DNA from: Paenisporosarcina sp. FSL H8-0542
Lineage (GTDB): Bacteria > Bacillota > Bacilli > Bacillales_A > Planococcaceae
Assembly: GCF_038632915.1 (NCBI RefSeq)
Contig: NZ_CP152050.1
Location: forward strand, 1,457,001 to 1,521,000
DNA length: 64,000 bases
Direction: 5' to 3'
Each line of letters starts with the position of its first letter. Positions within the stretch are counted from its first letter, which is position 1. Below are positions 1 to 64,000 of the stretch, piece after piece. A model generated the notes under the pieces. The model was not told the DNA's origin, ran no database searches, and saw only the letters and a program-made list of their open reading frames with translations. Position numbers and translations under genes: made by a program.

Positions 1-2317
<2,317 letters not shown>

Positions 2318-2334
2318 GACAAGATAGACAACCG

Positions 2335-2371
2335 AAAAAGTCAAAGTCTGGAATACCGACTTTGGCTTTTT
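2335..2371 (+). terminator. Intrinsic terminator after dnaK
   Basis: Two 14-nt arms (AAAAAGTCAAAGTC and GACTTTGGCTTTTT) pair with a single G-U and a 9-nt loop; the 3' arm ends in a T run. It lies between dnaK and dnaJ, so dnaJ probably depends partly on its own promoter. Confidence 0.8.
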
Positions 2372-2379
2372 CAATGTCT

Positions 2380-2409
2380 TTGGCATTGCGGATATTCGCG
2401 TGTTACAAT
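2380..2409 (+). promoter_or_regulatory. Candidate sigma-A promoter for dnaJ
   Basis: TTGGCA, an 18-bp spacer and TACAAT, 36 bp upstream of the dnaJ start and directly after the dnaK terminator. Found by eye, no experimental support. Confidence 0.45.
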
Positions 2410-2445
2410 AGATGCTATGTGAAAGTTTGATCAGGAGTGTGACAA

Positions 2446-3567
2446 ATGAATAAACGAGATTACTATGAGGTACTTGGATTAACAAAAAGTGCTTCAAAAG
2501 AAGAGATAAAAAAAGCATATAGAAAATTGTCGAAACAATTCCATCCCGATATCAACAAAGCTGCGGATGCTGTCGATAAATTCAAAGAAATAACAGAAGC
2601 ATACGAAGTGTTGAGCGACGACCAGAAAAAAGCTCAATATGACCAGTTCGGGCATGCTGGACCGAATCAAGGATTTGGCGGATTCGGTGGAGGAGCAGAC
2701 GGATTCGGATTCGATGATATCTTCAGTTCATTCTTTGGTGGTGGAGGATCACGTCGTCGTGACCCAAATGCACCGCGTAAAGGTGATGATTTACAGTATT
2801 CAATGACGATCGATTTTGAAGAAGCTGTTTTCGGCAAAGAGACTGAAATTGAAATTCCAAAAGAAGAAACATGTGATACTTGCCACGGTAATGGTGCGAA
2901 ACCAGGTACATCACCTGAAACTTGTCATCACTGTCAAGGTACGGGCCAGTTAAATGTGACGCAGGATACGCCTTTTGGACGTATGGTAAATCGCCGTGCA
3001 TGTCATCACTGTCAAGGTACAGGCAAGTTAATCAAAGATAAATGTGCAACATGTCATGGACAAGGCACAATGAAAAAACGCAAGAAAATTAAAGTGACGA
3101 TTCCTGCGGGTGTTGATGATGGTCAACAACTACGTGTTTCCGGACAAGGCGAGCCAGGTAAAAATGGCGGCCCAGCTGGTGATTTATATGTAGTCTTCCG
3201 CGTTAGATCTCATGATCGATTTGAACGTGACGGGGATGACATTTATTTCGAATTGAAATTAACGTTCCCTCAAGCATCTTTAGGCGATGAAATTGAAGTG
3301 CCTACTGTAAACGGCAAAGTGAAACTGAAAATTCCAGCCGGCACGCAATCTGGTACGACTTTCCGCCTTAAAGGTAAAGGCGTGAAGAATGTACATGGTT
3401 ATGGAATTGGTGATCAACACGTAGTAGTGAAAGTAATGACGCCATCTAAACTGACTGAGAAACAAAAACAACTGCTTAGAGATTTTGCTGAAATTAGTGG
3501 CGATATCCCGGAAGAACAAGGCAGTTCATTATTTGATAAAATCAAGCGCACGATAAAAGGTGACTAA
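2446..3567 (+). CDS. dnaJ: DnaJ co-chaperone
   Basis: 373 aa. The J domain (residues 1-70) carries the HPD motif ([10 protein letters not shown]) that stimulates DnaK ATPase. A Gly/Phe-rich linker with [13 protein letters not shown] follows. Four CxxCxGxG zinc repeats are intact around residues 143-210 ([32 protein letters not shown]). Two beta-barrel substrate-binding domains complete the protein. The start has AGGAG nine bases upstream. It delivers unfolded clients to DnaK. The gene ends just upstream of prmA, whose chosen start is 13 bp further on. Confidence 0.98.
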
Positions 3568-3580
3568 GGAGTTGACGCAG

Positions 3581-4528
3581 GTGAAGTGGTCAGAGCTATC
3601 CATTCATACGACGCATGAAGCGGTAGAAGCAGTTTCGAATATTTTGCACGAAGCAGGGGCAAGTGGTGTAGTCATTGAGGATTCCGAGGAGTTCGCACGT
3701 GAACGTGAAGACAGATTCGGTGAAATTTATGCATTGAATCCAAATGATTTCCCGACAGAAGGAGTTATTCTGAAAGCGTATTTACCTGTTACAAGTTTTT
3801 TAGGGGAAACAGTCGAAGAAGTGAAGCTCGCGATCAATAACCTGATTAATTATGATATCAACGTCGGCGACAACATCGTGAAAATAAGTGAAGTCAATGA
3901 AGAAGAATGGGCGACAGCATGGAAAAAATACTATCACCCAGTGAAAATTTCGGAACGCTTTACGATTGTCCCTACATGGGAAACATACGAGCCAGTTGCG
4001 ACAGATGAATTGATTATCGAACTGGATCCGGGAATGGCGTTTGGTACGGGCACACATCCTACAACAGTAATGTGTCTGCAAGCACTTGAGAAAACCGTTA
4101 AACCTGGTGATTATGTAACAGACATCGGCACCGGTTCGGGTGTCCTGGCAATCGGGGCGGCATTACTCGGAGCAAAACATGTTCATGCACTTGATTTGGA
4201 TGAAGTAGCAGTGCGTTCTGCGAAAATTAATGTCAAGCTGAACAAAGTTCAAAACACGACAGATGTAGTTCATGGTAACTTACTGGATACGGTCAAAGAA
4301 CCATCTGACGTTGTGGTTGCGAATATTTTAGCTGAAATCATTATGTCCTTCACACAAGATGCATTCAAGGTCGTGAAAGAAGGCGGCATGTACATTACTT
4401 CAGGAATCATTGGGGCTAAAAAAGACGATGTTAAACAATCACTTGAAGCTGCTGGATTTGAGATTGAAGAAGTAATGATGATGGAAGACTGGGTTACAAT
4501 CATTTCGAAAAAACCAGTGAAGGAATAA
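3581..4528 (+). CDS. prmA: Ribosomal protein L11 methyltransferase PrmA
   Basis: 315 aa. The frame is open from a GTG at 3560 inside dnaJ, but GTG 3581 is preferred. It has AAGGAG nine bases upstream and gives the conserved N-terminus [16 protein letters not shown]. The N-terminal half recognises L11. The C-terminal half is a Rossmann SAM-methyltransferase with the motif [14 protein letters not shown], and the family block [14 protein letters not shown] is intact. It trimethylates ribosomal protein L11. It sits between dnaJ and rsmE as in B. subtilis (yqeT). Confidence 0.95.
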
Positions 4529-4535
4529 AGCAAAG

Positions 4536-5273
4536 ATGCAAAGATACTTTATCCCTCAACAATTCGAAGATGGAATGGCGATTATTTCAGGCGATGATGC
4601 CAAACATATTCAAAAAGTAATGCGTATGCAAGAAGGTCAATCCATTATTGTCGTTTCGGATGGCCATGCTTATGAAGCAACAATTGATGGTTTTGAAGGT
4701 CAGGATGTCCGCGTGAAAAAATCATCTGAATCGTTACGCTCCAACGAACTGCCGAAGAAAGTAACGATTTGTTGCGGATTACCTAAAGGTGAGAAATTGG
4801 ATTTGATCACTCAAAAAGCAACAGAACTTGGCATGCATGAACTTATTCTCTTTGAGGCTGAACGTTCCATTGTAAAATGGGATGCCCAAAAAGGCAGTAA
4901 AAAACAGCAACGTTTGCAAAAAATCGCCAAAGAAGCTGCAGAACAATCTCATCGTAATGTGGTTCCCGCTATCCAAGATATTGTGACTTTCAAGCAGCTA
5001 CTGCAGATGACCGAGAAGTATGATGTTTGTTTTGTTGCTGATGAAGAAGATGCCAAGTTGGAAAAACGAACACGCTTTGCTGAAATTTTATCAAAAACAA
5101 ATGAGCAACAATCCATTTGTGTTGTGTTTGGACCTGAAGGCGGTTTGTCCCGAACAGAAATACACGCACTTATGGATCGAGGATTTCAATCGATTTCCTT
5201 AGGACCACGTATTCTTAGAGCGGAAACAGCTCCTTTATATGTACTGTCTGCAATTTCCTACGAATTTGAATGA
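4536..5273 (+). CDS. rsmE: 16S rRNA m3U1498 methyltransferase RsmE
   Basis: 245 aa, SPOUT/trefoil-knot methyltransferase with an N-terminal PUA-like domain. Family signatures are the N-terminal QRYFIPQ, AKHIQKVMRM, the KATELG block and the C-terminal knot FGPEGGLSRTEI and LGPRILRAETAPLY. It methylates N3 of U1498 in the 30S decoding region. Only 7 bp separate it from prmA, so the two are co-transcribed. In B. subtilis the next gene is mtaB (yqeV); here an intergenic repeat array and deoC follow instead. Confidence 0.96.
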   Translation: MQRYFIPQQFEDGMAIISGDDAKHIQKVMRMQEGQSIIVVSDGHAYEATIDGFEGQDVRVKKSSESLRSNELPKKVTICCGLPKGEKLDLITQKATELGMHELILFEAERSIVKWDAQKGSKKQQRLQKIAKEAAEQSHRNVVPAIQDIVTFKQLLQMTEKYDVCFVADEEDAKLEKRTRFAEILSKTNEQQSICVVFGPEGGLSRTEIHALMDRGFQSISLGPRILRAETAPLYVLSAISYEFE

Positions 5274-5352
5274 GATGTTCAAATCTTGGTTATGCTAAAT
5301 CCGAGGATTAGCGTGATTTATCAAACAGTTGTATGACTTGGTACGCAAAACA

Positions 5353-5383
5353 ATCCAGTACATTTCGGTGTACTGGATATTTT
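5353..5383 (+). terminator. Intrinsic terminator after rsmE
   Basis: Perfect 10-bp stem (ATCCAGTACA / TGTACTGGAT) with a 6-nt TTTCGG loop, followed by ATTTT. It lies 80 bp after the rsmE stop and closes the grpE-to-rsmE block. Confidence 0.7.
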
Positions 5384-5441
5384 AATGTAGCTGGGAATTT
5401 TAGTATTCAAAGTGTTGTTTTTGTTGGTTAAGGGAAGAACT

Positions 5442-5546
5442 CGCGAATAGAACTGTTTAATACGAGAATAGAAACGCTTAAAGCGCGAATAAACCACGGA
5501 GTATCGCGAATAGAAGACCCAAAACCGCGAATAGTCAATATTCGAC
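5442..5546. repeat. Array of five 21-bp-phased CGCGAATAG repeats
   Basis: Copies of CGCGAATAG(A) begin at 5442, 5463, 5484, 5505 and 5526, an exact 21-bp step every time. The roughly 9-bp core is conserved (variants CGAGAATAG, CGCGAATAA) and the 12-bp spacers are not. Together with the terminator at 5353 it fills the 397-bp rsmE-deoC gap. The reverse strand reads open as repeated FYSR because 21 is a multiple of three; this is not taken to be a gene. Related arrays occur at 6840, 12596 and 30734. Confidence 0.8.
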
Positions 5547-5670
5547 TGACGATTTGCTTTGAAGTGAAAAAAGCGCACTGGTGTCAACTTTAAGTGATTT
5601 GTAGTGAAAAGTAACGACTATCATGGTAAAATTAAGAGGTACGGACAACTTCCGAAAGGGTGAAATCATT

Positions 5671-6342
5671 TTGACTACAAATATTGCGTCAATGATCGAT
5701 CATACATTATTAAAACCTGAAGCTACAAAAGAACAAATTGAGAAACTTTGTGCTGAAGCTAAAGAATACACATTTGCATCTGTTTGTGTAAATCCTACTT
5801 GGGTAAAAACATCTGCTGAACTTTTAACAGGAACTCCTGTAAAAGTTTGTACAGTAATCGGTTTCCCACTTGGTGCATCTACACCTGAAACGAAAGCATT
5901 TGAAACTACGGATGCAATCAATAACGGTGCTGGTGAAATTGACATGGTATTAAATGTCGGCGCTATGAAATCTCAAGACATGGATTTAGTAAAACGAGAC
6001 GTAGAAGCAGTAGTAAATGCTGCTAAAGGGAAAGCAATTGTGAAAGTAATTTTAGAAACTTGTTTGCTAACTAAAGAAGAAATTAAAGTAGCAAGCCAAC
6101 TTTCTAAAGATGCTGGAGCGGATTTTGTTAAAACGTCTACTGGTTTCTCAACAGGTGGAGCAACATTTGAAGACGTTGCTTTAATGCGTGAAGTAGTAGG
6201 GCCAGACCTTGGTGTGAAAGCATCTGGTGGCGTTCGCAGCTTGGAAGATGTTCAAAAAATGATCGAAGCAGGGGCTACACGAATCGGTGCAAGTTCAGGC
6301 GTACAGATTGTGCAAGGATTAACTTCTAACTCAGACTATTAA
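5671..6342 (+). CDS. deoC: Deoxyribose-phosphate aldolase
   Basis: 223 aa, matching the usual length when TTG 5671 is used. It has AAAGGGTGA upstream and gives [18 protein letters not shown]; the longer in-frame start at 5623 lacks a ribosome site. It is a TIM barrel that splits deoxyribose-5-phosphate into glyceraldehyde-3-phosphate and acetaldehyde, in nucleoside catabolism. The Schiff-base lysine lies in [17 protein letters not shown]; the proton-relay Asp and Lys lie in [17 protein letters not shown] and GVKASGGVR. It sits alone between rsmE and rpsU, where B. subtilis has mtaB and yqeW. Confidence 0.95.
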
Positions 6343-6356
6343 TTATCGAGAACGTA

Positions 6357-6385
6357 TTGACCAAAATGATATGATACGATATAAT
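6357..6385 (+). promoter_or_regulatory. Sigma-A promoter of rpsU
   Basis: TTGACC, a 17-bp spacer and a consensus TATAAT, about 60 bp before the rpsU start. It is one of the closest matches to consensus in the window, fitting a ribosomal protein gene. Confidence 0.8.
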
Positions 6386-6444
6386 TTTGGAGTACATAAC
6401 ACTAGGTTATGTATTGACGTGTGTTCGGAGGGAGGGAAAGAGAG

Positions 6445-6618
6445 ATGTCAAAAACTGTCGTTCGCAAAAACGAATCGCTTGAAGATGCTCTTCGCCGCTT
6501 CAAACGTACTGTTTCTAAAAGTGGAACAATACAAGAGGTTAGAAAACGCGAGTTTTATGAAAAACCGAGTGTAAAGCGTAAAAAGAAATCAGAAGCTGCG
6601 CGTAAACGTAAATTCTAA
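6445..6618 (+). CDS. rpsU: 30S ribosomal protein S21
   Basis: 57 aa, the normal Firmicute length, starting [19 protein letters not shown] and ending in the basic SEAARKRKF tail. ATG 6445 is chosen because a GGAGGG lies upstream and the longer frame adds eight residues unknown to the family. S21 binds the 30S platform near the anti-Shine-Dalgarno helix. In Bacilli rpsU is normally followed by yqeY; here it is followed by a partial copy of its own 3' end and then a terminator. Confidence 0.97.
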
Positions 6619-6634
6619 TTTAGAAGTTACTTTA

Positions 6635-6710
6635 GGTTTGAAATCGCGATTTTCATGAAAAACCAAGCGTAAAGCGTAAAAAGAAATCAGAAGCTGCGCG
6701 TAAACGTAAG
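6635..6710 (+). pseudogene. Partial duplicate of the rpsU 3' end
   Basis: This stretch repeats the last quarter of rpsU at an offset of 98 bp. The first ~35 bases show six differences and the last 40 bases are identical to the gene. In frame it reads [14 protein letters not shown]...RKRKW against [13 protein letters not shown]...RKRKF in rpsU, after a TGA and with no start codon. Several differences are conservative at the protein level (E to D, Y to H), which suggests a diverged S21 allele rather than a fresh slip. It is not expected to make protein. Confidence 0.85.
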
Positions 6711-6777
6711 TGGTCAATTCCCATAATCCCTACGTTCTTAACACGTACTACTTGATGACTAAAGAAATTTCATATGT

Positions 6778-6818
6778 AAGCCGAGAAATCTCTGGATTTC
6801 TCGGCTTATTTTATTTTT
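6778..6818 (+). terminator. Intrinsic terminator downstream of rpsU
   Basis: Perfect 12-bp stem (AAGCCGAGAAAT / ATTTCTCGGCTT), 6-nt loop, then a T-rich tail. It probably ends the rpsU transcript after reading through the duplicated tail. Confidence 0.85.
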
Positions 6819-6839
6819 CTAAGGATTTGAATTTAGTAG

Positions 6840-6892
6840 TGAGTTACACCATCTTTTCGTTGAATGGACGGAAAGCCACGACGAGTTGACGG
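6840..6892. repeat. Short 21-bp-phased repeat array
   Basis: TGAATGGACGG at 6861 and CGAGTTGACGG at 6882 are 21 bp apart; a weaker TGAGTTACACC at 6840 extends the register. On the reverse strand they read CCGTCCATTCA and CCGTCAACTCG, matching the array at 12596. The 498-bp gap between rpsU and nfeD holds the rpsU duplicate, the terminator, this array and the nfeD promoter; nothing else was recognised. Confidence 0.55.
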
Positions 6893-7045
6893 AAATTTCT
6901 CTTTGGTCACTTCCTGGACATAACGCCTAAGATTCAACAAAAGTAGACAAAACCATAACTACAAATCTAATCGAAATTCAATTGTTTCATTAACATTCAT
7001 CGTCCCACACAATCAGCAACTTCTTCCAAGTTTTTTTCTTCATTA

Positions 7046-7071
7046 TGAATCTTTTATCCTGTTCATCCGTA
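7046..7071 (+). promoter_or_regulatory. Sigma-W-type promoter of nfeD-floA
   Basis: TGAATC, exactly 16 bp, then CGTA, about 45 bp upstream of nfeD. It differs by one base from the TGAAAC-N16-CGTA consensus known for sigma-W. The orthologous yqeZ-yqfA-yqfB operon of B. subtilis is a sigma-W target, so the position is as expected. Confidence 0.75.
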
Positions 7072-7116
7072 CATACTATAGAAAGCCGAATTGCTACATA
7101 GATAAGGAGGGGCGTT

Positions 7117-8445
7117 ATGAGATGGACGCGGGTCGTAAGTGGGTATTTACTGCTCTTCATTTCCATTCTATTAATCTTGCCTAGTTTGCCCGTCAACGCA
7201 TCGGAAATTTATCGGATACCTATAAAGGATGAAGTGGAAAAAGGGCTATATGCCTTTTTGCAACGCGCTTTTGAAGAAGCTGAAGAAGCGGGTGCTGATG
7301 TTGTGATTTTAGACATCAATACACCTGGTGGATTTGTGGATTCTGCTGAAAACATCGCAAAATTAATGGATGAGACACCATTGAAAACGGTCGCGTTTAT
7401 TAATCACAATGCGTTATCTGCCGGTGCCTTTATAGCATTGCATGCAGATGAAATTTACATGGTGCCAAGCGGCCGTATAGGAGCTGCTAAAGTCATTGAT
7501 GGAGCAGGGAATGCTGTGGAAGAGAAAGCCAATAGTGCTTGGTTGGCATCGATGAAAACGGCAGCAGAATCTTCAGACCGTGATCCATTATACGCTTTGG
7601 CGATGGCGGATGAATCTATAGACTTACCAGAATACCGAGCAGGAGAAGGTAAACTTCTTACGCTGTCAGCTACTGAAGCTGAGGAAGTAGGCTATTCAGA
7701 GGGGACCGTTGCTTCAATCGATGAATTGCTGCAGAAATTGGAACTTAAAGATGCCACTGTTACTTCGGTAAATGAAACATTTGCAGAGAAAGTAGCGCGA
7801 TTTGTTACTAATCCAATTATTGTACCCATTCTGTTGTCTATCGCAAGCCTTGGATTGGTTGTTGAATTATATTCACCTGGATTCGGAGTGGCTGGAACGA
7901 TGGGCTTAACCGCGATAGGTTTATTCTTTTTCGGTCATATGGTTGCAGGGTTGGCAGGTTATGAATCCATTATTCTCTTTGTCATTGGAGTCGGGTTTAT
8001 AATAGCCGAACTATTCCTCCCTGGTGCGATTGCAGGTATTATAGGGGCAGCGTTAATTATCGGTAGTATACTTCTTGCGGGGGGCAATGTAGTTCACATG
8101 GGAATTGCCGTGTTGATTGCATTGATTGTCGCAATCTTAGGAATGGTGATACTCATGAAATTCTTTGGTAAAAATCTCAAGGTGTTCAACAAAATTATTT
8201 TGAAAGATGCCACGGATACTGAACATGGTTATGTTTCTAACGTTAACCGGTATGAATTATTAGGCAGAATGGCTGTAAGCATGACACCACTTCGTCCTTC
8301 TGGAACAATTATGCTGGATGGTGAAAGAATCGATGCAGTCACTGAAGGTGGCTACGTGGATGCAAATAAAGTTGTAAAAATTATTAAAGTTGAAGGCTCC
8401 CGTACAGTTGTCCGGGAAGTCAAAGAAGGGGAGAAAGAAGCATGA
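7117..8445 (+). CDS. nfeD: NfeD membrane protein with ClpP-like serine protease domain
   Basis: 442 aa with a strong AAGGAGGGG site. An N-terminal signal/anchor (residues 5-28) is followed by a ClpP-class domain; the candidate Ser nucleophile lies in [12 protein letters not shown] and a conserved Lys in [10 protein letters not shown]. Four or so membrane helices (residues ~228-350) and a C-terminal OB-fold NfeD domain follow. NfeD proteins accompany the flotillin-like FloA and are thought to act in membrane microdomain assembly and envelope stress. The stop overlaps the floA start (ATGA), so the genes are translationally coupled. Confidence 0.93.
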
Positions 8446-9452
8446 TTGAAGGAATTACTGGAAGCACAATCAGCATTATCATAGCCATTATAGCCGCGTT
8501 TATTCTTTTGGCTATTTTCATGACGTTTGTACCAATCGCGTTGTGGATCTCGGCATTAGCAGCAGGTGTACGCATCAGCATATTTACATTAGTAGGGATG
8601 AGATTACGTCGAGTAATTCCATCACGTATCGTCAATCCGTTAATTAAAGCGCATAAAGCAGGACTTTCTGTTGCAATTAATCAACTAGAAAGTCACTATT
8701 TGGCGGGTGGTAATGTTGACCGAGTAGTAAATGCATTGATCGCCGCTCATAGAGCAAATATTGATTTGCCATTCGAACGTGCAGCAGCAATCGACCTTGC
8801 AGGCCGTGATGTACTGGAAGCCGTTCAAATGTCTGTTAACCCGAAAGTGATTGAAACGCCGTTTATTGCCGGTGTTGCGATGAATGGTATCGAAGTTAAA
8901 GCGAAAGCACGTATTACTGTTCGTGCTAACATCGATCGTCTAGTAGGTGGTGCGGGTGAAGAAACAATTGTAGCCCGTGTTGGTGAAGGGATTATCTCAA
9001 CTATTGGTTCTAGTGAAAATCATAAAAGAGTTCTAGAAAATCCTGATATGATTTCTCAAACTGTATTATCAAAAGGTCTTGATTCTGGTACGGCTTTTGA
9101 GATCTTATCCATTGATATCGCGGACGTTGATATCGGTAAAAACATTGGTGCCGAACTACAAACAGAGCAAGCGGAAGCTGACAAGAAAATTGCGCAAGCT
9201 AAGGCTGAAGAACGTCGCGCAATGGCAGTAGCTACTGAACAAGAAATGATTGCCAAAGTTCAGGAAATGCGCGCGAAAGTAGTAGGTGCAGAAGCAGAGA
9301 TTCCTTTAGCTATGGCAGAGGCTTTACGTGAAGGAAATATCGGAGTTATGGATTATATGAATTATAAAAATCTACAAGCTGATACAAGTATGCGCGATTC
9401 AATCAGTAAAATGGGTGGCGATAAATCTAAAACTGATCTAACTAAAGATTAA
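8442..9452 (+). CDS. floA: Flotillin-like protein FloA
   Basis: 336 aa. An N-terminal hydrophobic hairpin (residues 5-50) anchors it to the membrane. An SPFH/band-7 domain follows, then an Ala/Glu-rich coiled coil ([19 protein letters not shown]) that oligomerises. FloA scaffolds functional membrane microdomains, influencing secretion, signalling and fluidity. It is downstream of and overlaps nfeD by 4 bp under the same sigma-W-like promoter. Confidence 0.95.
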
Positions 9453-9487
9453 TCTGGATCAGTAGCCCTTTAAGGAGGGATTCGACA

Positions 9488-9934
9488 GTGGAACCAATCA
9501 TTTTTGCGATTATTGCATTTATTATTAGTGCTATTTTCAAACGGAAAAATGCAAGAGATGATGGTGGGAAAACAAAACCATTTCTGCCTCAATCGTCAAA
9601 TCAACAATCCATGAAAAAGCTTGAAGATTATGCGAAAGAAATATACGGAGATGTGCAAAAACAAATCTCTGAAAGACAAACACAAGCAGCACCAAAACCT
9701 GAAGTGATCCAGCAAATGAAGCATGTGAATGAAACTGTATTGCCTGTTAGGGAAAAAGCGAAGACAGCACCAACATCCGCTGCTCGTCCAGGAAGACTTT
9801 CCTTGCACCAATCAAAAGAAGTCATCAGGACTACATCTTCAGATTCAATTTCACTGGTACCGTCTTCAGAAAAGGAATTACTTCAAGCGATTGTTTTTTC
9901 AGAGATTTTAGCTCCCCCAAAATCGAAACGTTAA
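9488..9934 (+). CDS. Hypothetical membrane-anchored protein, third gene of the floA operon
   Basis: 148 aa from GTG 9488 with AGGAGGG upstream. One N-terminal transmembrane helix (MEPIIFAIIAFIISAIF) is followed by a low-complexity, basic, Gln/Ser/Pro-rich cytoplasmic or linker region. A short conserved-looking C-terminal tail follows (LLQAIVFSEILAPPKSKR). I recognise no catalytic domain. Position matches yqfB of B. subtilis, but the sequence does not obviously resemble it. Location 35 bp after floA suggests a role in the same membrane process; that is inference. Confidence 0.75.
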   Translation: MEPIIFAIIAFIISAIFKRKNARDDGGKTKPFLPQSSNQQSMKKLEDYAKEIYGDVQKQISERQTQAAPKPEVIQQMKHVNETVLPVREKAKTAPTSAARPGRLSLHQSKEVIRTTSSDSISLVPSSEKELLQAIVFSEILAPPKSKR

Positions 9935-9939
9935 CTCAT

Positions 9940-9979
9940 GACCTCCCGTCTGTCAGCATATGCTGATGGAAAGGAGGTC
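9940..9979 (+). promoter_or_regulatory. Hairpin enclosing the yqfC ribosome-binding site
   Basis: GACCTCC (9940-9946) is complementary to GGAGGTC (9973-9979), which contains the Shine-Dalgarno of yqfC. Between them lies a perfect 14-nt palindrome, TCAGCATATGCTGA (9953-9966). The folded form would hide the ribosome site; with the following TTTTATT it could also work as a terminator for the floA operon. Confidence 0.6.
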
Positions 9980-9984
9980 TTTTA

Positions 9985-10227
9985 TTGTTAAACAATCATT
10001 TGCAATTGACCCCATTTATCCATATTGACGACTTTCAATCTATCCGTGTGAATGGACCCTTTGAATTACTGTCACTTAGTCCTCATTCATGTCAGTTAAG
10101 GGGACAAGGATTTGCTTTGACTATAGAATCTGGTGAAACGGTTATTTCCACCATGAATGTAGATGAAGTCACGATCAGTGTTCGAGATTTAACAAAACTG
10201 GAACTTCGAAAAATGGATATGGTCTAA
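9985..10227 (+). CDS. yqfC: YqfC/YabP-family sporulation protein
   Basis: 80 aa from TTG 9985, seven bases after AAGGAGG. The beta-rich sequence (FIHIDDFQSIRVNGPFEL ... LRGQGFALTI ... EVTISVRDL) fits the small YabP/YqfC family made in the mother cell under sigma-E. It is slightly shorter than B. subtilis YqfC. Its stop overlaps the yqfD start by one base (TAATG), so they are translated together. Its presence is one of the arguments for a spore former. Confidence 0.85.
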   Translation: MLNNHLQLTPFIHIDDFQSIRVNGPFELLSLSPHSCQLRGQGFALTIESGETVISTMNVDEVTISVRDLTKLELRKMDMV

Positions 10228-11351
10228 TGGGATCTATAGAAAGCAGTCGAAAAATCACTTGTCAAATAAAGCCCCATGATCAAACATATTCTTTTCTTCA
10301 AGCTTTAAAAGTAAATAAAGTTTACATAATAAAATTATCTACAAATAAATCAGGAACGACATTTACGATTTACGAAAAAGACATTCCAAAGGTACGGAAA
10401 ATCAGAAAGCAATTCAGGATACCTATACACTTTTCGCGACCTGATAATATACAGGTAATTCATTTTCATTGGTCAGTGCTCGCAGGATTACTAGGATTTA
10501 TTTTAGTTCCATATATCTGTTCTTTATTTTTATGGCAAATATCTATAGAAGATGTGTCCGACGAACGACAAGTAAAGTTGGAGCAGGAGCTGCATAAATT
10601 AAATGTAATCGAAAGAAAAAGCCTAAAATCACTGGTACCTGATTCTGAGATTCGACAAGTTATTTTAGCGAACAATCACGACCTTTCCTGGATTCATATC
10701 AAGCGAACAGGAGCAAAAATGCATCTTACTTCTGTACCTGCACCTGTCATTATCCGAGATCAAGTGGATAAAACGGGACCTTCGGATCTAGTAGCTTTGC
10801 GAAAAGGAGTAATTACCCACTATGACCTCCGCTCTGGAGAACGTTTGGTACCGATCAATGCAACGGTGAAAAAAGGAGACAGGCTGGTAACAGGGCTTCT
10901 GAAACAAGGGAATAAAAATTTGGTTGTTGGTGCAGAAGGGCAAGTATTTGCAGACTATTGGCTTGAAATGTCTTTTCAATTACCAACAAAAATTGTTTAT
11001 GATAAGTTCGTGTCTGAAGAAGTAAAAATACTACAAGTATCTCCGGCATGGAAATCGTTTAAAAAAGAGCAGAACGTGGAGCGGCTTATCGAATTGTTCA
11101 AAAGTGCATTCCGGGTTGAGCGAAACATCATCGTAGAAAAATCGTCAGTAACAGTGAATGAACAATGGATTAAAGAAGCGTTTATGCCCATGTTAAGAAT
11201 GAGAACAGCATCAACGTTATCTCCAAATGGAAAGATTAAGGATGAAAAAATTTTACACATGACGTGGTCAAATGATACAGTAAAAGGGAAAGTATTGTAT
11301 TACATGAATGATAATATTGCAGGTAAAAGTCCTATACATCAAGGAGACTGA
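10227..11351 (+). CDS. yqfD: Sporulation protein YqfD
   Basis: 374 aa, family-typical. An N-terminal cytoplasmic domain is followed by one membrane helix (WSVLAGLLGFILVPYICSLFLW, residues ~80-101 of the protein) and a large external domain with the family pattern (NHDLSWIHIKRTGAKMHLT, DLVALRKGVITHYDLRSGE). YqfD is conserved in spore formers and made in the mother cell; its biochemical role is unknown. The gene is followed by phoH after 2 bp. Confidence 0.93.
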   Translation: MGSIESSRKITCQIKPHDQTYSFLQALKVNKVYIIKLSTNKSGTTFTIYEKDIPKVRKIRKQFRIPIHFSRPDNIQVIHFHWSVLAGLLGFILVPYICSLFLWQISIEDVSDERQVKLEQELHKLNVIERKSLKSLVPDSEIRQVILANNHDLSWIHIKRTGAKMHLTSVPAPVIIRDQVDKTGPSDLVALRKGVITHYDLRSGERLVPINATVKKGDRLVTGLLKQGNKNLVVGAEGQVFADYWLEMSFQLPTKIVYDKFVSEEVKILQVSPAWKSFKKEQNVERLIELFKSAFRVERNIIVEKSSVTVNEQWIKEAFMPMLRMRTASTLSPNGKIKDEKILHMTWSNDTVKGKVLYYMNDNIAGKSPIHQGD

Positions 11352-11353
11352 GA

Positions 11354-12316
11354 ATGCAGGAAGAACATTATACGGAATTACACGTTCAAGATCCAAATGA
11401 AGCCATCTTACTGCTAGGAATTTCTGATGGCAATATGAAATTGATTGAACAAGAACTTGGCGTACAGGTCATTACCCGAGGCGAAGCCATTCGTCTAGTA
11501 GGGGATGTCGAAAAACGTGCAATTGCTAAACAACTAATTGAACAATTATTAAAAGTTATTAAAAAAGGAATAAATATTAATCAACGTGACGTAAGTACAG
11601 CTATAGAAATGAGTACAGCTGGGACTTTAGAGTATTACGCGGAGTTGTACGATGAAGAAATTGCCCGTAATGTCAAAGGGAAAGCGATACGTGCCAAAAC
11701 AATAGGTCAGCGTGAATATATTCATGCGATTCGTCACAAAGATTTGGTGTTTTGTATTGGACCTGCTGGTACGGGAAAAACATATCTGGCTGTTGTTCTT
11801 GCAACACAAGCGTTAAAAAACGGTCATGTAAAACGTATCATTTTGACTCGTCCTGCTGTTGAAGCAGGGGAGAGCTTAGGGTTCTTACCTGGCGACTTGA
11901 AAGAGAAAGTAGATCCTTATTTACGTCCTTTGTACGATGCACTTCATGACGTACTGGGAACGGAGCAAACGACGCGCTTTTTGGAAAGAGGAACGATAGA
12001 AATTGCACCTCTTGCTTATATGCGTGGACGTACACTCGATGATGCATTTGTCATTTTAGATGAGGCTCAAAATACGACGAAAGCTCAAATGAAAATGTTT
12101 TTAACACGACTGGGCTTCGGCTCGAAAATGGTGATCACTGGAGACAAAACGCAAATCGATTTACCGCGTGGTGCAGAGTCCGGACTGAAAGTTGCCGAGA
12201 AGATTTTGCACAATGTCAGTGGCATCCACTTCCAGATGCTCGAGCAAGGAGACGTTGTCCGTCATCCACTCGTCGCAAAAATTATTCATGCATACGAAGA
12301 ACAGCAGCCTGAATAG
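11354..12316 (+). CDS. phoH: PhoH-like ATPase
   Basis: 320 aa. The N-terminal KH-like segment is followed by the PhoH ATPase core with Walker A (IGPAGTGKTYLA), the TRPAVEAGESLGFLPGD block and Walker B (AFVILDEAQNT), then the sensor segment MVITGDKTQID. The family is a cytoplasmic P-loop NTPase linked with RNA metabolism and often adjacent to ybeY, as nearly here. It is the last gene of the yqfC-yqfD-phoH unit; a terminator overlaps its end. Confidence 0.95.
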   Translation: MQEEHYTELHVQDPNEAILLLGISDGNMKLIEQELGVQVITRGEAIRLVGDVEKRAIAKQLIEQLLKVIKKGININQRDVSTAIEMSTAGTLEYYAELYDEEIARNVKGKAIRAKTIGQREYIHAIRHKDLVFCIGPAGTGKTYLAVVLATQALKNGHVKRIILTRPAVEAGESLGFLPGDLKEKVDPYLRPLYDALHDVLGTEQTTRFLERGTIEIAPLAYMRGRTLDDAFVILDEAQNTTKAQMKMFLTRLGFGSKMVITGDKTQIDLPRGAESGLKVAEKILHNVSGIHFQMLEQGDVVRHPLVAKIIHAYEEQQPE

Positions 12317-12331
12317 GGCTGCTGTTCTTTT
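12299..12331 (+). terminator. Terminator at the end of phoH
   Basis: Perfect 11-bp stem (GAACAGCAGCC / GGCTGCTGTTC), 7-nt loop, T tail. The 5' arm is inside the last codons of phoH. Confidence 0.85.
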
Positions 12332-12374
12332 ACTTTGGCAGATTTAATTTTTCATATTGTTTTTTATCATTACA

Positions 12375-12539
12375 CTTTCGTTAGACTCAAAATCTGCATG
12401 AGCCAGCCATCAAGAATGAAAACCACATTCCGTTTTTTGTTACGTACACTTGCGCTAGCAGCATGCTCCGAATGAGTCCGAAAGTATGAAAACCAGATAC
12501 TTGTAGGACTACCGCTTCAGCTCTTGAGGATTGGCTGGG
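12375..12539. other. Structured non-coding element with crossed inverted repeats
   Basis: Arm A CTTTCG-tta-GACTCA (12377-12390) is complementary to A' TGAGTCCGAAAG (about 12473). Arm B CCAGCCATCAAGA (about 12403) is complementary, with two gaps, to B' TCTTGAGGATTGGCTGG (about 12522). The order A-B-A'-B' is that of a pseudoknot. Two small hairpins share the loop GAAAACCA: GAATG/CATTC and AAGTAT/ATACTT, with different stems. No ORF explains it and I recognise no named RNA family. Confidence 0.4.
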
Positions 12540-12595
12540 TTGGCTTTAAAATTCATTTCTTAGAATCAAAGCTTGGATGAATGGTGGCTTCTTTT

Positions 12596-12726
12596 TGTCC
12601 ACTCGCAAGAGGTTATTGACCAGTCATGCTGATTACTGACCATTTATCACAATTTTTGTCCATTCAGCAATAGTTATCGTCCATTCGAAAACACTTTCTG
12701 TCCATTCGCCTGAACACGGACACTCA
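12596..12726. repeat. Seven-copy ~21-bp-phased TGTCCATTCG repeat array
   Basis: Copies begin at 12596, 12617, 12637, 12657, 12678, 12699 and, weakly, 12717: TGTCCACTCG, TGACCAGTCA, TGACCATTTA, TGTCCATTCA, CGTCCATTCG, TGTCCATTCG, CGGACACTCA. Steps are 21, 20, 20, 21, 21 and 18 bp. The spacers are unrelated to each other. It occupies the middle of the 652-bp phoH-pgpH gap; after it only an imperfect hairpin near 12769-12790 and AT-rich DNA were seen. Confidence 0.75.
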
Positions 12727-12968
12727 GTCCTTACCAGAAACACATACATACAAAAAAACCTGGCATTTCATTCGATGTCAGATTTTTAAGCTGATTTGAA
12801 AAATGAGTCGTGCGCAAATACATTCTTTCATTTCTATTCAATCAACTAGTCTACGAATCTATGAATGTGCAGTGTTGTTGCATTACGCAATTCATAAATC
12901 TTTTACAATTGTCGGTGTAATGATAGAAAATTCTTGATATGATAGTAGGTAGAAGATGGGGTGATGCA

Positions 12969-15074
12969 GTGAATAGCTGGATTAATAAAATGCAGTCACT
13001 AGTGGGCTACCGAACATTTACCGTTTTAACGATTGTGATAACAGGTTTACTCCTTTTTTTAATTCTCGTAAACGGAGTTAGACCAGAGAAATATGATATA
13101 AAAGAATTTCACTTATCGAAAGATACAATTCGCTCCATAAAAACAGTTGAAGATCCTGTGAAGACTGAAGAAGAACGTCAAAGAGCAGCTTCAGAGGTTA
13201 CAAGTGTTTATCAATTCTCCGAGGAAATTGGCGAAAATCGTGCAGCAATTGTTACGTCCGTAATTGATTATGTTCTGGAAGAAAAAGCAGAATCAGTTAA
13301 ATCGGCTACGCCAATAGAACAACAAGTAAGTAACTTGAAGGAAAACCTTAATGTGCTAGAAACTGATGGGGAAGGAATTCGCTTTACCGATGATGCCCTG
13401 GTTTCCTTACTGTTATTGGAGAATGAGTCCTTAATAACTTTAAGAGATTCTCTAACTGCTTCAGTACGCGATATTATGAGTAAGCCGATTCGCACTGAGC
13501 AAGTAGCCAATGCCAAAAATGAAATTGAACGAAGCATTCGGGAAAATTTGCAGATACCAGAAAGTGTTCTGCCCACAGCTGTGTTAATTGGACGCTACAG
13601 CATCACTGTAAATGAAACGTTAAATGAGGAACTGACTCAGGCCCGAATCGAGCAGGCGCGAGCGAGTATTGAGCCGACCAGAATTCTTCAAGGGCAAGTA
13701 ATTGTTCAGGAAGGTCAAATCATCGATCGGGAAGTGTATCGACAACTTAAACTTCTGGGAATGTTAACGAATCAATCGTCATTGGAACCGATTTTGGGGC
13801 TGATTCTCTTTATTTCACTTTGTATGTGGCTTGTACATATGCAAATGGCAAAATGGCGTACGAATAAAGAAGAACGGCAACGGGCACTTCTTGTTGGAAT
13901 GCTGATTTTTATTTTGTCTGTCATCGGAATGAAATTAATCAGTTTGGTATCAGACAATTTTGACGTGACAATTGCCTTTTTATTCCCCACTGCATTAGCT
14001 CCAATGCTGGTACGTTCATTAATAAATGAACGCTTTGCCGTATTAATGGCATTTTTGACGGCAGCGGTCGCAGGTCTAGTGTTCCAGGAAGGGTATTCTG
14101 CTGTACTTCAGATGGAAATTGCCCTATATATTTTATTCGGTGGATTTGCAGGTTTATACGTGATTCAAGGTGCTGAAAAACGGTCACACTTACTTCAGAC
14201 GAGTTTAAATGTAGCTGTTGTCAATTTCATTTTTATGGCATTTTATTTACTAATGACTCAATCAGACTATGGGGTTAGTGAATTGCTGTTTTACGGTATT
14301 GCTGCACTCACCTCTGGTCTTTTGTCCGGCGCTTTGACCATTGGCTTATTACCGTTCTTTGAATCAGCTTTCGGATTAATTTCCACAATGAAACTGATCG
14401 AACTCTCAAATCCGAATCATCCATTGCTGAAAAAAATCTTAACTGAAACACCAGGAACGTATCATCATAGTGTAATGGTCGCAAATCTGGCTGATGCAGC
14501 CTGTGAATCAATTGGTGCAGATGGATTATTAGCACGAGTAGGCTGTTACTATCATGATATCGGAAAAACAAAACGACCAGGATTTTTTATAGAAAATCAA
14601 ATGAGTCATGCCAACCCTCATGATGCACTTCCTCCAGAAACCAGTAGGGACATCATTTTATCCCATGGTAGTGATGGAGCAAAATTATTGCAAAAGCACA
14701 AAATGCCAAAAGAAATTATTGATATTGCTGAACAACATCATGGGACAAGTTTATTAAAATATTTTTATTTCAAAGCAAAAGAGGAAGGGCAGCCCGTAAA
14801 CGAAGAAGATTATCGTTATGCAGGGCCTAAACCTCAGAAAAAAGAGACAGCTATTATTTCCATTGCAGATAGTGTGGAGGCTGCCGTCCGTTCAATGAAG
14901 CATCCTACAGCAGAAAAAATACAGGAAATTGTACATTCCATTATCAAAGACCGATTACATGATGGGCAATTCGATGAATGTGATTTAACACTTAAAGAAC
15001 TTAAAACCGTCGAACGCGTTCTGTGTGAAACTTTGAATGGTATATTCCATTCTCGAATTGAATACCCACAATAA
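12969..15074 (+). CDS. pgpH: Cyclic-di-AMP phosphodiesterase PgpH (7TMR-HD family)
   Basis: 701 aa from GTG 12969, which follows GGGGTGAT; the frame extends 30 bases further to an ATG without a ribosome site. An N-terminal helix is followed by an extracytoplasmic 7TMR-HDED domain (residues ~40-260) and seven membrane segments (~270-470). A cytoplasmic HD hydrolase domain completes it, with HHSVMVANLADAA, CYYHDIGKTKRP and EQHHGTSLLKYFY. These enzymes degrade c-di-AMP to pApA and so tune potassium and osmotic balance. It heads the pgpH-ybeY-dgkA-cdd-era-recO run. Confidence 0.94.
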   Translation: MNSWINKMQSLVGYRTFTVLTIVITGLLLFLILVNGVRPEKYDIKEFHLSKDTIRSIKTVEDPVKTEEERQRAASEVTSVYQFSEEIGENRAAIVTSVIDYVLEEKAESVKSATPIEQQVSNLKENLNVLETDGEGIRFTDDALVSLLLLENESLITLRDSLTASVRDIMSKPIRTEQVANAKNEIERSIRENLQIPESVLPTAVLIGRYSITVNETLNEELTQARIEQARASIEPTRILQGQVIVQEGQIIDREVYRQLKLLGMLTNQSSLEPILGLILFISLCMWLVHMQMAKWRTNKEERQRALLVGMLIFILSVIGMKLISLVSDNFDVTIAFLFPTALAPMLVRSLINERFAVLMAFLTAAVAGLVFQEGYSAVLQMEIALYILFGGFAGLYVIQGAEKRSHLLQTSLNVAVVNFIFMAFYLLMTQSDYGVSELLFYGIAALTSGLLSGALTIGLLPFFESAFGLISTMKLIELSNPNHPLLKKILTETPGTYHHSVMVANLADAACESIGADGLLARVGCYYHDIGKTKRPGFFIENQMSHANPHDALPPETSRDIILSHGSDGAKLLQKHKMPKEIIDIAEQHHGTSLLKYFYFKAKEEGQPVNEEDYRYAGPKPQKKETAIISIADSVEAAVRSMKHPTAEKIQEIVHSIIKDRLHDGQFDECDLTLKELKTVERVLCETLNGIFHSRIEYPQ

Positions 15075-15086
15075 AGGAGCTTATAT

Positions 15087-15575
15087 ATGCACTTAACGCT
15101 AGATTTAATTGACCAAACAGAATCATTATCAACGGAGAACCTGGAGCTTATTGAAAAAATGTTACATCATGCTGCTCAGGCTGAAGGTATTGAAGCTGGC
15201 AGCGAGTTATCCGTGACATTCGTGAACAATGAGGATATTCAGCAAATCAACCATGAATATAGAGGTAAGAATGTACCGACAGACGTCATTTCATTTGCAA
15301 TGGAAGAACTGGGAGAAGGTGAAATGGCGATTGAAGTAGAGGGTGTGCCACGAATGCTTGGGGATATCATCATTTCAGTCGAACGCGCAAAGGAACAGGC
15401 AGTTGATTACGGCCATAGTGAAGAAAGAGAATTGGGCTTTTTAGCAATACACGGTTTCCTTCATTTACTCGGCTATGATCATATGGAAGCCGAAGACGAA
15501 AAAGAAATGACTCAAAAGCAAGAGACGATCTTACAGTCTTTTGGATTGCGACGTGAACAGGATGAAAAGCAATAA
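15087..15575 (+). CDS. ybeY: Endoribonuclease YbeY (16S rRNA maturation)
   Basis: 162 aa, start after AAAGGAGC. The zinc motif HGFLHLLGYDH (three histidines) and the upstream TDVISFAMEE block define the UPF0054/YbeY metallo-RNase family, which acts in 16S rRNA 3'-end processing and ribosome quality control. It lies 12 bp after pgpH and overlaps the start of dgkA by 14 bp, indicating tight co-translation. Confidence 0.96.
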   Translation: MHLTLDLIDQTESLSTENLELIEKMLHHAAQAEGIEAGSELSVTFVNNEDIQQINHEYRGKNVPTDVISFAMEELGEGEMAIEVEGVPRMLGDIIISVERAKEQAVDYGHSEERELGFLAIHGFLHLLGYDHMEAEDEKEMTQKQETILQSFGLRREQDEKQ

Positions 15576-15927
15576 TTTCTTGAATTCATTCAAGTTTGCA
15601 TTCGAAGGAGTCATTTTTGCAAGTAAAAGTGAACGGAATTTTCGCTTCCATTTGCTTGCAGCAATTGCTGTGATTTTGGCGGGAACGTTCAGCCATTTAT
15701 CAAGAGTTGAGTGGATTATCTTGATTTTATGTATTTCCGGGATGTTGAGTCTGGAATTGGTCAATTCTGCTTTAGAAAGAGTCGTTGATCTCGCTTCACC
15801 AGAAATTCATGTTTTAGCTAAGCTGGCGAAAGATATGAGCGCTGCTGCAGTTCTTGTATTTGCCTGTGCAAGTGCTATAATCGGAATACTCATCTTTTTA
15901 CCTAAGTGGATGGAAATTATTAATTGA
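15562..15927 (+). CDS. dgkA: Undecaprenol/diacylglycerol kinase
   Basis: 121 aa. ATG 15562 (MKSNNFLNSFKFAFEG) is preferred to TTG 15541. The family motifs SKSERNFRFHL near the N-terminus and ELVNSALERVVDL (catalytic Glu and Asn) are intact, with three transmembrane helices. In Gram-positive bacteria this small membrane kinase phosphorylates undecaprenol and so feeds the lipid carrier pool for wall synthesis. It overlaps the ybeY 3' end. Confidence 0.93.
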   Translation: MKSNNFLNSFKFAFEGVIFASKSERNFRFHLLAAIAVILAGTFSHLSRVEWIILILCISGMLSLELVNSALERVVDLASPEIHVLAKLAKDMSAAAVLVFACASAIIGILIFLPKWMEIIN

Positions 15928-17248
<1,321 letters not shown>

Positions 17249-17266
17249 TAAGGGGCGTGGGGGCAG

Positions 17267-18061
17267 TTGCTGAATCGAATTGAAGGCATTGTCTTAAAAA
17301 CGCAAGATTACGGGGAATCCAATAAAATAGTCACCATCTATTCACGAGAAGGCGGTAAGGTAACTGCAATGGCAAGAGGTGCGAAAAAGCCTGCCAGCAG
17401 ACTCGCTGCCATCACTCAACCCTTCACTCATGGGTCCTTCCTGGTCCAGCAAGGACGAGGAATGGGGACTATGCAACAAGGGGAACAAATGGAGTCTTAT
17501 CGTCATATCCGGGAAGATATTGAAGCGACTGCCTATGCAAGTTTTGTGGTGGAATTAATCGATCGTGCAGTGGAAGAACGCACCGCTCAACCAGCCATTT
17601 TCAATTTACTTCAGCAAGCATTGCATGCCATTTCGGAAGAATATGACCCTGAAGCGATTGCTTTGTTCGTGGAGTGGAAAATGTTGCCGGTCACCGGGAT
17701 TTACCCCACATTGCATCAATGTGCTAATTGCGGAGCAACAGATGGAGAATTCGCTTTTTCGTTTCAACAGATCGGTTTTTTATGTCATCGGTGTTTTGAT
17801 ATTGATCGCTATATAATTCGTTTGACACCTGCTCAAGTCAAGCTCATTCGGACGTTTTACACGGTGCCGATTGAGCAAGTTGGGAAGTTGACATTAAAAA
17901 AAGAAACGAAAACGTTTATCAAGAAAATCGTGAGAACCATATACGAGGAACAAACAGGCATTCGACTGAAGTCCAGGTCATTCATTGATCAACTCGATCG
18001 TTCGCCACAATATTTCCCCAAAAAAGAAAATCCGTCTATTGCCCCTGAAGAAGGGCAGTAA
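17267..18061 (+). CDS. recO: DNA repair protein RecO
   Basis: 264 aa from TTG 17267. An N-terminal OB fold (IEGIVLKTQDYGESNKIVTIY) is followed by a helical domain with a four-cysteine zinc site (CANCGA ... CHRCF). RecO anneals SSB-coated single strands and loads RecA with RecR. It is the last gene of the cdd-era-recO group; a terminator stem begins inside its final codons. In B. subtilis glyQ-glyS follow directly, here a 4-kb accessory patch intervenes. Confidence 0.96.
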   Translation: MLNRIEGIVLKTQDYGESNKIVTIYSREGGKVTAMARGAKKPASRLAAITQPFTHGSFLVQQGRGMGTMQQGEQMESYRHIREDIEATAYASFVVELIDRAVEERTAQPAIFNLLQQALHAISEEYDPEAIALFVEWKMLPVTGIYPTLHQCANCGATDGEFAFSFQQIGFLCHRCFDIDRYIIRLTPAQVKLIRTFYTVPIEQVGKLTLKKETKTFIKKIVRTIYEEQTGIRLKSRSFIDQLDRSPQYFPKKENPSIAPEEGQ

Positions 18062-18073
18062 GACGGTTTTTTT
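18032..18073 (+). terminator. Terminator overlapping the recO stop
   Basis: CCGTCTATTGCCC pairs with GGGCAGTAAGACGG (one bulge/mismatch) and a run of eight T follows. The recO stop codon is inside the 3' arm. Confidence 0.8.
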
Positions 18074-18133
18074 TATGCGAAATACGTGTGCTCACGGAAT
18101 ATTCTCTAACCTTTTTGGTTAAATGGATATTAC

Positions 18134-18142
18134 TGGTATAAT
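18134..18142 (+). promoter_or_regulatory. Extended -10 promoter before the P-loop protein gene
   Basis: TGGTATAAT, a consensus -10 with the TGn extension and only a weak -35. It would give a leader of about 110 nt before the TTG start at 18257. The leader contains a small TACTGA/TCAGTA hairpin near 18179. Confidence 0.45.
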
Positions 18143-18256
18143 ATAAGGGGTTATAGTTGGTGGCTATGAAAAATATTTACTGATTGGCATGTCAGTATTA
18201 TTACGGCAGGAAATGGTCCCAAAACAAAATCTGAATTATAGATTGGAGCTGGATTC

Positions 18257-18814
18257 TTGAAGAGGTTAGTTATTATGACAGTTGGTATAACCCATAGCGG
18301 TAAGACTACATTTGCGAAAGCATTAGAAACAGAGATGCCTAACTCAGTTGTGATTGATCAAGATAATCATGCTGAATTCCTCCATACATACTACCAAACG
18401 TTATTACCGAAACAAGGACATAATACAATCAAATATTCTCTTACACAAACTATTGTCGATTATGCAATTAATGAGACTAATTGCCACCTCATTCTTTGTA
18501 ACTCAAATCGCAATCGTAAAGGCCGTTTGAAGCTGCTTGAACATTATCATAATGAAGGATTTACAAGCATTCTTGTGGATTTTGATGTGCCAGAACATGT
18601 TCTTAAAGAGCGTGTTGCGAAAAGTAAACGTACTACAAAAATATTAAGAACTGCTTCAACTTTTGAGGAAGTGCGAACTAGGCAACAGAATGAGACTAAT
18701 AAAGGTGATGTGATAGCGCCGATAGAAGGCGAAGCGGAGCATTTATTTGTAATCAAAAACGCGGTTGAAGTTCATTCTGTTATTAGAAAAATTATCGAAA
18801 TTGCTGATAATTGA
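18257..18814 (+). CDS. P-loop kinase-like ATP-binding protein, function unknown
   Basis: 185 aa from TTG 18257. The N-terminus carries a Walker A loop (MTVGITHSGKTTFAKALE) followed by a DQDNHAEF acidic patch and a hydrophobic strand with LILCNSNRNRKGR. It ends with an Arg-rich lid-like segment (RVAKSKRTTKILRTAS). This layout is that of the AAA_33/zeta-toxin-like or polynucleotide-kinase-like group, which phosphorylate small substrates. No partner antitoxin gene is adjacent, so a toxin role is not supported. It is the first gene of the accessory patch between recO and glyS. Confidence 0.7.
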   Translation: MKRLVIMTVGITHSGKTTFAKALETEMPNSVVIDQDNHAEFLHTYYQTLLPKQGHNTIKYSLTQTIVDYAINETNCHLILCNSNRNRKGRLKLLEHYHNEGFTSILVDFDVPEHVLKERVAKSKRTTKILRTASTFEEVRTRQQNETNKGDVIAPIEGEAEHLFVIKNAVEVHSVIRKIIEIADN

Positions 18815-18950
18815 TGAATGCCAAAAATTATCTAAAGTGTACATACGTTAACATTGCAAAAGGTTTTTGTTTTCTCTAGAAGACCTCAGCTTGTTGACAA
18901 AAGAATAATAATTAATATAAAAGTATAAAAATTGAGTTCTTATTATTTGC
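18815..18950. other. Non-coding spacer before the repeat cluster
   Basis: AT-rich intergenic DNA after the P-loop gene. The only notable sequence is the first copy of a 25-bp direct repeat (18862-18886). No gene, tRNA or convincing terminator was seen. Confidence 0.5.
18862..18886 (+). repeat. 25-bp direct repeat, copy 1
   Basis: GGTTTTTGTTTTCTCTAGAA followed by GACCT. It is 24/25 identical to copy 2 at 19482-19506. The two copies bracket both hairpin elements of this gap, 620 bp apart. Confidence 0.8.
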
Positions 18951-18968
18951 ACTCTATCGAAAAAGATT

Positions 18969-19101
18969 GTGGTCGGCTATTTCTTTCGCTTTCCGCGGAC
19001 GAAACGCTAGCCTCCTCGGCTCAGCTGTCTATGACAGCTGAGCCTGTGGGGTCTAGCTTGTTTCGTTTTTCCGCAGGAGTCTTCAGAAATAGCCAACCAC
19101 C
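18969..19101 (+). repeat. Palindromic intergenic element A
   Basis: About 133 bp with terminal inverted repeats built on GGCTATTTCT (left) and AGAAATAGCC (right). Nested arms (GACGAAAC/GTTTCGTT, GCTAG/CTAGC) surround a perfect 12-bp hairpin GGCTCAGCTGTC-tat-GACAGCTGAGCC at 19018-19044. The internal phrases CCTCCTCGG, TGTGGGGTCT and TTCCGCAGGAGT recur in element B on the other strand. I recall similar GC-rich palindromic repeats from other Bacilli but cannot name the family. Confidence 0.7.
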
Positions 19102-19150
19102 TTCCAACTTAAATATTTTGCAGAGACACGCTTACAGAAGCATTTCTTTT

Positions 19151-19409
19151 GATTGGAGTGGAGGCGGCGGAAAACAACTGCTCCTGCGGTTACTCGTCGC
19201 AAAGATTAGGACCAAATTGCCTTTGGTCCTAATCTTTTCAGCGGGAACAGCACGAGCTGAAGACCCCACAGGAAATGAATAGTGCAAATGAAGTTTGCAC
19301 TATTCGTTTGCGACGAAGCTAGCGAAGCGATGCAGGAGCACCGGTTTTTCTAGTGACGAGGAGACTGAAGCCGTGCCCGCGAAACACGTCCGCCGCAATG
19401 GAAATCAAC
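19151..19409 (-). repeat. Palindromic intergenic element B, inverse orientation, with inserted hairpins
   Basis: Ends GATTGGAGTGGAGGCGGCGG and CCGCCGCAATGGAAATC form imperfect terminal inverted repeats. The reverse strand carries the same phrases as element A (TCTCCTCG, TGTGGGGTCT, CGCAGGAG). Two extra perfect hairpins interrupt it: a 16-bp stem with AAAGATTAGGACCAAA and a 12-bp stem with GAATAGTGCAAA. An ORF over elements A and B is translation of the repeat, not a gene. Confidence 0.65.
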
Positions 19410-19481
19410 ATTTTCTTGCATAGGCTCTTTTTCAATAGTATACAGTTATATTCACTCATTTTTTTGTTTGTCTACAGTCTG

Positions 19482-19506
19482 GGTTTTCGTTTTCTCTAGA
19501 AGACCT
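19482..19506 (+). repeat. 25-bp direct repeat, copy 2
   Basis: GGTTTTCGTTTTCTCTAGAA followed by GACCT, one mismatch from copy 1. It lies just upstream of the gene remnant at 19554. Confidence 0.8.
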
Positions 19507-19553
19507 TTTTTATGCCTAGAAAGCGTATCAATTTAATCTCACAGGACAAATAG

Positions 19554-19751
19554 GGGATACTTAGTGAAATAAAACACTATTATGGATCGGAATCGGTAGC
19601 AACTTTTAATAAAGATCCAATTAAGGAATTTAAAGAAAAATTAACATCAATTAGAACACTTTTTCCAGAGGATTATCTGAAGGAAATAGATGAGTTGATC
19701 GTCATTTTTAGTAATGAAAAAAATGATAAGATCAAGATTGCGGGTCATTAA
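19554..19751 (+). pseudogene. 3' remnant of an unidentified gene
   Basis: An open frame of about 65 codons ends at TAA 19749. It has protein-like composition (KHYYGSESVATF, IKEFKEKLTSIRTLFPEDY, KEIDELIVIF) but no ATG, GTG or TTG near its beginning. A stop at 19551 closes the frame upstream, 45 bp after the second 25-bp repeat. It looks like the tail of a helical protein whose 5' part was lost. Family not recognised; the stop is 17 bp before the next gene. Confidence 0.45.
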
Positions 19752-19768
19752 GACCAGGAGGCCATGGA

Positions 19769-20314
19769 ATGAAAATTAATCCTATGGGATGTTTTATCAA
19801 TAATTTACGTTATTCTATAAGATCTGCAATAGAAACCGATGCGAAAAATTTATCTGAAGTTAGATTGCAAATAGATGGAGAAACGGAAAACTTAGATAGG
19901 GAAAAAGGCGAGGCATACATAGACGAAATAGGCTTTAAACAAGTAATTAAAGATGATACGGAAAGCATCAGCAACCTATTTTTAGTGGCAGAAGTTAATG
20001 GGGAAATTGTTGGTTTTTCAAGATGTGAAGGGAACAAATTGAAAAGAAGTTCTCATAAAGTGGAATTTGGTGTCTGTGTATTACAAGAGTTTTGGGGCTA
20101 TGGTATCGGAAAAAACCTTTTACAACAATCCATTCAATGGGCAGATTCTAATGATATTAAGAAAATAACCTTGAAGGTTCTCGAAACCAATGATCAAGCA
20201 ATGGAACTATATAAAAAATATGGTTTTGAAGTGGAAGGGATGTTAAGAAAAGACAAACTTCTTTCTGATGGAAATTTCTATAATACCATATTGATGGGGA
20301 GATTTAATGGTTGA
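19769..20314 (+). CDS. GNAT-family N-acetyltransferase
   Basis: 181 aa with AGGAGG upstream. GNAT fold: N-terminal beta strand (YSIRSAIETDAKNLSEVR), motif D/A with VEFGVCVLQEFWGYGIGKNLL (acetyl-CoA pyrophosphate loop WGYGIGK) and motif B ALELYKKYGF-like (AMELYKKYGFEVEG). It resembles RimI/PhnO-type acyltransferases acting on amines or protein N-termini. The substrate cannot be predicted. It sits in the accessory patch with a second GNAT. Confidence 0.85.
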   Translation: MKINPMGCFINNLRYSIRSAIETDAKNLSEVRLQIDGETENLDREKGEAYIDEIGFKQVIKDDTESISNLFLVAEVNGEIVGFSRCEGNKLKRSSHKVEFGVCVLQEFWGYGIGKNLLQQSIQWADSNDIKKITLKVLETNDQAMELYKKYGFEVEGMLRKDKLLSDGNFYNTILMGRFNG

Positions 20315-20437
20315 CTCTTCTATTCGTTTAACTTTTTGTATGCAATTATTCCGTGCGATAACTATTCATGAATATTTTAAAGCATGGCGAATAGTATGTT
20401 ACGTGGTAGATAAATTAACTTGAAAGGTTGGGATGTT

Positions 20438-20947
20438 TTGAGTAAATTTGAAAATGAAAATCTGTTAATAACGAGAAATAATCTTCTAAATGAAATGAAT
20501 TTATTAAGTGATGAAGAATTCAATTATACTCCTGGAAAAAAGAGTTGGAGTATTGCACAAATATGCAACCACTTAGCTTTGACAGAAGAAATTTTTGCTA
20601 AGGCAATTGCTTATGGACTCAAAAAATCCAACATCAGTGCAGAACCCAAAAAAATCGATTTTTTATTAGACAGGTCAAATAAGTTGGAAGCACCAGAAAT
20701 CGTTATGCCTCAAATTGAATCTGCCGAGACTCATCAAATTATTGACCAATTAAGCAATTCAAGAAATTTATTAAACAACATCTTAAATACTGTAGAAGAT
20801 ACATCGATCTTGGTTGACAAATCAGTAAAACATCCATACTTTGGTGATTTACCTCTTTATCAATGGATCGAATTAATTTATTTACATGAACAGCGGCACA
20901 TTGAGCAAATAAAAGAAATTAAATCACTGTACCAAACCACCCGATAG
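20438..20947 (+). CDS. DinB-superfamily protein (putative metal-dependent thiol transferase)
   Basis: About 169 aa from TTG 20438 (MSKFENENLLITRN); TTG 20420 is possible but without a ribosome site. It is a four-helix DinB_2-like fold with the metal-ligand histidines in IAQICNHLALTEE and YLHEQRHIEQIKEI. Relatives include YfiT-like and bacillithiol-S-transferase-like proteins involved in detoxification of electrophiles or antibiotics. Position among GNATs and a hydrolase suits such a role; this is inference. Confidence 0.82.
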   Translation: MSKFENENLLITRNNLLNEMNLLSDEEFNYTPGKKSWSIAQICNHLALTEEIFAKAIAYGLKKSNISAEPKKIDFLLDRSNKLEAPEIVMPQIESAETHQIIDQLSNSRNLLNNILNTVEDTSILVDKSVKHPYFGDLPLYQWIELIYLHEQRHIEQIKEIKSLYQTTR

Positions 20948-21066
20948 TCTTAATCAATTGAACTTATGTTTTACTTCAAGATGGAGTAAAGCATTTTTCT
21001 TTTTGGGACATTTAAAAGATCATTTAAAAGTGATACAAAATATAAAGTTAACAGGATGGTTAATCA

Positions 21067-21504
21067 ATGACAATTGAAATTAGGACAGTGCAATCATCTG
21101 ATTATGAAGATTTACTCGAACTGATGGCGGAATTAGGTTATCCTACATCACTTGAAGAACTTACGAAACGATTTGAGTTATTATTAAGTCATACTGAATA
21201 TGAAACATTAGTGGTTGTGAAAAATAATCAATTAATTGGTTTTGCAGGGTTATGCAAGGCTCTATCTTTCGAATTTACTGGAGTATTTGCACGAATACAG
21301 GCATTCGTTATAAGTTCAAAACAAAGGAAACAAGGGGTCGGCTCAATGCTATTGAAAGCTTGCGAAGAATGGGCTATTGTGCAAGGAGCAGGTTCCATAA
21401 CTTTAAACAGTGGAAATAGAGAAGAGCGAATACCAGCACATGCTTTTTATATAAGAAATGGATATATTGGTAAAAGTACGGGTTTTACAAAAAAATTAAT
21501 ATGA
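21067..21504 (+). CDS. GNAT-family N-acetyltransferase
   Basis: 145 aa, start ATGACAATTGAAATTAGGAC. The core acetyl-CoA loop is RKQGVGSMLLKACEEWA and the C-terminal motif AHAFYIRNGYIGKSTGFTKKL is typical of small amine acetyltransferases (aminoglycoside 6'-N-acetyltransferase-like and related). The true substrate is unknown. It is monocistronic, with 119 bp before it and 71 bp after. Confidence 0.88.
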   Translation: MTIEIRTVQSSDYEDLLELMAELGYPTSLEELTKRFELLLSHTEYETLVVVKNNQLIGFAGLCKALSFEFTGVFARIQAFVISSKQRKQGVGSMLLKACEEWAIVQGAGSITLNSGNREERIPAHAFYIRNGYIGKSTGFTKKLI

Positions 21505-21575
21505 GGTTCAGAAGTTTCTCTATTCAATTACCGGTTTTACTTCATGTGACCTCGTACAAAATGAGGTGATGCGCA

Positions 21576-22343
21576 TTGAAAATAGAGAAATATTACGTGG
21601 AAACATCTAAAGGAAAGCTGCAATATAATATTAGCGGAAAAGGTAAACCCAATGTCGTTTTGATTAACGGTGGGTCGGGTCCCATTGAAGGTTGGATGAA
21701 AATACTCCCGGAAATTTCGCAATTCTCATCAGTATTTTCTTATAATCGATTTGGTGTTACTGGTAGCGATAAGCCAATCGAAAATCAAGATGGAATGACA
21801 ATTGTTAATACTCTCCATGAAACACTAAAAGTCTTGGGATTTGAACCTCCTTACTTATTTGTTGGACATTCTCTAGGGGGCTTATATGCAAATTTATATG
21901 CGCGACTCTATCCTAACGAAGTAGCTGGAATTGTCTTTTTGGAATCCAGCCATCCAAAAGATATCAAACTTGAAGAATTTGAAGGTAAGGCAGTAAAAAC
22001 AATAAATAAGATGCTCAAAATGTTGGATTCCTTATCTTCACACAAACAATTCGATGAAGTAAATTTTGTAAAACGAACTGTGAGTCAAATTCATCAAATA
22101 GATGCTTTTCCCGAAATACCTGTATTTGTTGTTACAGGTGGGAAGAAAAACCGAATGATGCCAGAGGAAGTACGAATAAAACGACAAGATAATCAATTGG
22201 AATTACTGACATTGTCAAAGAATAGTAAACACATTGTTGCTGAAAAAAGTGGACATTTCCCGCAATTATCAGAGCCAAGAGTCGTCATTGATACGATCAA
22301 AAATTGTGCAAACGAAATAAATGAACTAGCCCATAACAAGTAG
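21576..22343 (+). CDS. Alpha/beta hydrolase
   Basis: 255 aa from TTG 21576 with GAGGTGAT five bases upstream. The nucleophile elbow is GHSLGGLYA (Ser), the oxyanion region is INGGSGPIEGW, and an acidic residue follows the strand EIPVFVVTGGK. The His expected near the C-terminus is in KSGHFPQLSEP. It belongs to the broad esterase/lipase/haloperoxidase superfamily. Last gene of the accessory patch, convergent with glyS across a shared terminator. Confidence 0.88.
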   Translation: MKIEKYYVETSKGKLQYNISGKGKPNVVLINGGSGPIEGWMKILPEISQFSSVFSYNRFGVTGSDKPIENQDGMTIVNTLHETLKVLGFEPPYLFVGHSLGGLYANLYARLYPNEVAGIVFLESSHPKDIKLEEFEGKAVKTINKMLKMLDSLSSHKQFDEVNFVKRTVSQIHQIDAFPEIPVFVVTGGKKNRMMPEEVRIKRQDNQLELLTLSKNSKHIVAEKSGHFPQLSEPRVVIDTIKNCANEINELAHNK

Positions 22344-22362
22344 TCTCATATTGATAAAAATA

Positions 22363-22398
22363 GGGAGGGAGTTGTGATAAAATTCACATCTCCCTCCC
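22363..22398. terminator. Bidirectional terminator between the hydrolase and glyS
   Basis: 15-bp stem (GGGAGGGAGTTGTGA / TCACATCTCCCTCCC) with one mismatch and a 6-nt loop. T-rich sequence flanks it on both strands. Confidence 0.75.
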
Positions 22399-22449
22399 TT
22401 AATTTATTCTATAGAGCAATTGAGCATAAATGTTTCAATCCTGTTTAAA

Positions 22450-23832
22450 TTAAAATTCTAAGTGTTTTTCAATATATGCTTTAACTTCTACGATAGGCAT
22501 ACGTACTTGTTCCATTGAATCACGGTGACGTACAGTTACTTGACCGTCTTCAACTGAATCAAAGTCATACGTGATACAGAAAGGTGTTCCAATTTCGTCT
22601 TGTCGACGGTAACGTTTACCGATTGATTGAGACTCATCATAATCGACCATAAATGATTTGCTTAAATTAGCAAACACTTCACCAGCGCCTTCAGCTAATT
22701 TTTTCGATAATGGTAAGATAGCTGCTTTTACCGGAGCTAATGCAGGGTGGAAACGTAACACGGTACGTTTATCATCACCTTCAAGAGTTTCTTCAGCATA
22801 TGCATCACATAAGAATGCCAGTGTGACACGGTCTGCACCTAATGATGGTTCGATACAGTATGGTACATAACGTTCATTCGTTATCGGATCTATATAGTTG
22901 AAATCTTCACCAGAGTGCTCCATATGGCGTTTTAAGTCGAAGTCTGTGCGGTCTGCAATACCCCAAAGCTCGCCCCAGCCGAATGGGAATTTATATTCCA
23001 CATCTGTTGTAGCCGATGCATAATGTGATAGTTCTTCTTTATCGTGATCACGTAAACGCATGTTTTCTTCGTTCAAACCTAAGTTCAGTAACCAGTTTTT
23101 ACAATAGTCGCGCCAGAAAGTAAACCATTCCAAATCTTCACCTGGCTTACAGAAGAATTCAAGTTCCATTTGCTCAAATTCCCGCGTACGGAATGTGAAG
23201 TTACCTGGCGTGATTTCATTACGGAAACTCTTACCGATCTGAGCAATCCCGAATGGCATTTTTTTTCGCATTGAACGTTGCACATTTTTAAAGTTTACAA
23301 AAATCCCTTGTGCTGTTTCTGGACGTAAGTAAATATCGTTAGAAGAAGTTTCCGTCACACCTTGAGAAGTTTTGAACATTAAATTGAACTGACGGATGTT
23401 CGTGAATTCTTGAGCTCCACAATCTGGACAAATAATGGCGTGTTCGCTGATTAATTCTTCCATTTTTTCGAATGGAAGTCCGTCAACAATCATTTCGATT
23501 CCTTTTGCTTCAAGAGCATCTTCAATCAGTTTGTCTGCACGATGGCGTGCTTTACATTTTTTGCAGTCAATCATAGGGTCATTGAAATTTCCGATATGAC
23601 CTGATGCTGACCAAACTTTAGGATTCATCAAGATAGCTGCGTCAAGACCAACATTATAAGGAGATTCTTGAACAAATTTGCGCCACCAAGCTTTTTTGAT
23701 ATTATTCTTAAGTTCAATTCCAAGTGGACCGTAATCCCAAGTGTTGGCTAAGCCTCCATAAATATCCGAGCCAGGGAAGACAAAACCTCTGTGTTTCGCT
23801 AAACTAACTACATTTTCCATTGTGATTGTCAT
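22450..23832 (-). CDS. glyS: Glycyl-tRNA synthetase, single-chain type
   Basis: 460 aa class II synthetase of the alpha2 (eukaryote/archaeal-like) type rather than the glyQ-glyS two-subunit enzyme of B. subtilis. Motif 1 region [18 protein letters not shown], zinc-type cysteines [11 protein letters not shown] and CPDCGAQEF, motif 2 [21 protein letters not shown] and motif 3 [14 protein letters not shown] are present, then an anticodon-binding domain. GGAGGG precedes ATG 23832. It is transcribed opposite to its neighbours from its own T-box-controlled promoter. Confidence 0.97.
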
Positions 23833-23846
23833 AACAATCCCTCCAA

Positions 23847-24052
23847 AAATAAAAATAGCACTCGTCCCCGGACATTAAATGTCCGGGGACGAGTGCATAA
23901 TACCCGCGGTTCCACCCCAGTTAATTGCTAAAAGCAATCCACTTTCATTAACATGACTCCAGGACGCCTTTTCTTGTTCGCTGCAGACTTGCACCGTCTC
24001 TGCTCGCTAAAGGATGAACAATACTTATTTTCCTATCTTCGTCTATATAATT
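23847..24052 (-). promoter_or_regulatory. T-box riboswitch controlling glyS
   Basis: On the minus strand the hallmark GGGGTGGAACCGCGGG (complement of 23902-23917) precedes a perfect 18-bp terminator stem beginning GCACTCGTCCCCGG (complement of 23858-23896) and a T-rich tail. The ~150 nt upstream would be Stem I with the specifier loop; a GGC is present but I could not fold it by hand. Uncharged tRNA-Gly should stabilise the antiterminator. Confidence 0.93.
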
Positions 24053-24058
24053 GACTAT

Positions 24059-24067
24059 ATTGTAGCA
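24059..24067 (-). promoter_or_regulatory. Extended -10 promoter for the glyS T-box transcript
   Basis: Minus strand reads TGCTACAAT, an extended -10. The -35 (TGGCAC at 17 bp) is weak. It places the transcription start at the 5' edge of the T-box leader. Confidence 0.55.
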
Positions 24068-24162
24068 TATAAAAATCTAAAGTGCCACTTAAACAGGGTA
24101 CTAGATAAGCCCACTTAATTAGTATATAATATTGAACATTGAGTATAACACTTTTTGAGGCG

Positions 24163-24801
24163 GTGAGTCCGATCGAACTCAACAAACGTCAAGAGGACAT
24201 TTTGCTAATTGTAAAAGAAAATGGTCCGATTACAGGAGAACAAATTGCAGAGCGTCTGCATTTAACAAGATCTACACTTCGACCGGATTTAGCTATATTA
24301 ACCATGTCGGGGTTTCTGGATGCACGACCTCGTGTAGGATATTTTTATTCAGGCAAAAAAACTGGTCAAGCTGTTTCTGACAGCATGATGAATATGAAGG
24401 TTCGGGACTTTCAGTCAATCCCGATTGTAGTAGCAGAAGATATGACCGTATATGATGCCATCTGTCAAATGTTTTTGGAAGATGTCGGCACGCTATTTGT
24501 TGTAGATAAAAATTCATATTTAACAGGCGTATTATCAAGAAAAGATTTACTCCGAACGAGTTTAGGTCAACAGGACTTAAATAAAATTCCCGTACATATC
24601 ATAATGACTCGGATGCCAAATATAACATTTTGTTATAAACACGACTCACTTATCCATGCCGCGAAGAAGTTGATTGACAAACAAATAGATGCTTTGCCAA
24701 TCGTAAAACAACATCCTGATGGTTACGAAGTGATTGGTCGTTTGACCAAAACAAACATTACACGTGCTTTTCTGTCATTAGCGGAAAATCACGATTTGTG
24801 A
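24163..24801 (+). CDS. ccpN: CcpN, CBS-domain repressor of gluconeogenic genes
   Basis: About 212 aa from GTG 24163 ([14 protein letters not shown]), the length and start expected from B. subtilis CcpN. TTG 24139 is in frame but sits only 9 bases after a TATAAT (24125-24130), near the likely transcription start. The winged helix ([23 protein letters not shown]) precedes two CBS domains (residues ~75-130 and 145-205) that sense ATP/ADP. CcpN represses gapB and pckA on glycolytic carbon. yqfL follows as usual. Confidence 0.93.
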
Positions 24802-24814
24802 GGTGACGGAAACC

Positions 24815-25618
24815 ATGAAAAACCTGCAAATATTTATTGTTTCGGATTCAGTGGGCGAAACAGGAGAGTTAGTTGCGAAAGCAGCGGTAAGTCAGTTTAG
24901 ACCTGGTTTACAGGATACGTCCTTAAAACGATTCCCTCATATCGCGACACTCGATCATGTAAAAGAAATTGTAAATCTTGCAAAACTGCAGCAAGCGATT
25001 ATTTTATATACGCTTGTCCGAAAAAAGATGCGCTCAACTTTGCAAATGGAATGTGCAAAACATAGTGTAAGATCCATCGATTTAATGGGTCCGCTCATGG
25101 ATACACTTGAACTTGAATTGAATGAAATTCCTTTTGAAGAACCAGGGTTAGTGCGGAAATTGGATGACGATTATTTCAAAAAAATTGAAGCAATTGAGTT
25201 TGCTGTAAAATACGATGATGGACGGGATCCACGTGGTTTACTATTGGCTGACATCGTCCTCGTCGGCGTTTCCCGCACTTCCAAGACCCCTTTATCTCAG
25301 TATTTAGCACACAAACGATATAAAGTCGCAAATGTTCCATTAGTGCCTGAAGTAGAGCCTCCGGAAGAGTTATTTAAAGTTGACCCGGAAAAATGTTTCG
25401 GACTTGTCATTTCTCCAGAGAAGTTAAATTCAATCCGGAAAGAACGATTGATTGCTTTAGGACTTAATGATGATGCAAGCTATGCAAAATTGGAACGCAT
25501 TAAACAAGAAATCGTCCATTTTGAAAAAGTAGTTTCCCGAATTGGATGTCATGTGATTGATGTGACGAATCGTGCAGTCGAAGAAACAGCAAATGTCATC
25601 TTAAACAAAATCCAGTAA
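24815..25618 (+). CDS. yqfL: PEP synthetase/PPDK regulatory kinase-pyrophosphorylase family protein (YqfL)
   Basis: 267 aa from ATG 24815, with GAGGTGA eight bases upstream; the GTG at 24803 lies within that ribosome site. DUF299 family: [14 protein letters not shown] at the N-terminus, [12 protein letters not shown], and the P-loop-like [16 protein letters not shown] that binds ADP. Family members phosphorylate and dephosphorylate pyruvate phosphate dikinase or PEP synthase. In B. subtilis YqfL modulates CcpN activity, which explains the ccpN-yqfL pairing. Confidence 0.94.
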
Positions 25619-25622
25619 GGTG

Positions 25623-25651
25623 AAAACCATCCCTATGAGGGAAGGTTTTTT
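25623..25651 (+). terminator. Terminator after yqfL
   Basis: AAAACC-at-CCC pairs with GGG-aa-GGTTTT and a T-rich tail follows. The remaining ~270 bp up to dnaG are very AT-rich; no gene was seen there. Confidence 0.65.
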
Positions 25652-25921
25652 CTTTTGAAATAATAATTATTTTGTGGATTTTTCAAGAAAAACGTTTTAT
25701 AATAAAAAATTGTGGTAAAAATATTTAATAAGGGTTGTCATTTCGTAAGTTTTGTCAAGATTTCAATAATTTAGATTTTTGAAAATCACTATAGAAAAAA
25801 ACAGTATTACTTCTACAAAGGGGGTAATATGTATTTTTTTTATTATTTTTGTCGAAACTTGCAGGATTTTCATCGATTATCTCGAATTCAATATTTAGCC
25901 TATAAAGATGGTGATGACAAC

Positions 25922-27733
25922 GTGCAACGAATTCCGGAAGAAACAATTGAACAGATTCGCACGAGTAATGATGTTGTTGATGTTATTAGCGAATACGTTC
26001 AATTAACAAAACGTGGACGCAACTGGTTTGGTCTTTGTCCTTTTCATGGAGAACAAACTCCTTCATTCTCAGTTTCACAAGATAAACAAATCTTTCATTG
26101 TTTTGGATGTGGTGCCGGAGGAAATGCCATTACCTTCGTAATGGATATCGACAATCTTTCTTTTCAGGAAGCAGTTAGCAAATTAGGATCACGTATAGGT
26201 ATCGACCTGGACATTGAACCTCAGAATGGCGAAGCTAAAACGGTCTCCAAAGAAGAAACAAGAATGAAAGAAGCGCACACGTTTGCTATGAATTACTACC
26301 ATCACTTGCTTTTAAATACGGAAGAAGGAGAAAAAGCCCTTCATTATTTAGAAGAAAGAGGATTTTCAAGAGAGCTTATTGAACAGTATAGAATTGGGTG
26401 GTCACTACCTAATTGGGATGCCTTAACCACGTTGCTTGAACGTAAAGGATTCAATCCGGCCGAAATGGAACAAAGTGGTCTGCTCATTCAAAAAGAAAAT
26501 AAAAATGAATACTTCGATCGATTTAGAGAACGAATCATGTTTCCGGTTCGTGATGAAGCGGGACATGTCATAGCATTTTCTGGACGTGTATTAAATACGG
26601 AGTCGCAGGATGCAAAGTACATGAACAGTCCTGAGTCTCCGATATTTCAAAAAAGCAAAGTTTTGTATAATTTGGATGTTGCGCGCCCTATAATCCGTAA
26701 AAAGCATAAAGTGATTGTCATGGAAGGTTTTATGGATGTTATAGCAGCGGCAAAAGCGGGCATCATGAATACTGTTGCTACGATGGGTACTTCGCTTACA
26801 AAGGAACATGTTAATAAACTGAAACGTCTAACTGATTCTGTGACACTTTGTTACGATGGGGACGCTGCAGGGCTAGAAGCTGCAAAACGTGCTGCACAGC
26901 TATTAATGCAGGATAAAGTGAAAACGGAAATAGCCATCCTGCCAGATCAAATGGACCCGGATGACTTTGTTCAAAAAAATGGAGCAGAGGCATTCGAAAA
27001 ACAAATAATTGAACGACCCCATGCTTATTTGGCTTTTATGATGATGGTTGCAAGACGCAATAAAAACTTTCAATTTGAAAATGACACGTTACAATACGTG
27101 CAAGAAGTTCTCGAACACTTTGTCGGAAATTCTTCACCAGTTGAACGCGATTTATATATTCGGCAATTAGCCAATGAAACCAATATTTCGGAAGATGCGA
27201 TTTATCAGCAATTTCGAAAGATTGAAGGGAAAAATATTAAGCAGAACTCGAGACAACAGGCTCCTCCTGTTGCCCAAAACGCTCCGGTAAGTCGTAAGCG
27301 TATACAGGCAATTGATCGGGCTGAAAAATTGTTGCTCGCTCATATGTTACATCAAGTTGATATTGTCGATCGTTTACACCAAGATCATGGCCTACACGTA
27401 TTCATCCACGATCCTTATGAAGCGATATTTGTTCGTCTCATAGGTTTCTACGACACATATCCTCAAGCTGATACACATCGTTTTCTAGAAATTCTAGAAG
27501 ACACAGAACTACGAAAGCTGGTCATGGAAGCAACGTTAACAGAACGAGACCCGGAACATGCAAGTGAAGAAGTCTCCGACTGCTTACGACAAATAAATAA
27601 ACATCGAATCGAGCTTCAAATTCAAACGAAAATGCACGAGTCCAAAGAAGCAGAAAAACTTCAGGATATGACACGTGCTTTAGAGCTAGCAAAACAAATG
27701 ATCGATTTGAAAAAATCGTTATCAACGATGTAA
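25922..27733 (+). CDS. dnaG: DNA primase
   Basis: 603 aa from GTG 25922, identical in length to the B. subtilis enzyme and starting MQRIPEETIEQI. An N-terminal zinc domain (CPFHGEQTPSFSV ... CFGCGAGGNAI) is followed by the TOPRIM core (VMEGFMDVIAA, YDGDAAGLEAAKRAA). A C-terminal helicase-binding domain completes it. It makes RNA primers for replication. The frame stays open to ATG 25829, which has a strong AAAGGGGGT site, so a 31-residue N-terminal extension cannot be excluded. It forms the primase-sigma operon with sigA, 29 bp downstream. Confidence 0.95.
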   Translation: MQRIPEETIEQIRTSNDVVDVISEYVQLTKRGRNWFGLCPFHGEQTPSFSVSQDKQIFHCFGCGAGGNAITFVMDIDNLSFQEAVSKLGSRIGIDLDIEPQNGEAKTVSKEETRMKEAHTFAMNYYHHLLLNTEEGEKALHYLEERGFSRELIEQYRIGWSLPNWDALTTLLERKGFNPAEMEQSGLLIQKENKNEYFDRFRERIMFPVRDEAGHVIAFSGRVLNTESQDAKYMNSPESPIFQKSKVLYNLDVARPIIRKKHKVIVMEGFMDVIAAAKAGIMNTVATMGTSLTKEHVNKLKRLTDSVTLCYDGDAAGLEAAKRAAQLLMQDKVKTEIAILPDQMDPDDFVQKNGAEAFEKQIIERPHAYLAFMMMVARRNKNFQFENDTLQYVQEVLEHFVGNSSPVERDLYIRQLANETNISEDAIYQQFRKIEGKNIKQNSRQQAPPVAQNAPVSRKRIQAIDRAEKLLLAHMLHQVDIVDRLHQDHGLHVFIHDPYEAIFVRLIGFYDTYPQADTHRFLEILEDTELRKLVMEATLTERDPEHASEEVSDCLRQINKHRIELQIQTKMHESKEAEKLQDMTRALELAKQMIDLKKSLSTM

Positions 27734-27762
27734 ATTGATTGGTTTTTAAAGGAGGAAGACTT

Positions 27763-28893
27763 ATGGCGGACAAGTCTGAGCGTTCAAAAGAGGTAGAAAC
27801 TGAGGTCACATTAGAAGAAGCAAAAAAATCTCTACTCGAACTGGGTAAAAAATCGGGGGAGCTGACTTTTGCTGACATAGCTGAAAAATTATCCGTATTT
27901 GAGTTGGAATCAGATCAAATCGAAGAATTTATTGAACAGCTAGAAGCACAAGGTGTGGAGCTTGGTCGTAAAGACGGCGATGAAGAAGACTTAGAAAAAT
28001 TAATGAAAAAAGGGCAAGAAGAGGAAACATTCGATTTAAACGATTTAAGTGTACCACCTGGTGTTAAAATCAATGACCCAGTGCGAATGTACTTAAAAGA
28101 AATCGGTCGTGTTGACTTACTTTCTGCAGATGAAGAAATTGCCTTGGCTAAACGTATTGAAGCAGGCGATGAAGAAGCGAAAAAACGTTTAGCAGAAGCG
28201 AACTTACGACTGGTTGTAAGTATTGCCAAGCGTTACGTTGGCCGTGGCATGCTGTTCCTGGATTTAATTCAGGAAGGTAATATGGGTCTAATCAAAGCGG
28301 TGGAAAAATTTGATTTCCGTAAAGGATTCAAATTCAGTACGTACGCAACTTGGTGGATTCGACAAGCGATTACACGTGCTATTGCTGACCAAGCTCGTAC
28401 GATTCGTATCCCTGTCCATATGGTTGAGACCATCAACAAATTAATCCGCGTTCAGCGACAGTTGCTTCAAGACCTAGGTCGCGAGCCTTCTCCAGAAGAA
28501 ATAGGGGAAGAAATGGAATTGCCAGCTGAAAAAGTGCGTGAAATTTTAAAGATTGCTCAAGAGCCAGTTTCACTTGAAACACCTATCGGGGAAGAGGATG
28601 ATTCGCACTTAGGAGACTTCATTGAAGACTCGGATGCACAATCTCCATCTGACCATGCAGCTTATGAGTTGTTAAAAGAGCAGTTAGAGGACGTTTTAGA
28701 TACTTTAACTGACCGAGAAGAAAATGTATTGCGTTTGCGTTTTGGTCTTGATGATGGACGTACACGCACTTTAGAAGAGGTAGGGAAAGTATTTGGTGTT
28801 ACGCGTGAACGTATTCGTCAAATCGAAGCAAAAGCTTTACGAAAATTGCGCCACCCTTCAAGAAGTAAACGACTAAAAGACTTTTTAGAATAG
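27763..28893 (+). CDS. sigA: Housekeeping RNA polymerase sigma factor SigA (RpoD)
   Basis: 376 aa from ATG 27763, preceded by AAAGGAGG; a TTG at 27739 lies upstream of that site. Region 1.2-2.1 ([13 protein letters not shown]), 2.3-2.4 ([19 protein letters not shown]), region 3 and the 4.2 helix-turn-helix ([20 protein letters not shown]) are complete. It directs RNA polymerase to TTGACA/TATAAT promoters. Follows dnaG as in most Firmicutes and ends at a strong terminator. Confidence 0.99.
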
Positions 28894-28902
28894 AATGTTC
28901 AA

Positions 28903-28933
28903 AGATGCTCACACAGGTGAGCATCTTTTTTTG
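28903..28933 (+). terminator. Terminator after sigA
   Basis: Perfect 10-bp stem AGATGCTCAC / GTGAGCATCT with an ACAG loop and a run of seven T. Confidence 0.9.
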
Positions 28934-29031
28934 TTCTCTTTTTTAATAGAAGAATAATAGTTGTGAATGTTAGAATATTTCATATATAATGAAAAATGAA
29001 AGCGTTTTAAAATTAAAAGGGGTTGAATGTA

Positions 29032-30171
29032 GTGAATTTTGATTTATCGCAAGAACATCAGATGATTCGCAAGACAATGAAAGAGTTTGCGGATAAAGTT
29101 GTAGCACCAGGTGCGATAGAACGTGATCGGACGAAAGCTTTTCCAAAAGAAATTTTTAAACAGTTAGCCGACATGGGGATGATGGGCTTACCGTTTTCAG
29201 AAGAATATGGTGGGGCTGGTGCAGATACAATCAGTTTTGCTATTGTTACTGAAGAACTTAGCAGAGCATGTGCATCTACCGGTATTACGTATTCAGCGCA
29301 TATTTCTTTAGGTGGGGCACCGCTTAATTTGTTTGGAACAGAAGAACAAAAACATAAATATTTAACGCCGATCTGCACAGGTGAATCTTTTGGAGCTTTT
29401 GGGTTAACTGAACCGAATGCAGGCTCAGATGCAGGAGGTACACAAACACGTGCAGTTGAAGATGGTGACGATTTCGTCATTAATGGCAGCAAAGTATACA
29501 TTACGAACGCAAGCTATGCGAAACATTTGGCAATCACTGCGATTACCGGAGTAGTAGATGGTAAGAAGGAAATCAGTGCGATTATTGTGCCAACTGATGC
29601 CGAAGGATTCACAGTGATTGATAACTACGAAAAAATGGGCTTAAATGCTTCTAATACAACAGAACTAGTTTTAGAGAATGTGAGAGTACCAAAAGAAAAT
29701 CTATTAGGCAAACGCGGCGAAGGATTCCGTCAGTTTTTAGTAACACTCGATGGCGGTCGTATCGGTATTGGAGCAATGGCGGTAGGGATTGCTCAGGCAG
29801 CATTCGACCGTGCGCTTCGTTATTCTAAAGAACGCAAACAATTCGGCAAACCATTGTCCGATTTCCAAATCACTCAATTCAAATTGGCGGATATGGCCAT
29901 GAAAATCGAATTGGCTCGTACGATGGTCTATAAAGCTGCGTGGCTTAAAGATCAAGGTCGTCCATTCTCAAAAGAAGCATCAATGTGTAAATTATATGCT
30001 TCTGAAATCGCCATGCAGATTGCTGACCAAGCCGTTCAAATTCACGGTGGATATGGCTATATGAAAGAATATGAAGTTGAGCGTTATATGCGCGACGCTA
30101 AATTGTGCGAAATTGGCGAAGGTACTTCAGAAGTGCAACGAATGGTAATTGCTCGTTTAATCGGCTGTTAA
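29032..30171 (+). CDS. Acyl-CoA dehydrogenase
   Basis: 379 aa from GTG 29032 (MNFDLSQEHQMIRKTMKEFA). It is an FAD flavoenzyme of the short/medium-chain acyl-CoA dehydrogenase fold. GAFGLTEPNAGSDAGG binds flavin and substrate; the C-terminal half has QIHGGYGYMKEYEVERYMRDAK and the catalytic Glu region IGEGTSEVQRMVIAR. It performs the first step of beta-oxidation or of branched-chain amino acid breakdown; chain specificity cannot be read from sequence. It stands alone between sigA and cccA, a place where B. subtilis has none. Confidence 0.93.
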   Translation: MNFDLSQEHQMIRKTMKEFADKVVAPGAIERDRTKAFPKEIFKQLADMGMMGLPFSEEYGGAGADTISFAIVTEELSRACASTGITYSAHISLGGAPLNLFGTEEQKHKYLTPICTGESFGAFGLTEPNAGSDAGGTQTRAVEDGDDFVINGSKVYITNASYAKHLAITAITGVVDGKKEISAIIVPTDAEGFTVIDNYEKMGLNASNTTELVLENVRVPKENLLGKRGEGFRQFLVTLDGGRIGIGAMAVGIAQAAFDRALRYSKERKQFGKPLSDFQITQFKLADMAMKIELARTMVYKAAWLKDQGRPFSKEASMCKLYASEIAMQIADQAVQIHGGYGYMKEYEVERYMRDAKLCEIGEGTSEVQRMVIARLIGC

Positions 30172-30308
30172 ATTTCGCTAAATTGTCGAATTTATCACAA
30201 TCCGTGAAAACTTCCGAGATAAGACTTTTCGTTTTTGATGGAATGCAGTACAATAACACTGTTGACTGATTCTATTCTAGAAAAAGAACGAACGAAAAAG
30301 GAGGTTAC

Positions 30309-30674
30309 ATGATGCAAAAAAATCCAATAGTTCCTTTCATTTTAATTATGGCATTTGGTATCGGTCTTATTTTCTTCTTATCAATTCAAGGTGTTGATAA
30401 AAAAGAAGAAATCGCTGCTGGACATGAAGAAGGCGCAGAAGGCGGAAAAGCTGAAACTGCAGAGTTCGATCCAGAAGTGGCGAAAGGAAAATGTATTTCT
30501 TGTCACGGCGGAGATCTTAAAGGTTCAGTAGGTCCTGCTTTAGCTGGTACTTCTTTATCTAAAGAAGAAATTACTAAAACTATCGTAAATGGTAAAGGAT
30601 CTGGCATGCCTGCTGGTTTACTACCTGAAGATCAAGCAGCACAAATGGCTGATTACATTTTAAGTCTAAAATAA
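30309..30674 (+). CDS. cccA: Membrane-anchored cytochrome c (cytochrome c550, CccA)
   Basis: 121 aa with AAGGAGG five bases before the ATG. One N-terminal membrane anchor (IVPFILIMAFGIGLIFFLSI), a charged Glu/Gly/Ala linker, then a small class I cytochrome c domain with haem motif CISCHGG and the axial Met in GKGSGMPAGLL. It carries electrons outside the membrane towards the terminal oxidase. Its position close to sigA matches B. subtilis. Confidence 0.95.
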   Translation: MMQKNPIVPFILIMAFGIGLIFFLSIQGVDKKEEIAAGHEEGAEGGKAETAEFDPEVAKGKCISCHGGDLKGSVGPALAGTSLSKEEITKTIVNGKGSGMPAGLLPEDQAAQMADYILSLK

Positions 30675-30678
30675 GCTG

Positions 30679-30710
30679 AAACCCTTATCTGAAATGGATA
30701 AGGGTTTTTT
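30679..30710 (+). terminator. Terminator after cccA
   Basis: AACCCTTATC / GATAAGGGTT, a perfect 10-bp stem, 7-nt loop and six T. Confidence 0.9.
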
Positions 30711-30733
30711 CATGCACTAGATTTGTCATGCTT

Positions 30734-30815
30734 CGTGAATAGAATACAAAAGTGCACGAATAGAAAGTGTGAAATTCACAATACCGCGAAAAGGACCTCT
30801 GAAACCGCGAATAGA
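30734..30815. repeat. 21-bp-phased CGCGAATAG repeat array with a 9-bp slip
   Basis: Cores CGTGAATAG (30734), CACGAATAG (30755), CGCGAAAAG (30785) and CGCGAATAG (30806). Steps are 21, 30 and 21 bp; a degenerate TCACAATAC stands at 30776, exactly in the first register. Same family as the array at 5442. It lies between the cccA terminator and another terminator-like stem at 30832. Confidence 0.7.
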
Positions 30816-30831
30816 CGAAAAAATCATTTTC

Positions 30832-30867
30832 AACGGTCTTCCCATTACATTCGGGAACCCGTTTTTT
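30832..30867 (+). terminator. Terminator-like stem before trmK
   Basis: AACGG-tct-TCCC pairs with GGGA-ac-CCGTT, then six T. No gene precedes it after the cccA terminator, so what it would terminate is unclear. Confidence 0.5.
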
Positions 30868-30875
30868 CATGTCTA

Positions 30876-30884
30876 TGGTACAAT
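30876..30884 (+). promoter_or_regulatory. Extended -10 promoter for trmK-yqfO
   Basis: TGGTACAAT about 30 bp before the trmK ribosome site; no good -35 at 17 bp. Confidence 0.45.
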
Positions 30885-30914
30885 CTTGTTTATAGAAGAA
30901 AGGAGAGGATTTCG

Positions 30915-31613
30915 TTGAACGCACAACGTCTCTCAGAGCGATTAACACGTGTCGCTTCATTTGTTGAAAAAGGTTCAATTGTGGCAGATATCGGAAGTGA
31001 CCATGCTTATTTACCATGTTATCTTGTTCATCAGCAGATTGCAGAAAAAGCAATAGCAGGGGAAGTGGCAAAAGGACCGTATGAATCGGCACGCAATCAG
31101 GTTCATGCTGAACAATTGCAGGAACAAATTACGGTTCGATTTGCAAACGGACTGCAAGCAATAGAAAAAGAAGATTCTGTTGATACAGTGACAATAGCTG
31201 GAATGGGTGGTCCATTGATTGCCTCCATTTTAGACCAAGATATCGACAGACTGATAACGGTGGACAGACTCATTTTACAACCGAATATTCACGCGAAAGC
31301 AATTCGAGAATGGGCAATATTAAATGAATGGAAGCTAATTGCAGAAGAAATTTTGCAGGAAGACGACAAGATTTACGAAATTCTGGTATTGGAAAGAGGA
31401 AAGATGTCTTTAACAGCAGCACAGTTGCTCCTTGGTCCATTTTTAATGGAGGATCGTAATGATGCGTTCTGTAAAAAATGGGAGAAAGAATCAGCTGAAT
31501 GGGAACGCATATTAGAAGCGATTCGCGTAGCTGAATTATCAAAAGATGTACAGATGAAAAAAGATGAAATCGAAGAAAAATTGAAGATTGTAAAGGAGGC
31601 TCTCAGTACATGA
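30915..31613 (+). CDS. trmK: tRNA (adenine22-N1)-methyltransferase TrmK
   Basis: 232 aa from TTG 30915 with AGGAGAGG seven bases upstream; the longer open frame back to 30723 runs through the repeat array and is rejected as start. SAM motif ADIGSDHAYLPC, post-I GEVAKGPYESA and TIAGMGGPLIASIL catalytic block are as in B. subtilis YqfN. A C-terminal coiled coil follows. It methylates A22 in tRNAs. It overlaps yqfO by 4 bp (ATGA). Confidence 0.94.
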   Translation: MNAQRLSERLTRVASFVEKGSIVADIGSDHAYLPCYLVHQQIAEKAIAGEVAKGPYESARNQVHAEQLQEQITVRFANGLQAIEKEDSVDTVTIAGMGGPLIASILDQDIDRLITVDRLILQPNIHAKAIREWAILNEWKLIAEEILQEDDKIYEILVLERGKMSLTAAQLLLGPFLMEDRNDAFCKKWEKESAEWERILEAIRVAELSKDVQMKKDEIEEKLKIVKEALST

Positions 31614-32728
31614 AAACTGCGAATGGACACGAAATCATTCAATTATTTGAGTCCTGGTCGCCTAAATTCTTTGCATTAGAAGATGACCCCATCGGTTTAC
31701 AGATCGGTAAATTGAATCTACCCATTAAAAATGTATTGGTTACACTCGATGTTACACTTGAAGTTGTACAGGAAGCAATCGACAAAAAATGCCAGATGAT
31801 TCTCGCACATCATCCACCTATTTTCCGTCCATTAAAAAATCTCCGTACAGATTCGCCATCAGGTGAAATGTTTGCGCTTTGCATCAAACATGACATTGCT
31901 GTTTATGCTGCCCATACCAATCTGGATGTGGCACCGGGTGGGGTGAATGATTTGTTGGCCGAAGCACTCGGATTAAAACAAATCAACATTCTGGAAGAAA
32001 CATATGCGGAACCGATGATGAAGTTAGCCGTGTTTGTACCGACCTCATCTTCAGAAGATTTACGTAAATCGCTCGCATCTGCTGGAGCAGGGCAAATCGG
32101 CAATTACGATAGCTGTAGTTTTTCATCCACCGGCAAGGGGAGATTCCAGCCTATAGATGGATCAAATCCCTTTATCGGCACTAAGAATCACCTGGAAGAA
32201 GTAGAAGAGGATAAAGTGGAAGTAATTTTCCCTGCTTCCCAAAAATCAAAAATCCTAAGAGCCATGTATACAAATCATCCATATGAAGAAGTGGCTTTTG
32301 ATATATGGACACTTGATTCAAAAACGCAGCAGCAAGGAATTGGCCGCATTGGAGAGCTTGAACGAGCAATGACTCTTGATGAGTTTGCTCAACAAGTCAA
32401 AAATCGACTGTCTGTTCCTTTTGTGCGTGTTGTAGGCAATCCTTCGGCAAATATCCGTAAAGTGGCTGTTTTGGGTGGGGACGGCAATAAGTACATCCAA
32501 AAAGCAAAACGGGCAGGGGCTGATGTCCTTGTAACGGGGGATTTATATTTCCATGTTGCACAGGATGCACAAGCACTCGGCTTAAATGTAATTGATCCAG
32601 GACATCATGTTGAATCCATAATGAAAAAAGGTGTTTCCGAAAAAATGAATGGCATGTGTAAAGAGAAAAAATTCGACTGTACATTTATTGCATCGGAAAT
32701 TTCCACTGAGCCCTTCAGAATTCTATGA
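31610..32728 (+). CDS. yqfO: NIF3/DUF34 family metal-binding protein (YqfO)
   Basis: 372 aa. N- and C-terminal halves of the NIF3 fold carry the metal-binding histidines (LAHHPPIFRPL, AAHTNLDVA, IDPGHHVE). A ~100-residue PII/CutA-like insert lies between (FVPTSSSEDLRKSL ... YEEVAFDIWTL). Family members bind two metals; proposed roles include GTP cyclohydrolase-like and metal-handling functions, none settled. It is translationally coupled to trmK, a pairing conserved in Firmicutes. Confidence 0.92.
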   Translation: MKTANGHEIIQLFESWSPKFFALEDDPIGLQIGKLNLPIKNVLVTLDVTLEVVQEAIDKKCQMILAHHPPIFRPLKNLRTDSPSGEMFALCIKHDIAVYAAHTNLDVAPGGVNDLLAEALGLKQINILEETYAEPMMKLAVFVPTSSSEDLRKSLASAGAGQIGNYDSCSFSSTGKGRFQPIDGSNPFIGTKNHLEEVEEDKVEVIFPASQKSKILRAMYTNHPYEEVAFDIWTLDSKTQQQGIGRIGELERAMTLDEFAQQVKNRLSVPFVRVVGNPSANIRKVAVLGGDGNKYIQKAKRAGADVLVTGDLYFHVAQDAQALGLNVIDPGHHVESIMKKGVSEKMNGMCKEKKFDCTFIASEISTEPFRIL

Positions 32729-32760
32729 AAAAAGCTATCCATTGCTGGATAGCTTTTTTC
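32727..32760. terminator. Bidirectional terminator yqfO/ispH
   Basis: Perfect 14-bp stem GAAAAAAGCTATCC / GGATAGCTTTTTTC, 6-nt loop; T runs on both strands. It serves the convergent yqfO and ispH genes. Confidence 0.9.
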
Positions 32761-32761
32761 A

Positions 32762-33739
32762 TTAAGTAAGTGTATAGGGTTCAATCCGGTCAACCGGTTT
32801 AGGAGTTTTGATTTTAGGTAAAATCTTATCAATTGTAACCGTACGATCCAAACGATGGGTTTGTGGATCTAGTGGGTCATACTTCTCCAAAAATTGGACA
32901 ACTTCTTTTACGATAGGTGTCGGTGTAGAAGCGCCCGCTGTAACGGCAATGCGCTCAATTCCTTCTAACCATTCAAGTTTAAGCTCAGATAAGTCGGATA
33001 TCCTGTAAGAAGGGGTGTTGGCAATTTCTTCGGATACCTGGGTAAGTCGATTTGAATTATTACTCATCGGATCTCCGACAACAATTAACAATTGGGCAGC
33101 ACCGGCTTGATCGGCGACGGCTTCTTGTCGAACTTGAGTAGCCAGGCATATCTCTTTATGCACTTCGATATGAGGATATTTAAGTGATAATTTTTCCATT
33201 AAGGCAGCAACATCCCATTGACTCATCGTCGTTTGGTTTGTCACAATCAATTTTTCTGCCTGAATGTTCAGTTGTTCAACATCTTCGACCGTCTGTACAA
33301 GGTGAACAGCATGTGGTGCAACACCTACTGCTCCTTCAGGTTCTGGATGTCCTTTTTTGCCGATATAAATGACTTGATATCCTTCAGTTGTCTTTTCACG
33401 TATCAAATCGTGAGTAACCGTCACGTCAGGACAAGTGGCATCAATTGACACCAATCCTTTTTGTCTGGCTAATTCACGGACTTCAGGTGAAACTCCGTGG
33501 GCAGTGAAGATGACTGTGCCGCCCTCGACTTTTTCCAGAATTTCTTTACGATTCTCTCCATCCAGCGTAATGATCCCGTCTTTTTCAAAGGCATCGGTAA
33601 CGTGTTTGTTGTGAACAATCATACCTAATATATAAATCGGGCGTGGAAGGGATGTATCCATCGCTGCATTACGAGCGATTACCATTGCATCCACGACGCC
33701 GTAACAATAACCACGTGGGGAAATTTTGAGTACTTGCAT
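32762..33739 (-). CDS. ispH: 4-hydroxy-3-methylbut-2-enyl diphosphate reductase IspH
   Basis: 325 aa from ATG 33739 with AGGAG upstream. The Fe-S cysteines lie in [25 protein letters not shown] and [19 protein letters not shown] and [11 protein letters not shown] substrate-binding loops are intact. It performs the last step of the MEP isoprenoid pathway, making IPP and DMAPP. ispG lies 6 kb downstream on the same strand, so both late MEP enzymes are in this window. Confidence 0.96.
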
Positions 33740-33804
33740 ATGTAGCACTCCTCTCAGAAGTTGTTAAGTTTTATTATAACTGAGAGGAGCGGCGAATTCA
33801 AAAA

Positions 33805-34359
33805 TCAAAAGGGTGGCTGGAAAATACGTGGTTGTGAAGCTCCACCAAGGCGGGGGGCAGCGGATGCAACATTACGGACAGCGCTGGCAGTGGCCGTAGC
33901 GTCAGGCATATTTTGAAAACCTCTGTACATTCTCCATAATGCCGGTATGTTTTGGACCATAGGTGCAACTTGTTGGACCATAGGTGTCAGTTTCTGAGCT
34001 GTGTTCAAGAAACGGTCAGCGGTTTCCATGAACTGCTCAACACGGTTCGTTCCCTGTGGTAATCCACCATTTCCTAATGCATTCCCAATACCACCTAAAG
34101 GCGATTGGGATCTATTAGCATTACCTAAGGTATTCCCTAAACCACCAAAAGGCGATTGGGATGGATTATCATTACCAAAGGCATTCCCAAAACCACCAAA
34201 AGGCGCTTGGGATGGATTATCATTACCAAAGGCATTCCCTAAACCACCAAAAGGCATTTGGGTTGGACTTCCACCAGAAAAGCTTTGCGGCATCGAGTGC
34301 CTCGGTGAAACATTCGGCATTTGTGATTGTGCGAATGGATAAAAAGATTGATAACGCAT
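33805..34359 (-). CDS. yqfQ: YqfQ/VrrA-like Gly/Asn/Pro-rich repeat protein
   Basis: 184 aa from ATG 34359, after AAAGGAGG; 15 upstream in-frame codons lack a ribosome site. The N-terminal MRYQSFYPFAQSQMP is followed by about four tandem 17-residue repeats of the type PFGGLGNAFGNDNPSQS (51-bp DNA repeat, roughly 34065-34265). A C-terminal helical domain follows (RVEQFMETADRFLNTAQKL ... ALWRMYRGFQNM). B. anthracis VrrA, the orthologue by position, also has a variable repeat tract. Molecular role unknown. Confidence 0.8.
   Translation of the reverse strand: MRYQSFYPFAQSQMPNVSPRHSMPQSFSGGSPTQMPFGGLGNAFGNDNPSQAPFGGFGNAFGNDNPSQSPFGGLGNTLGNANRSQSPLGGIGNALGNGGLPQGTNRVEQFMETADRFLNTAQKLTPMVQQVAPMVQNIPALWRMYRGFQNMPDATATASAVRNVASAAPRLGGASQPRIFQPPF
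34065..34265 (-). repeat. 51-bp in-frame minisatellite in yqfQ
   Basis: About four imperfect copies of a 51-bp unit encode the 17-residue Gly/Asn/Pro/Ser repeat. The two central copies are nearly identical at DNA level, as in an actively expanding/contracting tract. Confidence 0.75.
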
Positions 34360-34481
34360 AAAATCCTCCTTTCTAAATAAATAGTTAATTGACGCAGAGG
34401 GCACACTACAACTATGATAAGCTGATGGTCTTCAAAATAATCAAAACATGATACAATGGAAGAACGTAAGGAGGGGCAAAA

Positions 34482-35783
34482 ATGTCCAAATATACAGATT
34501 ATGATTTTCAACCTTTTTTACAAAATGCCATTAGTAAATTAGGCTTTACAGAACCAACCCCTATTCAAAAAGAAATGATACCTCTAATTCTTAAAGGAAA
34601 AAGTGCGATTGGCCAAGCACATACGGGTACAGGGAAAACGCATAGTTTTTTAATTCCGATTGTTGAGCGAATCCTCACTGACAAAACAGAATTACAAGCT
34701 ATCATAACTTCCCCAACACGTGAACTTGCTTCCCAGATTTTCGAAGAACTAAGCAAACTGACTGAAGGTACAGACATTCAATCAAAATTGTTTATCGGTG
34801 GAACTGATAAACAACGTTCGATTGACAAGTTAAAATCACAACCACATATTGTGGTTGGGACACCAGGTCGTATTCGTGACTTAGTCAAAGAGAATGCTTT
34901 GCTTGTTCATACAGCACCGATATTAGTAGTAGATGAAGCAGACCTCGCTTTTGACATGGGCTTTATCGAAGATATCGATGCATTTGCAGGAAAAATGCCA
35001 GATTCACTTGAAATGTTCGTATTCTCAGCGACGATTCCTGAACGCTTGCAACCATTCTTGAAGAAATATATGGAGTCTCCAGTACACATCAACATTGGTG
35101 AAAAACGACCAGTAGCAGAAGGAATTGTCTTCAATCTGGTTCCTGTTCGAAGCAAATCGAAAAAGAAACGTTTAGTTGAAGTGTTGAATGGGATTAATCC
35201 TTACTTGGCTATTATTTTTGCCAACACTCGAAAAAATGCTGATGACGTAGCCAATTATTTAGCTGAAGCGGGATATCGTGTAGGACGGATTCATGGTGAT
35301 TTAGCACCACGTGAACGTACACGCATGATGAAACAAGTCCGTGAACTTGAGTATCAATACATCGTTGCAACAGATCTTGCTGCCCGTGGTATCGATATTC
35401 AAGGTGTCAGCCATGTCATCAACTATGAGCTGCCAGAAGACTTGGAATTCTTCATTCACCGTGTCGGACGTACAGCTCGTGCAGGTTTGGAAGGCACAGC
35501 TATTACATTATATGAACCGACAGATGAAGACGCGATTATCCGCATCGAAAAAATGGGAATTCCTTTTGTTCATGTGGATGTAGTTGATGGTGAGTGGTCA
35601 CCTTTAAAAGAACGCCACACACGCAAAAACCGTAAAAAAACAACTGAAGATGAAATTGATGCGAAAGCAAAATCAATGGTCCGTAAACCGAAAAAGGTTA
35701 AACCAGGATACAAACGTAATATGAAATGGGAAATGGACAAAATCAAGAAGAGAGAACGCCGCATCAAAAACCGCAAAAAGTAA
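34482..35783 (+). CDS. cshB: DEAD-box RNA helicase CshB
   Basis: 433 aa, AGGAGGGG upstream. Q motif FTEPTPIQKEMIP, motif I AHTGTGKT, Ia PTREL, II VDEADLAFD, III FSAT, and the second RecA domain with RIHGD and HRVGRTARAG are complete. A Lys/Arg-rich C-terminal tail (KNRKK, KPKKVKPGYKRNMKWEMDK) binds RNA. CshB functions in cold growth, ribosome assembly and mRNA turnover. nfo follows after 12 bp. Confidence 0.95.
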   Translation: MSKYTDYDFQPFLQNAISKLGFTEPTPIQKEMIPLILKGKSAIGQAHTGTGKTHSFLIPIVERILTDKTELQAIITSPTRELASQIFEELSKLTEGTDIQSKLFIGGTDKQRSIDKLKSQPHIVVGTPGRIRDLVKENALLVHTAPILVVDEADLAFDMGFIEDIDAFAGKMPDSLEMFVFSATIPERLQPFLKKYMESPVHINIGEKRPVAEGIVFNLVPVRSKSKKKRLVEVLNGINPYLAIIFANTRKNADDVANYLAEAGYRVGRIHGDLAPRERTRMMKQVRELEYQYIVATDLAARGIDIQGVSHVINYELPEDLEFFIHRVGRTARAGLEGTAITLYEPTDEDAIIRIEKMGIPFVHVDVVDGEWSPLKERHTRKNRKKTTEDEIDAKAKSMVRKPKKVKPGYKRNMKWEMDKIKKRERRIKNRKK

Positions 35784-35795
35784 GGGGTGTTCTTT

Positions 35796-36683
35796 ATGCT
35801 ATTAGGTTCACATGTTTCCATGAGTGGAAAAAACATGCTGGTCTCAGCCAGTGAAGAGGCTGCGTCTTATGGGGCAAACACTTTTATGATTTATACTGGT
35901 GCACCACAAAATACGCGTCGTAAACCGATAGAAGAATTGAATATTGAAGCGGGACAAGCACATATGTTGGCGAATGGTATGTCGAACATTGTGGTTCATG
36001 CGCCATATATCATCAATATCGGGAACTCGTTGAAACCAGAAACGTTTGCACTCGGCGTCGAGTTTTTACAAAAAGAAATTGAGCGAACTGCCGCATTGGG
36101 TGCCAAACAAATCGTCTTGCATCCTGGAGCACATGTTGGGGCAGGAGCAGATGTCGGTATTGCAAAGATTATTGAAGGCCTAAATGAAGTGCTTTCACAA
36201 GATTTCCCTGTGCAAATCGCTTTAGAAACGATGGCAGGAAAAGGTACAGAATGTGGTCGATCTTTTGAAGAGCTTGCACAAATCATAAATGGCGTGACAC
36301 ATAACGAACGAATGTCGGTTTGTTTTGATACTTGCCATACGCATGATGCAGGTTACGATATTGTTGAAGACTTTGATGGTGTCTTAAAGCAGTTTGATCA
36401 GTTGATCGGACTGGATCGTTTGAAAGTTCTTCATATTAATGACAGTAAAAATGTCCGCGGTGCAGGTAAAGACCGTCATGAAAATATAGGACTTGGTGAA
36501 ATTGGTTTTGATGCACTTAATTATATCGTGCATCATCCCCAGCTTACTGCAGTTCCTAAAATTCTAGAAACACCTTTCGTCGGATCAGATGCGAAAAACA
36601 AAAAAGCACCTTATCTTTATGAAATTGACATGTTCAAAAAACAGACGTTCATGCCAGAAAGCATTGAGAATTTACGTTCTTAA
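35796..36683 (+). CDS. nfo: Endonuclease IV (AP endonuclease Nfo)
   Basis: 295 aa from ATG 35796 ([15 protein letters not shown]). TIM barrel with three zinc ions. Ligand motifs are [30 protein letters not shown] and HINDSKN...[12 protein letters not shown]. It cuts DNA at abasic sites and at damaged 3' ends; the B. subtilis orthologue (yqfS) protects spores. Co-transcribed with cshB. Confidence 0.97.
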
Positions 36684-36686
36684 ATC

Positions 36687-36726
36687 AAAAGAGACTCAAG
36701 CATATATTTGCTAGAGTCTCTTTTTT
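36687..36726. terminator. Bidirectional terminator nfo/yqfT
   Basis: AAAAGAGACTCAAGCA / TGCTAGAGTCTCTTTT, one mismatch, small AT loop, six T. The convergent yqfT ends 10 bp further on. Confidence 0.85.
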
Positions 36727-36735
36727 GTCGATTGA

Positions 36736-36975
36736 TTATAGTCCAAAATGTGTGAAAAGCTTTTTGGTGCGTGTTTTTCCTAATATCCCTTGAAGTTGTT
36801 TATGAACATGCGCTGGTGGCCCAAACAATAACCATTGAAGTGAGGCTTTGTCAAAGATAGGGCGGACTAATTTCACTTCTTCTACCGTCAGGGTAACGGG
36901 AAGTATACTGGTCATTTTGGCAATCTCATCATCCGGTTTATCTTTTATTGCTTGAACAAGTTCCCAAATATCCAT
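36736..36975 (-). CDS. yqfT: DUF2624 family protein YqfT
   Basis: 79 aa, matching the small YqfT family by position and length. Acidic N-terminal helix (MDIWELVQAIKDKPDDEIAKM) and a basic C-terminal helix (KQLQGILGKTRTKKLF). No catalytic motif; function unknown. It is transcribed divergently from the znu operon. Confidence 0.82.
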   Translation of the reverse strand: MDIWELVQAIKDKPDDEIAKMTSILPVTLTVEEVKLVRPIFDKASLQWLLFGPPAHVHKQLQGILGKTRTKKLFTHFGL

Positions 36976-37001
36976 TAATTCATCCTTTCAAGATAATAGA
37001 G

Positions 37002-37030
37002 TTTACTTCTTGTCATTTCTTCGATATACT
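37002..37030 (+). promoter_or_regulatory. Sigma-A promoter of the znuC-znuB-zur operon
   Basis: TTTACT, a 17-bp spacer and TATACT. The Zur box begins 10 bp downstream of the -10, over the transcription start. Confidence 0.65.
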
Positions 37031-37040
37031 AATGCATTGT

Positions 37041-37061
37041 AAATCGTAATGATTATGAATT
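37041..37061 (+). promoter_or_regulatory. Zur operator
   Basis: AAATCGTAAT-G-ATTATGAATT, a dyad matching the known B. subtilis Zur box (AAATCGTAATNATTACGATTT) at all but two positions. It lies between promoter and znuC and predicts zinc-dependent repression. Confidence 0.88.
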
Positions 37062-37078
37062 AGAAAGAGGCGAGCTTG

Positions 37079-37852
37079 ATGAAAACGCCATTAGATATCA
37101 ACATACAAAATGTGTCATTTCAATATGATCAAACTGTTGTATTGAAGAACATTTCTCTACAAGTAAAGCAAGGGGACTTCCTCGCAGTACTGGGACCTAA
37201 CGGATCAGGGAAGTCGACATTGTTAAAAATTATATTAGGATTGCTGAAGCCCACCTCCGGGACCGTTGAGTTATTTGGACAGAAGAGTCAGGATTTTAAA
37301 CATAGAGAATGGATTGGCTATGTCTCTCAAAAATCAAATGCTTTCAATACAGGCTTTCCAGCGACAGTGTTTGAAGTGGTTGCGAGCGGTCTCGTGAAAA
37401 AATCAGGACTCTTTAAAAAATACCCAAAAGACGTAAAGCAACGAGTGGAAAATGCTCTACTTTCTGTAGGGATGGTGGAGTTTATGAACCAATCCATAGG
37501 GGAGTTATCTGGTGGTCAGCAACAACGAGTGTTTATCGCTCGTGCACTTGTTGCCGAACCAAAATGCCTGATACTGGACGAACCAACCGTCGGGATAGAT
37601 CATCAGCATGTGCAATCGTTTTATAATATGCTTGCGGAATTGAATCGTGAACAACAAATAACACTCATTCTTGTGACTCATGATGTCGATACTGTTTCAA
37701 GCAATATCAGTCACGTGGCATGTTTGAATCAGACGATTCATTTCCACGGCTTAGAAAATGATTTCAACCAATTAAGCGACGAAGACCGTCAAGCCTGGTA
37801 TGGGCACTCAGTTCGTAAAATTCACCACGTGAAAAGTGAGGGAACTCGATGA
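37079..37852 (+). CDS. znuC: Zinc ABC transporter ATPase
   Basis: 257 aa from ATG 37079. Walker A GPNGSGKST, signature LSGGQQQR, Walker B CLILDEPTVGID, H-loop VTHDVD. ATP-binding subunit of the high-affinity zinc importer (ZurA/AdcC/ZnuC type). The preceding Zur box and downstream zur gene identify zinc as the substrate. It overlaps the permease gene by 4 bp. No solute-binding protein gene is adjacent; it must lie elsewhere. Confidence 0.93.
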   Translation: MKTPLDINIQNVSFQYDQTVVLKNISLQVKQGDFLAVLGPNGSGKSTLLKIILGLLKPTSGTVELFGQKSQDFKHREWIGYVSQKSNAFNTGFPATVFEVVASGLVKKSGLFKKYPKDVKQRVENALLSVGMVEFMNQSIGELSGGQQQRVFIARALVAEPKCLILDEPTVGIDHQHVQSFYNMLAELNREQQITLILVTHDVDTVSSNISHVACLNQTIHFHGLENDFNQLSDEDRQAWYGHSVRKIHHVKSEGTR

Positions 37853-38715
37853 TATCAGCACTGATTAACTATGAATTTTTACAAAATGCGTTTGCATCAG
37901 GAATCATCATAGGCTTGATTGCGCCACTTCTTGGCGTGTTCATCGTCGTTAGGAGACTATCGCTTATTGCAGATGCTCTCAGTCACGTAACTTTAGCAGG
38001 AATTGCAGGAAGTTTGTATTTATCTCAAACCACCGCCTTTTTCGCTCTTTTGAACCCATTATATTTGGGTATTGTTGCAGCTGTTACAGGCTCAGTATTG
38101 ATTGAAAGATTGCGTCGTTTATATAAACACTATGAGGAACTTGCAATCCCAATCATTATGTCTGCTGGTATCGGGTTCAGTGCCATTTTTATTTCATTGG
38201 CCAATGGATTTAGTTCCGATTTATTCGGTTATTTGTTTGGCTCTGTATCGGCGGTCAGTCGACAAGATTTATGGATAGTTCTGATCATTGCTTTGATTGT
38301 CGTCGTATTTTTGTTGATGTTTTATAAGGAATTATTTTTATTATCATTCGACGAGGAATATGCAAAAGCTTCAGGTCTTCCAGCGAAATGGGTTCACTTA
38401 TTGTTTATGGTTGTTACAGCGCTCGTCATTGCTGCGAGCATGCGGATTGTGGGAATTCTCCTTGTATCATCTTTGATGACCTTACCTGTTGCAGCAAGCA
38501 TGCGTCTTGCTAAAGGTTTTAAACAAGCTATCCTGTATGCCGTTTTGTTTGGCGAAGCTGCAGTGATTATTGGTCTTGTGATTGCATTTTATTTAAATAT
38601 CGCACCAGGTGGAACAATCGTTGTGACATCCATCTCCATATTACTGCTTGTATTAATCGGTAAAAAGATATGGTTGGGTGTCGTCACGAAAAATGAAAGG
38701 GGTCGTCTCGTATGA
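37849..38715 (+). CDS. znuB: Zinc ABC transporter permease
   Basis: 288 aa, ABC-3 family permease with about eight membrane helices, including [20 protein letters not shown], a loop that contacts the ATPase. [15 protein letters not shown] and [19 protein letters not shown] are family blocks. Overlaps both neighbours by 4 bp (ATGA), so znuC-znuB-zur is one translationally coupled operon. Confidence 0.94.
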
Positions 38716-39122
38716 ATATTACGAAGGCATGGGACCTATTAAAAGAAAATGGTTATAAAAAAACAGATAAGCGAGAACAAATATTGAATTTATTTAAAGA
38801 CAATGAACGATATTTGACTGCCCGTGACTTGTTGGACGTGATGAAGAAAGATTATCCTGGCATGAGCTATGACACAATCTATCGAAATTTAAGTACTTTT
38901 GTGGAGTTAGGAATTTTAGAAGAAACCGAACTGTCAGGTGAACGCCATTTCAGAATGCAGTGTGAAACGGATCATCACCATCATCATTTCATTTGCATGA
39001 CTTGTAGCAAAATCAAGGAAGTCCATATATGCCCAATGGATCTGCTACAGGAAACACTGCCGGCTTATCAGATTGAAAATCATAAGTTCGAAATCTACGG
39101 TAAATGTCCAGAGTGTCAGTAA
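38712..39122 (+). CDS. zur: Fur-family zinc regulator Zur
   Basis: 136 aa. Winged helix ([28 protein letters not shown]), then metal-binding [20 protein letters not shown] and a structural zinc site completed by CPEC at the C-terminus. Fur paralogues (Fur, PerR) share this fold. The Zur assignment rests on co-transcription with the zinc transporter and the Zur box upstream, as for yqfV of B. subtilis. Autoregulation is implied. Confidence 0.93.
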
Positions 39123-39131
39123 ACTATATAT

Positions 39132-39163
39132 AAAAAGCGTGAGGCCTAGGCCTCACGCTTTTT
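39132..39163. terminator. Perfect 32-bp palindromic bidirectional terminator
   Basis: AAAAAGCGTGAGGCCT is followed directly by its exact reverse complement. It ends zur and, on the other strand, contains the yqfW stop codon (complement of 39153-39155). Confidence 0.92.
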
Positions 39164-39731
39164 GTTTAAGAAATGTATGTTGGATCCAGCTGTCTGCTTC
39201 AAGCCAGTTATTCACGCGAATCACGCCATTTGGAACAGGTTGTTGATTATACGGCGTATTGAACAATAACACAGGAATGTTCAACTCTTCGGCGATGCCA
39301 ACTGCATTGTCATGTTTATCTTCAAAAAACACATCAATTTCAAAATTTCTTGCCGTTTGAATCTTATCATGTGTCCCAATCAGTTCGATATGATCGTACT
39401 CAAGATTTTGTTCAATAAACCATTGCAAGGTGACGTCGCGAACATTGTGACCACGTGCCGATATGAAATACAACTCGTGCTGTTTCTTCCATGCAGTTAA
39501 TATTGCGTGTGCATCCACTTGAATAGGGGATGTCGCATAAATTTCAGGTTCTGCTTGCTTGAACCATTTATAAAAATCTTCCGTTGTAACAGGAAAAGCT
39601 TTCGTTAAATCGTATTCTTTAATATCATCCAGTACCAAGTTACATTCAAAAGCTTTATTGATATGGGGCAGTAAAGAAGTCGGGCATGTGACCGTACCAT
39701 CTATATCGATGCCAAATCGGTAGTTAGACAT
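39153..39731 (-). CDS. yqfW: HAD-family 5'-nucleotidase-like protein YqfW
   Basis: 192 aa. HAD motif I is FGIDIDGTVTCP (two Asp), motif II is in YFISARG and motif IV is in DVFFEDKHDNA. It belongs to the NT5C-type 5'(3')-deoxyribonucleotidase group; likely dephosphorylates a nucleotide. The last codons lie inside the shared terminator palindrome. ispG is 14 bp upstream, so they form a minus-strand unit. Confidence 0.85.
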   Translation of the reverse strand: MSNYRFGIDIDGTVTCPTSLLPHINKAFECNLVLDDIKEYDLTKAFPVTTEDFYKWFKQAEPEIYATSPIQVDAHAILTAWKKQHELYFISARGHNVRDVTLQWFIEQNLEYDHIELIGTHDKIQTARNFEIDVFFEDKHDNAVGIAEELNIPVLLFNTPYNQQPVPNGVIRVNNWLEADSWIQHTFLKQKA

Positions 39732-39745
39732 ATGCTAAAACTCCT

Positions 39746-40852
39746 TTACGCGTTTAATTTTTCTTTTTCCTGTTTGTCGAAGTATTCTTGTGCAATCTTA
39801 TCGATTTCCACTTTCAATTCTTCTACCATAGTTGCTTCTGGCACTTTACGGACTGTTTTTCCTTTCATGAACAACAATCCTTCGCCACGAGCACCTGCAA
39901 TGCCGATATCGGCTTCACGGGCTTCCCCTGGTCCATTTACCGCACAACCAAGAACAGCGACCTTAATCGGTGCTTTAATAGTGGAAATGTATTCTTCCAC
40001 TTCATTCGCAATGGAAATCAAGTCGATTTCAATTCGACCGCAAGTTGGGCATGAAATCAATGTTGCTGCATTTGATGAAAGTCCAAACACTTTTAATAAC
40101 TCACGTGCAACTTTTATCTCTTCGACTGGATCTGCACTCAAAGACACTCGTAATGTGTTACCGATTCCGTGGCTTAATAGTGCACCAAGTCCGGCAGCAC
40201 TCTTGATTGATCCGTTGACTAAAGTACCTGATTCCGTAATCCCAAGGTGGAGCGGGTAATCGAATGCTTGTGAAGCTTTCACATAAGCTTCAATTGCCAA
40301 ACTCACATCAGAAGCTTTTAAAGATACGATAATATCATGGAAATCCAAGTCTTCTAGAATTTTGATATGATGCAGTGCACTTTCAACCATACCGTCGGCA
40401 GTAGGATAGCCATACTTCTCGATGATTTTGCGTTCAAGTGATCCAGCATTTACACCAATACGGATTGGAATGCCTTTCGCTTTAGCTGCATTAACAACAG
40501 CTTCCACTTTTTCACGTCGACCAATGTTACCCGGATTGATACGGATTTTATCCGCGCCATTTTCAATGGCTTTCAATGCTAATTTATAATCAAAATGAAT
40601 ATCCACAACAAGTGGAATATGAATACGTTTTTTAATTTCAGCAATAGCATCAGCAGCACGGTCGTCCGGACATGCAACGCGAACAATTTGACATCCCGCT
40701 TCTTCCAGACGCAGAATTTCTGCAACTGTTGCTTCAACATCATGTGTTTTTGTTGTGGTCATACTTTGTATGAATAGTTCATTACTGCCACCAATTGTAA
40801 TTTCGCCGACACGAACCGGTCGAGTTTTGGAACGGTGAATAATTTCACTCAT
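39746..40852 (-). CDS. ispG: 4-hydroxy-3-methylbut-2-enyl diphosphate synthase IspG
   Basis: 368 aa from ATG 40852 with AAGGAGAG upstream. The longer open frame adds 35 residues without a ribosome site. TIM barrel domain ([28 protein letters not shown]) and the [4Fe-4S] domain with LISCPTCGR and [14 protein letters not shown] plus a conserved Glu. It converts ME-cPP to HMBPP, the step before IspH. Confidence 0.96.
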
Positions 40853-40947
40853 GAAAATTCTCTCCTTTTCGGGCTCATAGCCTTCACTATTCTTTATTTT
40901 AGCAGTCATGAAAAGGATATGACAAGGAAGAAACGTTACTTGGAAAA

Positions 40948-41280
40948 TTATGAGCAAGATAATGGCATGTCTTTGTAAATTGGAACCTTTATTATTTCTC
41001 CTGCTTGCAATGCTTGGTTTCGCAAATGAGGATTTTCTTTATAGAAAGCTTCCAACCGTTCGGGGAAGCTCACCCATACTTCTGAAGGGTACACGCCAAA
41101 CAATGACAATACGGTATCTCCTTCGAGAGCTTGAACAGGAAACACATCATAGTCTTCTTGTTGAACGCAATCAGGTTCTGTCTTTGTAAAAGCAGCCAGA
41201 GAGATTGTGCCATCGAGTAAATCTACTTTAATAATATAAGAAAGCAATAATATTGAGATTGCTAGTCCAATAATGCGCAT
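40948..41280 (-). CDS. Small membrane-anchored LysM-like protein
   Basis: 110 aa from ATG 41280 with AAAGGGGGA upstream. One N-terminal membrane helix ([19 protein letters not shown]). The exported part contains [15 protein letters not shown] and [20 protein letters not shown], which is the beginning and end of a LysM-type fold. Two or three cysteines (EPDC, LSCS) could form a disulfide. A cell-wall-binding role is possible. I recognise no named orthologue; only the position (before yqgB-like) resembles B. subtilis yqgA. Confidence 0.7.
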
Positions 41281-41332
41281 AAAAAAATCCCCCTTTGTAC
41301 AACAACTTATGCTGAACAAAGAAGGAATATAC

Positions 41333-41830
41333 TTATTTTTTGGGATAATATTTTAGGGCAAGCACTAAATAGATTACACATACGATTGAAGTGCTGATGG
41401 TAATCCATCCGTCTGAAAGGTTTGTAAATAAGAAAGCAATTGATAGCACAGTTGGTACGGTATAGGCAAATGCTGTGGTGCGCCAAACATGCCGGTAATC
41501 TCCTCGGCGTTTCCAAACTTTCAAGATCATCATTCCGACGAAAGCCATTATACTGATTCGGACAAACAATAATAGAGTGGACATGATAAATTGAGTAATA
41601 AAGGCAAAGGGATACAGAATCCATTCCATGTCTTCTACATAATCTATCAAACCAACTATAGAAGAAGAGTCATCTACCAATCCAGACGTAAATTGTATGA
41701 ACGAAAGGATAGACAGTATGGTGACAAATAAAAACACATATAAAAGGACTTTGCCTATGGGCAGAAGCCGGAAAGCGGCAATTTTTTTCGGGCTGGTTAT
41801 GGAAGCTAAGAATAGTTGCATGATTGACAA
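41333..41830 (-). CDS. yqgB: DUF1189 membrane protein (YqgB-like)
   Basis: 165 aa from TTG 41830, eight bases after AAGGAGTG. QLFLASITSPKKIAAFRLLPIGK is the typical cytoplasmic start of the DUF1189 family, followed by four to five hydrophobic helices. Position (upstream of yqgC-sodA) agrees with B. subtilis yqgB. Function unknown. Probably co-transcribed with the LysM-like gene 52 bp downstream. Confidence 0.8.
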   Translation of the reverse strand: MSIMQLFLASITSPKKIAAFRLLPIGKVLLYVFLFVTILSILSFIQFTSGLVDDSSSIVGLIDYVEDMEWILYPFAFITQFIMSTLLLFVRISIMAFVGMMILKVWKRRGDYRHVWRTTAFAYTVPTVLSIAFLFTNLSDGWITISTSIVCVIYLVLALKYYPKK

Positions 41831-41951
41831 GAAAATCACTCCTTATAAGCTATCATACTACTTTCCATAGATAGATTTTAAGAATTATTTGTACAAATTA
41901 CGTACAAAGCTGCCCTGATTGTTATGTTCTTGTAAATATTTAATGAAGTTC

Positions 41952-41981
41952 TTTACAATCATTTGTCGAATTCTTCATAAT
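41952..41981 (+). promoter_or_regulatory. Candidate promoter of the Na/Pi cotransporter gene
   Basis: TTTACA, 18 bp, CATAAT, about 45 bp before the GTG start at 42025. It reads away from the divergent yqgB gene. Confidence 0.4.
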
Positions 41982-42024
41982 GGGGACTGTTGATAATTGT
42001 ACATACAGGGGTTGAAATTGAATC

Positions 42025-43656
42025 GTGGAACTTAATTGGCAAGAAATGATGTTTCAATTCATTGGAGGTCTAGGGATCTTCTTGTTCTCTATCAAATACA
42101 TGGGTGACGGCCTGCAAAAAGCAGCAGGTGATCGATTACGTGATATATTAGATCGATTTACGACGAACCCATTCATGGGTGTTTTAGTCGGGATTGCGGT
42201 TACAGTTTTAATTCAATCCAGTTCAGGTACGACTGTCATAACCGTAGGTCTTGTCAGTGCTGGATTTATGACGTTAAAACAAGCAATCGGTGTCATCATG
42301 GGAGCCAATATAGGTACAACAGTCACTGCTTTTATTATAGGGTTTGATGTGGGAGAATACGCTATGCCCGTTATGGCAATTGGTGCTTTCCTGATTTTCT
42401 TTTTCAAGAAAAGCCAGATTCAAAATTTGGGAGAAGTTATTTTCGGTTTTGGTGGTTTGTTTTTAGGAATGGAATTAATGAGCGGGGGAATGAAACCTCT
42501 TAGTGAATTGCCAGCATTTATCGATTTAACCGTCAATATGAGAGAACATTCCATTCTAGGCGTAATTGTCGGAACGGTATTTACATTAATCGTTCAAAGT
42601 TCAAGTGCAACAGTCGGAATTCTTCAAGGTTTGTATTCAGAAGGGGTTTTAAATCTGGATGCGTCACTACCGGTTCTCTTCGGAGATAATATCGGAACAA
42701 CCATTACAGCTGTATTCGCATCAATAGGTGCTTCGATTGCAGCTCGACGCGCAGCAGCTACACACGTTTTATTTAACGTGGTAGGTACAATTATTTTTAT
42801 GATGATTTTAGAACCTTTCACTATGTATGTTGAATGGTTGTCTGGCGTTTTAGATATAGGAGAAAAAATGCAAATTGCTTTTGCACATGGTACGTTCAAT
42901 GTAGCCAACACCATTATTCAATTTCCATTCATCGGTGCATGGGCATACCTTGTAACGAAATTAATTCCGGGCGAAGAAGTAACGATAGAATATAAACCGA
43001 AGCATTTAGATCCACACTTTATCGAGACAGCTCCTTCCATTGCTATCGGACAAGCGAAAGAAGAAATTTTGCGTATGGGTCGCTTCAGTGTTCAAGGATT
43101 GCAGGAGTCCTTTGACTATTTGAAAACACATAATAAAAAACATGCAGAAACGGGTTACCAACTAGAAGATGCCATTAATAATCTGGATAACAAAATCACG
43201 GATTATTTAGTGAAAATTTCAGCTGAATCTATTTCCAAAGCAGACTCTACTCGACATATTATGTTAATGGAAACCGTTCGTGATATCGAACGGGTTGGTG
43301 ATCATTTTGATAACATTATTGAGTTGATAGACTACCAGGAAGTTAATCGTCTTAAGTTAACGGACGATGCGATTAAAGATTTGACAGAAATGTTCACATT
43401 AACGATAGGAACTGTTGAAAAAGCATTGGAAGCATTGGACACAAACAGCCTTGGATTGGCCCGTGAAGTAGCGGAGCAGGAAGATTTAATTGATAAAATG
43501 GAACGTAAATTCCGTAAAAAGCATATTTTACGTCTAAATGAAGGCATATGTTCACCTCAAGCGGGGATGATCTTTGTGGATATTGTTAGTAATCTGGAAC
43601 GAATCGGTGATCACGCTGTCAACATTGCGGAGGCAGTATTAGGTAAGAGAGCATAA
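42025..43656 (+). CDS. Na+/phosphate cotransporter family protein
   Basis: 543 aa. Two inverted Na/Pi cotransporter repeats in the membrane half carry the signature QSSSGTTVITVG and VQSSSATVGIL. A PhoU-like cytosolic helical domain follows (residues ~345-540, ETVRDIERVGDHFDN and NLERIGDHAVNIAEA). It resembles B. subtilis YqeW, whose usual place (after mtaB, before rpsU) is empty here. Imports phosphate with sodium. The start is GTG 42025 with a weak AGGGG site; ATG 42046 is an alternative. Confidence 0.9.
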   Translation: MELNWQEMMFQFIGGLGIFLFSIKYMGDGLQKAAGDRLRDILDRFTTNPFMGVLVGIAVTVLIQSSSGTTVITVGLVSAGFMTLKQAIGVIMGANIGTTVTAFIIGFDVGEYAMPVMAIGAFLIFFFKKSQIQNLGEVIFGFGGLFLGMELMSGGMKPLSELPAFIDLTVNMREHSILGVIVGTVFTLIVQSSSATVGILQGLYSEGVLNLDASLPVLFGDNIGTTITAVFASIGASIAARRAAATHVLFNVVGTIIFMMILEPFTMYVEWLSGVLDIGEKMQIAFAHGTFNVANTIIQFPFIGAWAYLVTKLIPGEEVTIEYKPKHLDPHFIETAPSIAIGQAKEEILRMGRFSVQGLQESFDYLKTHNKKHAETGYQLEDAINNLDNKITDYLVKISAESISKADSTRHIMLMETVRDIERVGDHFDNIIELIDYQEVNRLKLTDDAIKDLTEMFTLTIGTVEKALEALDTNSLGLAREVAEQEDLIDKMERKFRKKHILRLNEGICSPQAGMIFVDIVSNLERIGDHAVNIAEAVLGKRA

Positions 43657-43662
43657 AATGAC

Positions 43663-43722
43663 ATCTCCTCTGGTGCTTTACATCTTGCGAAATGTAAGGC
43701 ACGATTAAGAGGAGATTTTTTT
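43663..43722 (+). terminator. Long terminator after the Na/Pi gene
   Basis: ATCTCCTCT / AGAGGAGAT closes an inner GTGCTTTACAT / ATGTAAGGCAC stem, then six T. The ribosome site of the next gene follows within 15 bp. Confidence 0.8.
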
Positions 43723-43736
43723 ATTGGAGGGAAATA

Positions 43737-44216
43737 ATGGAAATTGTTGGCTGGGGACTTATCATTATTAGTTTTGTTATTGGATTCATTGGACTCGTCT
43801 ACCCAATCATTCCATCTGTAATTTTTATAGTTGGTGGATTTTTATTGTATGGGGTGTTTTTCTCGTTCGCTGAACTCCCTTGGTGGTTCTGGTTAATTGA
43901 AGTATTATTTGTCATTTTACTTTTTGGAGCCGATATGATGGCAAATGCATTCGGCGTGAAAAAATATGGTGGGAGTAAAGCCGGTATATGGGGGAGTACA
44001 ATTGGGTTATTATTAGGACCTATTGTTTTGCCGTTTGCAGGAATTATTCTAGGGCCTTTTTTAGGAGCGATTATTGCCGAGCTCCTTTTTGCTCGCACAT
44101 CCATCAAACAAGCAATTAAAACTGGGTTTGGATCAGTAATTGGGTTCCTGACTTCGGTTATTACAAAGGGTATCGTGCAGATCGTCATGATTGTCATTTT
44201 CTTTTGGGTTGTCTGA
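43737..44216 (+). CDS. yqgC: DUF456 membrane protein (YqgC)
   Basis: 159 aa, at least four membrane helices, Gly-rich middle (FGVKKYGGSKAGIWGSTIG) and GIILGPFLGAIIAELLF, which is the DUF456 pattern. Small integral membrane protein of unknown function immediately upstream of sodA as in B. subtilis. GGAGGGA ribosome site directly after the previous terminator. Confidence 0.88.
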   Translation: MEIVGWGLIIISFVIGFIGLVYPIIPSVIFIVGGFLLYGVFFSFAELPWWFWLIEVLFVILLFGADMMANAFGVKKYGGSKAGIWGSTIGLLLGPIVLPFAGIILGPFLGAIIAELLFARTSIKQAIKTGFGSVIGFLTSVITKGIVQIVMIVIFFWVV

Positions 44217-44217
44217 T

Positions 44218-44237
44218 ATTCAGTCGAAAGACTGAAT
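44218..44237 (+). terminator. Hairpin after yqgC
   Basis: ATTCAGTC-GAAA-GACTGAAT, 8-bp perfect stem with a stable GAAA tetraloop, directly after the yqgC stop. No T run, so it may protect an mRNA end rather than terminate. Confidence 0.45.
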
Positions 44238-44260
44238 TCACAAAATTGCATTGATAATAT

Positions 44261-44289
44261 TTGAACGAGAGAACTTATTTTGATACGCT
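44261..44289 (+). promoter_or_regulatory. Candidate promoter of sodA
   Basis: TTGAAC, 17 bp, TACGCT, about 45 bp before the sodA start. Confidence 0.45.
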
Positions 44290-44335
44290 ATTAAATGTAA
44301 AAACTAATTAGAGATCCTTTAGGAGGAAATGACAC

Positions 44336-44944
44336 ATGGCTTACGAATTACCACAACTCCCTTACGCGTATGACGCACTAGAACCACATATTGACAAAGA
44401 AACAATGAATATTCACCACACGAAACACCATAACGCATATGTAACAAATCTTAACAACGCTCTTGCTGGTCACGATGACCTTCTTAGCAAATCAGTTGAA
44501 GAATTGATTGCAAACCTTGATGCTGTTCCTGAATCTGCTCGTGCTGCAGTTCGTAACAACGGTGGCGGTCATGCCAACCATTCATTGTTCTGGGAATTAT
44601 TATCTCCTAACGGTGGTGGAAACCCATCGGGCGCATTAGCTGAAGCAATTGATGCGAAATTTGGTGGCTTTGATGCATTCAAAGAAGAGTTTGCTAAAGC
44701 AGCAACAACTCGCTTCGGTTCTGGCTGGGCTTGGTTATCAGTTAAAAACGGAGAATTAGAATTAACTTCTACACCAAACCAGGACTCTCCGATTATGGAA
44801 GGTTCTACACCTATTCTTGGTTTAGATGTTTGGGAGCACGCGTATTACCTAAACTATCAAAACCGTCGTCCTGACTACATTGGCGCTTTCTGGAATGTAG
44901 TAAACTGGGATGAAGTATCAAAACGATACGAATCTGCTAAATAA
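44336..44944 (+). CDS. sodA: Superoxide dismutase (Mn/Fe type)
   Basis: 202 aa. Metal ligands: His in the N-terminal NIHHTKHH block, His in NHSLFW, and Asp/His in [27 protein letters not shown] and the Gly/Gln pattern before the third ligand suggest the manganese form. Removes superoxide in the cytosol. AGGAGG upstream. Follows yqgC, as in B. subtilis. Confidence 0.97.
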
Positions 44945-44946
44945 TA

Positions 44947-45060
44947 AGAAAAGCGTAAAGCGCTATGTAGCCTGACACCGGCTCTGGAATGACCGATTCG
45001 AAAGCTTACTTTCGGAAGAGGGTCTGAAGCTTAGGTGCGAGCTGGCGCTTGAAGCTTGAC
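44947..45060. repeat. Hairpin-forming intergenic repeat after sodA
   Basis: Outer AAGCGC / GCGCTT ends, then nested GACC / GGTC around CGAAAG / CTTTCG. Phrases AGCGTAAAGCGC, GCTGGCGCTTGAAGCT are of a type I recall from intergenic repeats of many Bacilli; the family name is not known to me. It is not the sodA terminator, which follows at 45083. Confidence 0.55.
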
Positions 45061-45082
45061 AAATTATCGATAAATGAAACAT

Positions 45083-45121
45083 AACACACACTCATTTCGT
45101 TAAATGAGTGTGTGTTTTTTT
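45083..45121 (+). terminator. Terminator after sodA
   Basis: Perfect 15-bp stem (AACACACACTCATTT / AAATGAGTGTGTGTT), CGTT loop, T run. Confidence 0.9.
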
Positions 45122-45175
45122 GCGCAAAATGATATACTACTTTACAGTTAGAAAGCTAGAAGGAGGACTGCGGCA

Positions 45176-47377
45176 GTGCGCAAAACATCAAAAAAGAGAG
45201 CGGCAAGTGCAAAGGCAAAACACCTCGCAAATGTCGCATTTCGAATGAATATCCTCTTTTTCTCCATCTTTTTGTTATTCTCTATCCTCATTTTACGCCT
45301 CGGATATTTACAGATTGTCAAAGGAGAAGATTTCGTCCGTGAACTGAAAAGAACGGAAGAGGTACCTGTTAATACAAGTGTTCCAAGAGGAAGAATATAT
45401 GATAGTGCAGGGCGTATTTTAGTAGATAATGAACCTAAAAATGCAATTACGTATACTAAATTGCAAACGACCAAACAAGAGGAAATGTTAACTATTGCTG
45501 AACAGTTGGCAAAGTTAATCGAGAAAGAGACAGACAGTGTGACCTTGCGGGATAAACAGGATTATTGGATTCAACTACATAAAGAAGAAGCTTATGAAAA
45601 AGTATCCAAGAAAGAAGAAAACAAATTGTTGGCGGACGAAACACTTTCGTCAGCGGATTTGCAGAAACAAATCGACAAATTGGTAAGAGAGCGGATTACA
45701 GAAAAAGAACTTGCCACTATAACTGATCAGCAACTTGAAGTTCTGGCTATATATCGCGAAATGGCATCGGGGTATGCATTATCACCACAAATCATTAAAA
45801 GTGAAAATGTGACACCTGAAGAATTTGCACGTGTTTCTGAGCGATTGACAGAAATGGTAGGAGTCAATACCACGACCGATTGGGTTCGAGTTCCTAAATC
45901 ACCACTTGCTATTTTAGGTCGTACCACATCCCCGAAAGAAGGGATTCCAAGGTCCCAACTGGACTATTACATCTCGCGTGATTACACGAGAAATGACCGG
46001 GTAGGTCGCAGTTATATTGAACAGCAGTATGAAGATATCCTACAAGGTCAGAAAACCGTTGTGAAAAATATTACTGACGGAAAAGGTACAGTAACCGAAA
46101 CGGAAACAGTCTTTGAAGGTCAACCTGGAAAAGATCTAGTGTTAACAATCGATAGCGAGTTTCAAGCGAAAGTTGAAAGTTTAGTAGAAACGAAAATCTT
46201 GGAACTGAAAAAGAAAAATGGTTCAAACTTATTGGACCGTGCCTTTGTTGTTGTAATGGATCCTTATACAGGTGAAGTAATATCAATGGTAGGAAAACAA
46301 CTTGGGAAAGATGAGAACGGTAAACAGGTAGTCAATGATTATGCATATGGAACGTTCACTACTTCCTATGAAATAGGCTCAGTCATTAAACCGGCAACAA
46401 TTCTCACCGGTTACGACCAAGGTGTTCTTGAAATGGGCGAAGTTCTGGTGGATGAACCGATTAGAATTAAAGGTACAAAGCCGAAAAGTTCGATTTTCAA
46501 TCGTTCTTCAAGAATTCCCATGAATGACCTGCAGGCACTTGAAAGGTCTTCGAACGTTTATATGTTTAAAATTGGTTTCCGTTTAGCCAATGCCATTTAT
46601 CGACCTGATCAACCCATCAATATTGATGAGGCTGCATTTGGTACGCTACGTAATTCCTATGCACAATTCGGCTTAGGTGTTCCAACAGGGATTGACTTAC
46701 CTGGCGAAGCTACCGGTTTTAAGGGGGAAGAATTGAAGGCAGGGAAACTGCTGGATTTAACGATCGGTCAATTTGATACTTATACTCCTTTACAAATGGC
46801 GCAATATGTATCCACGATTGCCAACGGTGGAAGTCGTATTCAACCACATGTTGTGAAAGAAATCAGAAATCCTTCATCTGACGGCATAACGATGGGTTCA
46901 CTTGTCACAGAAATAGGCCCGACCGTAATGAATCGTATTCACAATACGCAAAGTCAAATAGAACATATCAAAAAAGGGATGAACCGTGTTTACTACGGCG
47001 ATCACGGCTCTGCGAGATCATATTTTGGGGATGCACCATTCCAGGCTGCCGGGAAAACCGGAACTGCCCAAGTAGTTTATTATGGGCCGAAAAAAGATTA
47101 CTGGGGAGACAATACAATCAACTCCACACACATCGGTTTTGCACCATTTGATAATCCTGAAATCGCTTATGCCGTCATGATTCCATGGGCGCCATATCAT
47201 AATGGCGTGTATGAAAGTACGGGAACGATTCTTGCCCGTGAAGTCGTCGATGCTTATTTTGCGATACAAAAAGAAAATGGGAAAACTGTAGAAAACGAAT
47301 CATCAACACTGAAAACTATCAAACCAGCATTTACAGATACTAAAATAGAAGAAGATACCGAAAAATCAGTTGAATAA
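45176..47377 (+). CDS. pbpA: Class B penicillin-binding protein (PBP2A-like)
   Basis: 733 aa from GTG 45176 with AAGGAGG upstream. A cytoplasmic basic N-terminus, one membrane anchor (NILFFSIFLLFSILILRLGYL), a PBP dimerisation domain starting VPRGRIYDSAGRILVDN, and the transpeptidase domain. Active-site motifs are SVIKP (SxxK), SSN in ERSSNVYMF, and KTGTAQV. In B. subtilis pbpA sits between sodA/yqgE and pstS and supports rod-shaped side-wall synthesis. Confidence 0.95.
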   Translation: MRKTSKKRAASAKAKHLANVAFRMNILFFSIFLLFSILILRLGYLQIVKGEDFVRELKRTEEVPVNTSVPRGRIYDSAGRILVDNEPKNAITYTKLQTTKQEEMLTIAEQLAKLIEKETDSVTLRDKQDYWIQLHKEEAYEKVSKKEENKLLADETLSSADLQKQIDKLVRERITEKELATITDQQLEVLAIYREMASGYALSPQIIKSENVTPEEFARVSERLTEMVGVNTTTDWVRVPKSPLAILGRTTSPKEGIPRSQLDYYISRDYTRNDRVGRSYIEQQYEDILQGQKTVVKNITDGKGTVTETETVFEGQPGKDLVLTIDSEFQAKVESLVETKILELKKKNGSNLLDRAFVVVMDPYTGEVISMVGKQLGKDENGKQVVNDYAYGTFTTSYEIGSVIKPATILTGYDQGVLEMGEVLVDEPIRIKGTKPKSSIFNRSSRIPMNDLQALERSSNVYMFKIGFRLANAIYRPDQPINIDEAAFGTLRNSYAQFGLGVPTGIDLPGEATGFKGEELKAGKLLDLTIGQFDTYTPLQMAQYVSTIANGGSRIQPHVVKEIRNPSSDGITMGSLVTEIGPTVMNRIHNTQSQIEHIKKGMNRVYYGDHGSARSYFGDAPFQAAGKTGTAQVVYYGPKKDYWGDNTINSTHIGFAPFDNPEIAYAVMIPWAPYHNGVYESTGTILAREVVDAYFAIQKENGKTVENESSTLKTIKPAFTDTKIEEDTEKSVE

Positions 47378-47385
47378 TATATAAA

Positions 47386-47424
47386 AAAAAGACCATGATA
47401 ACTTCAATATCATGGTCTTTTTTT
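47386..47424 (+). terminator. Terminator after pbpA
   Basis: AAAAAGACCATGATA / TATCATGGTCTTTTT, 15-bp stem, short loop and T run. The Pho box begins 2 bp after it. Confidence 0.9.
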
Positions 47425-47425
47425 G

Positions 47426-47464
47426 TTTACAATTTCTTTACATTCAGTTTATATGTCCTCAACA
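47426..47464 (+). promoter_or_regulatory. Four-repeat PhoP box upstream of pstS
   Basis: TTTACA (47426), TTTACA (47437), TTTATA (47448) and TCAACA (47459) are spaced exactly 11 bp apart. This is the TT(A/T/C)ACA-N5 direct-repeat arrangement bound by phosphorylated PhoP dimers. A TAAAGT at 47474 may be the -10. It predicts induction of the pst operon under phosphate starvation. Confidence 0.88.
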
Positions 47465-47527
47465 TAGAACGTTTAAAGTATTGTTTGTAAGGGAAAACAA
47501 CAACCAACCTTAGGGGGAACTAGACAG

Positions 47528-48463
47528 ATGAAAAACTTGAAATTCGTTATGATGTCAACAATGATTGGCTCGGCACTTTTACTTGGTGCATGTGGTAATG
47601 GAGATAAAGAAGGAAACGGAGAAGCGACAGAACAACTGTCTGGCTCAGTTTCTGGTGATGGTTCATCTACAGTTGCTCCGATTACGGAAGCATTAGTTGA
47701 AGAATATCGACTTGTTCAACCAGACGTTAAAGTAACTGCTGGTGTATCTGGAACAGGTGGCGGTTTTGAAAAATTCATTGCCGGAGAAACTGATTTCTCA
47801 AATGCTTCACGTCCAATTAAAGAAGAAGAGTCGGCTAAGCTTGAAGAAGCCGGTATTGATTTTACTGAATTAGAAGTTGCATATGACGGTTTATCAATCG
47901 TTGTAAATAAAGAAAACGATTGGGCTAAAGATTTAACAGTAGAAGATCTTAAAAAATTATGGGTAGAAGATGGGACAACAAAAAAATGGTCTGATATTAA
48001 TCCTGAATGGCCAGATGAAGAAGTTGTTTTCTACTCACCAGGAACTGATTCTGGTACATTTGACTACTTCAATGAAGTCATTCTTGAAGATGCAGATATC
48101 GTAAAATCAGCAACACTTTCTGAAGATGACAATGTCTTAGTACAAGGTGTAAAAGGAGACAAAAATGCAATTGGATTCTTTGGCTATGCTTACTACCTTG
48201 CTAATAAAGATTCAATGAACGTTGTAACTATTGATGGAGTTGAACCAACTAACGAAACAATCGAGACTGGTGAATATCAACCACTTTCACGTCCATTGTT
48301 TGTTTATGTTAAAAACTCTTCAGTAAAAGACAATGAAGCAGTATATGATTTCATGAAGTATACGATTGAAAATTCTGGGGATATGGCTGAAGCTGTCGGT
48401 TATGTAAGATCTCCTGAAGAAACTTATAAAGAAGATCTTAAAGCTTTAGAAGCACTAAAATAA
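47528..48463 (+). CDS. pstS: Phosphate-binding lipoprotein PstS
   Basis: 311 aa. Lipoprotein signal with lipobox LLLGAC, cysteine about residue 22, then a low-complexity linker and a PBP-like domain. Phosphate-contact motifs GDGSSTVAP, TGAGVSGTGGGF-like (SGTGGGFEKF) and YSPGTDSGTFDYF are intact. Extracytoplasmic receptor of the high-affinity phosphate importer. AGGGGGA ribosome site. A 231-bp spacer with hairpins separates it from pstC. Confidence 0.96.
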   Translation: MKNLKFVMMSTMIGSALLLGACGNGDKEGNGEATEQLSGSVSGDGSSTVAPITEALVEEYRLVQPDVKVTAGVSGTGGGFEKFIAGETDFSNASRPIKEEESAKLEEAGIDFTELEVAYDGLSIVVNKENDWAKDLTVEDLKKLWVEDGTTKKWSDINPEWPDEEVVFYSPGTDSGTFDYFNEVILEDADIVKSATLSEDDNVLVQGVKGDKNAIGFFGYAYYLANKDSMNVVTIDGVEPTNETIETGEYQPLSRPLFVYVKNSSVKDNEAVYDFMKYTIENSGDMAEAVGYVRSPEETYKEDLKALEALK

Positions 48464-48511
48464 AGTTTTAATAGAAGTAAAAAGTAAGTTTTGCAATAAG
48501 CGGTTAAGAAG

Positions 48512-48531
48512 GAGTAGCACTGGTGCTACTC
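48512..48531 (+). promoter_or_regulatory. Intercistronic hairpin pstS-pstC
   Basis: GAGTAGCAC-tg-GTGCTACTC, a perfect 9-bp stem without a T run, 48 bp after the pstS stop. A second stem ACGTGTGA / TCGCACGT follows about 60 bp later. Such stems can stabilise the pstS part of a processed operon mRNA; that role is inferred. Confidence 0.5.
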
Positions 48532-48694
48532 TCTTCTCATGTTAATTGATAAGAAAGCTGAAGAGACAGTTGATAAGTCAACGTGTGAGCGCCAAATCGC
48601 ACGTAAGCGAGCCAACTATTGAGCCTGTTCTTCCGGTTAAACCGAATGCCAGGGTTTCGCATTTTCACTTTTCTTACGTATAGGGGGATTTCAA

Positions 48695-49642
48695 ATGGCT
48701 TCAAATGAACAAGCTTCCAAATTATCTGTCCAACAGATGATTGCAAAGCAAAAAGGTAAGAAAGGGAAAAAGTGGATAGAAAAATCAATTCCAGTTATTC
48801 TTTTCATAATTGCCTCAATTTCAGTATTAACTACGTTTGGTATTGTATTCACTTTGCTTTTTGAAACGTTTGAGTTCTTTAAGCGCGTTCCTTTCCTTGA
48901 TTTTATTTTCGGTAAAGAATGGTTGCCTTTCTCAAATAACGAACCACTCTTTGGAATTTTGCCGTTAGTTGCGGGGACTCTTAAAGTCACACTGATCGCT
49001 GTCGTGGTTGCGGTGCCATTCGGCTTAGCATCAGCTGTTTATTTAAGTGAATATGCAAGTGACAATATACGTCGGGTAATCAAGCCAGTTCTTGAAGTAT
49101 TGGCAGGAGTTCCTACAATTGTTTATGGTTTTTTTGCTTTAACTTTCGTCACACCTTTACTGCAACAATTTATACCTGAACTGAAGATTTTTAATGCAAT
49201 AAGTCCTGGTATTGTAGTGGGAATTATGATTTTGCCCATGATTGCATCTCTTTCAGAAGACGCCATGTCTTCAGTACCGAACTCTATTCGTGAAGGGGCG
49301 TTAGCCCTGGGAGCAACAAAACTTGAAGTGGCTATCAAAGTTGTATTACCTGCAGCCTTATCAGGTATTATGGCTTCAATCGTTCTTGCTGTGTCACGTG
49401 CTATCGGAGAAACTATGATTGTTTCTTTGGCAGGAGGGTCAACACCAAGATTCGATTTGGATATGACAGACTCGATTCAAACAATGACTGCTTATATTGT
49501 ACAAGTTTCAACCGGTGATGCTGGATATGGAACGACCATCTATTATTCGATTTACGCAGTCGGATTTACTTTATTCCTCTTCACTCTTCTCATGAACTGG
49601 TTAGCTCATGCGATTTCAAAACGCTTTAGGGAGGAATATTAA
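48695..49642 (+). CDS. pstC: Phosphate ABC transporter permease PstC
   Basis: 315 aa with six membrane helices. The EAA loop is DAMSSVPNSIREGALALGATK followed by PAALSGIMASI, where the ATPase docks; GVPTIVYGFFAL is also family-typical. The long N-terminal cytoplasmic segment is lysine-rich. AGGGGGA ribosome site. pstA follows after one base. Confidence 0.95.
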   Translation: MASNEQASKLSVQQMIAKQKGKKGKKWIEKSIPVILFIIASISVLTTFGIVFTLLFETFEFFKRVPFLDFIFGKEWLPFSNNEPLFGILPLVAGTLKVTLIAVVVAVPFGLASAVYLSEYASDNIRRVIKPVLEVLAGVPTIVYGFFALTFVTPLLQQFIPELKIFNAISPGIVVGIMILPMIASLSEDAMSSVPNSIREGALALGATKLEVAIKVVLPAALSGIMASIVLAVSRAIGETMIVSLAGGSTPRFDLDMTDSIQTMTAYIVQVSTGDAGYGTTIYYSIYAVGFTLFLFTLLMNWLAHAISKRFREEY

Positions 49643-49643
49643 G

Positions 49644-50522
49644 ATGAAATATATCGATCATACATCCGTGGTTAAACGAATGAGTGGCAGGATGATTGTT
49701 AATAAAATATTTAAAACCATATTTTTCATGGCCACACTATTTGCTTTGTTATCGCTGGCAGTACTCTTTTATCGTATTGTGAGTCAAGGTGTGGGGTATT
49801 TAACTCCTGAATTCTTTACAAACTTTGGTTCGCGGTTCCCTGAAAAAGCAGGGATTAAAGCGGCATTGGTTGGATCGCTTTGGATGATGGCTGTTGTTGC
49901 ACCAGTATCCTTGATTTTAGGTGTGGGTTCAGCAATTTACCTAGAAGAGTATGCTAAGAAAAATAAGATCACACAATTCATTCGCATGAATATCGCGAAC
50001 TTAGCAGGCGTACCATCTGTTGTGTTTGGTTTACTCGGTTTAACGATTTTTGTACGAGCATTAGCTTTAGGTAATAGTGTTCTGGCTGCCGGATTTACGA
50101 TGAGTTTGCTCATTCTGCCTGTTATTATCGTAGCTTCACAGGAATCCATTCGTTCAGTGCCGAATCATTTACGAGAAGCTTCTTATGGAATGGGAGCAAC
50201 CAAGTGGCAAACCATTGTCAAAGTTGTCTTGCCTTCAGCGATTCCGGGTATCTTAACCGGTGGAATTTTAGCTTTATCCAGAGCAATTGGCGAAACAGCT
50301 CCACTTGTAGTAATTGGTATACCAGTTATTATTCAATTCTTGCCAGAAAATTTACTTAGTCAATTTACTGCAATGCCAATGCAGATCTTTGACTGGGCAA
50401 AACGTCCACAGGAAGCATTTCAACATGTAGCTTCAGCAGGAATAATCGTCTTAATGATTTTCTTGTTACTGATGAATTCAATTGCTGTGTTCATTCGAAA
50501 TAAATTCCAAAAACGTTATTAA
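49644..50522 (+). CDS. pstA: Phosphate ABC transporter permease PstA
   Basis: 292 aa from ATG 49644, after GGGAGGAAT; the frame is open 12 codons further into pstC but without a site. Six membrane helices, LAGVPSVVFGLLGL, EAA loop QESIRSVPNHLREASYGMGATK. It forms the membrane channel with PstC. Confidence 0.95.
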   Translation: MKYIDHTSVVKRMSGRMIVNKIFKTIFFMATLFALLSLAVLFYRIVSQGVGYLTPEFFTNFGSRFPEKAGIKAALVGSLWMMAVVAPVSLILGVGSAIYLEEYAKKNKITQFIRMNIANLAGVPSVVFGLLGLTIFVRALALGNSVLAAGFTMSLLILPVIIVASQESIRSVPNHLREASYGMGATKWQTIVKVVLPSAIPGILTGGILALSRAIGETAPLVVIGIPVIIQFLPENLLSQFTAMPMQIFDWAKRPQEAFQHVASAGIIVLMIFLLLMNSIAVFIRNKFQKRY

Positions 50523-50549
50523 GCCGATTCGGCACGGGAGGGTTTCAAA

Positions 50550-51374
50550 ATGGTTCAACTGAATGTAAACAAACAAAATACAACAAGCTCAACAAGCACT
50601 AAACCAGAAACGATAGATAGAAACATTGTATATGATACGCGTCAATTAAATTTATGGTATGGCGAGCACCACGCATTGAAGAACATCGATTTAGCAATCA
50701 AAGAAAATGAAGTGACTGCAATTATCGGACCTTCAGGTTGTGGGAAATCGACATATATCAAGACATTGAACCGTATGGTTGAATTAGTACCTTCGGTAAA
50801 GACTTCTGGAGAAATCATTTACAGAGATCGAAATATTTTCGATGCCGATTACGGGGTCGAAGAGTTGCGAACAAAAGTGGGGATGGTTTTTCAAAAACCA
50901 AATCCATTCCCAAAGTCAATTTATGACAATATCGCCTATGGTCCGCGTATACATGGTATTAAAAACAAAAAAACCCTGGATGAAATCGTCGAGCAAAGTC
51001 TTCGCGGAGCAGCTATCTGGGATGAAGTGAAAGACCGATTGAACGAAAATGCATACGGTCTTTCGGGTGGACAACAACAGCGTATTTGTATTGCACGTGC
51101 TCTTGCAATTGAACCAGATGTGATTTTAATGGATGAGCCAACTTCTGCTCTTGATCCGATATCTACGCTTAAAGTGGAAGAACTTGTACAGGAATTGAAA
51201 AAAAACTATTCCATCATCATTGTCACGCACAATATGCAACAAGCTGCACGGATTTCAGATCAAACTGCCTTCTTCCTAAATGGAGAAGTCATCGAGTTTG
51301 ATAAGACTGACACAATTTTTTCTACACCTTCTGACAAACGTACAGAAGATTACATTTCAGGACGCTTTGGATGA
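50550..51374 (+). CDS. pstB: Phosphate ABC transporter ATPase PstB
   Basis: 274 aa. Walker [10 protein letters not shown], signature LSGGQQQR, Walker [15 protein letters not shown]-loop VTHNMQQA. PstB-typical [11 protein letters not shown] and [17 protein letters not shown] are present. A Thr/Ser-rich 25-residue N-terminal extension precedes the fold. Energises phosphate uptake. B. subtilis has two pstB genes here; only one is seen in this window. Confidence 0.96.
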
Positions 51375-51393
51375 TCTAGAAGGAGGAATTTGA

Positions 51394-52053
51394 ATGGTAG
51401 TAAGAGAAAAATTCGAACACGAGCTAAGAGGTGTTCAGGAGCAATTTTTAATGCTTAGCAATTTAGCCATTTCTACGTTAAATAAATCAATTGATGCATT
51501 ATTAAGCCACGATGTCGATGTAGCCCTATCAATCATTGAAAATGACAAGCATATTAATCGTTTGGAAGAAGAAATTAATGACCGTGTCATTTTATTGTTG
51601 GCAAAACAGCAACCTGTTGCTACGGATCTGCGTAGATTGATTGTATTATTGAAAGCTGCCCATGATATGGAACGAGTTGGAGATTATGCTGTCAATATTG
51701 CAAAAGAAAATATTCGTATTGGTAAAGCCGATTTCGTTTCACCAATCAAGAATATCGAAGAGATGCGGTCTAAAACCATTACAATGCTAACGGAAGTAAT
51801 GAAAGCATTTATCGAAGAAAATATTGAAGATGCACGTAAGATTGCTGAGCTTGATGATCAAGTGGATAATTTGTATGGTCAAACCATTCAACAACTTTTA
51901 AAAGTGGGCGCTGAAAATCCGCAAATGTTAAGTCAAGTTACGCAACTGTCATTTGTATGCCGTTATTTGGAACGATCAGCCGATCATGCAACCAATATAG
52001 CGGAACAATTATTTTATTTGGTCAAAGGTCGTCATTACGAACTGAATAAATAA
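51394..52053 (+). CDS. phoU: Phosphate signalling protein PhoU
   Basis: 219 aa, two three-helix bundles with the duplicated metal-site motif (DLRRLIVLLKAAHDMERVGD and CRYLERSADHATNIAEQ). PhoU links PstSCAB transport to PhoR signalling and limits uptake. B. subtilis itself lacks a PhoU in its pst operon, so this operon is closer to those of other Firmicutes. Strong GAAGGAGG site. Confidence 0.95.
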   Translation: MVVREKFEHELRGVQEQFLMLSNLAISTLNKSIDALLSHDVDVALSIIENDKHINRLEEEINDRVILLLAKQQPVATDLRRLIVLLKAAHDMERVGDYAVNIAKENIRIGKADFVSPIKNIEEMRSKTITMLTEVMKAFIEENIEDARKIAELDDQVDNLYGQTIQQLLKVGAENPQMLSQVTQLSFVCRYLERSADHATNIAEQLFYLVKGRHYELNK

Positions 52054-52060
52054 ATGGACG

Positions 52061-52090
52061 GAGAAAGACACGTTTTGTCTTTCTCTTTCT
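52061..52090 (+). terminator. Terminator of the pst-phoU operon
   Basis: Perfect 10-bp stem GAGAAAGACA / TGTCTTTCTC, 5-nt loop and a TTTCT tail. Confidence 0.75.
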
Positions 52091-52111
52091 ATGTCGAGAA
52101 ATATTTCACAG

Positions 52112-52141
52112 TTGGTAGTAGATTTTTCAATGAGGTATGAT
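52112..52141 (+). promoter_or_regulatory. Candidate promoter of rpmG
   Basis: TTGGTA, 18 bp, TATGAT; an overlapping TATAAT at 52141 is an alternative -10. Confidence 0.45.
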
Positions 52142-52213
52142 ATAATAGGTTAGTCGTATAAATCATTGCTCATAAGATTTAAAAGATTCCTGATTAGAGT
52201 GGGAGGGATAATG

Positions 52214-52363
52214 ATGCGCGTTAACATCACACTAGCTTGCACAGATTGCGGCGAGCGCAACTATATTTCTAAGAAAAACAAGCGTAACAACCCGGAACGT
52301 CTTGAAATGAAAAAATATTGCTCACGTGAAAAGAAAATGACTTTACACCGTGAAACAAAATAA
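52214..52363 (+). CDS. rpmG: 50S ribosomal protein L33
   Basis: 49 aa from ATG 52214 ([20 protein letters not shown]), the exact family length; the ATG three bases earlier is too close to GGGAGGG. The CxxC pair (CTDC) and one further cysteine (KKYC) remain, the fourth position is not a cysteine. Located between pst-phoU and yqgN as in B. subtilis. Confidence 0.96.
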
Positions 52364-52371
52364 AACCATTT

Positions 52372-52402
52372 AACCAAAACCTGCTCAGGTTTTGGTTTTT
52401 TT
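52372..52402 (+). terminator. Terminator after rpmG
   Basis: AACCAAAACCTG / CAGGTTTTGGTT perfect stem with a T run; the ribosome site of yqgN begins directly after it. Confidence 0.9.
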
Positions 52403-52418
52403 CATGGAGGGAATATTA

Positions 52419-52991
52419 TTGGAAAAGTCCACAATTCGAAAAGCTATCTTAAACGATTTAAATAATTTATTACCAGAGGTACATGAAAACCATTCATGCA
52501 TGATACATAGAAAAGTACTAATGGAAGAAACGGTCAAAACAGCACAAGTAATCGGTATCACATTATCTGCATTTCCTGAAGTAGATACATGGAAATTAAT
52601 TGAAAAGTTTTGGCAACATGGTAAAAGAGTGGCCGTTCCGAAGTGTCATCCCGCCACAAGGGAAATGACTTTTTTTGAAATAACCTCCTTTAATCAACTT
52701 GAGGTAGTGTATATGAAACTAAAAGAACCGATTCCAGCCCTTACAACTAAACTGGATACGCCTCAAATTGATGTACACATTGTTCCGGGAGTCGTATTTG
52801 ATCCAAAAGGATATCGTATTGGCTTTGGTGGAGGTTACTATGATCGTTATTTAAGCACATACACAGGATCAACAATCGCGATGGCTTTTGACAGACAGAT
52901 TGTTGAACAAGTTCCTATCGAACAATTTGATTTACCAGTACAATGTATCTTGACCGAAACAAAACGGTTTGTATGTATGAAAACGGAGTGA
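52419..52991 (+). CDS. yqgN: 5-formyltetrahydrofolate cyclo-ligase (YqgN)
   Basis: 190 aa from TTG 52419 with GGAGGG eight bases upstream. Substrate and ATP motifs are VPKCHPATREMTFFE, VVFDPKGYRIGFGGGYYDRYL and the terminal LPVQCILTE. Converts 5-formyl-THF to 5,10-methenyl-THF with ATP. yqgQ starts 4 bp later. Confidence 0.94.
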   Translation: MEKSTIRKAILNDLNNLLPEVHENHSCMIHRKVLMEETVKTAQVIGITLSAFPEVDTWKLIEKFWQHGKRVAVPKCHPATREMTFFEITSFNQLEVVYMKLKEPIPALTTKLDTPQIDVHIVPGVVFDPKGYRIGFGGGYYDRYLSTYTGSTIAMAFDRQIVEQVPIEQFDLPVQCILTETKRFVCMKTE

Positions 52992-52995
52992 AAGT

Positions 52996-53202
52996 ATGAA
53001 ATCAATTTATGATGTTCTTCAATATTTAAAACGCTATGGAACTTTTATCTACACATCAGACCGTCAGGCTGATTTAGTGTTAATGGAAGATGAAATTCGC
53101 GAATTGTATAACTCGCATATGATGGAAACGCAGGATTTTCAGATGGCTATTCTATTAATTCGGCAAGAACGGTCACGTTTAAATGACAAAAACATAAAAT
53201 AA
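52996..53202 (+). CDS. yqgQ: DUF910 family protein YqgQ
   Basis: 68 aa, YDVLQYLKRYGTFIYTSDRQADLVLMEDEIRELY is the family core; three-helix small cytoplasmic protein. Nucleic-acid binding has been suggested for the family from its structure. Usually followed by glcK; here the lipoteichoic acid synthase comes next. Confidence 0.92.
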   Translation: MKSIYDVLQYLKRYGTFIYTSDRQADLVLMEDEIRELYNSHMMETQDFQMAILLIRQERSRLNDKNIK

Positions 53203-53206
53203 AATG

Positions 53207-53248
53207 AAAAGACAATCTGACGAAAGTGGTCAGGTTGTTTTTGTTTTT
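53207..53248 (+). terminator. Terminator after yqgQ
   Basis: AAAAGACAATCTGAC / GTCAGGTTGTTTTT pairs with two G-U pairs and a T-rich tail. Confidence 0.7.
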
Positions 53249-53298
53249 GGTAAAATATAGGGGTGGCTTGAAAAAAATTTACTTTTTTTTAACAAAAA

Positions 53299-53324
53299 CG
53301 AAACTTTTATATGTTTCAGCCGTC
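53299..53324 (+). promoter_or_regulatory. ECF-sigma (sigma-M-like) promoter upstream of ltaS
   Basis: CGAAAC, exactly 16 bp, CGTC, close to the TGAAAC-N16-CGTC pattern of sigma-M. It would give a leader of about 280 nt before ltaS. A second, sigma-A-like TATACT lies at 53423. Confidence 0.5.
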
Positions 53325-53519
53325 TTATAAGGGGTAACTAGGTGAAGGAGCCATAGACATCTAACTATTTTACTCTTGAATTATTAACAGAAAGTTGCAT
53401 GGTTGTAAAAAAAGGATTAAGATATACTAATGTTTCTTTCTTTCGTTGAATAAAATAGACTTGTTGCAATAAAGTCGCTCATACCGTTTGTTACGGGAAA
53501 TTAAATAATTCATGTAGAG

Positions 53520-53565
53520 GTCAGTCGTTGCCATTCTTATAAATGGGATTGCACGATGACTTTTT
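53520..53565 (+). promoter_or_regulatory. Terminator-like hairpin in the ltaS leader
   Basis: GTCA-g-TCGT-tg-CCATT pairs with AATGG-gattgc-ACGA-TGAC and is followed by five T, 45 bp before ltaS. It could act as an attenuator. The rest of the 407-bp yqgQ-ltaS gap is AT-rich with the promoters noted; no gene was seen. Confidence 0.5.
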
Positions 53566-53609
53566 GCTGAAAAATTCAAAGTTTGAAAGTGATAAGGAGG
53601 ATGTTAGGA

Positions 53610-55511
53610 ATGAAGAACATAAAAATACCTAAACATTCGATTTTGGCTCTAGCCATTTTAATGACTTGGATTAAAACCTATGTGGTATACCATACGAGTT
53701 TTGATATGAAAATTGAAAATGTCATGCAAGAAGTAATTTTGTTTATAAATCCATTAAGCTTTTTGCTTTTTGTGTATGGTATCTCATTATTCTTTAAATC
53801 CGTTAAAGCCAGAAATCGATATTTATTAATTACGAGTACAATATTAGCGGTGATTTTATACGCCAACGTCGCATTTTACCGTTTCTTTAGCGATTTCATC
53901 ACACTTCCGGTATTGTTCCAGACGAGCAATTTCGGAGACTTAGGTGCATCTGCAGCCGAAAGTATTTACTTCACGGATATATTCTACTTTGTTGATGTTG
54001 CGTTATTATTTGCGGCAATTAAATGGTTGCCGAAAGTGACAGAAGTTGCAATTGTAAGACCAGCTATCCGTAGAGCATATTTTGTGTTGGCAGCAGCAGT
54101 TTTATTCCTGAACTTAGGATTAGCAGAAACTGAGCGTCCACAATTGTTAACTAGAAGTTTTGACCGTGAATTATTAGTGAAAAATATCGGAATGTATAAT
54201 TATCATATATACGATGTTTATATTCAATCGAAATCTCATGCACAGCGAGCATTAGCTGATGGCAGCGAACTAGTAGAAGTCAATAACTATGTACGATCAA
54301 ATCAAGCAGAACCTAATTACGAAGTATTTGGTACTGCTGAAGGCAAAAACTTAATTGTTGTTTCACTTGAATCACTTCAAAATTTTGTAGTGAATGAAGA
54401 AATGAACGGTGAAGTTATTACACCTTTCTTGAATGAATTAACGAAAGACAAAGATACGTATTACTTCCCGAATTTCTACCATCAAACAGGATTAGGAAAA
54501 ACTTCCGATTCTGAATTCGTGGTAGAGAACAGCCTTTACCCATTAGGTGGAGGAGCAGTGTTCTTTACGAATAGTGGGAACACTTACAATTCAATGGCCG
54601 AATCATTAAATGAAAAAGGTTATTTCACAAATGTCATGCATGCGAATAACAAGAGTTTCTGGAATCGTGACATTATGTATAATGCCTTGAATGTTGAAAA
54701 ATTCTATGATGTGGAAAGTTACGATATTGCTGAAGGCGATTCAGTTAACTGGGGAATGAAAGATATACCTTTCTTCGAACAATCAGTTAATCATATGGCT
54801 GAAATGGAACAACCTTTCTACTCACGATTGATTACATTGACGAATCATTATCCTTTCCATTTGGAAGAGAAAGATCAATTTATTCCTGAATACAATTCAA
54901 ATTCAGGAACATTGAATCGTTACTTCCAGACAGTACGTTACATGGATGAATCAGTGAAATCTTTATTTGAAGACTTGAAAGCTAAAGGGTTATACGAGGA
55001 TTCAATCATTGTCATGTACGGTGACCACTATGGTATTTCTGAAAACCATAATGAAGCGATGGCACAATATTTAGGAAAAGAAATTACACCTTTTGAAACT
55101 GCTCAATTACAACGGGTACCAATGTTCATTCATATTCCTGGATCAAACCAGGGTAAAGTTGTTGAAGAAGTTGCTGGTCAAATCGACATTCGTCCAACTA
55201 TTCTACATTTATTGGGTGTAGACACAAGTAAAGATATGCAAATGGGTGCAGATATCTTTTCTAAAGACCATGAAGAATTTGTTGTATTCCGTGATGGCCG
55301 CTTTGTTACTGATAAAGTGGTTTATGCAGGAAATGTATGTTACGACAAGGAAACTGGTTTAGAAACAGAGGCTAAAGCTTGTGCACCTTACATTGAACGG
55401 GCGGCAGAAGAACTTGGATACTCAGATCAAATCATCAATGGGGATTTGCTTCGTTTTTACGATGAAAAAACAGGCAACCTGCTAATTGATGAGACTGCTG
55501 AACGTAAATAA
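53610..55511 (+). CDS. ltaS: Lipoteichoic acid synthase LtaS
   Basis: 633 aa from ATG 53610, nine bases after AAGGAGG. Five N-terminal membrane helices precede an AxA-type cleavage region (AQRALADGSE). An extracellular sulfatase-fold domain follows with the catalytic threonine in HQTGLGKTSDSEF, metal-binding VSLESLQNF (Glu), and VMYGDHYGISENH (Asp-His). It polymerises glycerol phosphate from phosphatidylglycerol. In B. subtilis the main ltaS is elsewhere, so its position after yqgQ is lineage specific. Confidence 0.96.
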   Translation: MKNIKIPKHSILALAILMTWIKTYVVYHTSFDMKIENVMQEVILFINPLSFLLFVYGISLFFKSVKARNRYLLITSTILAVILYANVAFYRFFSDFITLPVLFQTSNFGDLGASAAESIYFTDIFYFVDVALLFAAIKWLPKVTEVAIVRPAIRRAYFVLAAAVLFLNLGLAETERPQLLTRSFDRELLVKNIGMYNYHIYDVYIQSKSHAQRALADGSELVEVNNYVRSNQAEPNYEVFGTAEGKNLIVVSLESLQNFVVNEEMNGEVITPFLNELTKDKDTYYFPNFYHQTGLGKTSDSEFVVENSLYPLGGGAVFFTNSGNTYNSMAESLNEKGYFTNVMHANNKSFWNRDIMYNALNVEKFYDVESYDIAEGDSVNWGMKDIPFFEQSVNHMAEMEQPFYSRLITLTNHYPFHLEEKDQFIPEYNSNSGTLNRYFQTVRYMDESVKSLFEDLKAKGLYEDSIIVMYGDHYGISENHNEAMAQYLGKEITPFETAQLQRVPMFIHIPGSNQGKVVEEVAGQIDIRPTILHLLGVDTSKDMQMGADIFSKDHEEFVVFRDGRFVTDKVVYAGNVCYDKETGLETEAKACAPYIERAAEELGYSDQIINGDLLRFYDEKTGNLLIDETAERK

Positions 55512-55524
55512 TGTATTCTGTTAA

Positions 55525-55565
55525 AAACGTCAAAAAGTGTAGAATCACTTTTTGACGTTTTTTTT
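55525..55565 (+). terminator. Terminator after ltaS
   Basis: Perfect 15-bp stem AAACGTCAAAAAGTG / CACTTTTTGACGTTT with a TAGAAT loop and T run. Confidence 0.92.
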
Positions 55566-55627
55566 ATTTATTGAAACACATATCGATTCAATACGTACTA
55601 CTTGTATATAGGAAAGGGGGGGTGGTG

Positions 55628-56731
55628 ATGAGACGAAGCGTTCGATACTACAGTATATTTCTTTTGCTTCTTTTAACAAGTTGCCAGCAGAATGACTCAG
55701 AACCTTTCTTGCCAGAAAAATCAATTTCCCCTGAACAAGAACAACCAAATAAAGAAGATACTATTTTACCTTTATCAGAGCTGAACGGAAATTTTGATAG
55801 CGTGATTGGCTGGCTTTCTGACGAAGAGATTCTCTATATAACAAGACAACAATCAGACTATCAAATTAATTCCTATCATATTGAAACCGGGGCTAACAAA
55901 ATAATCTTTACTATTTCAGAACCTATCATTGAAGCGAGGATTCATCCGAACTTGTCTAAAATAGCTATTGTAACATCCAGTAATTCATTGAGCGCGTCCA
56001 TACATTTTTATTCGTTGGCAGGTCAGGAATTGGACAAGTTAACGATCGAATCATCCGAATTGTATTGGGACTGGCATCCAACTCAAGCTGATGAAATTTT
56101 TTTTAGTGCATTTTATGAAGACTGGACGTATGATTCTTTTGTCTATTCAAGCAGAACGAAAGAAATGAAACGCTTTGAAACAAATGATCCATTTGGTATA
56201 TGGGGAAAAGAATCCTCTATATACACTATTAATTGGCCAGAAAACGATTCATTAAGTGGTGGAACATTACGTGAAGTGAATACCGTGACGATGAAGGAAG
56301 CAGAGTCGGACGCTACCAATATTATTCACGTGTCGGCTACAGATGATGTTGAAGTACGAGTAAGTATTTCAGATGATCAGCAAAAGTTTTTGTACACACT
56401 GATACGGTATCAGGATGGGAAATCTAAAACGTTCGAGTTGCCGTCCATAAGTAATTACTCGCAATGGTTTGTTCCAGAAATAGAATGGCTTAGTGATGGA
56501 ACTATGTTGACATATGAAGCGTCTCAATCAGGTTTAATGGATGATATCCCATCAGACTTTGATCTTGTCCAATTGTCTATTACTGAGCCTATGAAAACAA
56601 TCTTGAAAGGACCTTATGAATCCTTTTCGTGCAATCCATCTGGCCAATATTGTTTAACAGGAGTTCAATTAGAAAATTTGCTAAAAGTTAAAAGTGGTGA
56701 AACATTGCCTTGGATTACATTGCAGGAATAA
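55628..56731 (+). CDS. yqgU: YqgU-like lipoprotein
   Basis: 367 aa from ATG 55628, after a run of G in AAAGGGGGG; 19 upstream codons are open but lack a site. Lipobox LLLLTSC with cysteine about residue 19. The rest is a beta-propeller-like repeat of short strands (VIGWLSDEEILYITR, ARIHPNLSKIAIVT, LYWDWHPTQADEIFF, IEWLSDGTMLTYE). Orthologue by position of B. subtilis YqgU; function unknown. Confidence 0.82.
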   Translation: MRRSVRYYSIFLLLLLTSCQQNDSEPFLPEKSISPEQEQPNKEDTILPLSELNGNFDSVIGWLSDEEILYITRQQSDYQINSYHIETGANKIIFTISEPIIEARIHPNLSKIAIVTSSNSLSASIHFYSLAGQELDKLTIESSELYWDWHPTQADEIFFSAFYEDWTYDSFVYSSRTKEMKRFETNDPFGIWGKESSIYTINWPENDSLSGGTLREVNTVTMKEAESDATNIIHVSATDDVEVRVSISDDQQKFLYTLIRYQDGKSKTFELPSISNYSQWFVPEIEWLSDGTMLTYEASQSGLMDDIPSDFDLVQLSITEPMKTILKGPYESFSCNPSGQYCLTGVQLENLLKVKSGETLPWITLQE

Positions 56732-56888
56732 TAAATATAGTGCCCATGTGCCACTTTTAATCGATAATTTAATTGGAACTAAATATTTTTAAGATCAGTT
56801 AAAGAAAACTGTGATGATTGAATAAAAATTGAGAGAATACTTTGCGCCTACGATAAGTAACCGAATAGTTTATCTGAGACATAATATA

Positions 56889-56924
56889 AAAAAAGCTGAC
56901 GTTCGTGTGAACGTCAGCTTTTTT
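56889..56924. terminator. Bidirectional terminator yqgU/yqgW
   Basis: AAAAAAGCTGACGTTC / GAACGTCAGCTTTTTT, perfect 16-bp stem with GTGT loop. Confidence 0.9.
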
Positions 56925-56930
56925 ATGGTA

Positions 56931-57110
56931 TTAGTGTAATGCTGGTGGAAATCCGTGTTCTAAAATCGTCATCACTGTGAACCATCCAAAAATTGCAAAA
57001 GTTCCTACGTTGAAGACTAATCCTAAAAGGTTTTTCTCTTTAAATGCTTGGTAAGAACCAATTGCACCAAAGATAGCAACCAGGCCAAAAATAACCATTA
57101 ATAAGTTCAT
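56931..57110 (-). CDS. yqgW: DUF2759 membrane protein (YqgW)
   Basis: 59 aa from ATG 57110 with AAAGGAGTG upstream. Two membrane helices (LLMVIFGLVAIFGAIGSY and GLVFNVGTFAIFGWFTVM) separated by KEKN. Matches the small DUF2759 family by size and position. Function unknown. Confidence 0.82.
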   Translation of the reverse strand: MNLLMVIFGLVAIFGAIGSYQAFKEKNLLGLVFNVGTFAIFGWFTVMTILEHGFPPALH

Positions 57111-57272
57111 TATAGACACTCCTTTTGACATCAGAAAATGAATGCCGAGTACAAGTTTTCTACCTTATTATAAGTTTTTAAATATGATTTGTCGAGGATT
57201 AAAAAGTGTCGGATATATGAACTGCGAGAATGCCGACAGAGTTTCTGCTACAATAATCTTGAGGTGATTGAC

Positions 57273-57911
57273 ATGTTAAATATACGTACGTTCCCACTAG
57301 GTCCATTGCAGACCAATTGCTATGTGGTAACCAATAAAGAAAAACAATGTTTGATCTTTGATCCAGGTGAACAAGGAGATGCTTTAATTAAAGAATTGCG
57401 GAGATTACAGGTAAAACCTTTAGCAATTATTTTAACGCATGCTCATTTCGATCATATTGGAGCTGTCGATGTAGTACGTGATGCGTTTAATGTTCAAGTC
57501 TATATACATCAGGCAGAAAAAAATTGGCTTTCTGATTCGACTAAAAATGGTTCAGCACGCTTTCGCGAATTGCCTTTAGTGGAAGGGAGACCAGCAGATG
57601 TATTGATTAATGCAGATGGTAAGTTGGAAATCGGACCGTTTTCATGTCAGATGTTCCATACGCCTGGCCATTCACCTGGAAGCATTTCCTATTGGTTTGA
57701 AGAAGACGGTTTCGCAATTGTTGGCGATACATTGTTCCAAGGCAGCATAGGGAGAACGGATCTTCCTTATGGTAACCATAAAGAGTTAATTAATTCTATT
57801 CACAATAAGCTGCTTACTTTACCAGAAGAAACAATCTGCTATCCTGGACATGGTAATCCTACGACTCCTGCAGAAGAAATGGGCAATAATCCGTTTCTTA
57901 ATGGATTTTGA
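57273..57911 (+). CDS. yqgX: Metallo-beta-lactamase-fold hydrolase (YqgX, glyoxalase II-like)
   Basis: 212 aa from ATG 57273 after GAGGTGAT. Metal motifs LTHAHFDHIGA, HTPGHSPGS, VGDTLF (Asp), and PGHGNPTT are all present, giving a binuclear site. Family members hydrolyse thioesters such as S-lactoyl adducts of low-molecular-weight thiols; the bacillithiol pathway is plausible here. Orthologue by position of yqgX. Confidence 0.9.
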   Translation: MLNIRTFPLGPLQTNCYVVTNKEKQCLIFDPGEQGDALIKELRRLQVKPLAIILTHAHFDHIGAVDVVRDAFNVQVYIHQAEKNWLSDSTKNGSARFRELPLVEGRPADVLINADGKLEIGPFSCQMFHTPGHSPGSISYWFEEDGFAIVGDTLFQGSIGRTDLPYGNHKELINSIHNKLLTLPEETICYPGHGNPTTPAEEMGNNPFLNGF

Positions 57912-57971
57912 CAAAGAGGAAAGTGTCCATAGTTAAATAACCGGTTTTTATGGAGACCAAAAACCCAAACA

Positions 57972-58005
57972 AAAAAGACAGTCATATGAAATGACTGTCT
58001 TTTTA
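57972..58005. terminator. Bidirectional terminator yqgX/yqgY
   Basis: AAAAAGACAGTCAT / ATGACTGTCTTTTT, T runs on both strands, convergent genes. Confidence 0.88.
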
Positions 58006-58014
58006 TAATCTTGA

Positions 58015-58257
58015 TCAGTGTCCAGCGCCAGGTACGTAAATAAATGTCGTATAGTAAGTGAAGCCAGCAAAAAACACCGTTAAATATGCTCCGAAGATGT
58101 AAATGTACATACGCTCTGAAAGGTTTAAGAAACCTAAAAGAATAAATAAACCTGTGTTTGCTAGAAATAATAATGATGCCTGATACATATCACCTAAATA
58201 AAACATAACTGCGAAAATCCCTGTCCAGAAACCCATCACTTTATACATATTGTTCAT
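58015..58257 (-). CDS. yqgY: DUF2626 membrane protein (YqgY)
   Basis: 80 aa, start ATG 58257 after AGGAGGGG. Three hydrophobic helices (MGFWTGIFAVMFYLG, SLLFLANTGLFILLGFL, YIYIFGAYLTVFFAGF). Small integral membrane protein of unknown function, in the same place as B. subtilis yqgY, next to yqgZ/mgsR. Confidence 0.86.
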   Translation of the reverse strand: MNNMYKVMGFWTGIFAVMFYLGDMYQASLLFLANTGLFILLGFLNLSERMYIYIFGAYLTVFFAGFTYYTTFIYVPGAGH

Positions 58258-58507
58258 GAGTAGTCCCCTCCTTTTACAACTATACAGTAATCACTACCTC
58301 ATTATAGATGATTCGGTTCCTAGATGTAAACTCTTGAATGTCTTTAGAATGTGACAGAACAGTGGAAGTTGTGAATTCTTACTTGAAAAAAGACAAAAAA
58401 ATTTTCTGTTCAGTTAAGTATGTCCAAATATAATCGACATTAAATGTTTTTAAAGATGTTTCTGATGTTAGTTGAAAACGTTTTAAAATCTGTAAAAAAC
58501 AAATGAA

Positions 58508-58905
58508 ATGGGAATTGGAGGAATTCTAAGGGTTGATTTAACATTCTATACGTATCCATCATTTACCTCTTGTCGAAAAACGAAAATATGGTTAATCTCT
58601 AACCAGATTAGATTCGAAGAAAGACATATATTCCGTCAAACGCCAACTGTTGAAAAACTCTCTTTTCATTTGTCACTGACAACGGAAGGTCTTGATGAAA
58701 TTCTGGCTACCTGCAGTCAATCATTTAAAGACTTGATTCTGAATATCGATGGCTTGCAATATCAAAAGTGTTTGAATTGATGGTAGATAATCCAGAGTTA
58801 TTGAGAAGACCGATTTTGACAGATGGCTAGAAATTAGTGGTAGGGTATCAACCGGAACATTTGGGTTCCTTTTGCGGCAAAAGTAAATTATTCCACGCAT
58901 TATAA
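58508..58905 (+). pseudogene. mgsR: Decayed Spx-family regulator (MgsR/YqgZ)
   Basis: Frame 1 (58508-58780) encodes TFYTYPSFTSCRKTKIWLI and FHLSLTTEGLDEILATCSQSF, clearly the Spx/ArsC fold closest to MgsR. Around 58760 the homology jumps to another frame (VFELMVDNPELLRRPILTDG), consistent with a one-base loss. TAG at 58828 then interrupts it before KLVVGYQPEHLG and a final TAA at 58903. The first Cys of the CxxC redox switch is Phe. No good start codon stands at the family start (GTT 58532, ten bases after GGAGG). At least three lesions indicate an inactive gene. Confidence 0.88.
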
Positions 58906-58941
58906 GTAGCAAAATATAAATTTCCTGCCTTAAAAGGTGAG

Positions 58942-58994
58942 AAATTTTTATTTTGCTGAAAAATATATATTTTTTATGCTTATGACTTTATAAT
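58942..58994 (+). promoter_or_regulatory. Candidate comG promoter with ComK-like AT boxes
   Basis: AAAT-N5-TTTT (58942-58954) and AAAA-N6-TTTT (58960-58973) resemble degenerate ComK boxes (AAAA-N5-TTTT), and a TATAAT stands at 58989. Spacing is not the classical 8/18/31 bp, so ComK control is only suggested. Confidence 0.4.
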
Positions 58995-59048
58995 GTCGAG
59001 AACAGGGTATGAGCGGTCCTAACCTGTTTTGGGTGAATGGTCTTATAC

Positions 59049-60092
59049 ATGAATGAATTACAGAATATTATTGAACAGAAAAGTGAAGATTTGATCAATC
59101 GAGCAGTATTAGCACGGGCTTCTGATATTCATTTAATTCCTACATCAGGAGGGTATACAATTTATTTTCGCTTACACATAAAATTGGTCCCAGCAGGTAA
59201 GCTTCACCTGGACATCGGGGATCGTATGATTTCTTACTTCAAGTTTTTATCCTCTCTTGACATCAGTGAAAAACGAAAACCTCAAAGTGGTTCATTCCAA
59301 CAAATCTTCAATACACAAGAATGTTCTTTCCGCGTTTCGACTTTACCATCTGTTCAAAATAAAGAAAGTCTTGTAATTAGAATTCAATTGCATGATGATT
59401 CTAAACCATTACAAGAACTTGCTCTTTATCGTGATGCAGCTAAATTACTGCATGACTTAATGATGTCCCGTCAAGGTTTGATATGCATCACCGGACCAAC
59501 TGGCTGTGGGAAAACGACAACTATGTACTCACTTACAAGTTATAGTACGCATCAATTGAATCGGCATGTAATTTCCCTGGAAGACCCGGTGGAAAACAGT
59601 CAATCCCACTTGCTTCAAATACAAGTGAACGAACGTTCTGGAATTTCCTATGCTTCAGGTTTGAAAGCGATATTACGCCATTCGCCAGATGTCATAATGA
59701 TTGGAGAAATTCGTGATTCAGAAACAGCCCAAGCAGCTGTTCAAGCATCTTTAACAGGACATCTAGTTATTACGACTGTCCATGCTAAGAATCCGATTGG
59801 ATGTCTATATCGATTAATGGATTTGGGGATTCCGATTGATGACTTACAACAATCTATTCTTGGAATTACAAGCCAACAACTAGTAATCACTTCATATGAT
59901 AGGGAAGGTGATCGAGTAACGCCGAACCGCTCTTCTTTGTATGAAATTCTGTATGGTCAAACTCTTGAAGAAGCAATCCATATGATAAAAATAGGTGGAT
60001 CTTTTAACATGCCACAAAAGTATACGCTTTCCAATCAGTACGAGCGAGGAGTGAAACTGGGTGTCATTAAAGTTTCTCCCGTCACGTATTGA
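59049..60092 (+). CDS. comGA: Competence traffic ATPase ComGA
   Basis: About 347 aa from ATG 59049; ATG 59037 is in frame but directly abuts the weak GGGTGA site. GspE/PilB family: ASDIHLIPTSGG, Walker A TGPTGCGKTTTMYSL, Asp box LEDPVE, Walker B DVIMIGEIRDSETA, His box TGHLVITTVHAKN. It powers assembly of the transformation pilus. The zinc-binding cysteine cluster seen near the C-terminus of B. subtilis ComGA is absent. Overlaps comGB by 32 bp. Confidence 0.93.
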   Translation: MNELQNIIEQKSEDLINRAVLARASDIHLIPTSGGYTIYFRLHIKLVPAGKLHLDIGDRMISYFKFLSSLDISEKRKPQSGSFQQIFNTQECSFRVSTLPSVQNKESLVIRIQLHDDSKPLQELALYRDAAKLLHDLMMSRQGLICITGPTGCGKTTTMYSLTSYSTHQLNRHVISLEDPVENSQSHLLQIQVNERSGISYASGLKAILRHSPDVIMIGEIRDSETAQAAVQASLTGHLVITTVHAKNPIGCLYRLMDLGIPIDDLQQSILGITSQQLVITSYDREGDRVTPNRSSLYEILYGQTLEEAIHMIKIGGSFNMPQKYTLSNQYERGVKLGVIKVSPVTY

Positions 60093-61125
60093 AGTACGAG
60101 ATTGTCAAATACCCAGGAAAAAACAAGCCCAGTTTTTAAACAGACTCTCTACGCTCTTGTCTGAAGGATACACATTTTACGATTCTTTGGTAATGCTGTT
60201 GCCTCACCATGTAAAAGCAAGTGAAGAAGCACACAACAAACTTGCGGCCAACTTGAAAAATGGAGATGGAGTCACCACGTTATTGATGACATTAGGAATT
60301 CCCAAGAGTTATTTATTATCTATCCAAATGGCGGAATCCCATGGAAAATTACAGAAAGCGCTACTTTGTCTTCATACGCACATTGCTATGCTGGATCGGG
60401 CAAAAGCGAGCCTTAAAAAAGTGGTCATGTATCCTGTATTTTTATTTTGTATGCTGGCAGGTTTGTTTTTGGCATTTCGTACTTATTTTTTACCAAACAT
60501 GCAGTTGCTTGCAAATTCCAGACAGAATACTGCATCTTCGAACACGATGAGTTGGACAAGCTTATTGCTGCATTTGCCAGATGTGTTAGTCACTGTCTGT
60601 CTGTTGGTCTTTATCATGGTGTTTTTGTTTCGCTGGGGAATTCAACGGTATTCTTATGAACATCAATTATCCATCTTATTAAAAACACCCATCTTATCCA
60701 ATTGGATGAAATTATTTTGGACGAAAAGTTTTTCACAGGAACTTGGGACATTATTAGCCAGTGGATTATCTTTGCAACATGCTTTGGATGTTTTGAAAAA
60801 ACAAAATTTCCAACCTTATTTGCAAGTTATATCTACAAATATATACACATCCATTCTATTGGGAGATTCTTTGAAACAAGCAGTTCAGATAGCAGATTGT
60901 TTTATGGATGATTTTCCTACATACATTTCGCATGGAGAGGTAAGCGGACATTTAGACAGGGAGCTATTGATTTACAGTGATTTGCTGAATGAACAGACTG
61001 AAGAATCCTTGACGAAATCTTTGTCTTTTGTCCAACCTGTGTTATTTGGCGTATTAGCAATTTGTATTTTGGCTGCGTATTTATCCATTTTGTTGCCTGT
61101 TTATGGAATGATTGATTTTATTTAA
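60061..61125 (+). CDS. comGB: Competence pilus platform protein ComGB
   Basis: 354 aa from GTG 60061. GspF/PilC family with two homologous cytoplasmic helical domains (FLNRLSTLLSEGYTFYDSL and FSQELGTLLASGLSLQHAL) and three membrane helices (VVMYPVFLFCMLAGLFLAF, VLVTVCLLVFIMVFLF, VLFGVLAICILAAYLSILL). It is the membrane platform for the ComG pseudopilus. Confidence 0.93.
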   Translation: MSLKFLPSRIEVRDCQIPRKKQAQFLNRLSTLLSEGYTFYDSLVMLLPHHVKASEEAHNKLAANLKNGDGVTTLLMTLGIPKSYLLSIQMAESHGKLQKALLCLHTHIAMLDRAKASLKKVVMYPVFLFCMLAGLFLAFRTYFLPNMQLLANSRQNTASSNTMSWTSLLLHLPDVLVTVCLLVFIMVFLFRWGIQRYSYEHQLSILLKTPILSNWMKLFWTKSFSQELGTLLASGLSLQHALDVLKKQNFQPYLQVISTNIYTSILLGDSLKQAVQIADCFMDDFPTYISHGEVSGHLDRELLIYSDLLNEQTEESLTKSLSFVQPVLFGVLAICILAAYLSILLPVYGMIDFI

Positions 61126-61140
61126 TAGGAGGAAGCAAGT

Positions 61141-61467
61141 ATGAAAAAGATAAAGTGCCAAAAAGGGTTCACTTTAATTGAAATGATGGTCGTATTACTG
61201 ATAATTTCCGTTCTAATATTAATCGCAATTCCCAATGTGACGAAGCATTCGGCAACGATTGATGAAAAAGGGTGCGAGGCTTATATCAAAATGGTTCAAG
61301 GGCAAGTCGAAGCATATCGGATCGATATGAAAGATGTTCCCACACTTTCAGATTTAACAGATAACGATTATTTAAATGACGGTGAAATATCTTGTCCAAA
61401 TGGTGATCAGATACAAATAGATGCAACTACCGGACTTGTATCTGTGACGGAAGATGTCGCTGGATAA
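61141..61467 (+). CDS. comGC: Major competence pseudopilin ComGC
   Basis: 108 aa, AGGAGGA site. Prepilin motif KGFTLIEMM (cleavage Gly-Phe, Glu at +5) and hydrophobic stem VVLLIISVLILIAIPNV. Two cysteines in the exported part (KGCEAY, ISCPNG) can form the internal disulfide known for ComGC. The main subunit of the DNA-uptake pilus. Confidence 0.95.
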   Translation: MKKIKCQKGFTLIEMMVVLLIISVLILIAIPNVTKHSATIDEKGCEAYIKMVQGQVEAYRIDMKDVPTLSDLTDNDYLNDGEISCPNGDQIQIDATTGLVSVTEDVAG

Positions 61468-61885
61468 TAAAGGCTACTCGTTGCTGGAGTTATTACTCGT
61501 TTTGACGATTGTGCTGGTCATCAGTACGAGTGTGTTGTATGCGAACAATCAGTATGTTGAAAGACACACATTTGATTTGTTCTATAACCAATTGAAACTC
61601 GATGCCATGCACACTCAAATGACTGCTGTGGAAGAAAAAAGGTACGTTAAACTGATTTTTAACGCAGGAGGTACTCGTTACATTGGAAGAAAATCACTAT
61701 ACGAACCTCTTTTCGAGAGAAATTTACCTGCAGGTTACAGTTTATCTTCCAGTAGTACATTAACCGAGCTTGCCTATTTACCGAATGGTACAATTGAAAA
61801 ATTTGGAACGATTGCATTTGTGACGCCCGGGGGCATTAAGATTGTCCGGGTCTTTATCGGGAAAGGACGGATGAGTCTTGAATAA
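61454..61885 (+). CDS. comGD: Minor pseudopilin ComGD
   Basis: 143 aa, overlapping comGC by 14 bp. Prepilin motif NKGYSLLELLLVL, then a globular domain (HTFDLFYNQLKLDAMHTQMT). Minor pilin with GspH-like fold. Followed by comGE with 8-bp overlap. Confidence 0.92.
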   Translation: MSLDNKGYSLLELLLVLTIVLVISTSVLYANNQYVERHTFDLFYNQLKLDAMHTQMTAVEEKRYVKLIFNAGGTRYIGRKSLYEPLFERNLPAGYSLSSSSTLTELAYLPNGTIEKFGTIAFVTPGGIKIVRVFIGKGRMSLE

Positions 61886-62177
61886 TCACCAAGGATTTTC
61901 ATTCGTCGAAACGATTCTCACGGTCAGTATTCTTTTTTTGTTATTTGGGACATTGTTGCCTATGGCAAATCAAATGATGTTTAATCTCGCCGAAAAGAAA
62001 GTGGCATTGCATGTGGCAATTGCGAAAAACCAAGCAGCAACTTTAATTAAAAATGGGCAATTGTCAGGTGAAATATTTCTCGACAATGTGTCTTATTCCT
62101 GGCAATGGACAGATCCAACAATGTGTGTACGGTATGTTTTTTTGGGAGAGAGCACAGAGTCGTGCGAAACCTTTTAA
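61878..62177 (+). CDS. comGE: Minor pseudopilin ComGE
   Basis: 99 aa from TTG 61878. Prepilin-like HQGFSFVETILTVSILFLLFG (Glu at +5). Short globular part with SYSWQWTDPTMCVRYVF and a second Cys near the end. Identified by place and N-terminal motif; sequence is otherwise poorly conserved. Confidence 0.85.
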   Translation: MNNHQGFSFVETILTVSILFLLFGTLLPMANQMMFNLAEKKVALHVAIAKNQAATLIKNGQLSGEIFLDNVSYSWQWTDPTMCVRYVFLGESTESCETF

Positions 62178-62602
62178 CGGATAGGGGATACACATTAGTC
62201 GATGCAGTCATTCAGCTTGCAGTTCTGTTGTTGTTTTCTCAACTCATTTTGTTTTATGCTGTATGGTTTACGCAAGTGGAAAAGCATTTCTTTCAATCAG
62301 TATCACTTGAATGGGAAATGTTTTCATTGGAAATGGAAAAAATCCTCTTTTCGGTCACTGTGATAGAAGAACAAGTCAATCAGACAGGAATTCGTCTGAA
62401 AAAAGATGGGGTGGAGTATGATATTGAATGTTACCCATCACTCATTCGCAAACAGAAGAATCGTTTGGGACATGAGCCTTTGTTAACGGGGGTTAAAATG
62501 TGTAAGTTTCAAGTTGATGGTGATCAAGTAATCGCCAAAGTTGAGTTTTTAAACGGACGAAAAGAGGAACGTGCATATGAAGTGTTTATATCCTTGCAAT
62601 GA
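62162..62602 (+). CDS. comGF: Minor pseudopilin ComGF
   Basis: About 146 aa from GTG 62162, 11 bases after GGGAGAG; the upstream frame to 62105 lies in comGE. Prepilin-like DRGYTLVDAVIQLAVLLLFSQL, where Asp stands where Glu is usual. Central FSLEMEKILFSVTVIEEQ and KDGVEYDIECYPSLIRKQ match the ComGF domain. Confidence 0.85.
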   Translation: MRNLLTDRGYTLVDAVIQLAVLLLFSQLILFYAVWFTQVEKHFFQSVSLEWEMFSLEMEKILFSVTVIEEQVNQTGIRLKKDGVEYDIECYPSLIRKQKNRLGHEPLLTGVKMCKFQVDGDQVIAKVEFLNGRKEERAYEVFISLQ

Positions 62603-62756
62603 ATCTGGATTTTTACTGCCCGTATCCATCGTTCTATTATTTATTGTGTCCGGTATACTTCTTTACTTTGTTACTTCTTACATATCACAGATGAATATCT
62701 ATGAAATGTTGGAAAGTCATTATATTTCTGCTACTATTATTAAAATGGAAAATTAG
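62577..62756 (+). CDS. comGG: Short ComGG-like protein
   Basis: 59 aa from ATG 62577 (GTG 62571 also possible), overlapping comGF by 26 bp. ESGFLLPVSIVLLFIVSGILLYFVTSY is the expected pilin-like membrane segment, without a Glu at +5, as in ComGG. The protein stops (TAG 62754) about half-way compared with ~124 aa in B. subtilis, and only 51 bp remain before aroK. It may be truncated or a naturally short form. Confidence 0.65.
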   Translation: MKCLYPCNESGFLLPVSIVLLFIVSGILLYFVTSYISQMNIYEMLESHYISATIIKMEN

Positions 62757-62807
62757 CGATAATAGTCGTTTAGTGATGATTTGTAGTGAAGTGAGCGGGG
62801 TAGGGAT

Positions 62808-63326
62808 ATGAAAAAAATTTATTTAATTGGTTTCATGGGATCAGGAAAAAGCGCTATCGGCCGACGATTAAGCTTTTCGCTAAAAATTCCTTATTACGAC
62901 ATGGATCAGGAGATTGTGAAAAAAATGGGGATGACCATCCCTGAAATTTTTGAAAGATACGGCGAGCCTTTTTTTCGTCAACAAGAACATGAATTTCTGA
63001 AAACCTTCAGAGATGAGTGGTGTATCGTATCGACTGGGGGAGGTGTTGCTGTTAACCCAAGCAATAGTAAAGTCATGCGTCAAACCGGTTTAGTATTGTT
63101 TTTGGATGCAACGTTTGCTGATATATGGAAACGAATTCATCGTGATGTTAACAGACCCATTGTACAATCATCTACTAAGGAAGAGTTGGAAGCGTTATAT
63201 ACCATGCGAAAGCGTTATTATAAAGCCGCAGCCCATATTACCGTAAGAACCGAAGGACGCTCGTTGAGACAGATAACTGAATATGCAGCATTTCAAGTAA
63301 ATCGCTTAAAGGCGAACGATTTTTGA
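62808..63326 (+). CDS. aroK: Shikimate kinase
   Basis: 172 aa. Walker A GFMGSGKSAIG, shikimate-binding DMDQEI and FFRQQEHEFL, GGG motif STGGGVAV, lid RPIVQS with the ATP-contact Arg. Phosphorylates shikimate for chorismate and aromatic amino acids. Lies between comG and gcvT. Its stop is inside a terminator stem. Confidence 0.96.
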   Translation: MKKIYLIGFMGSGKSAIGRRLSFSLKIPYYDMDQEIVKKMGMTIPEIFERYGEPFFRQQEHEFLKTFRDEWCIVSTGGGVAVNPSNSKVMRQTGLVLFLDATFADIWKRIHRDVNRPIVQSSTKEELEALYTMRKRYYKAAAHITVRTEGRSLRQITEYAAFQVNRLKANDF

Positions 63327-63351
63327 TAGTAATCATAAATCGTTCGTCTTT
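63308..63351 (+). terminator. Terminator overlapping the aroK stop
   Basis: AAAGGCGAACGATTT / AAATCGTTCGTCTTT (one G-U), 14-nt loop containing the aroK stop codon. Confidence 0.75.
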
Positions 63352-63469
63352 AGAGTGTAATAAGAAAATAGATTGCGCTTACTTTGAATCAATGTTAGGA
63401 TATAGACGAAGCGGTACACGCTTTTGTTCATTGATTTCTTAATATACCAAAACGCATGTTTTGGGCGGA

Positions 63470-63645
63470 TGAATATACGGGGAGAGAACGCGCCAGTCGC
63501 GTCGCCGAAGGAGCAAGTAGAAGCTACGAATCTCTCAGGTAAAAAAGACTCGTATAGGACGCATCTCTGGAGAATGCTATTACACTTCATAGCTACCAAA
63601 GAGGAAAGCCGATTTCAGGTAAACTTTCAGGTGCCAGGACAGAGA
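63470..63645 (+). promoter_or_regulatory. Tandem glycine riboswitch
   Basis: First aptamer: GGGGAGAGAACG, GCGCCAGTCGCGTCGCCGAA, GGAGCAAG, CTCTCAGGTAAAAAAGACTC, and GGACGCATCTCTGGAG. Second aptamer: ACCAAAGAGGAAAGCCG, TTTCAGGTAAACTTTCAGGT, GCCAGGACAGAG. These are the conserved cores of gcvT-type aptamers joined by a short linker. It lies directly upstream of gcvT and should activate it when glycine is high. The remaining ~100 bp on each side hold only AT-rich DNA and the terminator. Confidence 0.95.
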
Positions 63646-63680
63646 ATTCTCATATAAAGGGGATTCTCTGTCCTTTTTTG
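63637..63680 (+). terminator. Expression-platform terminator of the glycine riboswitch
   Basis: GGACAGAGAAT pairs with ATTCTCTGTCC, followed by six T. The 5' arm overlaps the end of the second aptamer, so glycine binding would compete with termination. Confidence 0.9.
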
Positions 63681-63766
63681 TGGGTACAAGATTATTCATT
63701 TTGAAATCGGGAAACCAGAATTTCACCTTATAAGAAAGATTGCTTAGTGAAGAGGAGGAAAATGAA

Positions 63767-64000
63767 ATGTCAGAAAATTTAAAACGCACGCCGTTATTTG
63801 ATTCGTATAAAGCGTACGGTGGCAAAACTATTGATTTTGGTGGATGGGAACTACCTGTTCAATTTTCCAGTATAAAAGAAGAACATGAAGCGGTACGCAC
63901 AAAAGCAGGATTATTCGATGTCTCACATATGGGAGAAATCATTGTTCGCGGTGAAGATAGCCTTGTATATCTTCAAAAATTGCTGACTAATGACGTTTCC
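63767..64000 (+). CDS. gcvT: Glycine cleavage system T protein (aminomethyltransferase), 3' end outside window
   Basis: First 78 codons only. ATG 63767 follows GAGGAGGAAA. The N-terminus has [29 protein letters not shown] and the family signature [14 protein letters not shown]. GcvT transfers the methylene group of glycine to tetrahydrofolate. gcvPA and gcvPB would follow. Controlled by the glycine riboswitch just upstream. Confidence 0.96.

Follow-up and report, generated by a model that had tools for sequence, protein, structure and literature searches.

Plasmid iterons, i.e. phased direct repeats of approximately 20 bp with a conserved core, are bound by Rep initiators, and in TIGR-Tas arrays short repeats alternate with spacers of approximately 9 nt at a period of 36, the Nop domain being the mark of the Tas proteins. 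REP/BIME elements are marked by the binding of gyrase or IHF. REP elements, as presented in PMC3733652, are intergenic, lie mainly between unidirectional and convergent ORFs and are found downstream of genes. According to PMC2817692 they are imperfect palindromes whose orientation alternates in BIMEs, and a boundary role, in which read-through is limited or supercoils are absorbed, is proposed for REP/BIME in both accounts (PMC3733652, PMC2817692). The STAR elements of staphylococci are described as interspersed intergenic direct repeats that combine a 14-bp motif, T(G/A/T)TGTTG(G/T)GGCCC(C/A), with locus-specific spacers of at least 40 bp; their unit number is strain-variable, and function, origin and spread are given as unknown (PMC3532100). 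Here we report intergenic arrays of short direct repeats that recur at two turns of the DNA helix, of which no description was present among the matches listed in the open PMC literature (subscription papers are outside its scope).

The window, i.e. the whole stretch of 64,000 nucleotides that was analysed, corresponds to G000:C1:1457001-1521000 of a 3.63-Mb Paenisporosarcina genome. The first-pass annotation had listed four arrays in it; those at 12596, at 5442 and, in degenerate form, at 30734-30815 were recovered, and the fourth was not found in the window. The features that we refer to are as follows.

5442..5535, + strand: five-unit array with the core CGCGAATAGA, spaced at exactly 21 bp (0/2000 shuffles)
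11354..12316, + strand: phoH, the upstream gene (PF02562, E 6.2e-97)
12300..12331, + strand: intrinsic terminator of phoH, a hairpin followed by a T run, identified by eye approximately 265 bp ahead of the array
12596..12708, + strand: six-unit array with the core TGTCCATTCG and steps of 21, 20, 20, 21 and 21 bp (unit matches, 0/2000 shuffles)
12657..12708, + strand: last three units, the best conserved; a 21-bp unit here is absent from the conspecific HGH0030 (alignments)
12939..15074, + strand: downstream gene of the 7TM-HD type, which we take to be yqfF (PF07697, PF07698, PF01966)
30734..30815, + strand: degenerate CGYGAATAGA array with steps of 21, 30 and 21, flanked by a cytochrome gene and trmK

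The units between phoH and yqfF start at 12596, 12617, 12637, 12657, 12678 and 12699 and match TGTCCATTCG at 9, 7, 7, 9, 9 and 10 out of 10 positions, respectively. The longest chain in this array (8-mers with at most one mismatch, 20-21 bp apart) has five units; when the 622-bp intergenic region was shuffled 2000 times with dinucleotides preserved, this length was never reached and the maximum was three. Seven units at steps of 20 and 21 bp had been annotated here; the existence of the array and its steps hold for six units, and the proposed seventh at 12717 (CGGACACTCA) matches at 5/10 positions, is 18 bp away from the sixth and is not supported. Nor is it the longest of its family, as had been suggested, given that another six-unit array (TGTCCATTC) is present at 787.8 kb in G000 and that relatives have arrays of up to 34 units. 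The five units at exactly 21 bp in the 5442 array were confirmed (0/2000 shuffles). A common family comprising TGTCCATTCG and TTCTATTCGCG as subtypes is plausible, as both share TC-Y-ATTCG and occur together in the P. quisquiliarum genome (G030), but no more than plausible, because the period is common to many motifs that are clearly unrelated. The phoH-yqfF array is a degenerate example of a larger phenomenon.

Other repeats and RNA features were also noted in the window. Directly upstream of the array, positions 12443-12529 hold a different dispersed repeat of approximately 70-100 bp that contains CGTACACTTGCGCTAGC close to its beginning; matches of 71-82% identity are present in nine other stretches of the same genome, one of them only 34 bp, and the copy at L013 likewise adjoins a TGTCCATTC array. 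At 34068-34267 a 51-bp unit is tandemly repeated 3.9 times (88% matches) within a predicted gene of 199 aa on the minus strand. None of the arrays matched Rfam, the sole hit in the window at gathering score being a glycine riboswitch aptamer at 63469-63561 on the + strand.

In the genome to which the window belongs, TGTCCATTCG has 19 sites compared to three for its reversed control. Among the 18 of these 19 exact sites that could be placed, 15 are within predicted genes, 14 of them without a phased neighbour, and the three intergenic sites have one, five and five phased neighbours. Enrichment of TGTCCATTCG between genes is rejected, since 15/18 sites are genic and coding DNA makes up 86% of the sequence. 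The first-pass annotation had named equal occurrence at random positions within genes as evidence against the array; this applies to the 10-mer alone, which is mostly genic, while phased neighbours accompany the intergenic sites. Phase, not the 10-mer, is the distinguishing feature. We therefore used a motif-free scan for 8-mers recurring at a fixed lag (lags 10 to 45, at most one mismatch); only direct repeats are sought in this way and arrays of alternating orientation would therefore escape detection. Gene calls were made with a hexamer gene finder built here and not taken from annotation. Chains in N runs were removed from the 129-chain scan and from the placement, terminator and 71-array spacer analyses described below; chains in well-scoring genes and repeats with the same first 60 bases were removed from the 129-chain and 71-array sets, which also leave out 79 named loci, the IMG/VR loci and the GGAGCAACT loci of G030.

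In a 2.46-Mb sample of stretches from the own genome and from relatives, which is partly array-selected and includes overlapping stretches, 129 chains of at least four units were detected, some of which are short AT-rich or coding chains and not arrays (e.g. window 52306). With steps of 17-25 bp allowed, 563 of their 609 steps are 20 or 21 bp (272 and 291, respectively), so the helical phasing proposed for the phoH-yqfF array is strongly supported and is wider than claimed. In the 257 kb around arrays of relatives, chains of at least four units numbered 32 at lag 21 and one at lag 42, with no others between lags 10 and 45, and 462 kb of the own genome gave four at lag 21 and at most one at any other; these stretches had mostly been picked for one motif, and many of the chains found had other motifs. 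Unselected samples consisted of twenty spread-out 20-kb stretches (400 kb) each from the own genome and from G095, a member of the same family with a GC content of 58%. For the own genome, two intergenic chains of at least three units were present at lag 21 vs 0-1 elsewhere, and no intergenic chain of at least four units at lag 20 or 21 (one at 18); the arrays are sparse there. For G095, intergenic chains of at least four units numbered 32 at lag 21, eight at lag 20, five at 40, two at 42 and zero at other lags between 12 and 45, and its coding DNA had no peak at 20/21 bp in the same 400 kb.

In the 400 unselected kb of G095, 43 arrays of at least four units were listed, five of them overlapping predicted genes and two being copies of a single array. 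Grouping by eye gave approximately 16 motif families in this genome. Examples are CTTTAGTTTCG, TTCTATCTATTCG, CGAGTGAGACGC, TGTTAAGCAAA, TTATCTTTATC, ACGCAACGTTTC and TAATCGTTCGATTC at 21 bp and TTGCAATTAG, TTCGGAGTATGG and TTGAAATATGG at 20 bp. The density of arrays in this genome is possibly inflated because of 7% contamination and local tandem duplications resembling assembly artefacts; the tandem-duplicated gene pieces at L025, L146, L147, L153 and L157 are probably such artefacts. Small samples of one or two stretches gave an eight-unit array at 20 bp in G085 and three-unit chains at 20-21 bp in G003, G228 and G091; those of G109 held weak AT-rich chains only, and those of G086, G031 and G148 and the new stretches of G077 no arrays outside genes. 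Arrays at 20 bp were seen in G229 and G216 in stretches placed on known TGCAATTA sites. Pairs of TGCAATTA number 112 in G095, 17 in G229, seven in G228 and three in G216, while most of the 261 genomes searched have few or none, and for the 40-bp form of this search the reversed control gave zero. Two other reversed controls perhaps represent further phased motif families, i.e. ATTAACGT N12-13 ATTAACGT with 19+33 matches in G095 and CTTAYCT N12-14 CTTAYCT with 27+31 matches in G012.

Among the 79 named loci, six chains of at least four units were at lag 21 vs at most one at any other lag, while three-unit chains were equally common at lags 12, 27 and 21. The six comprise the conspecific L050, Gottfriedia and nearby Bacillus sp. 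(L071, L073 and L108), Sutcliffiella horikoshii (L072) and L087, the chain of which looks coding. The phenomenon probably extends past Planococcaceae, because lag-21 chains are present in Gottfriedia, Bacillus sp. and Sutcliffiella horikoshii. In Gottfriedia and relatives, four of ten records, among the matches listed, have an array of approximately 6-12 units at one intergenic site (by eye), and the other six have none at that site by the pattern used. A viral origin was rejected on the basis of IMG/VR scans, in which two of three motif pairs had no match and the third matched two contigs, one pair in each.

The anatomy of the units was analysed for 12 TTGCAATTA arrays (116 units), where positions 1-10 are nearly invariant (1.67-2.00 bits), positions 13-17 are nearly random (0.08-0.35 bits) and position 19 is conserved (1.87 bits); conservation of position 19 and of position 10 (1.80 bits) is not built in, because both are outside the search core (positions 1-9). 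For 71 arrays of at least five evenly spaced units (43 at 21 bp and 28 at 20 bp, with mixed spacings and arrays under five units dropped) core identity is 0.94, an enrichment that is partly built in because the scan demands an 8-mer match. Neighbouring spacers have an identity of 0.52, which rises to 0.66 at a distance of two units and falls back to 0.51 at three; the two-unit value exceeds that of neighbours in 53 of the 71 arrays (p=3.5e-7, arrays taken as independent). Since spacers are more alike two units apart than one, the arrays tend towards rows of 40-42 bp dimers with alternating A/B spacers, and in the GGAGCAACT arrays of G030 the steps alternate between 20 and 21 bp together with the A and B spacers. 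A coding repeat, for which seven codons would give 21 bp, is rejected because 28 of the 71 arrays belong to 20-bp families and the 20/21 alternation of one family breaks the frame.

That the core is kept, the spacer drifts and the step is two turns and rarely anything else suggests proteins positioned side by side on one face of the helix. The main rival to such arrays of binding sites is a selfish or tolerated family of interspersed repeats, which would spread by copying, expand through tandem duplications, 20-21 or 40-42 bp at a time, survive where harmless (3' ends, not promoters) and have the core kept by the copying enzyme and not for the host; we regard this as possible, if somewhat unlikely. 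The ABAB spacers fit tandem duplication of dimers, but neutral tandem duplication fails to explain why unrelated motifs have a common period of 20/21 bp and why core and spacer identity differ (0.94 vs 0.52). A/B spacers of similar size that alternate would also agree with a guide-RNA array of the TIGR-Tas type. This is hardly conceivable given that the Nop domain was detected in 0/10 array genomes (and in four archaeal controls), that the period is 40-42 and not 36, and that the arrays are many and dispersed.

Comparison of related genomes provides insight into how the arrays change. In the conspecific HGH0030 (L050/G011), whose YqfF is 100% identical to the one neighbouring the array in the window, the phoH-yqfF array is one unit shorter with a clean 21-bp gap, and the step corresponding to 12617-12637 is 21 instead of 20; because of the latter, the 20-bp step in the window is probably due to a 1-bp deletion. 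In G030 the CGCGAATAGA motif persists at the orthologous 30.7-kb site as six units at 21 bp with changed spacers, the 5.4-kb site holds a remnant of an array (by eye), and the phoH-yqfF site has five GGAGCAACT units where the window has TGTCCATTCG. The GGAGCAACT motif is present at 11 loci in G030, and its strict pair pattern in 0/397 other class-wide genomes, the own genome and one conspecific included. Six of these 11 loci are within approximately 155 kb of contig C22, which may reflect local spread or a regional function. The arrays may conceivably be chromosomal domain addresses, for which the clustering of GGAGCAACT in G030 speaks and against which the scattering of the G095 motif families over contigs does. 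Within the same genus, 60 kb around the phoH-yqfF region in each of G047, G072 and G061 revealed no array of this kind. Flanks of TTGCAATTA arrays include one site that is orthologous between species, beside a minD-like gene (G228/G229).

Several of these observations agree with selfish repeats. Families are sporadic, with GGAGCAACTT pairs in 1/398 class genomes (G030, at 11 loci) and TGCAATTA pairs scarce or missing in most of 261, conspecific genomes differ by a whole unit, and the fast turnover of motifs favours this explanation; replacement of one motif by another at a single site would also be odd for a dedicated regulator. On the other hand, no enzyme gene framed by arrays of its own was seen among the flanks examined, and Y1_Tnp (PF01797, the RAYT superfamily), detected in 8 of 16 genomes searched (among them G030, G085, G228 and G229), is absent from G000, G011, G091, G095, G077 and G216, as well as from G003 and G086.

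The location of the arrays relative to genes was determined for those with at least four units in intergenic regions of at least 100 bp, i.e. 39 of the 43 unselected G095 arrays. None of the 39 is between divergent genes (p=4e-5), where divergent regions account for 22.8% of the intergenic bp counted, and this is true also for 0/51 when the selected stretches are included (p=1e-6); with a looser three-unit rule 2/45 divergent regions have an array. For convergent regions of at least 100 bp the corresponding numbers are 14/26 unselected and 17/29 with the selected stretches, and yet arrays that occupy 14 of 26 such regions are without a description among the literature matches listed. In G077, 0/9 arrays are divergent, which is not significant (p=0.11), and the own genome, with one of five, has no visible bias. 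Over several genomes the divergent clusters by family are two for TTGCAATTAG, two for GGAGCAACT, one for CGAGTGAG and one for ACCTGGA. Regions with an array are also longer than those without (medians of 210 vs 109 bp for convergent and 333 vs 147 bp for tandem genes), in line with selfish repeats.

Arrays are located both before and beyond terminators, some between stop codon and terminator. Terminators were predicted in 11/17 convergent G095 regions with an array vs 10/12 without, and in 10/26 vs 28/71 tandem regions; these counts do not support the arrays as a substitute for terminators. Most families occur in both orientations and some are biased: TTGCAATTAG has 14 sense and 2 antisense cases (orthologous pairs among them), CGYGAATAGA in Paenisporosarcina has 10/10 tandem clusters in sense (a total that includes one cluster within a predicted ORF and two with a single hit; 5/5 by a stricter rule), and the GAATAGATAGAA family in G095/G077 has two sense and eight antisense. 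An element that acts at the RNA level, transcribed as part of a leader or 3' UTR and recognised by a small RNA or an RNA-binding protein, would account for the arrays between stop codon and terminator and for the sense bias of TTGCAATTAG and CGYGAATAGA, and the polarity of TTGCAATTAG with transcription fits such a role as well. We nevertheless find it quite improbable, considering that other arrays are beyond the terminator of the neighbouring gene, that several families have both orientations with GAATAGATAGAA leaning towards antisense, and that single-stranded RNA offers no obvious use for a two-turn period.

The explanation that we tentatively prefer, and for which we judge the chances to be nearly balanced, is that the arrays are helically phased arrays of binding sites on double-stranded DNA near the 3' ends of genes, with a boundary role. 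A sequence-specific protein would contact a core of approximately 9-14 bp every 20 or 21 bp, different motif families probably corresponding to different proteins or specificities. Successive copies, on the same face of the helix, would stack into a head-to-tail nucleoprotein filament, and because the A/B spacers alternate, the repeating assembly may cover two cores (40-42 bp). At gene 3' ends and between convergent genes the arrays would then most likely serve as boundary elements, limiting read-through or absorbing the supercoils generated by transcription, as suggested by their presence where positive supercoils gather and read-through matters. Against the binding-site explanation, no binding protein was found and the arrays are sparse in the own genome. 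The first-pass annotation had expected co-occurrence with a family of DNA-binding proteins, for which the limited tests made gave no candidate: a search for paralogues as cognate proteins among 477 predicted proteins (approximately 15% of G095) revealed nothing convincing and no multi-copy DNA-binding family standing out, and the flanks of the TTGCAATTA arrays have no candidate gene in common.

If the arrays do bind protein, Firmicutes would have in them a new type of boundary element. Moreover, one architecture with many motifs and fast turnover would be an unusually clean natural experiment on how DNA-binding specificity changes. A wider proposal, frankly speculative and unlikely to hold in full, is that Bacillales carry undescribed chromosome-organising elements, i.e. 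motif-diverse arrays of two-core dimers (40-42 bp) on which diversified DNA-binding proteins would form polar filaments at 3' ends and acquire new specificities within the time that separates sister species.

Finally, we compared the arrays with the known systems. Like plasmid iterons they are phased direct repeats of approximately 20 bp, but they are chromosomal and dispersed over many loci. That they are decoys or origins mimicking iterons bound by Rep initiators would be in keeping with this likeness and with the presence of Rep3_N in G228 and G229; it is very improbable, as Rep3_N is absent from the other eight of ten array genomes (G095 and G000 included) and many of the dispersed sites adjoin apparent housekeeping genes. 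With REP/BIME, as far as these are characterised in the two accounts cited above, the arrays share that they are intergenic, composite, regularly spaced, of high copy number and, in G095, rarely between divergent genes (0/51), a bias that is not visible in the sparse own genome (1/5). They differ in being direct repeats at a two-turn period with many non-palindromic cores (e.g. CGCGAATAGA, GGAGCAACT and TGTTAAGCAAA), so that neither palindromes nor alternating orientation characterise them, and while REP are tied to RAYT, G095, the densest array genome seen, lacks the Y1 transposase superfamily. The likeness to STAR, in terms of the features given for it in PMC3532100, lies in intergenic direct repeats with spacers that differ by locus and a variable number of units. 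STAR has a single GC-rich motif with spacers of at least 40 bp, and the arrays differ from it in both core and step (20-21 bp): many motifs share one two-turn period.
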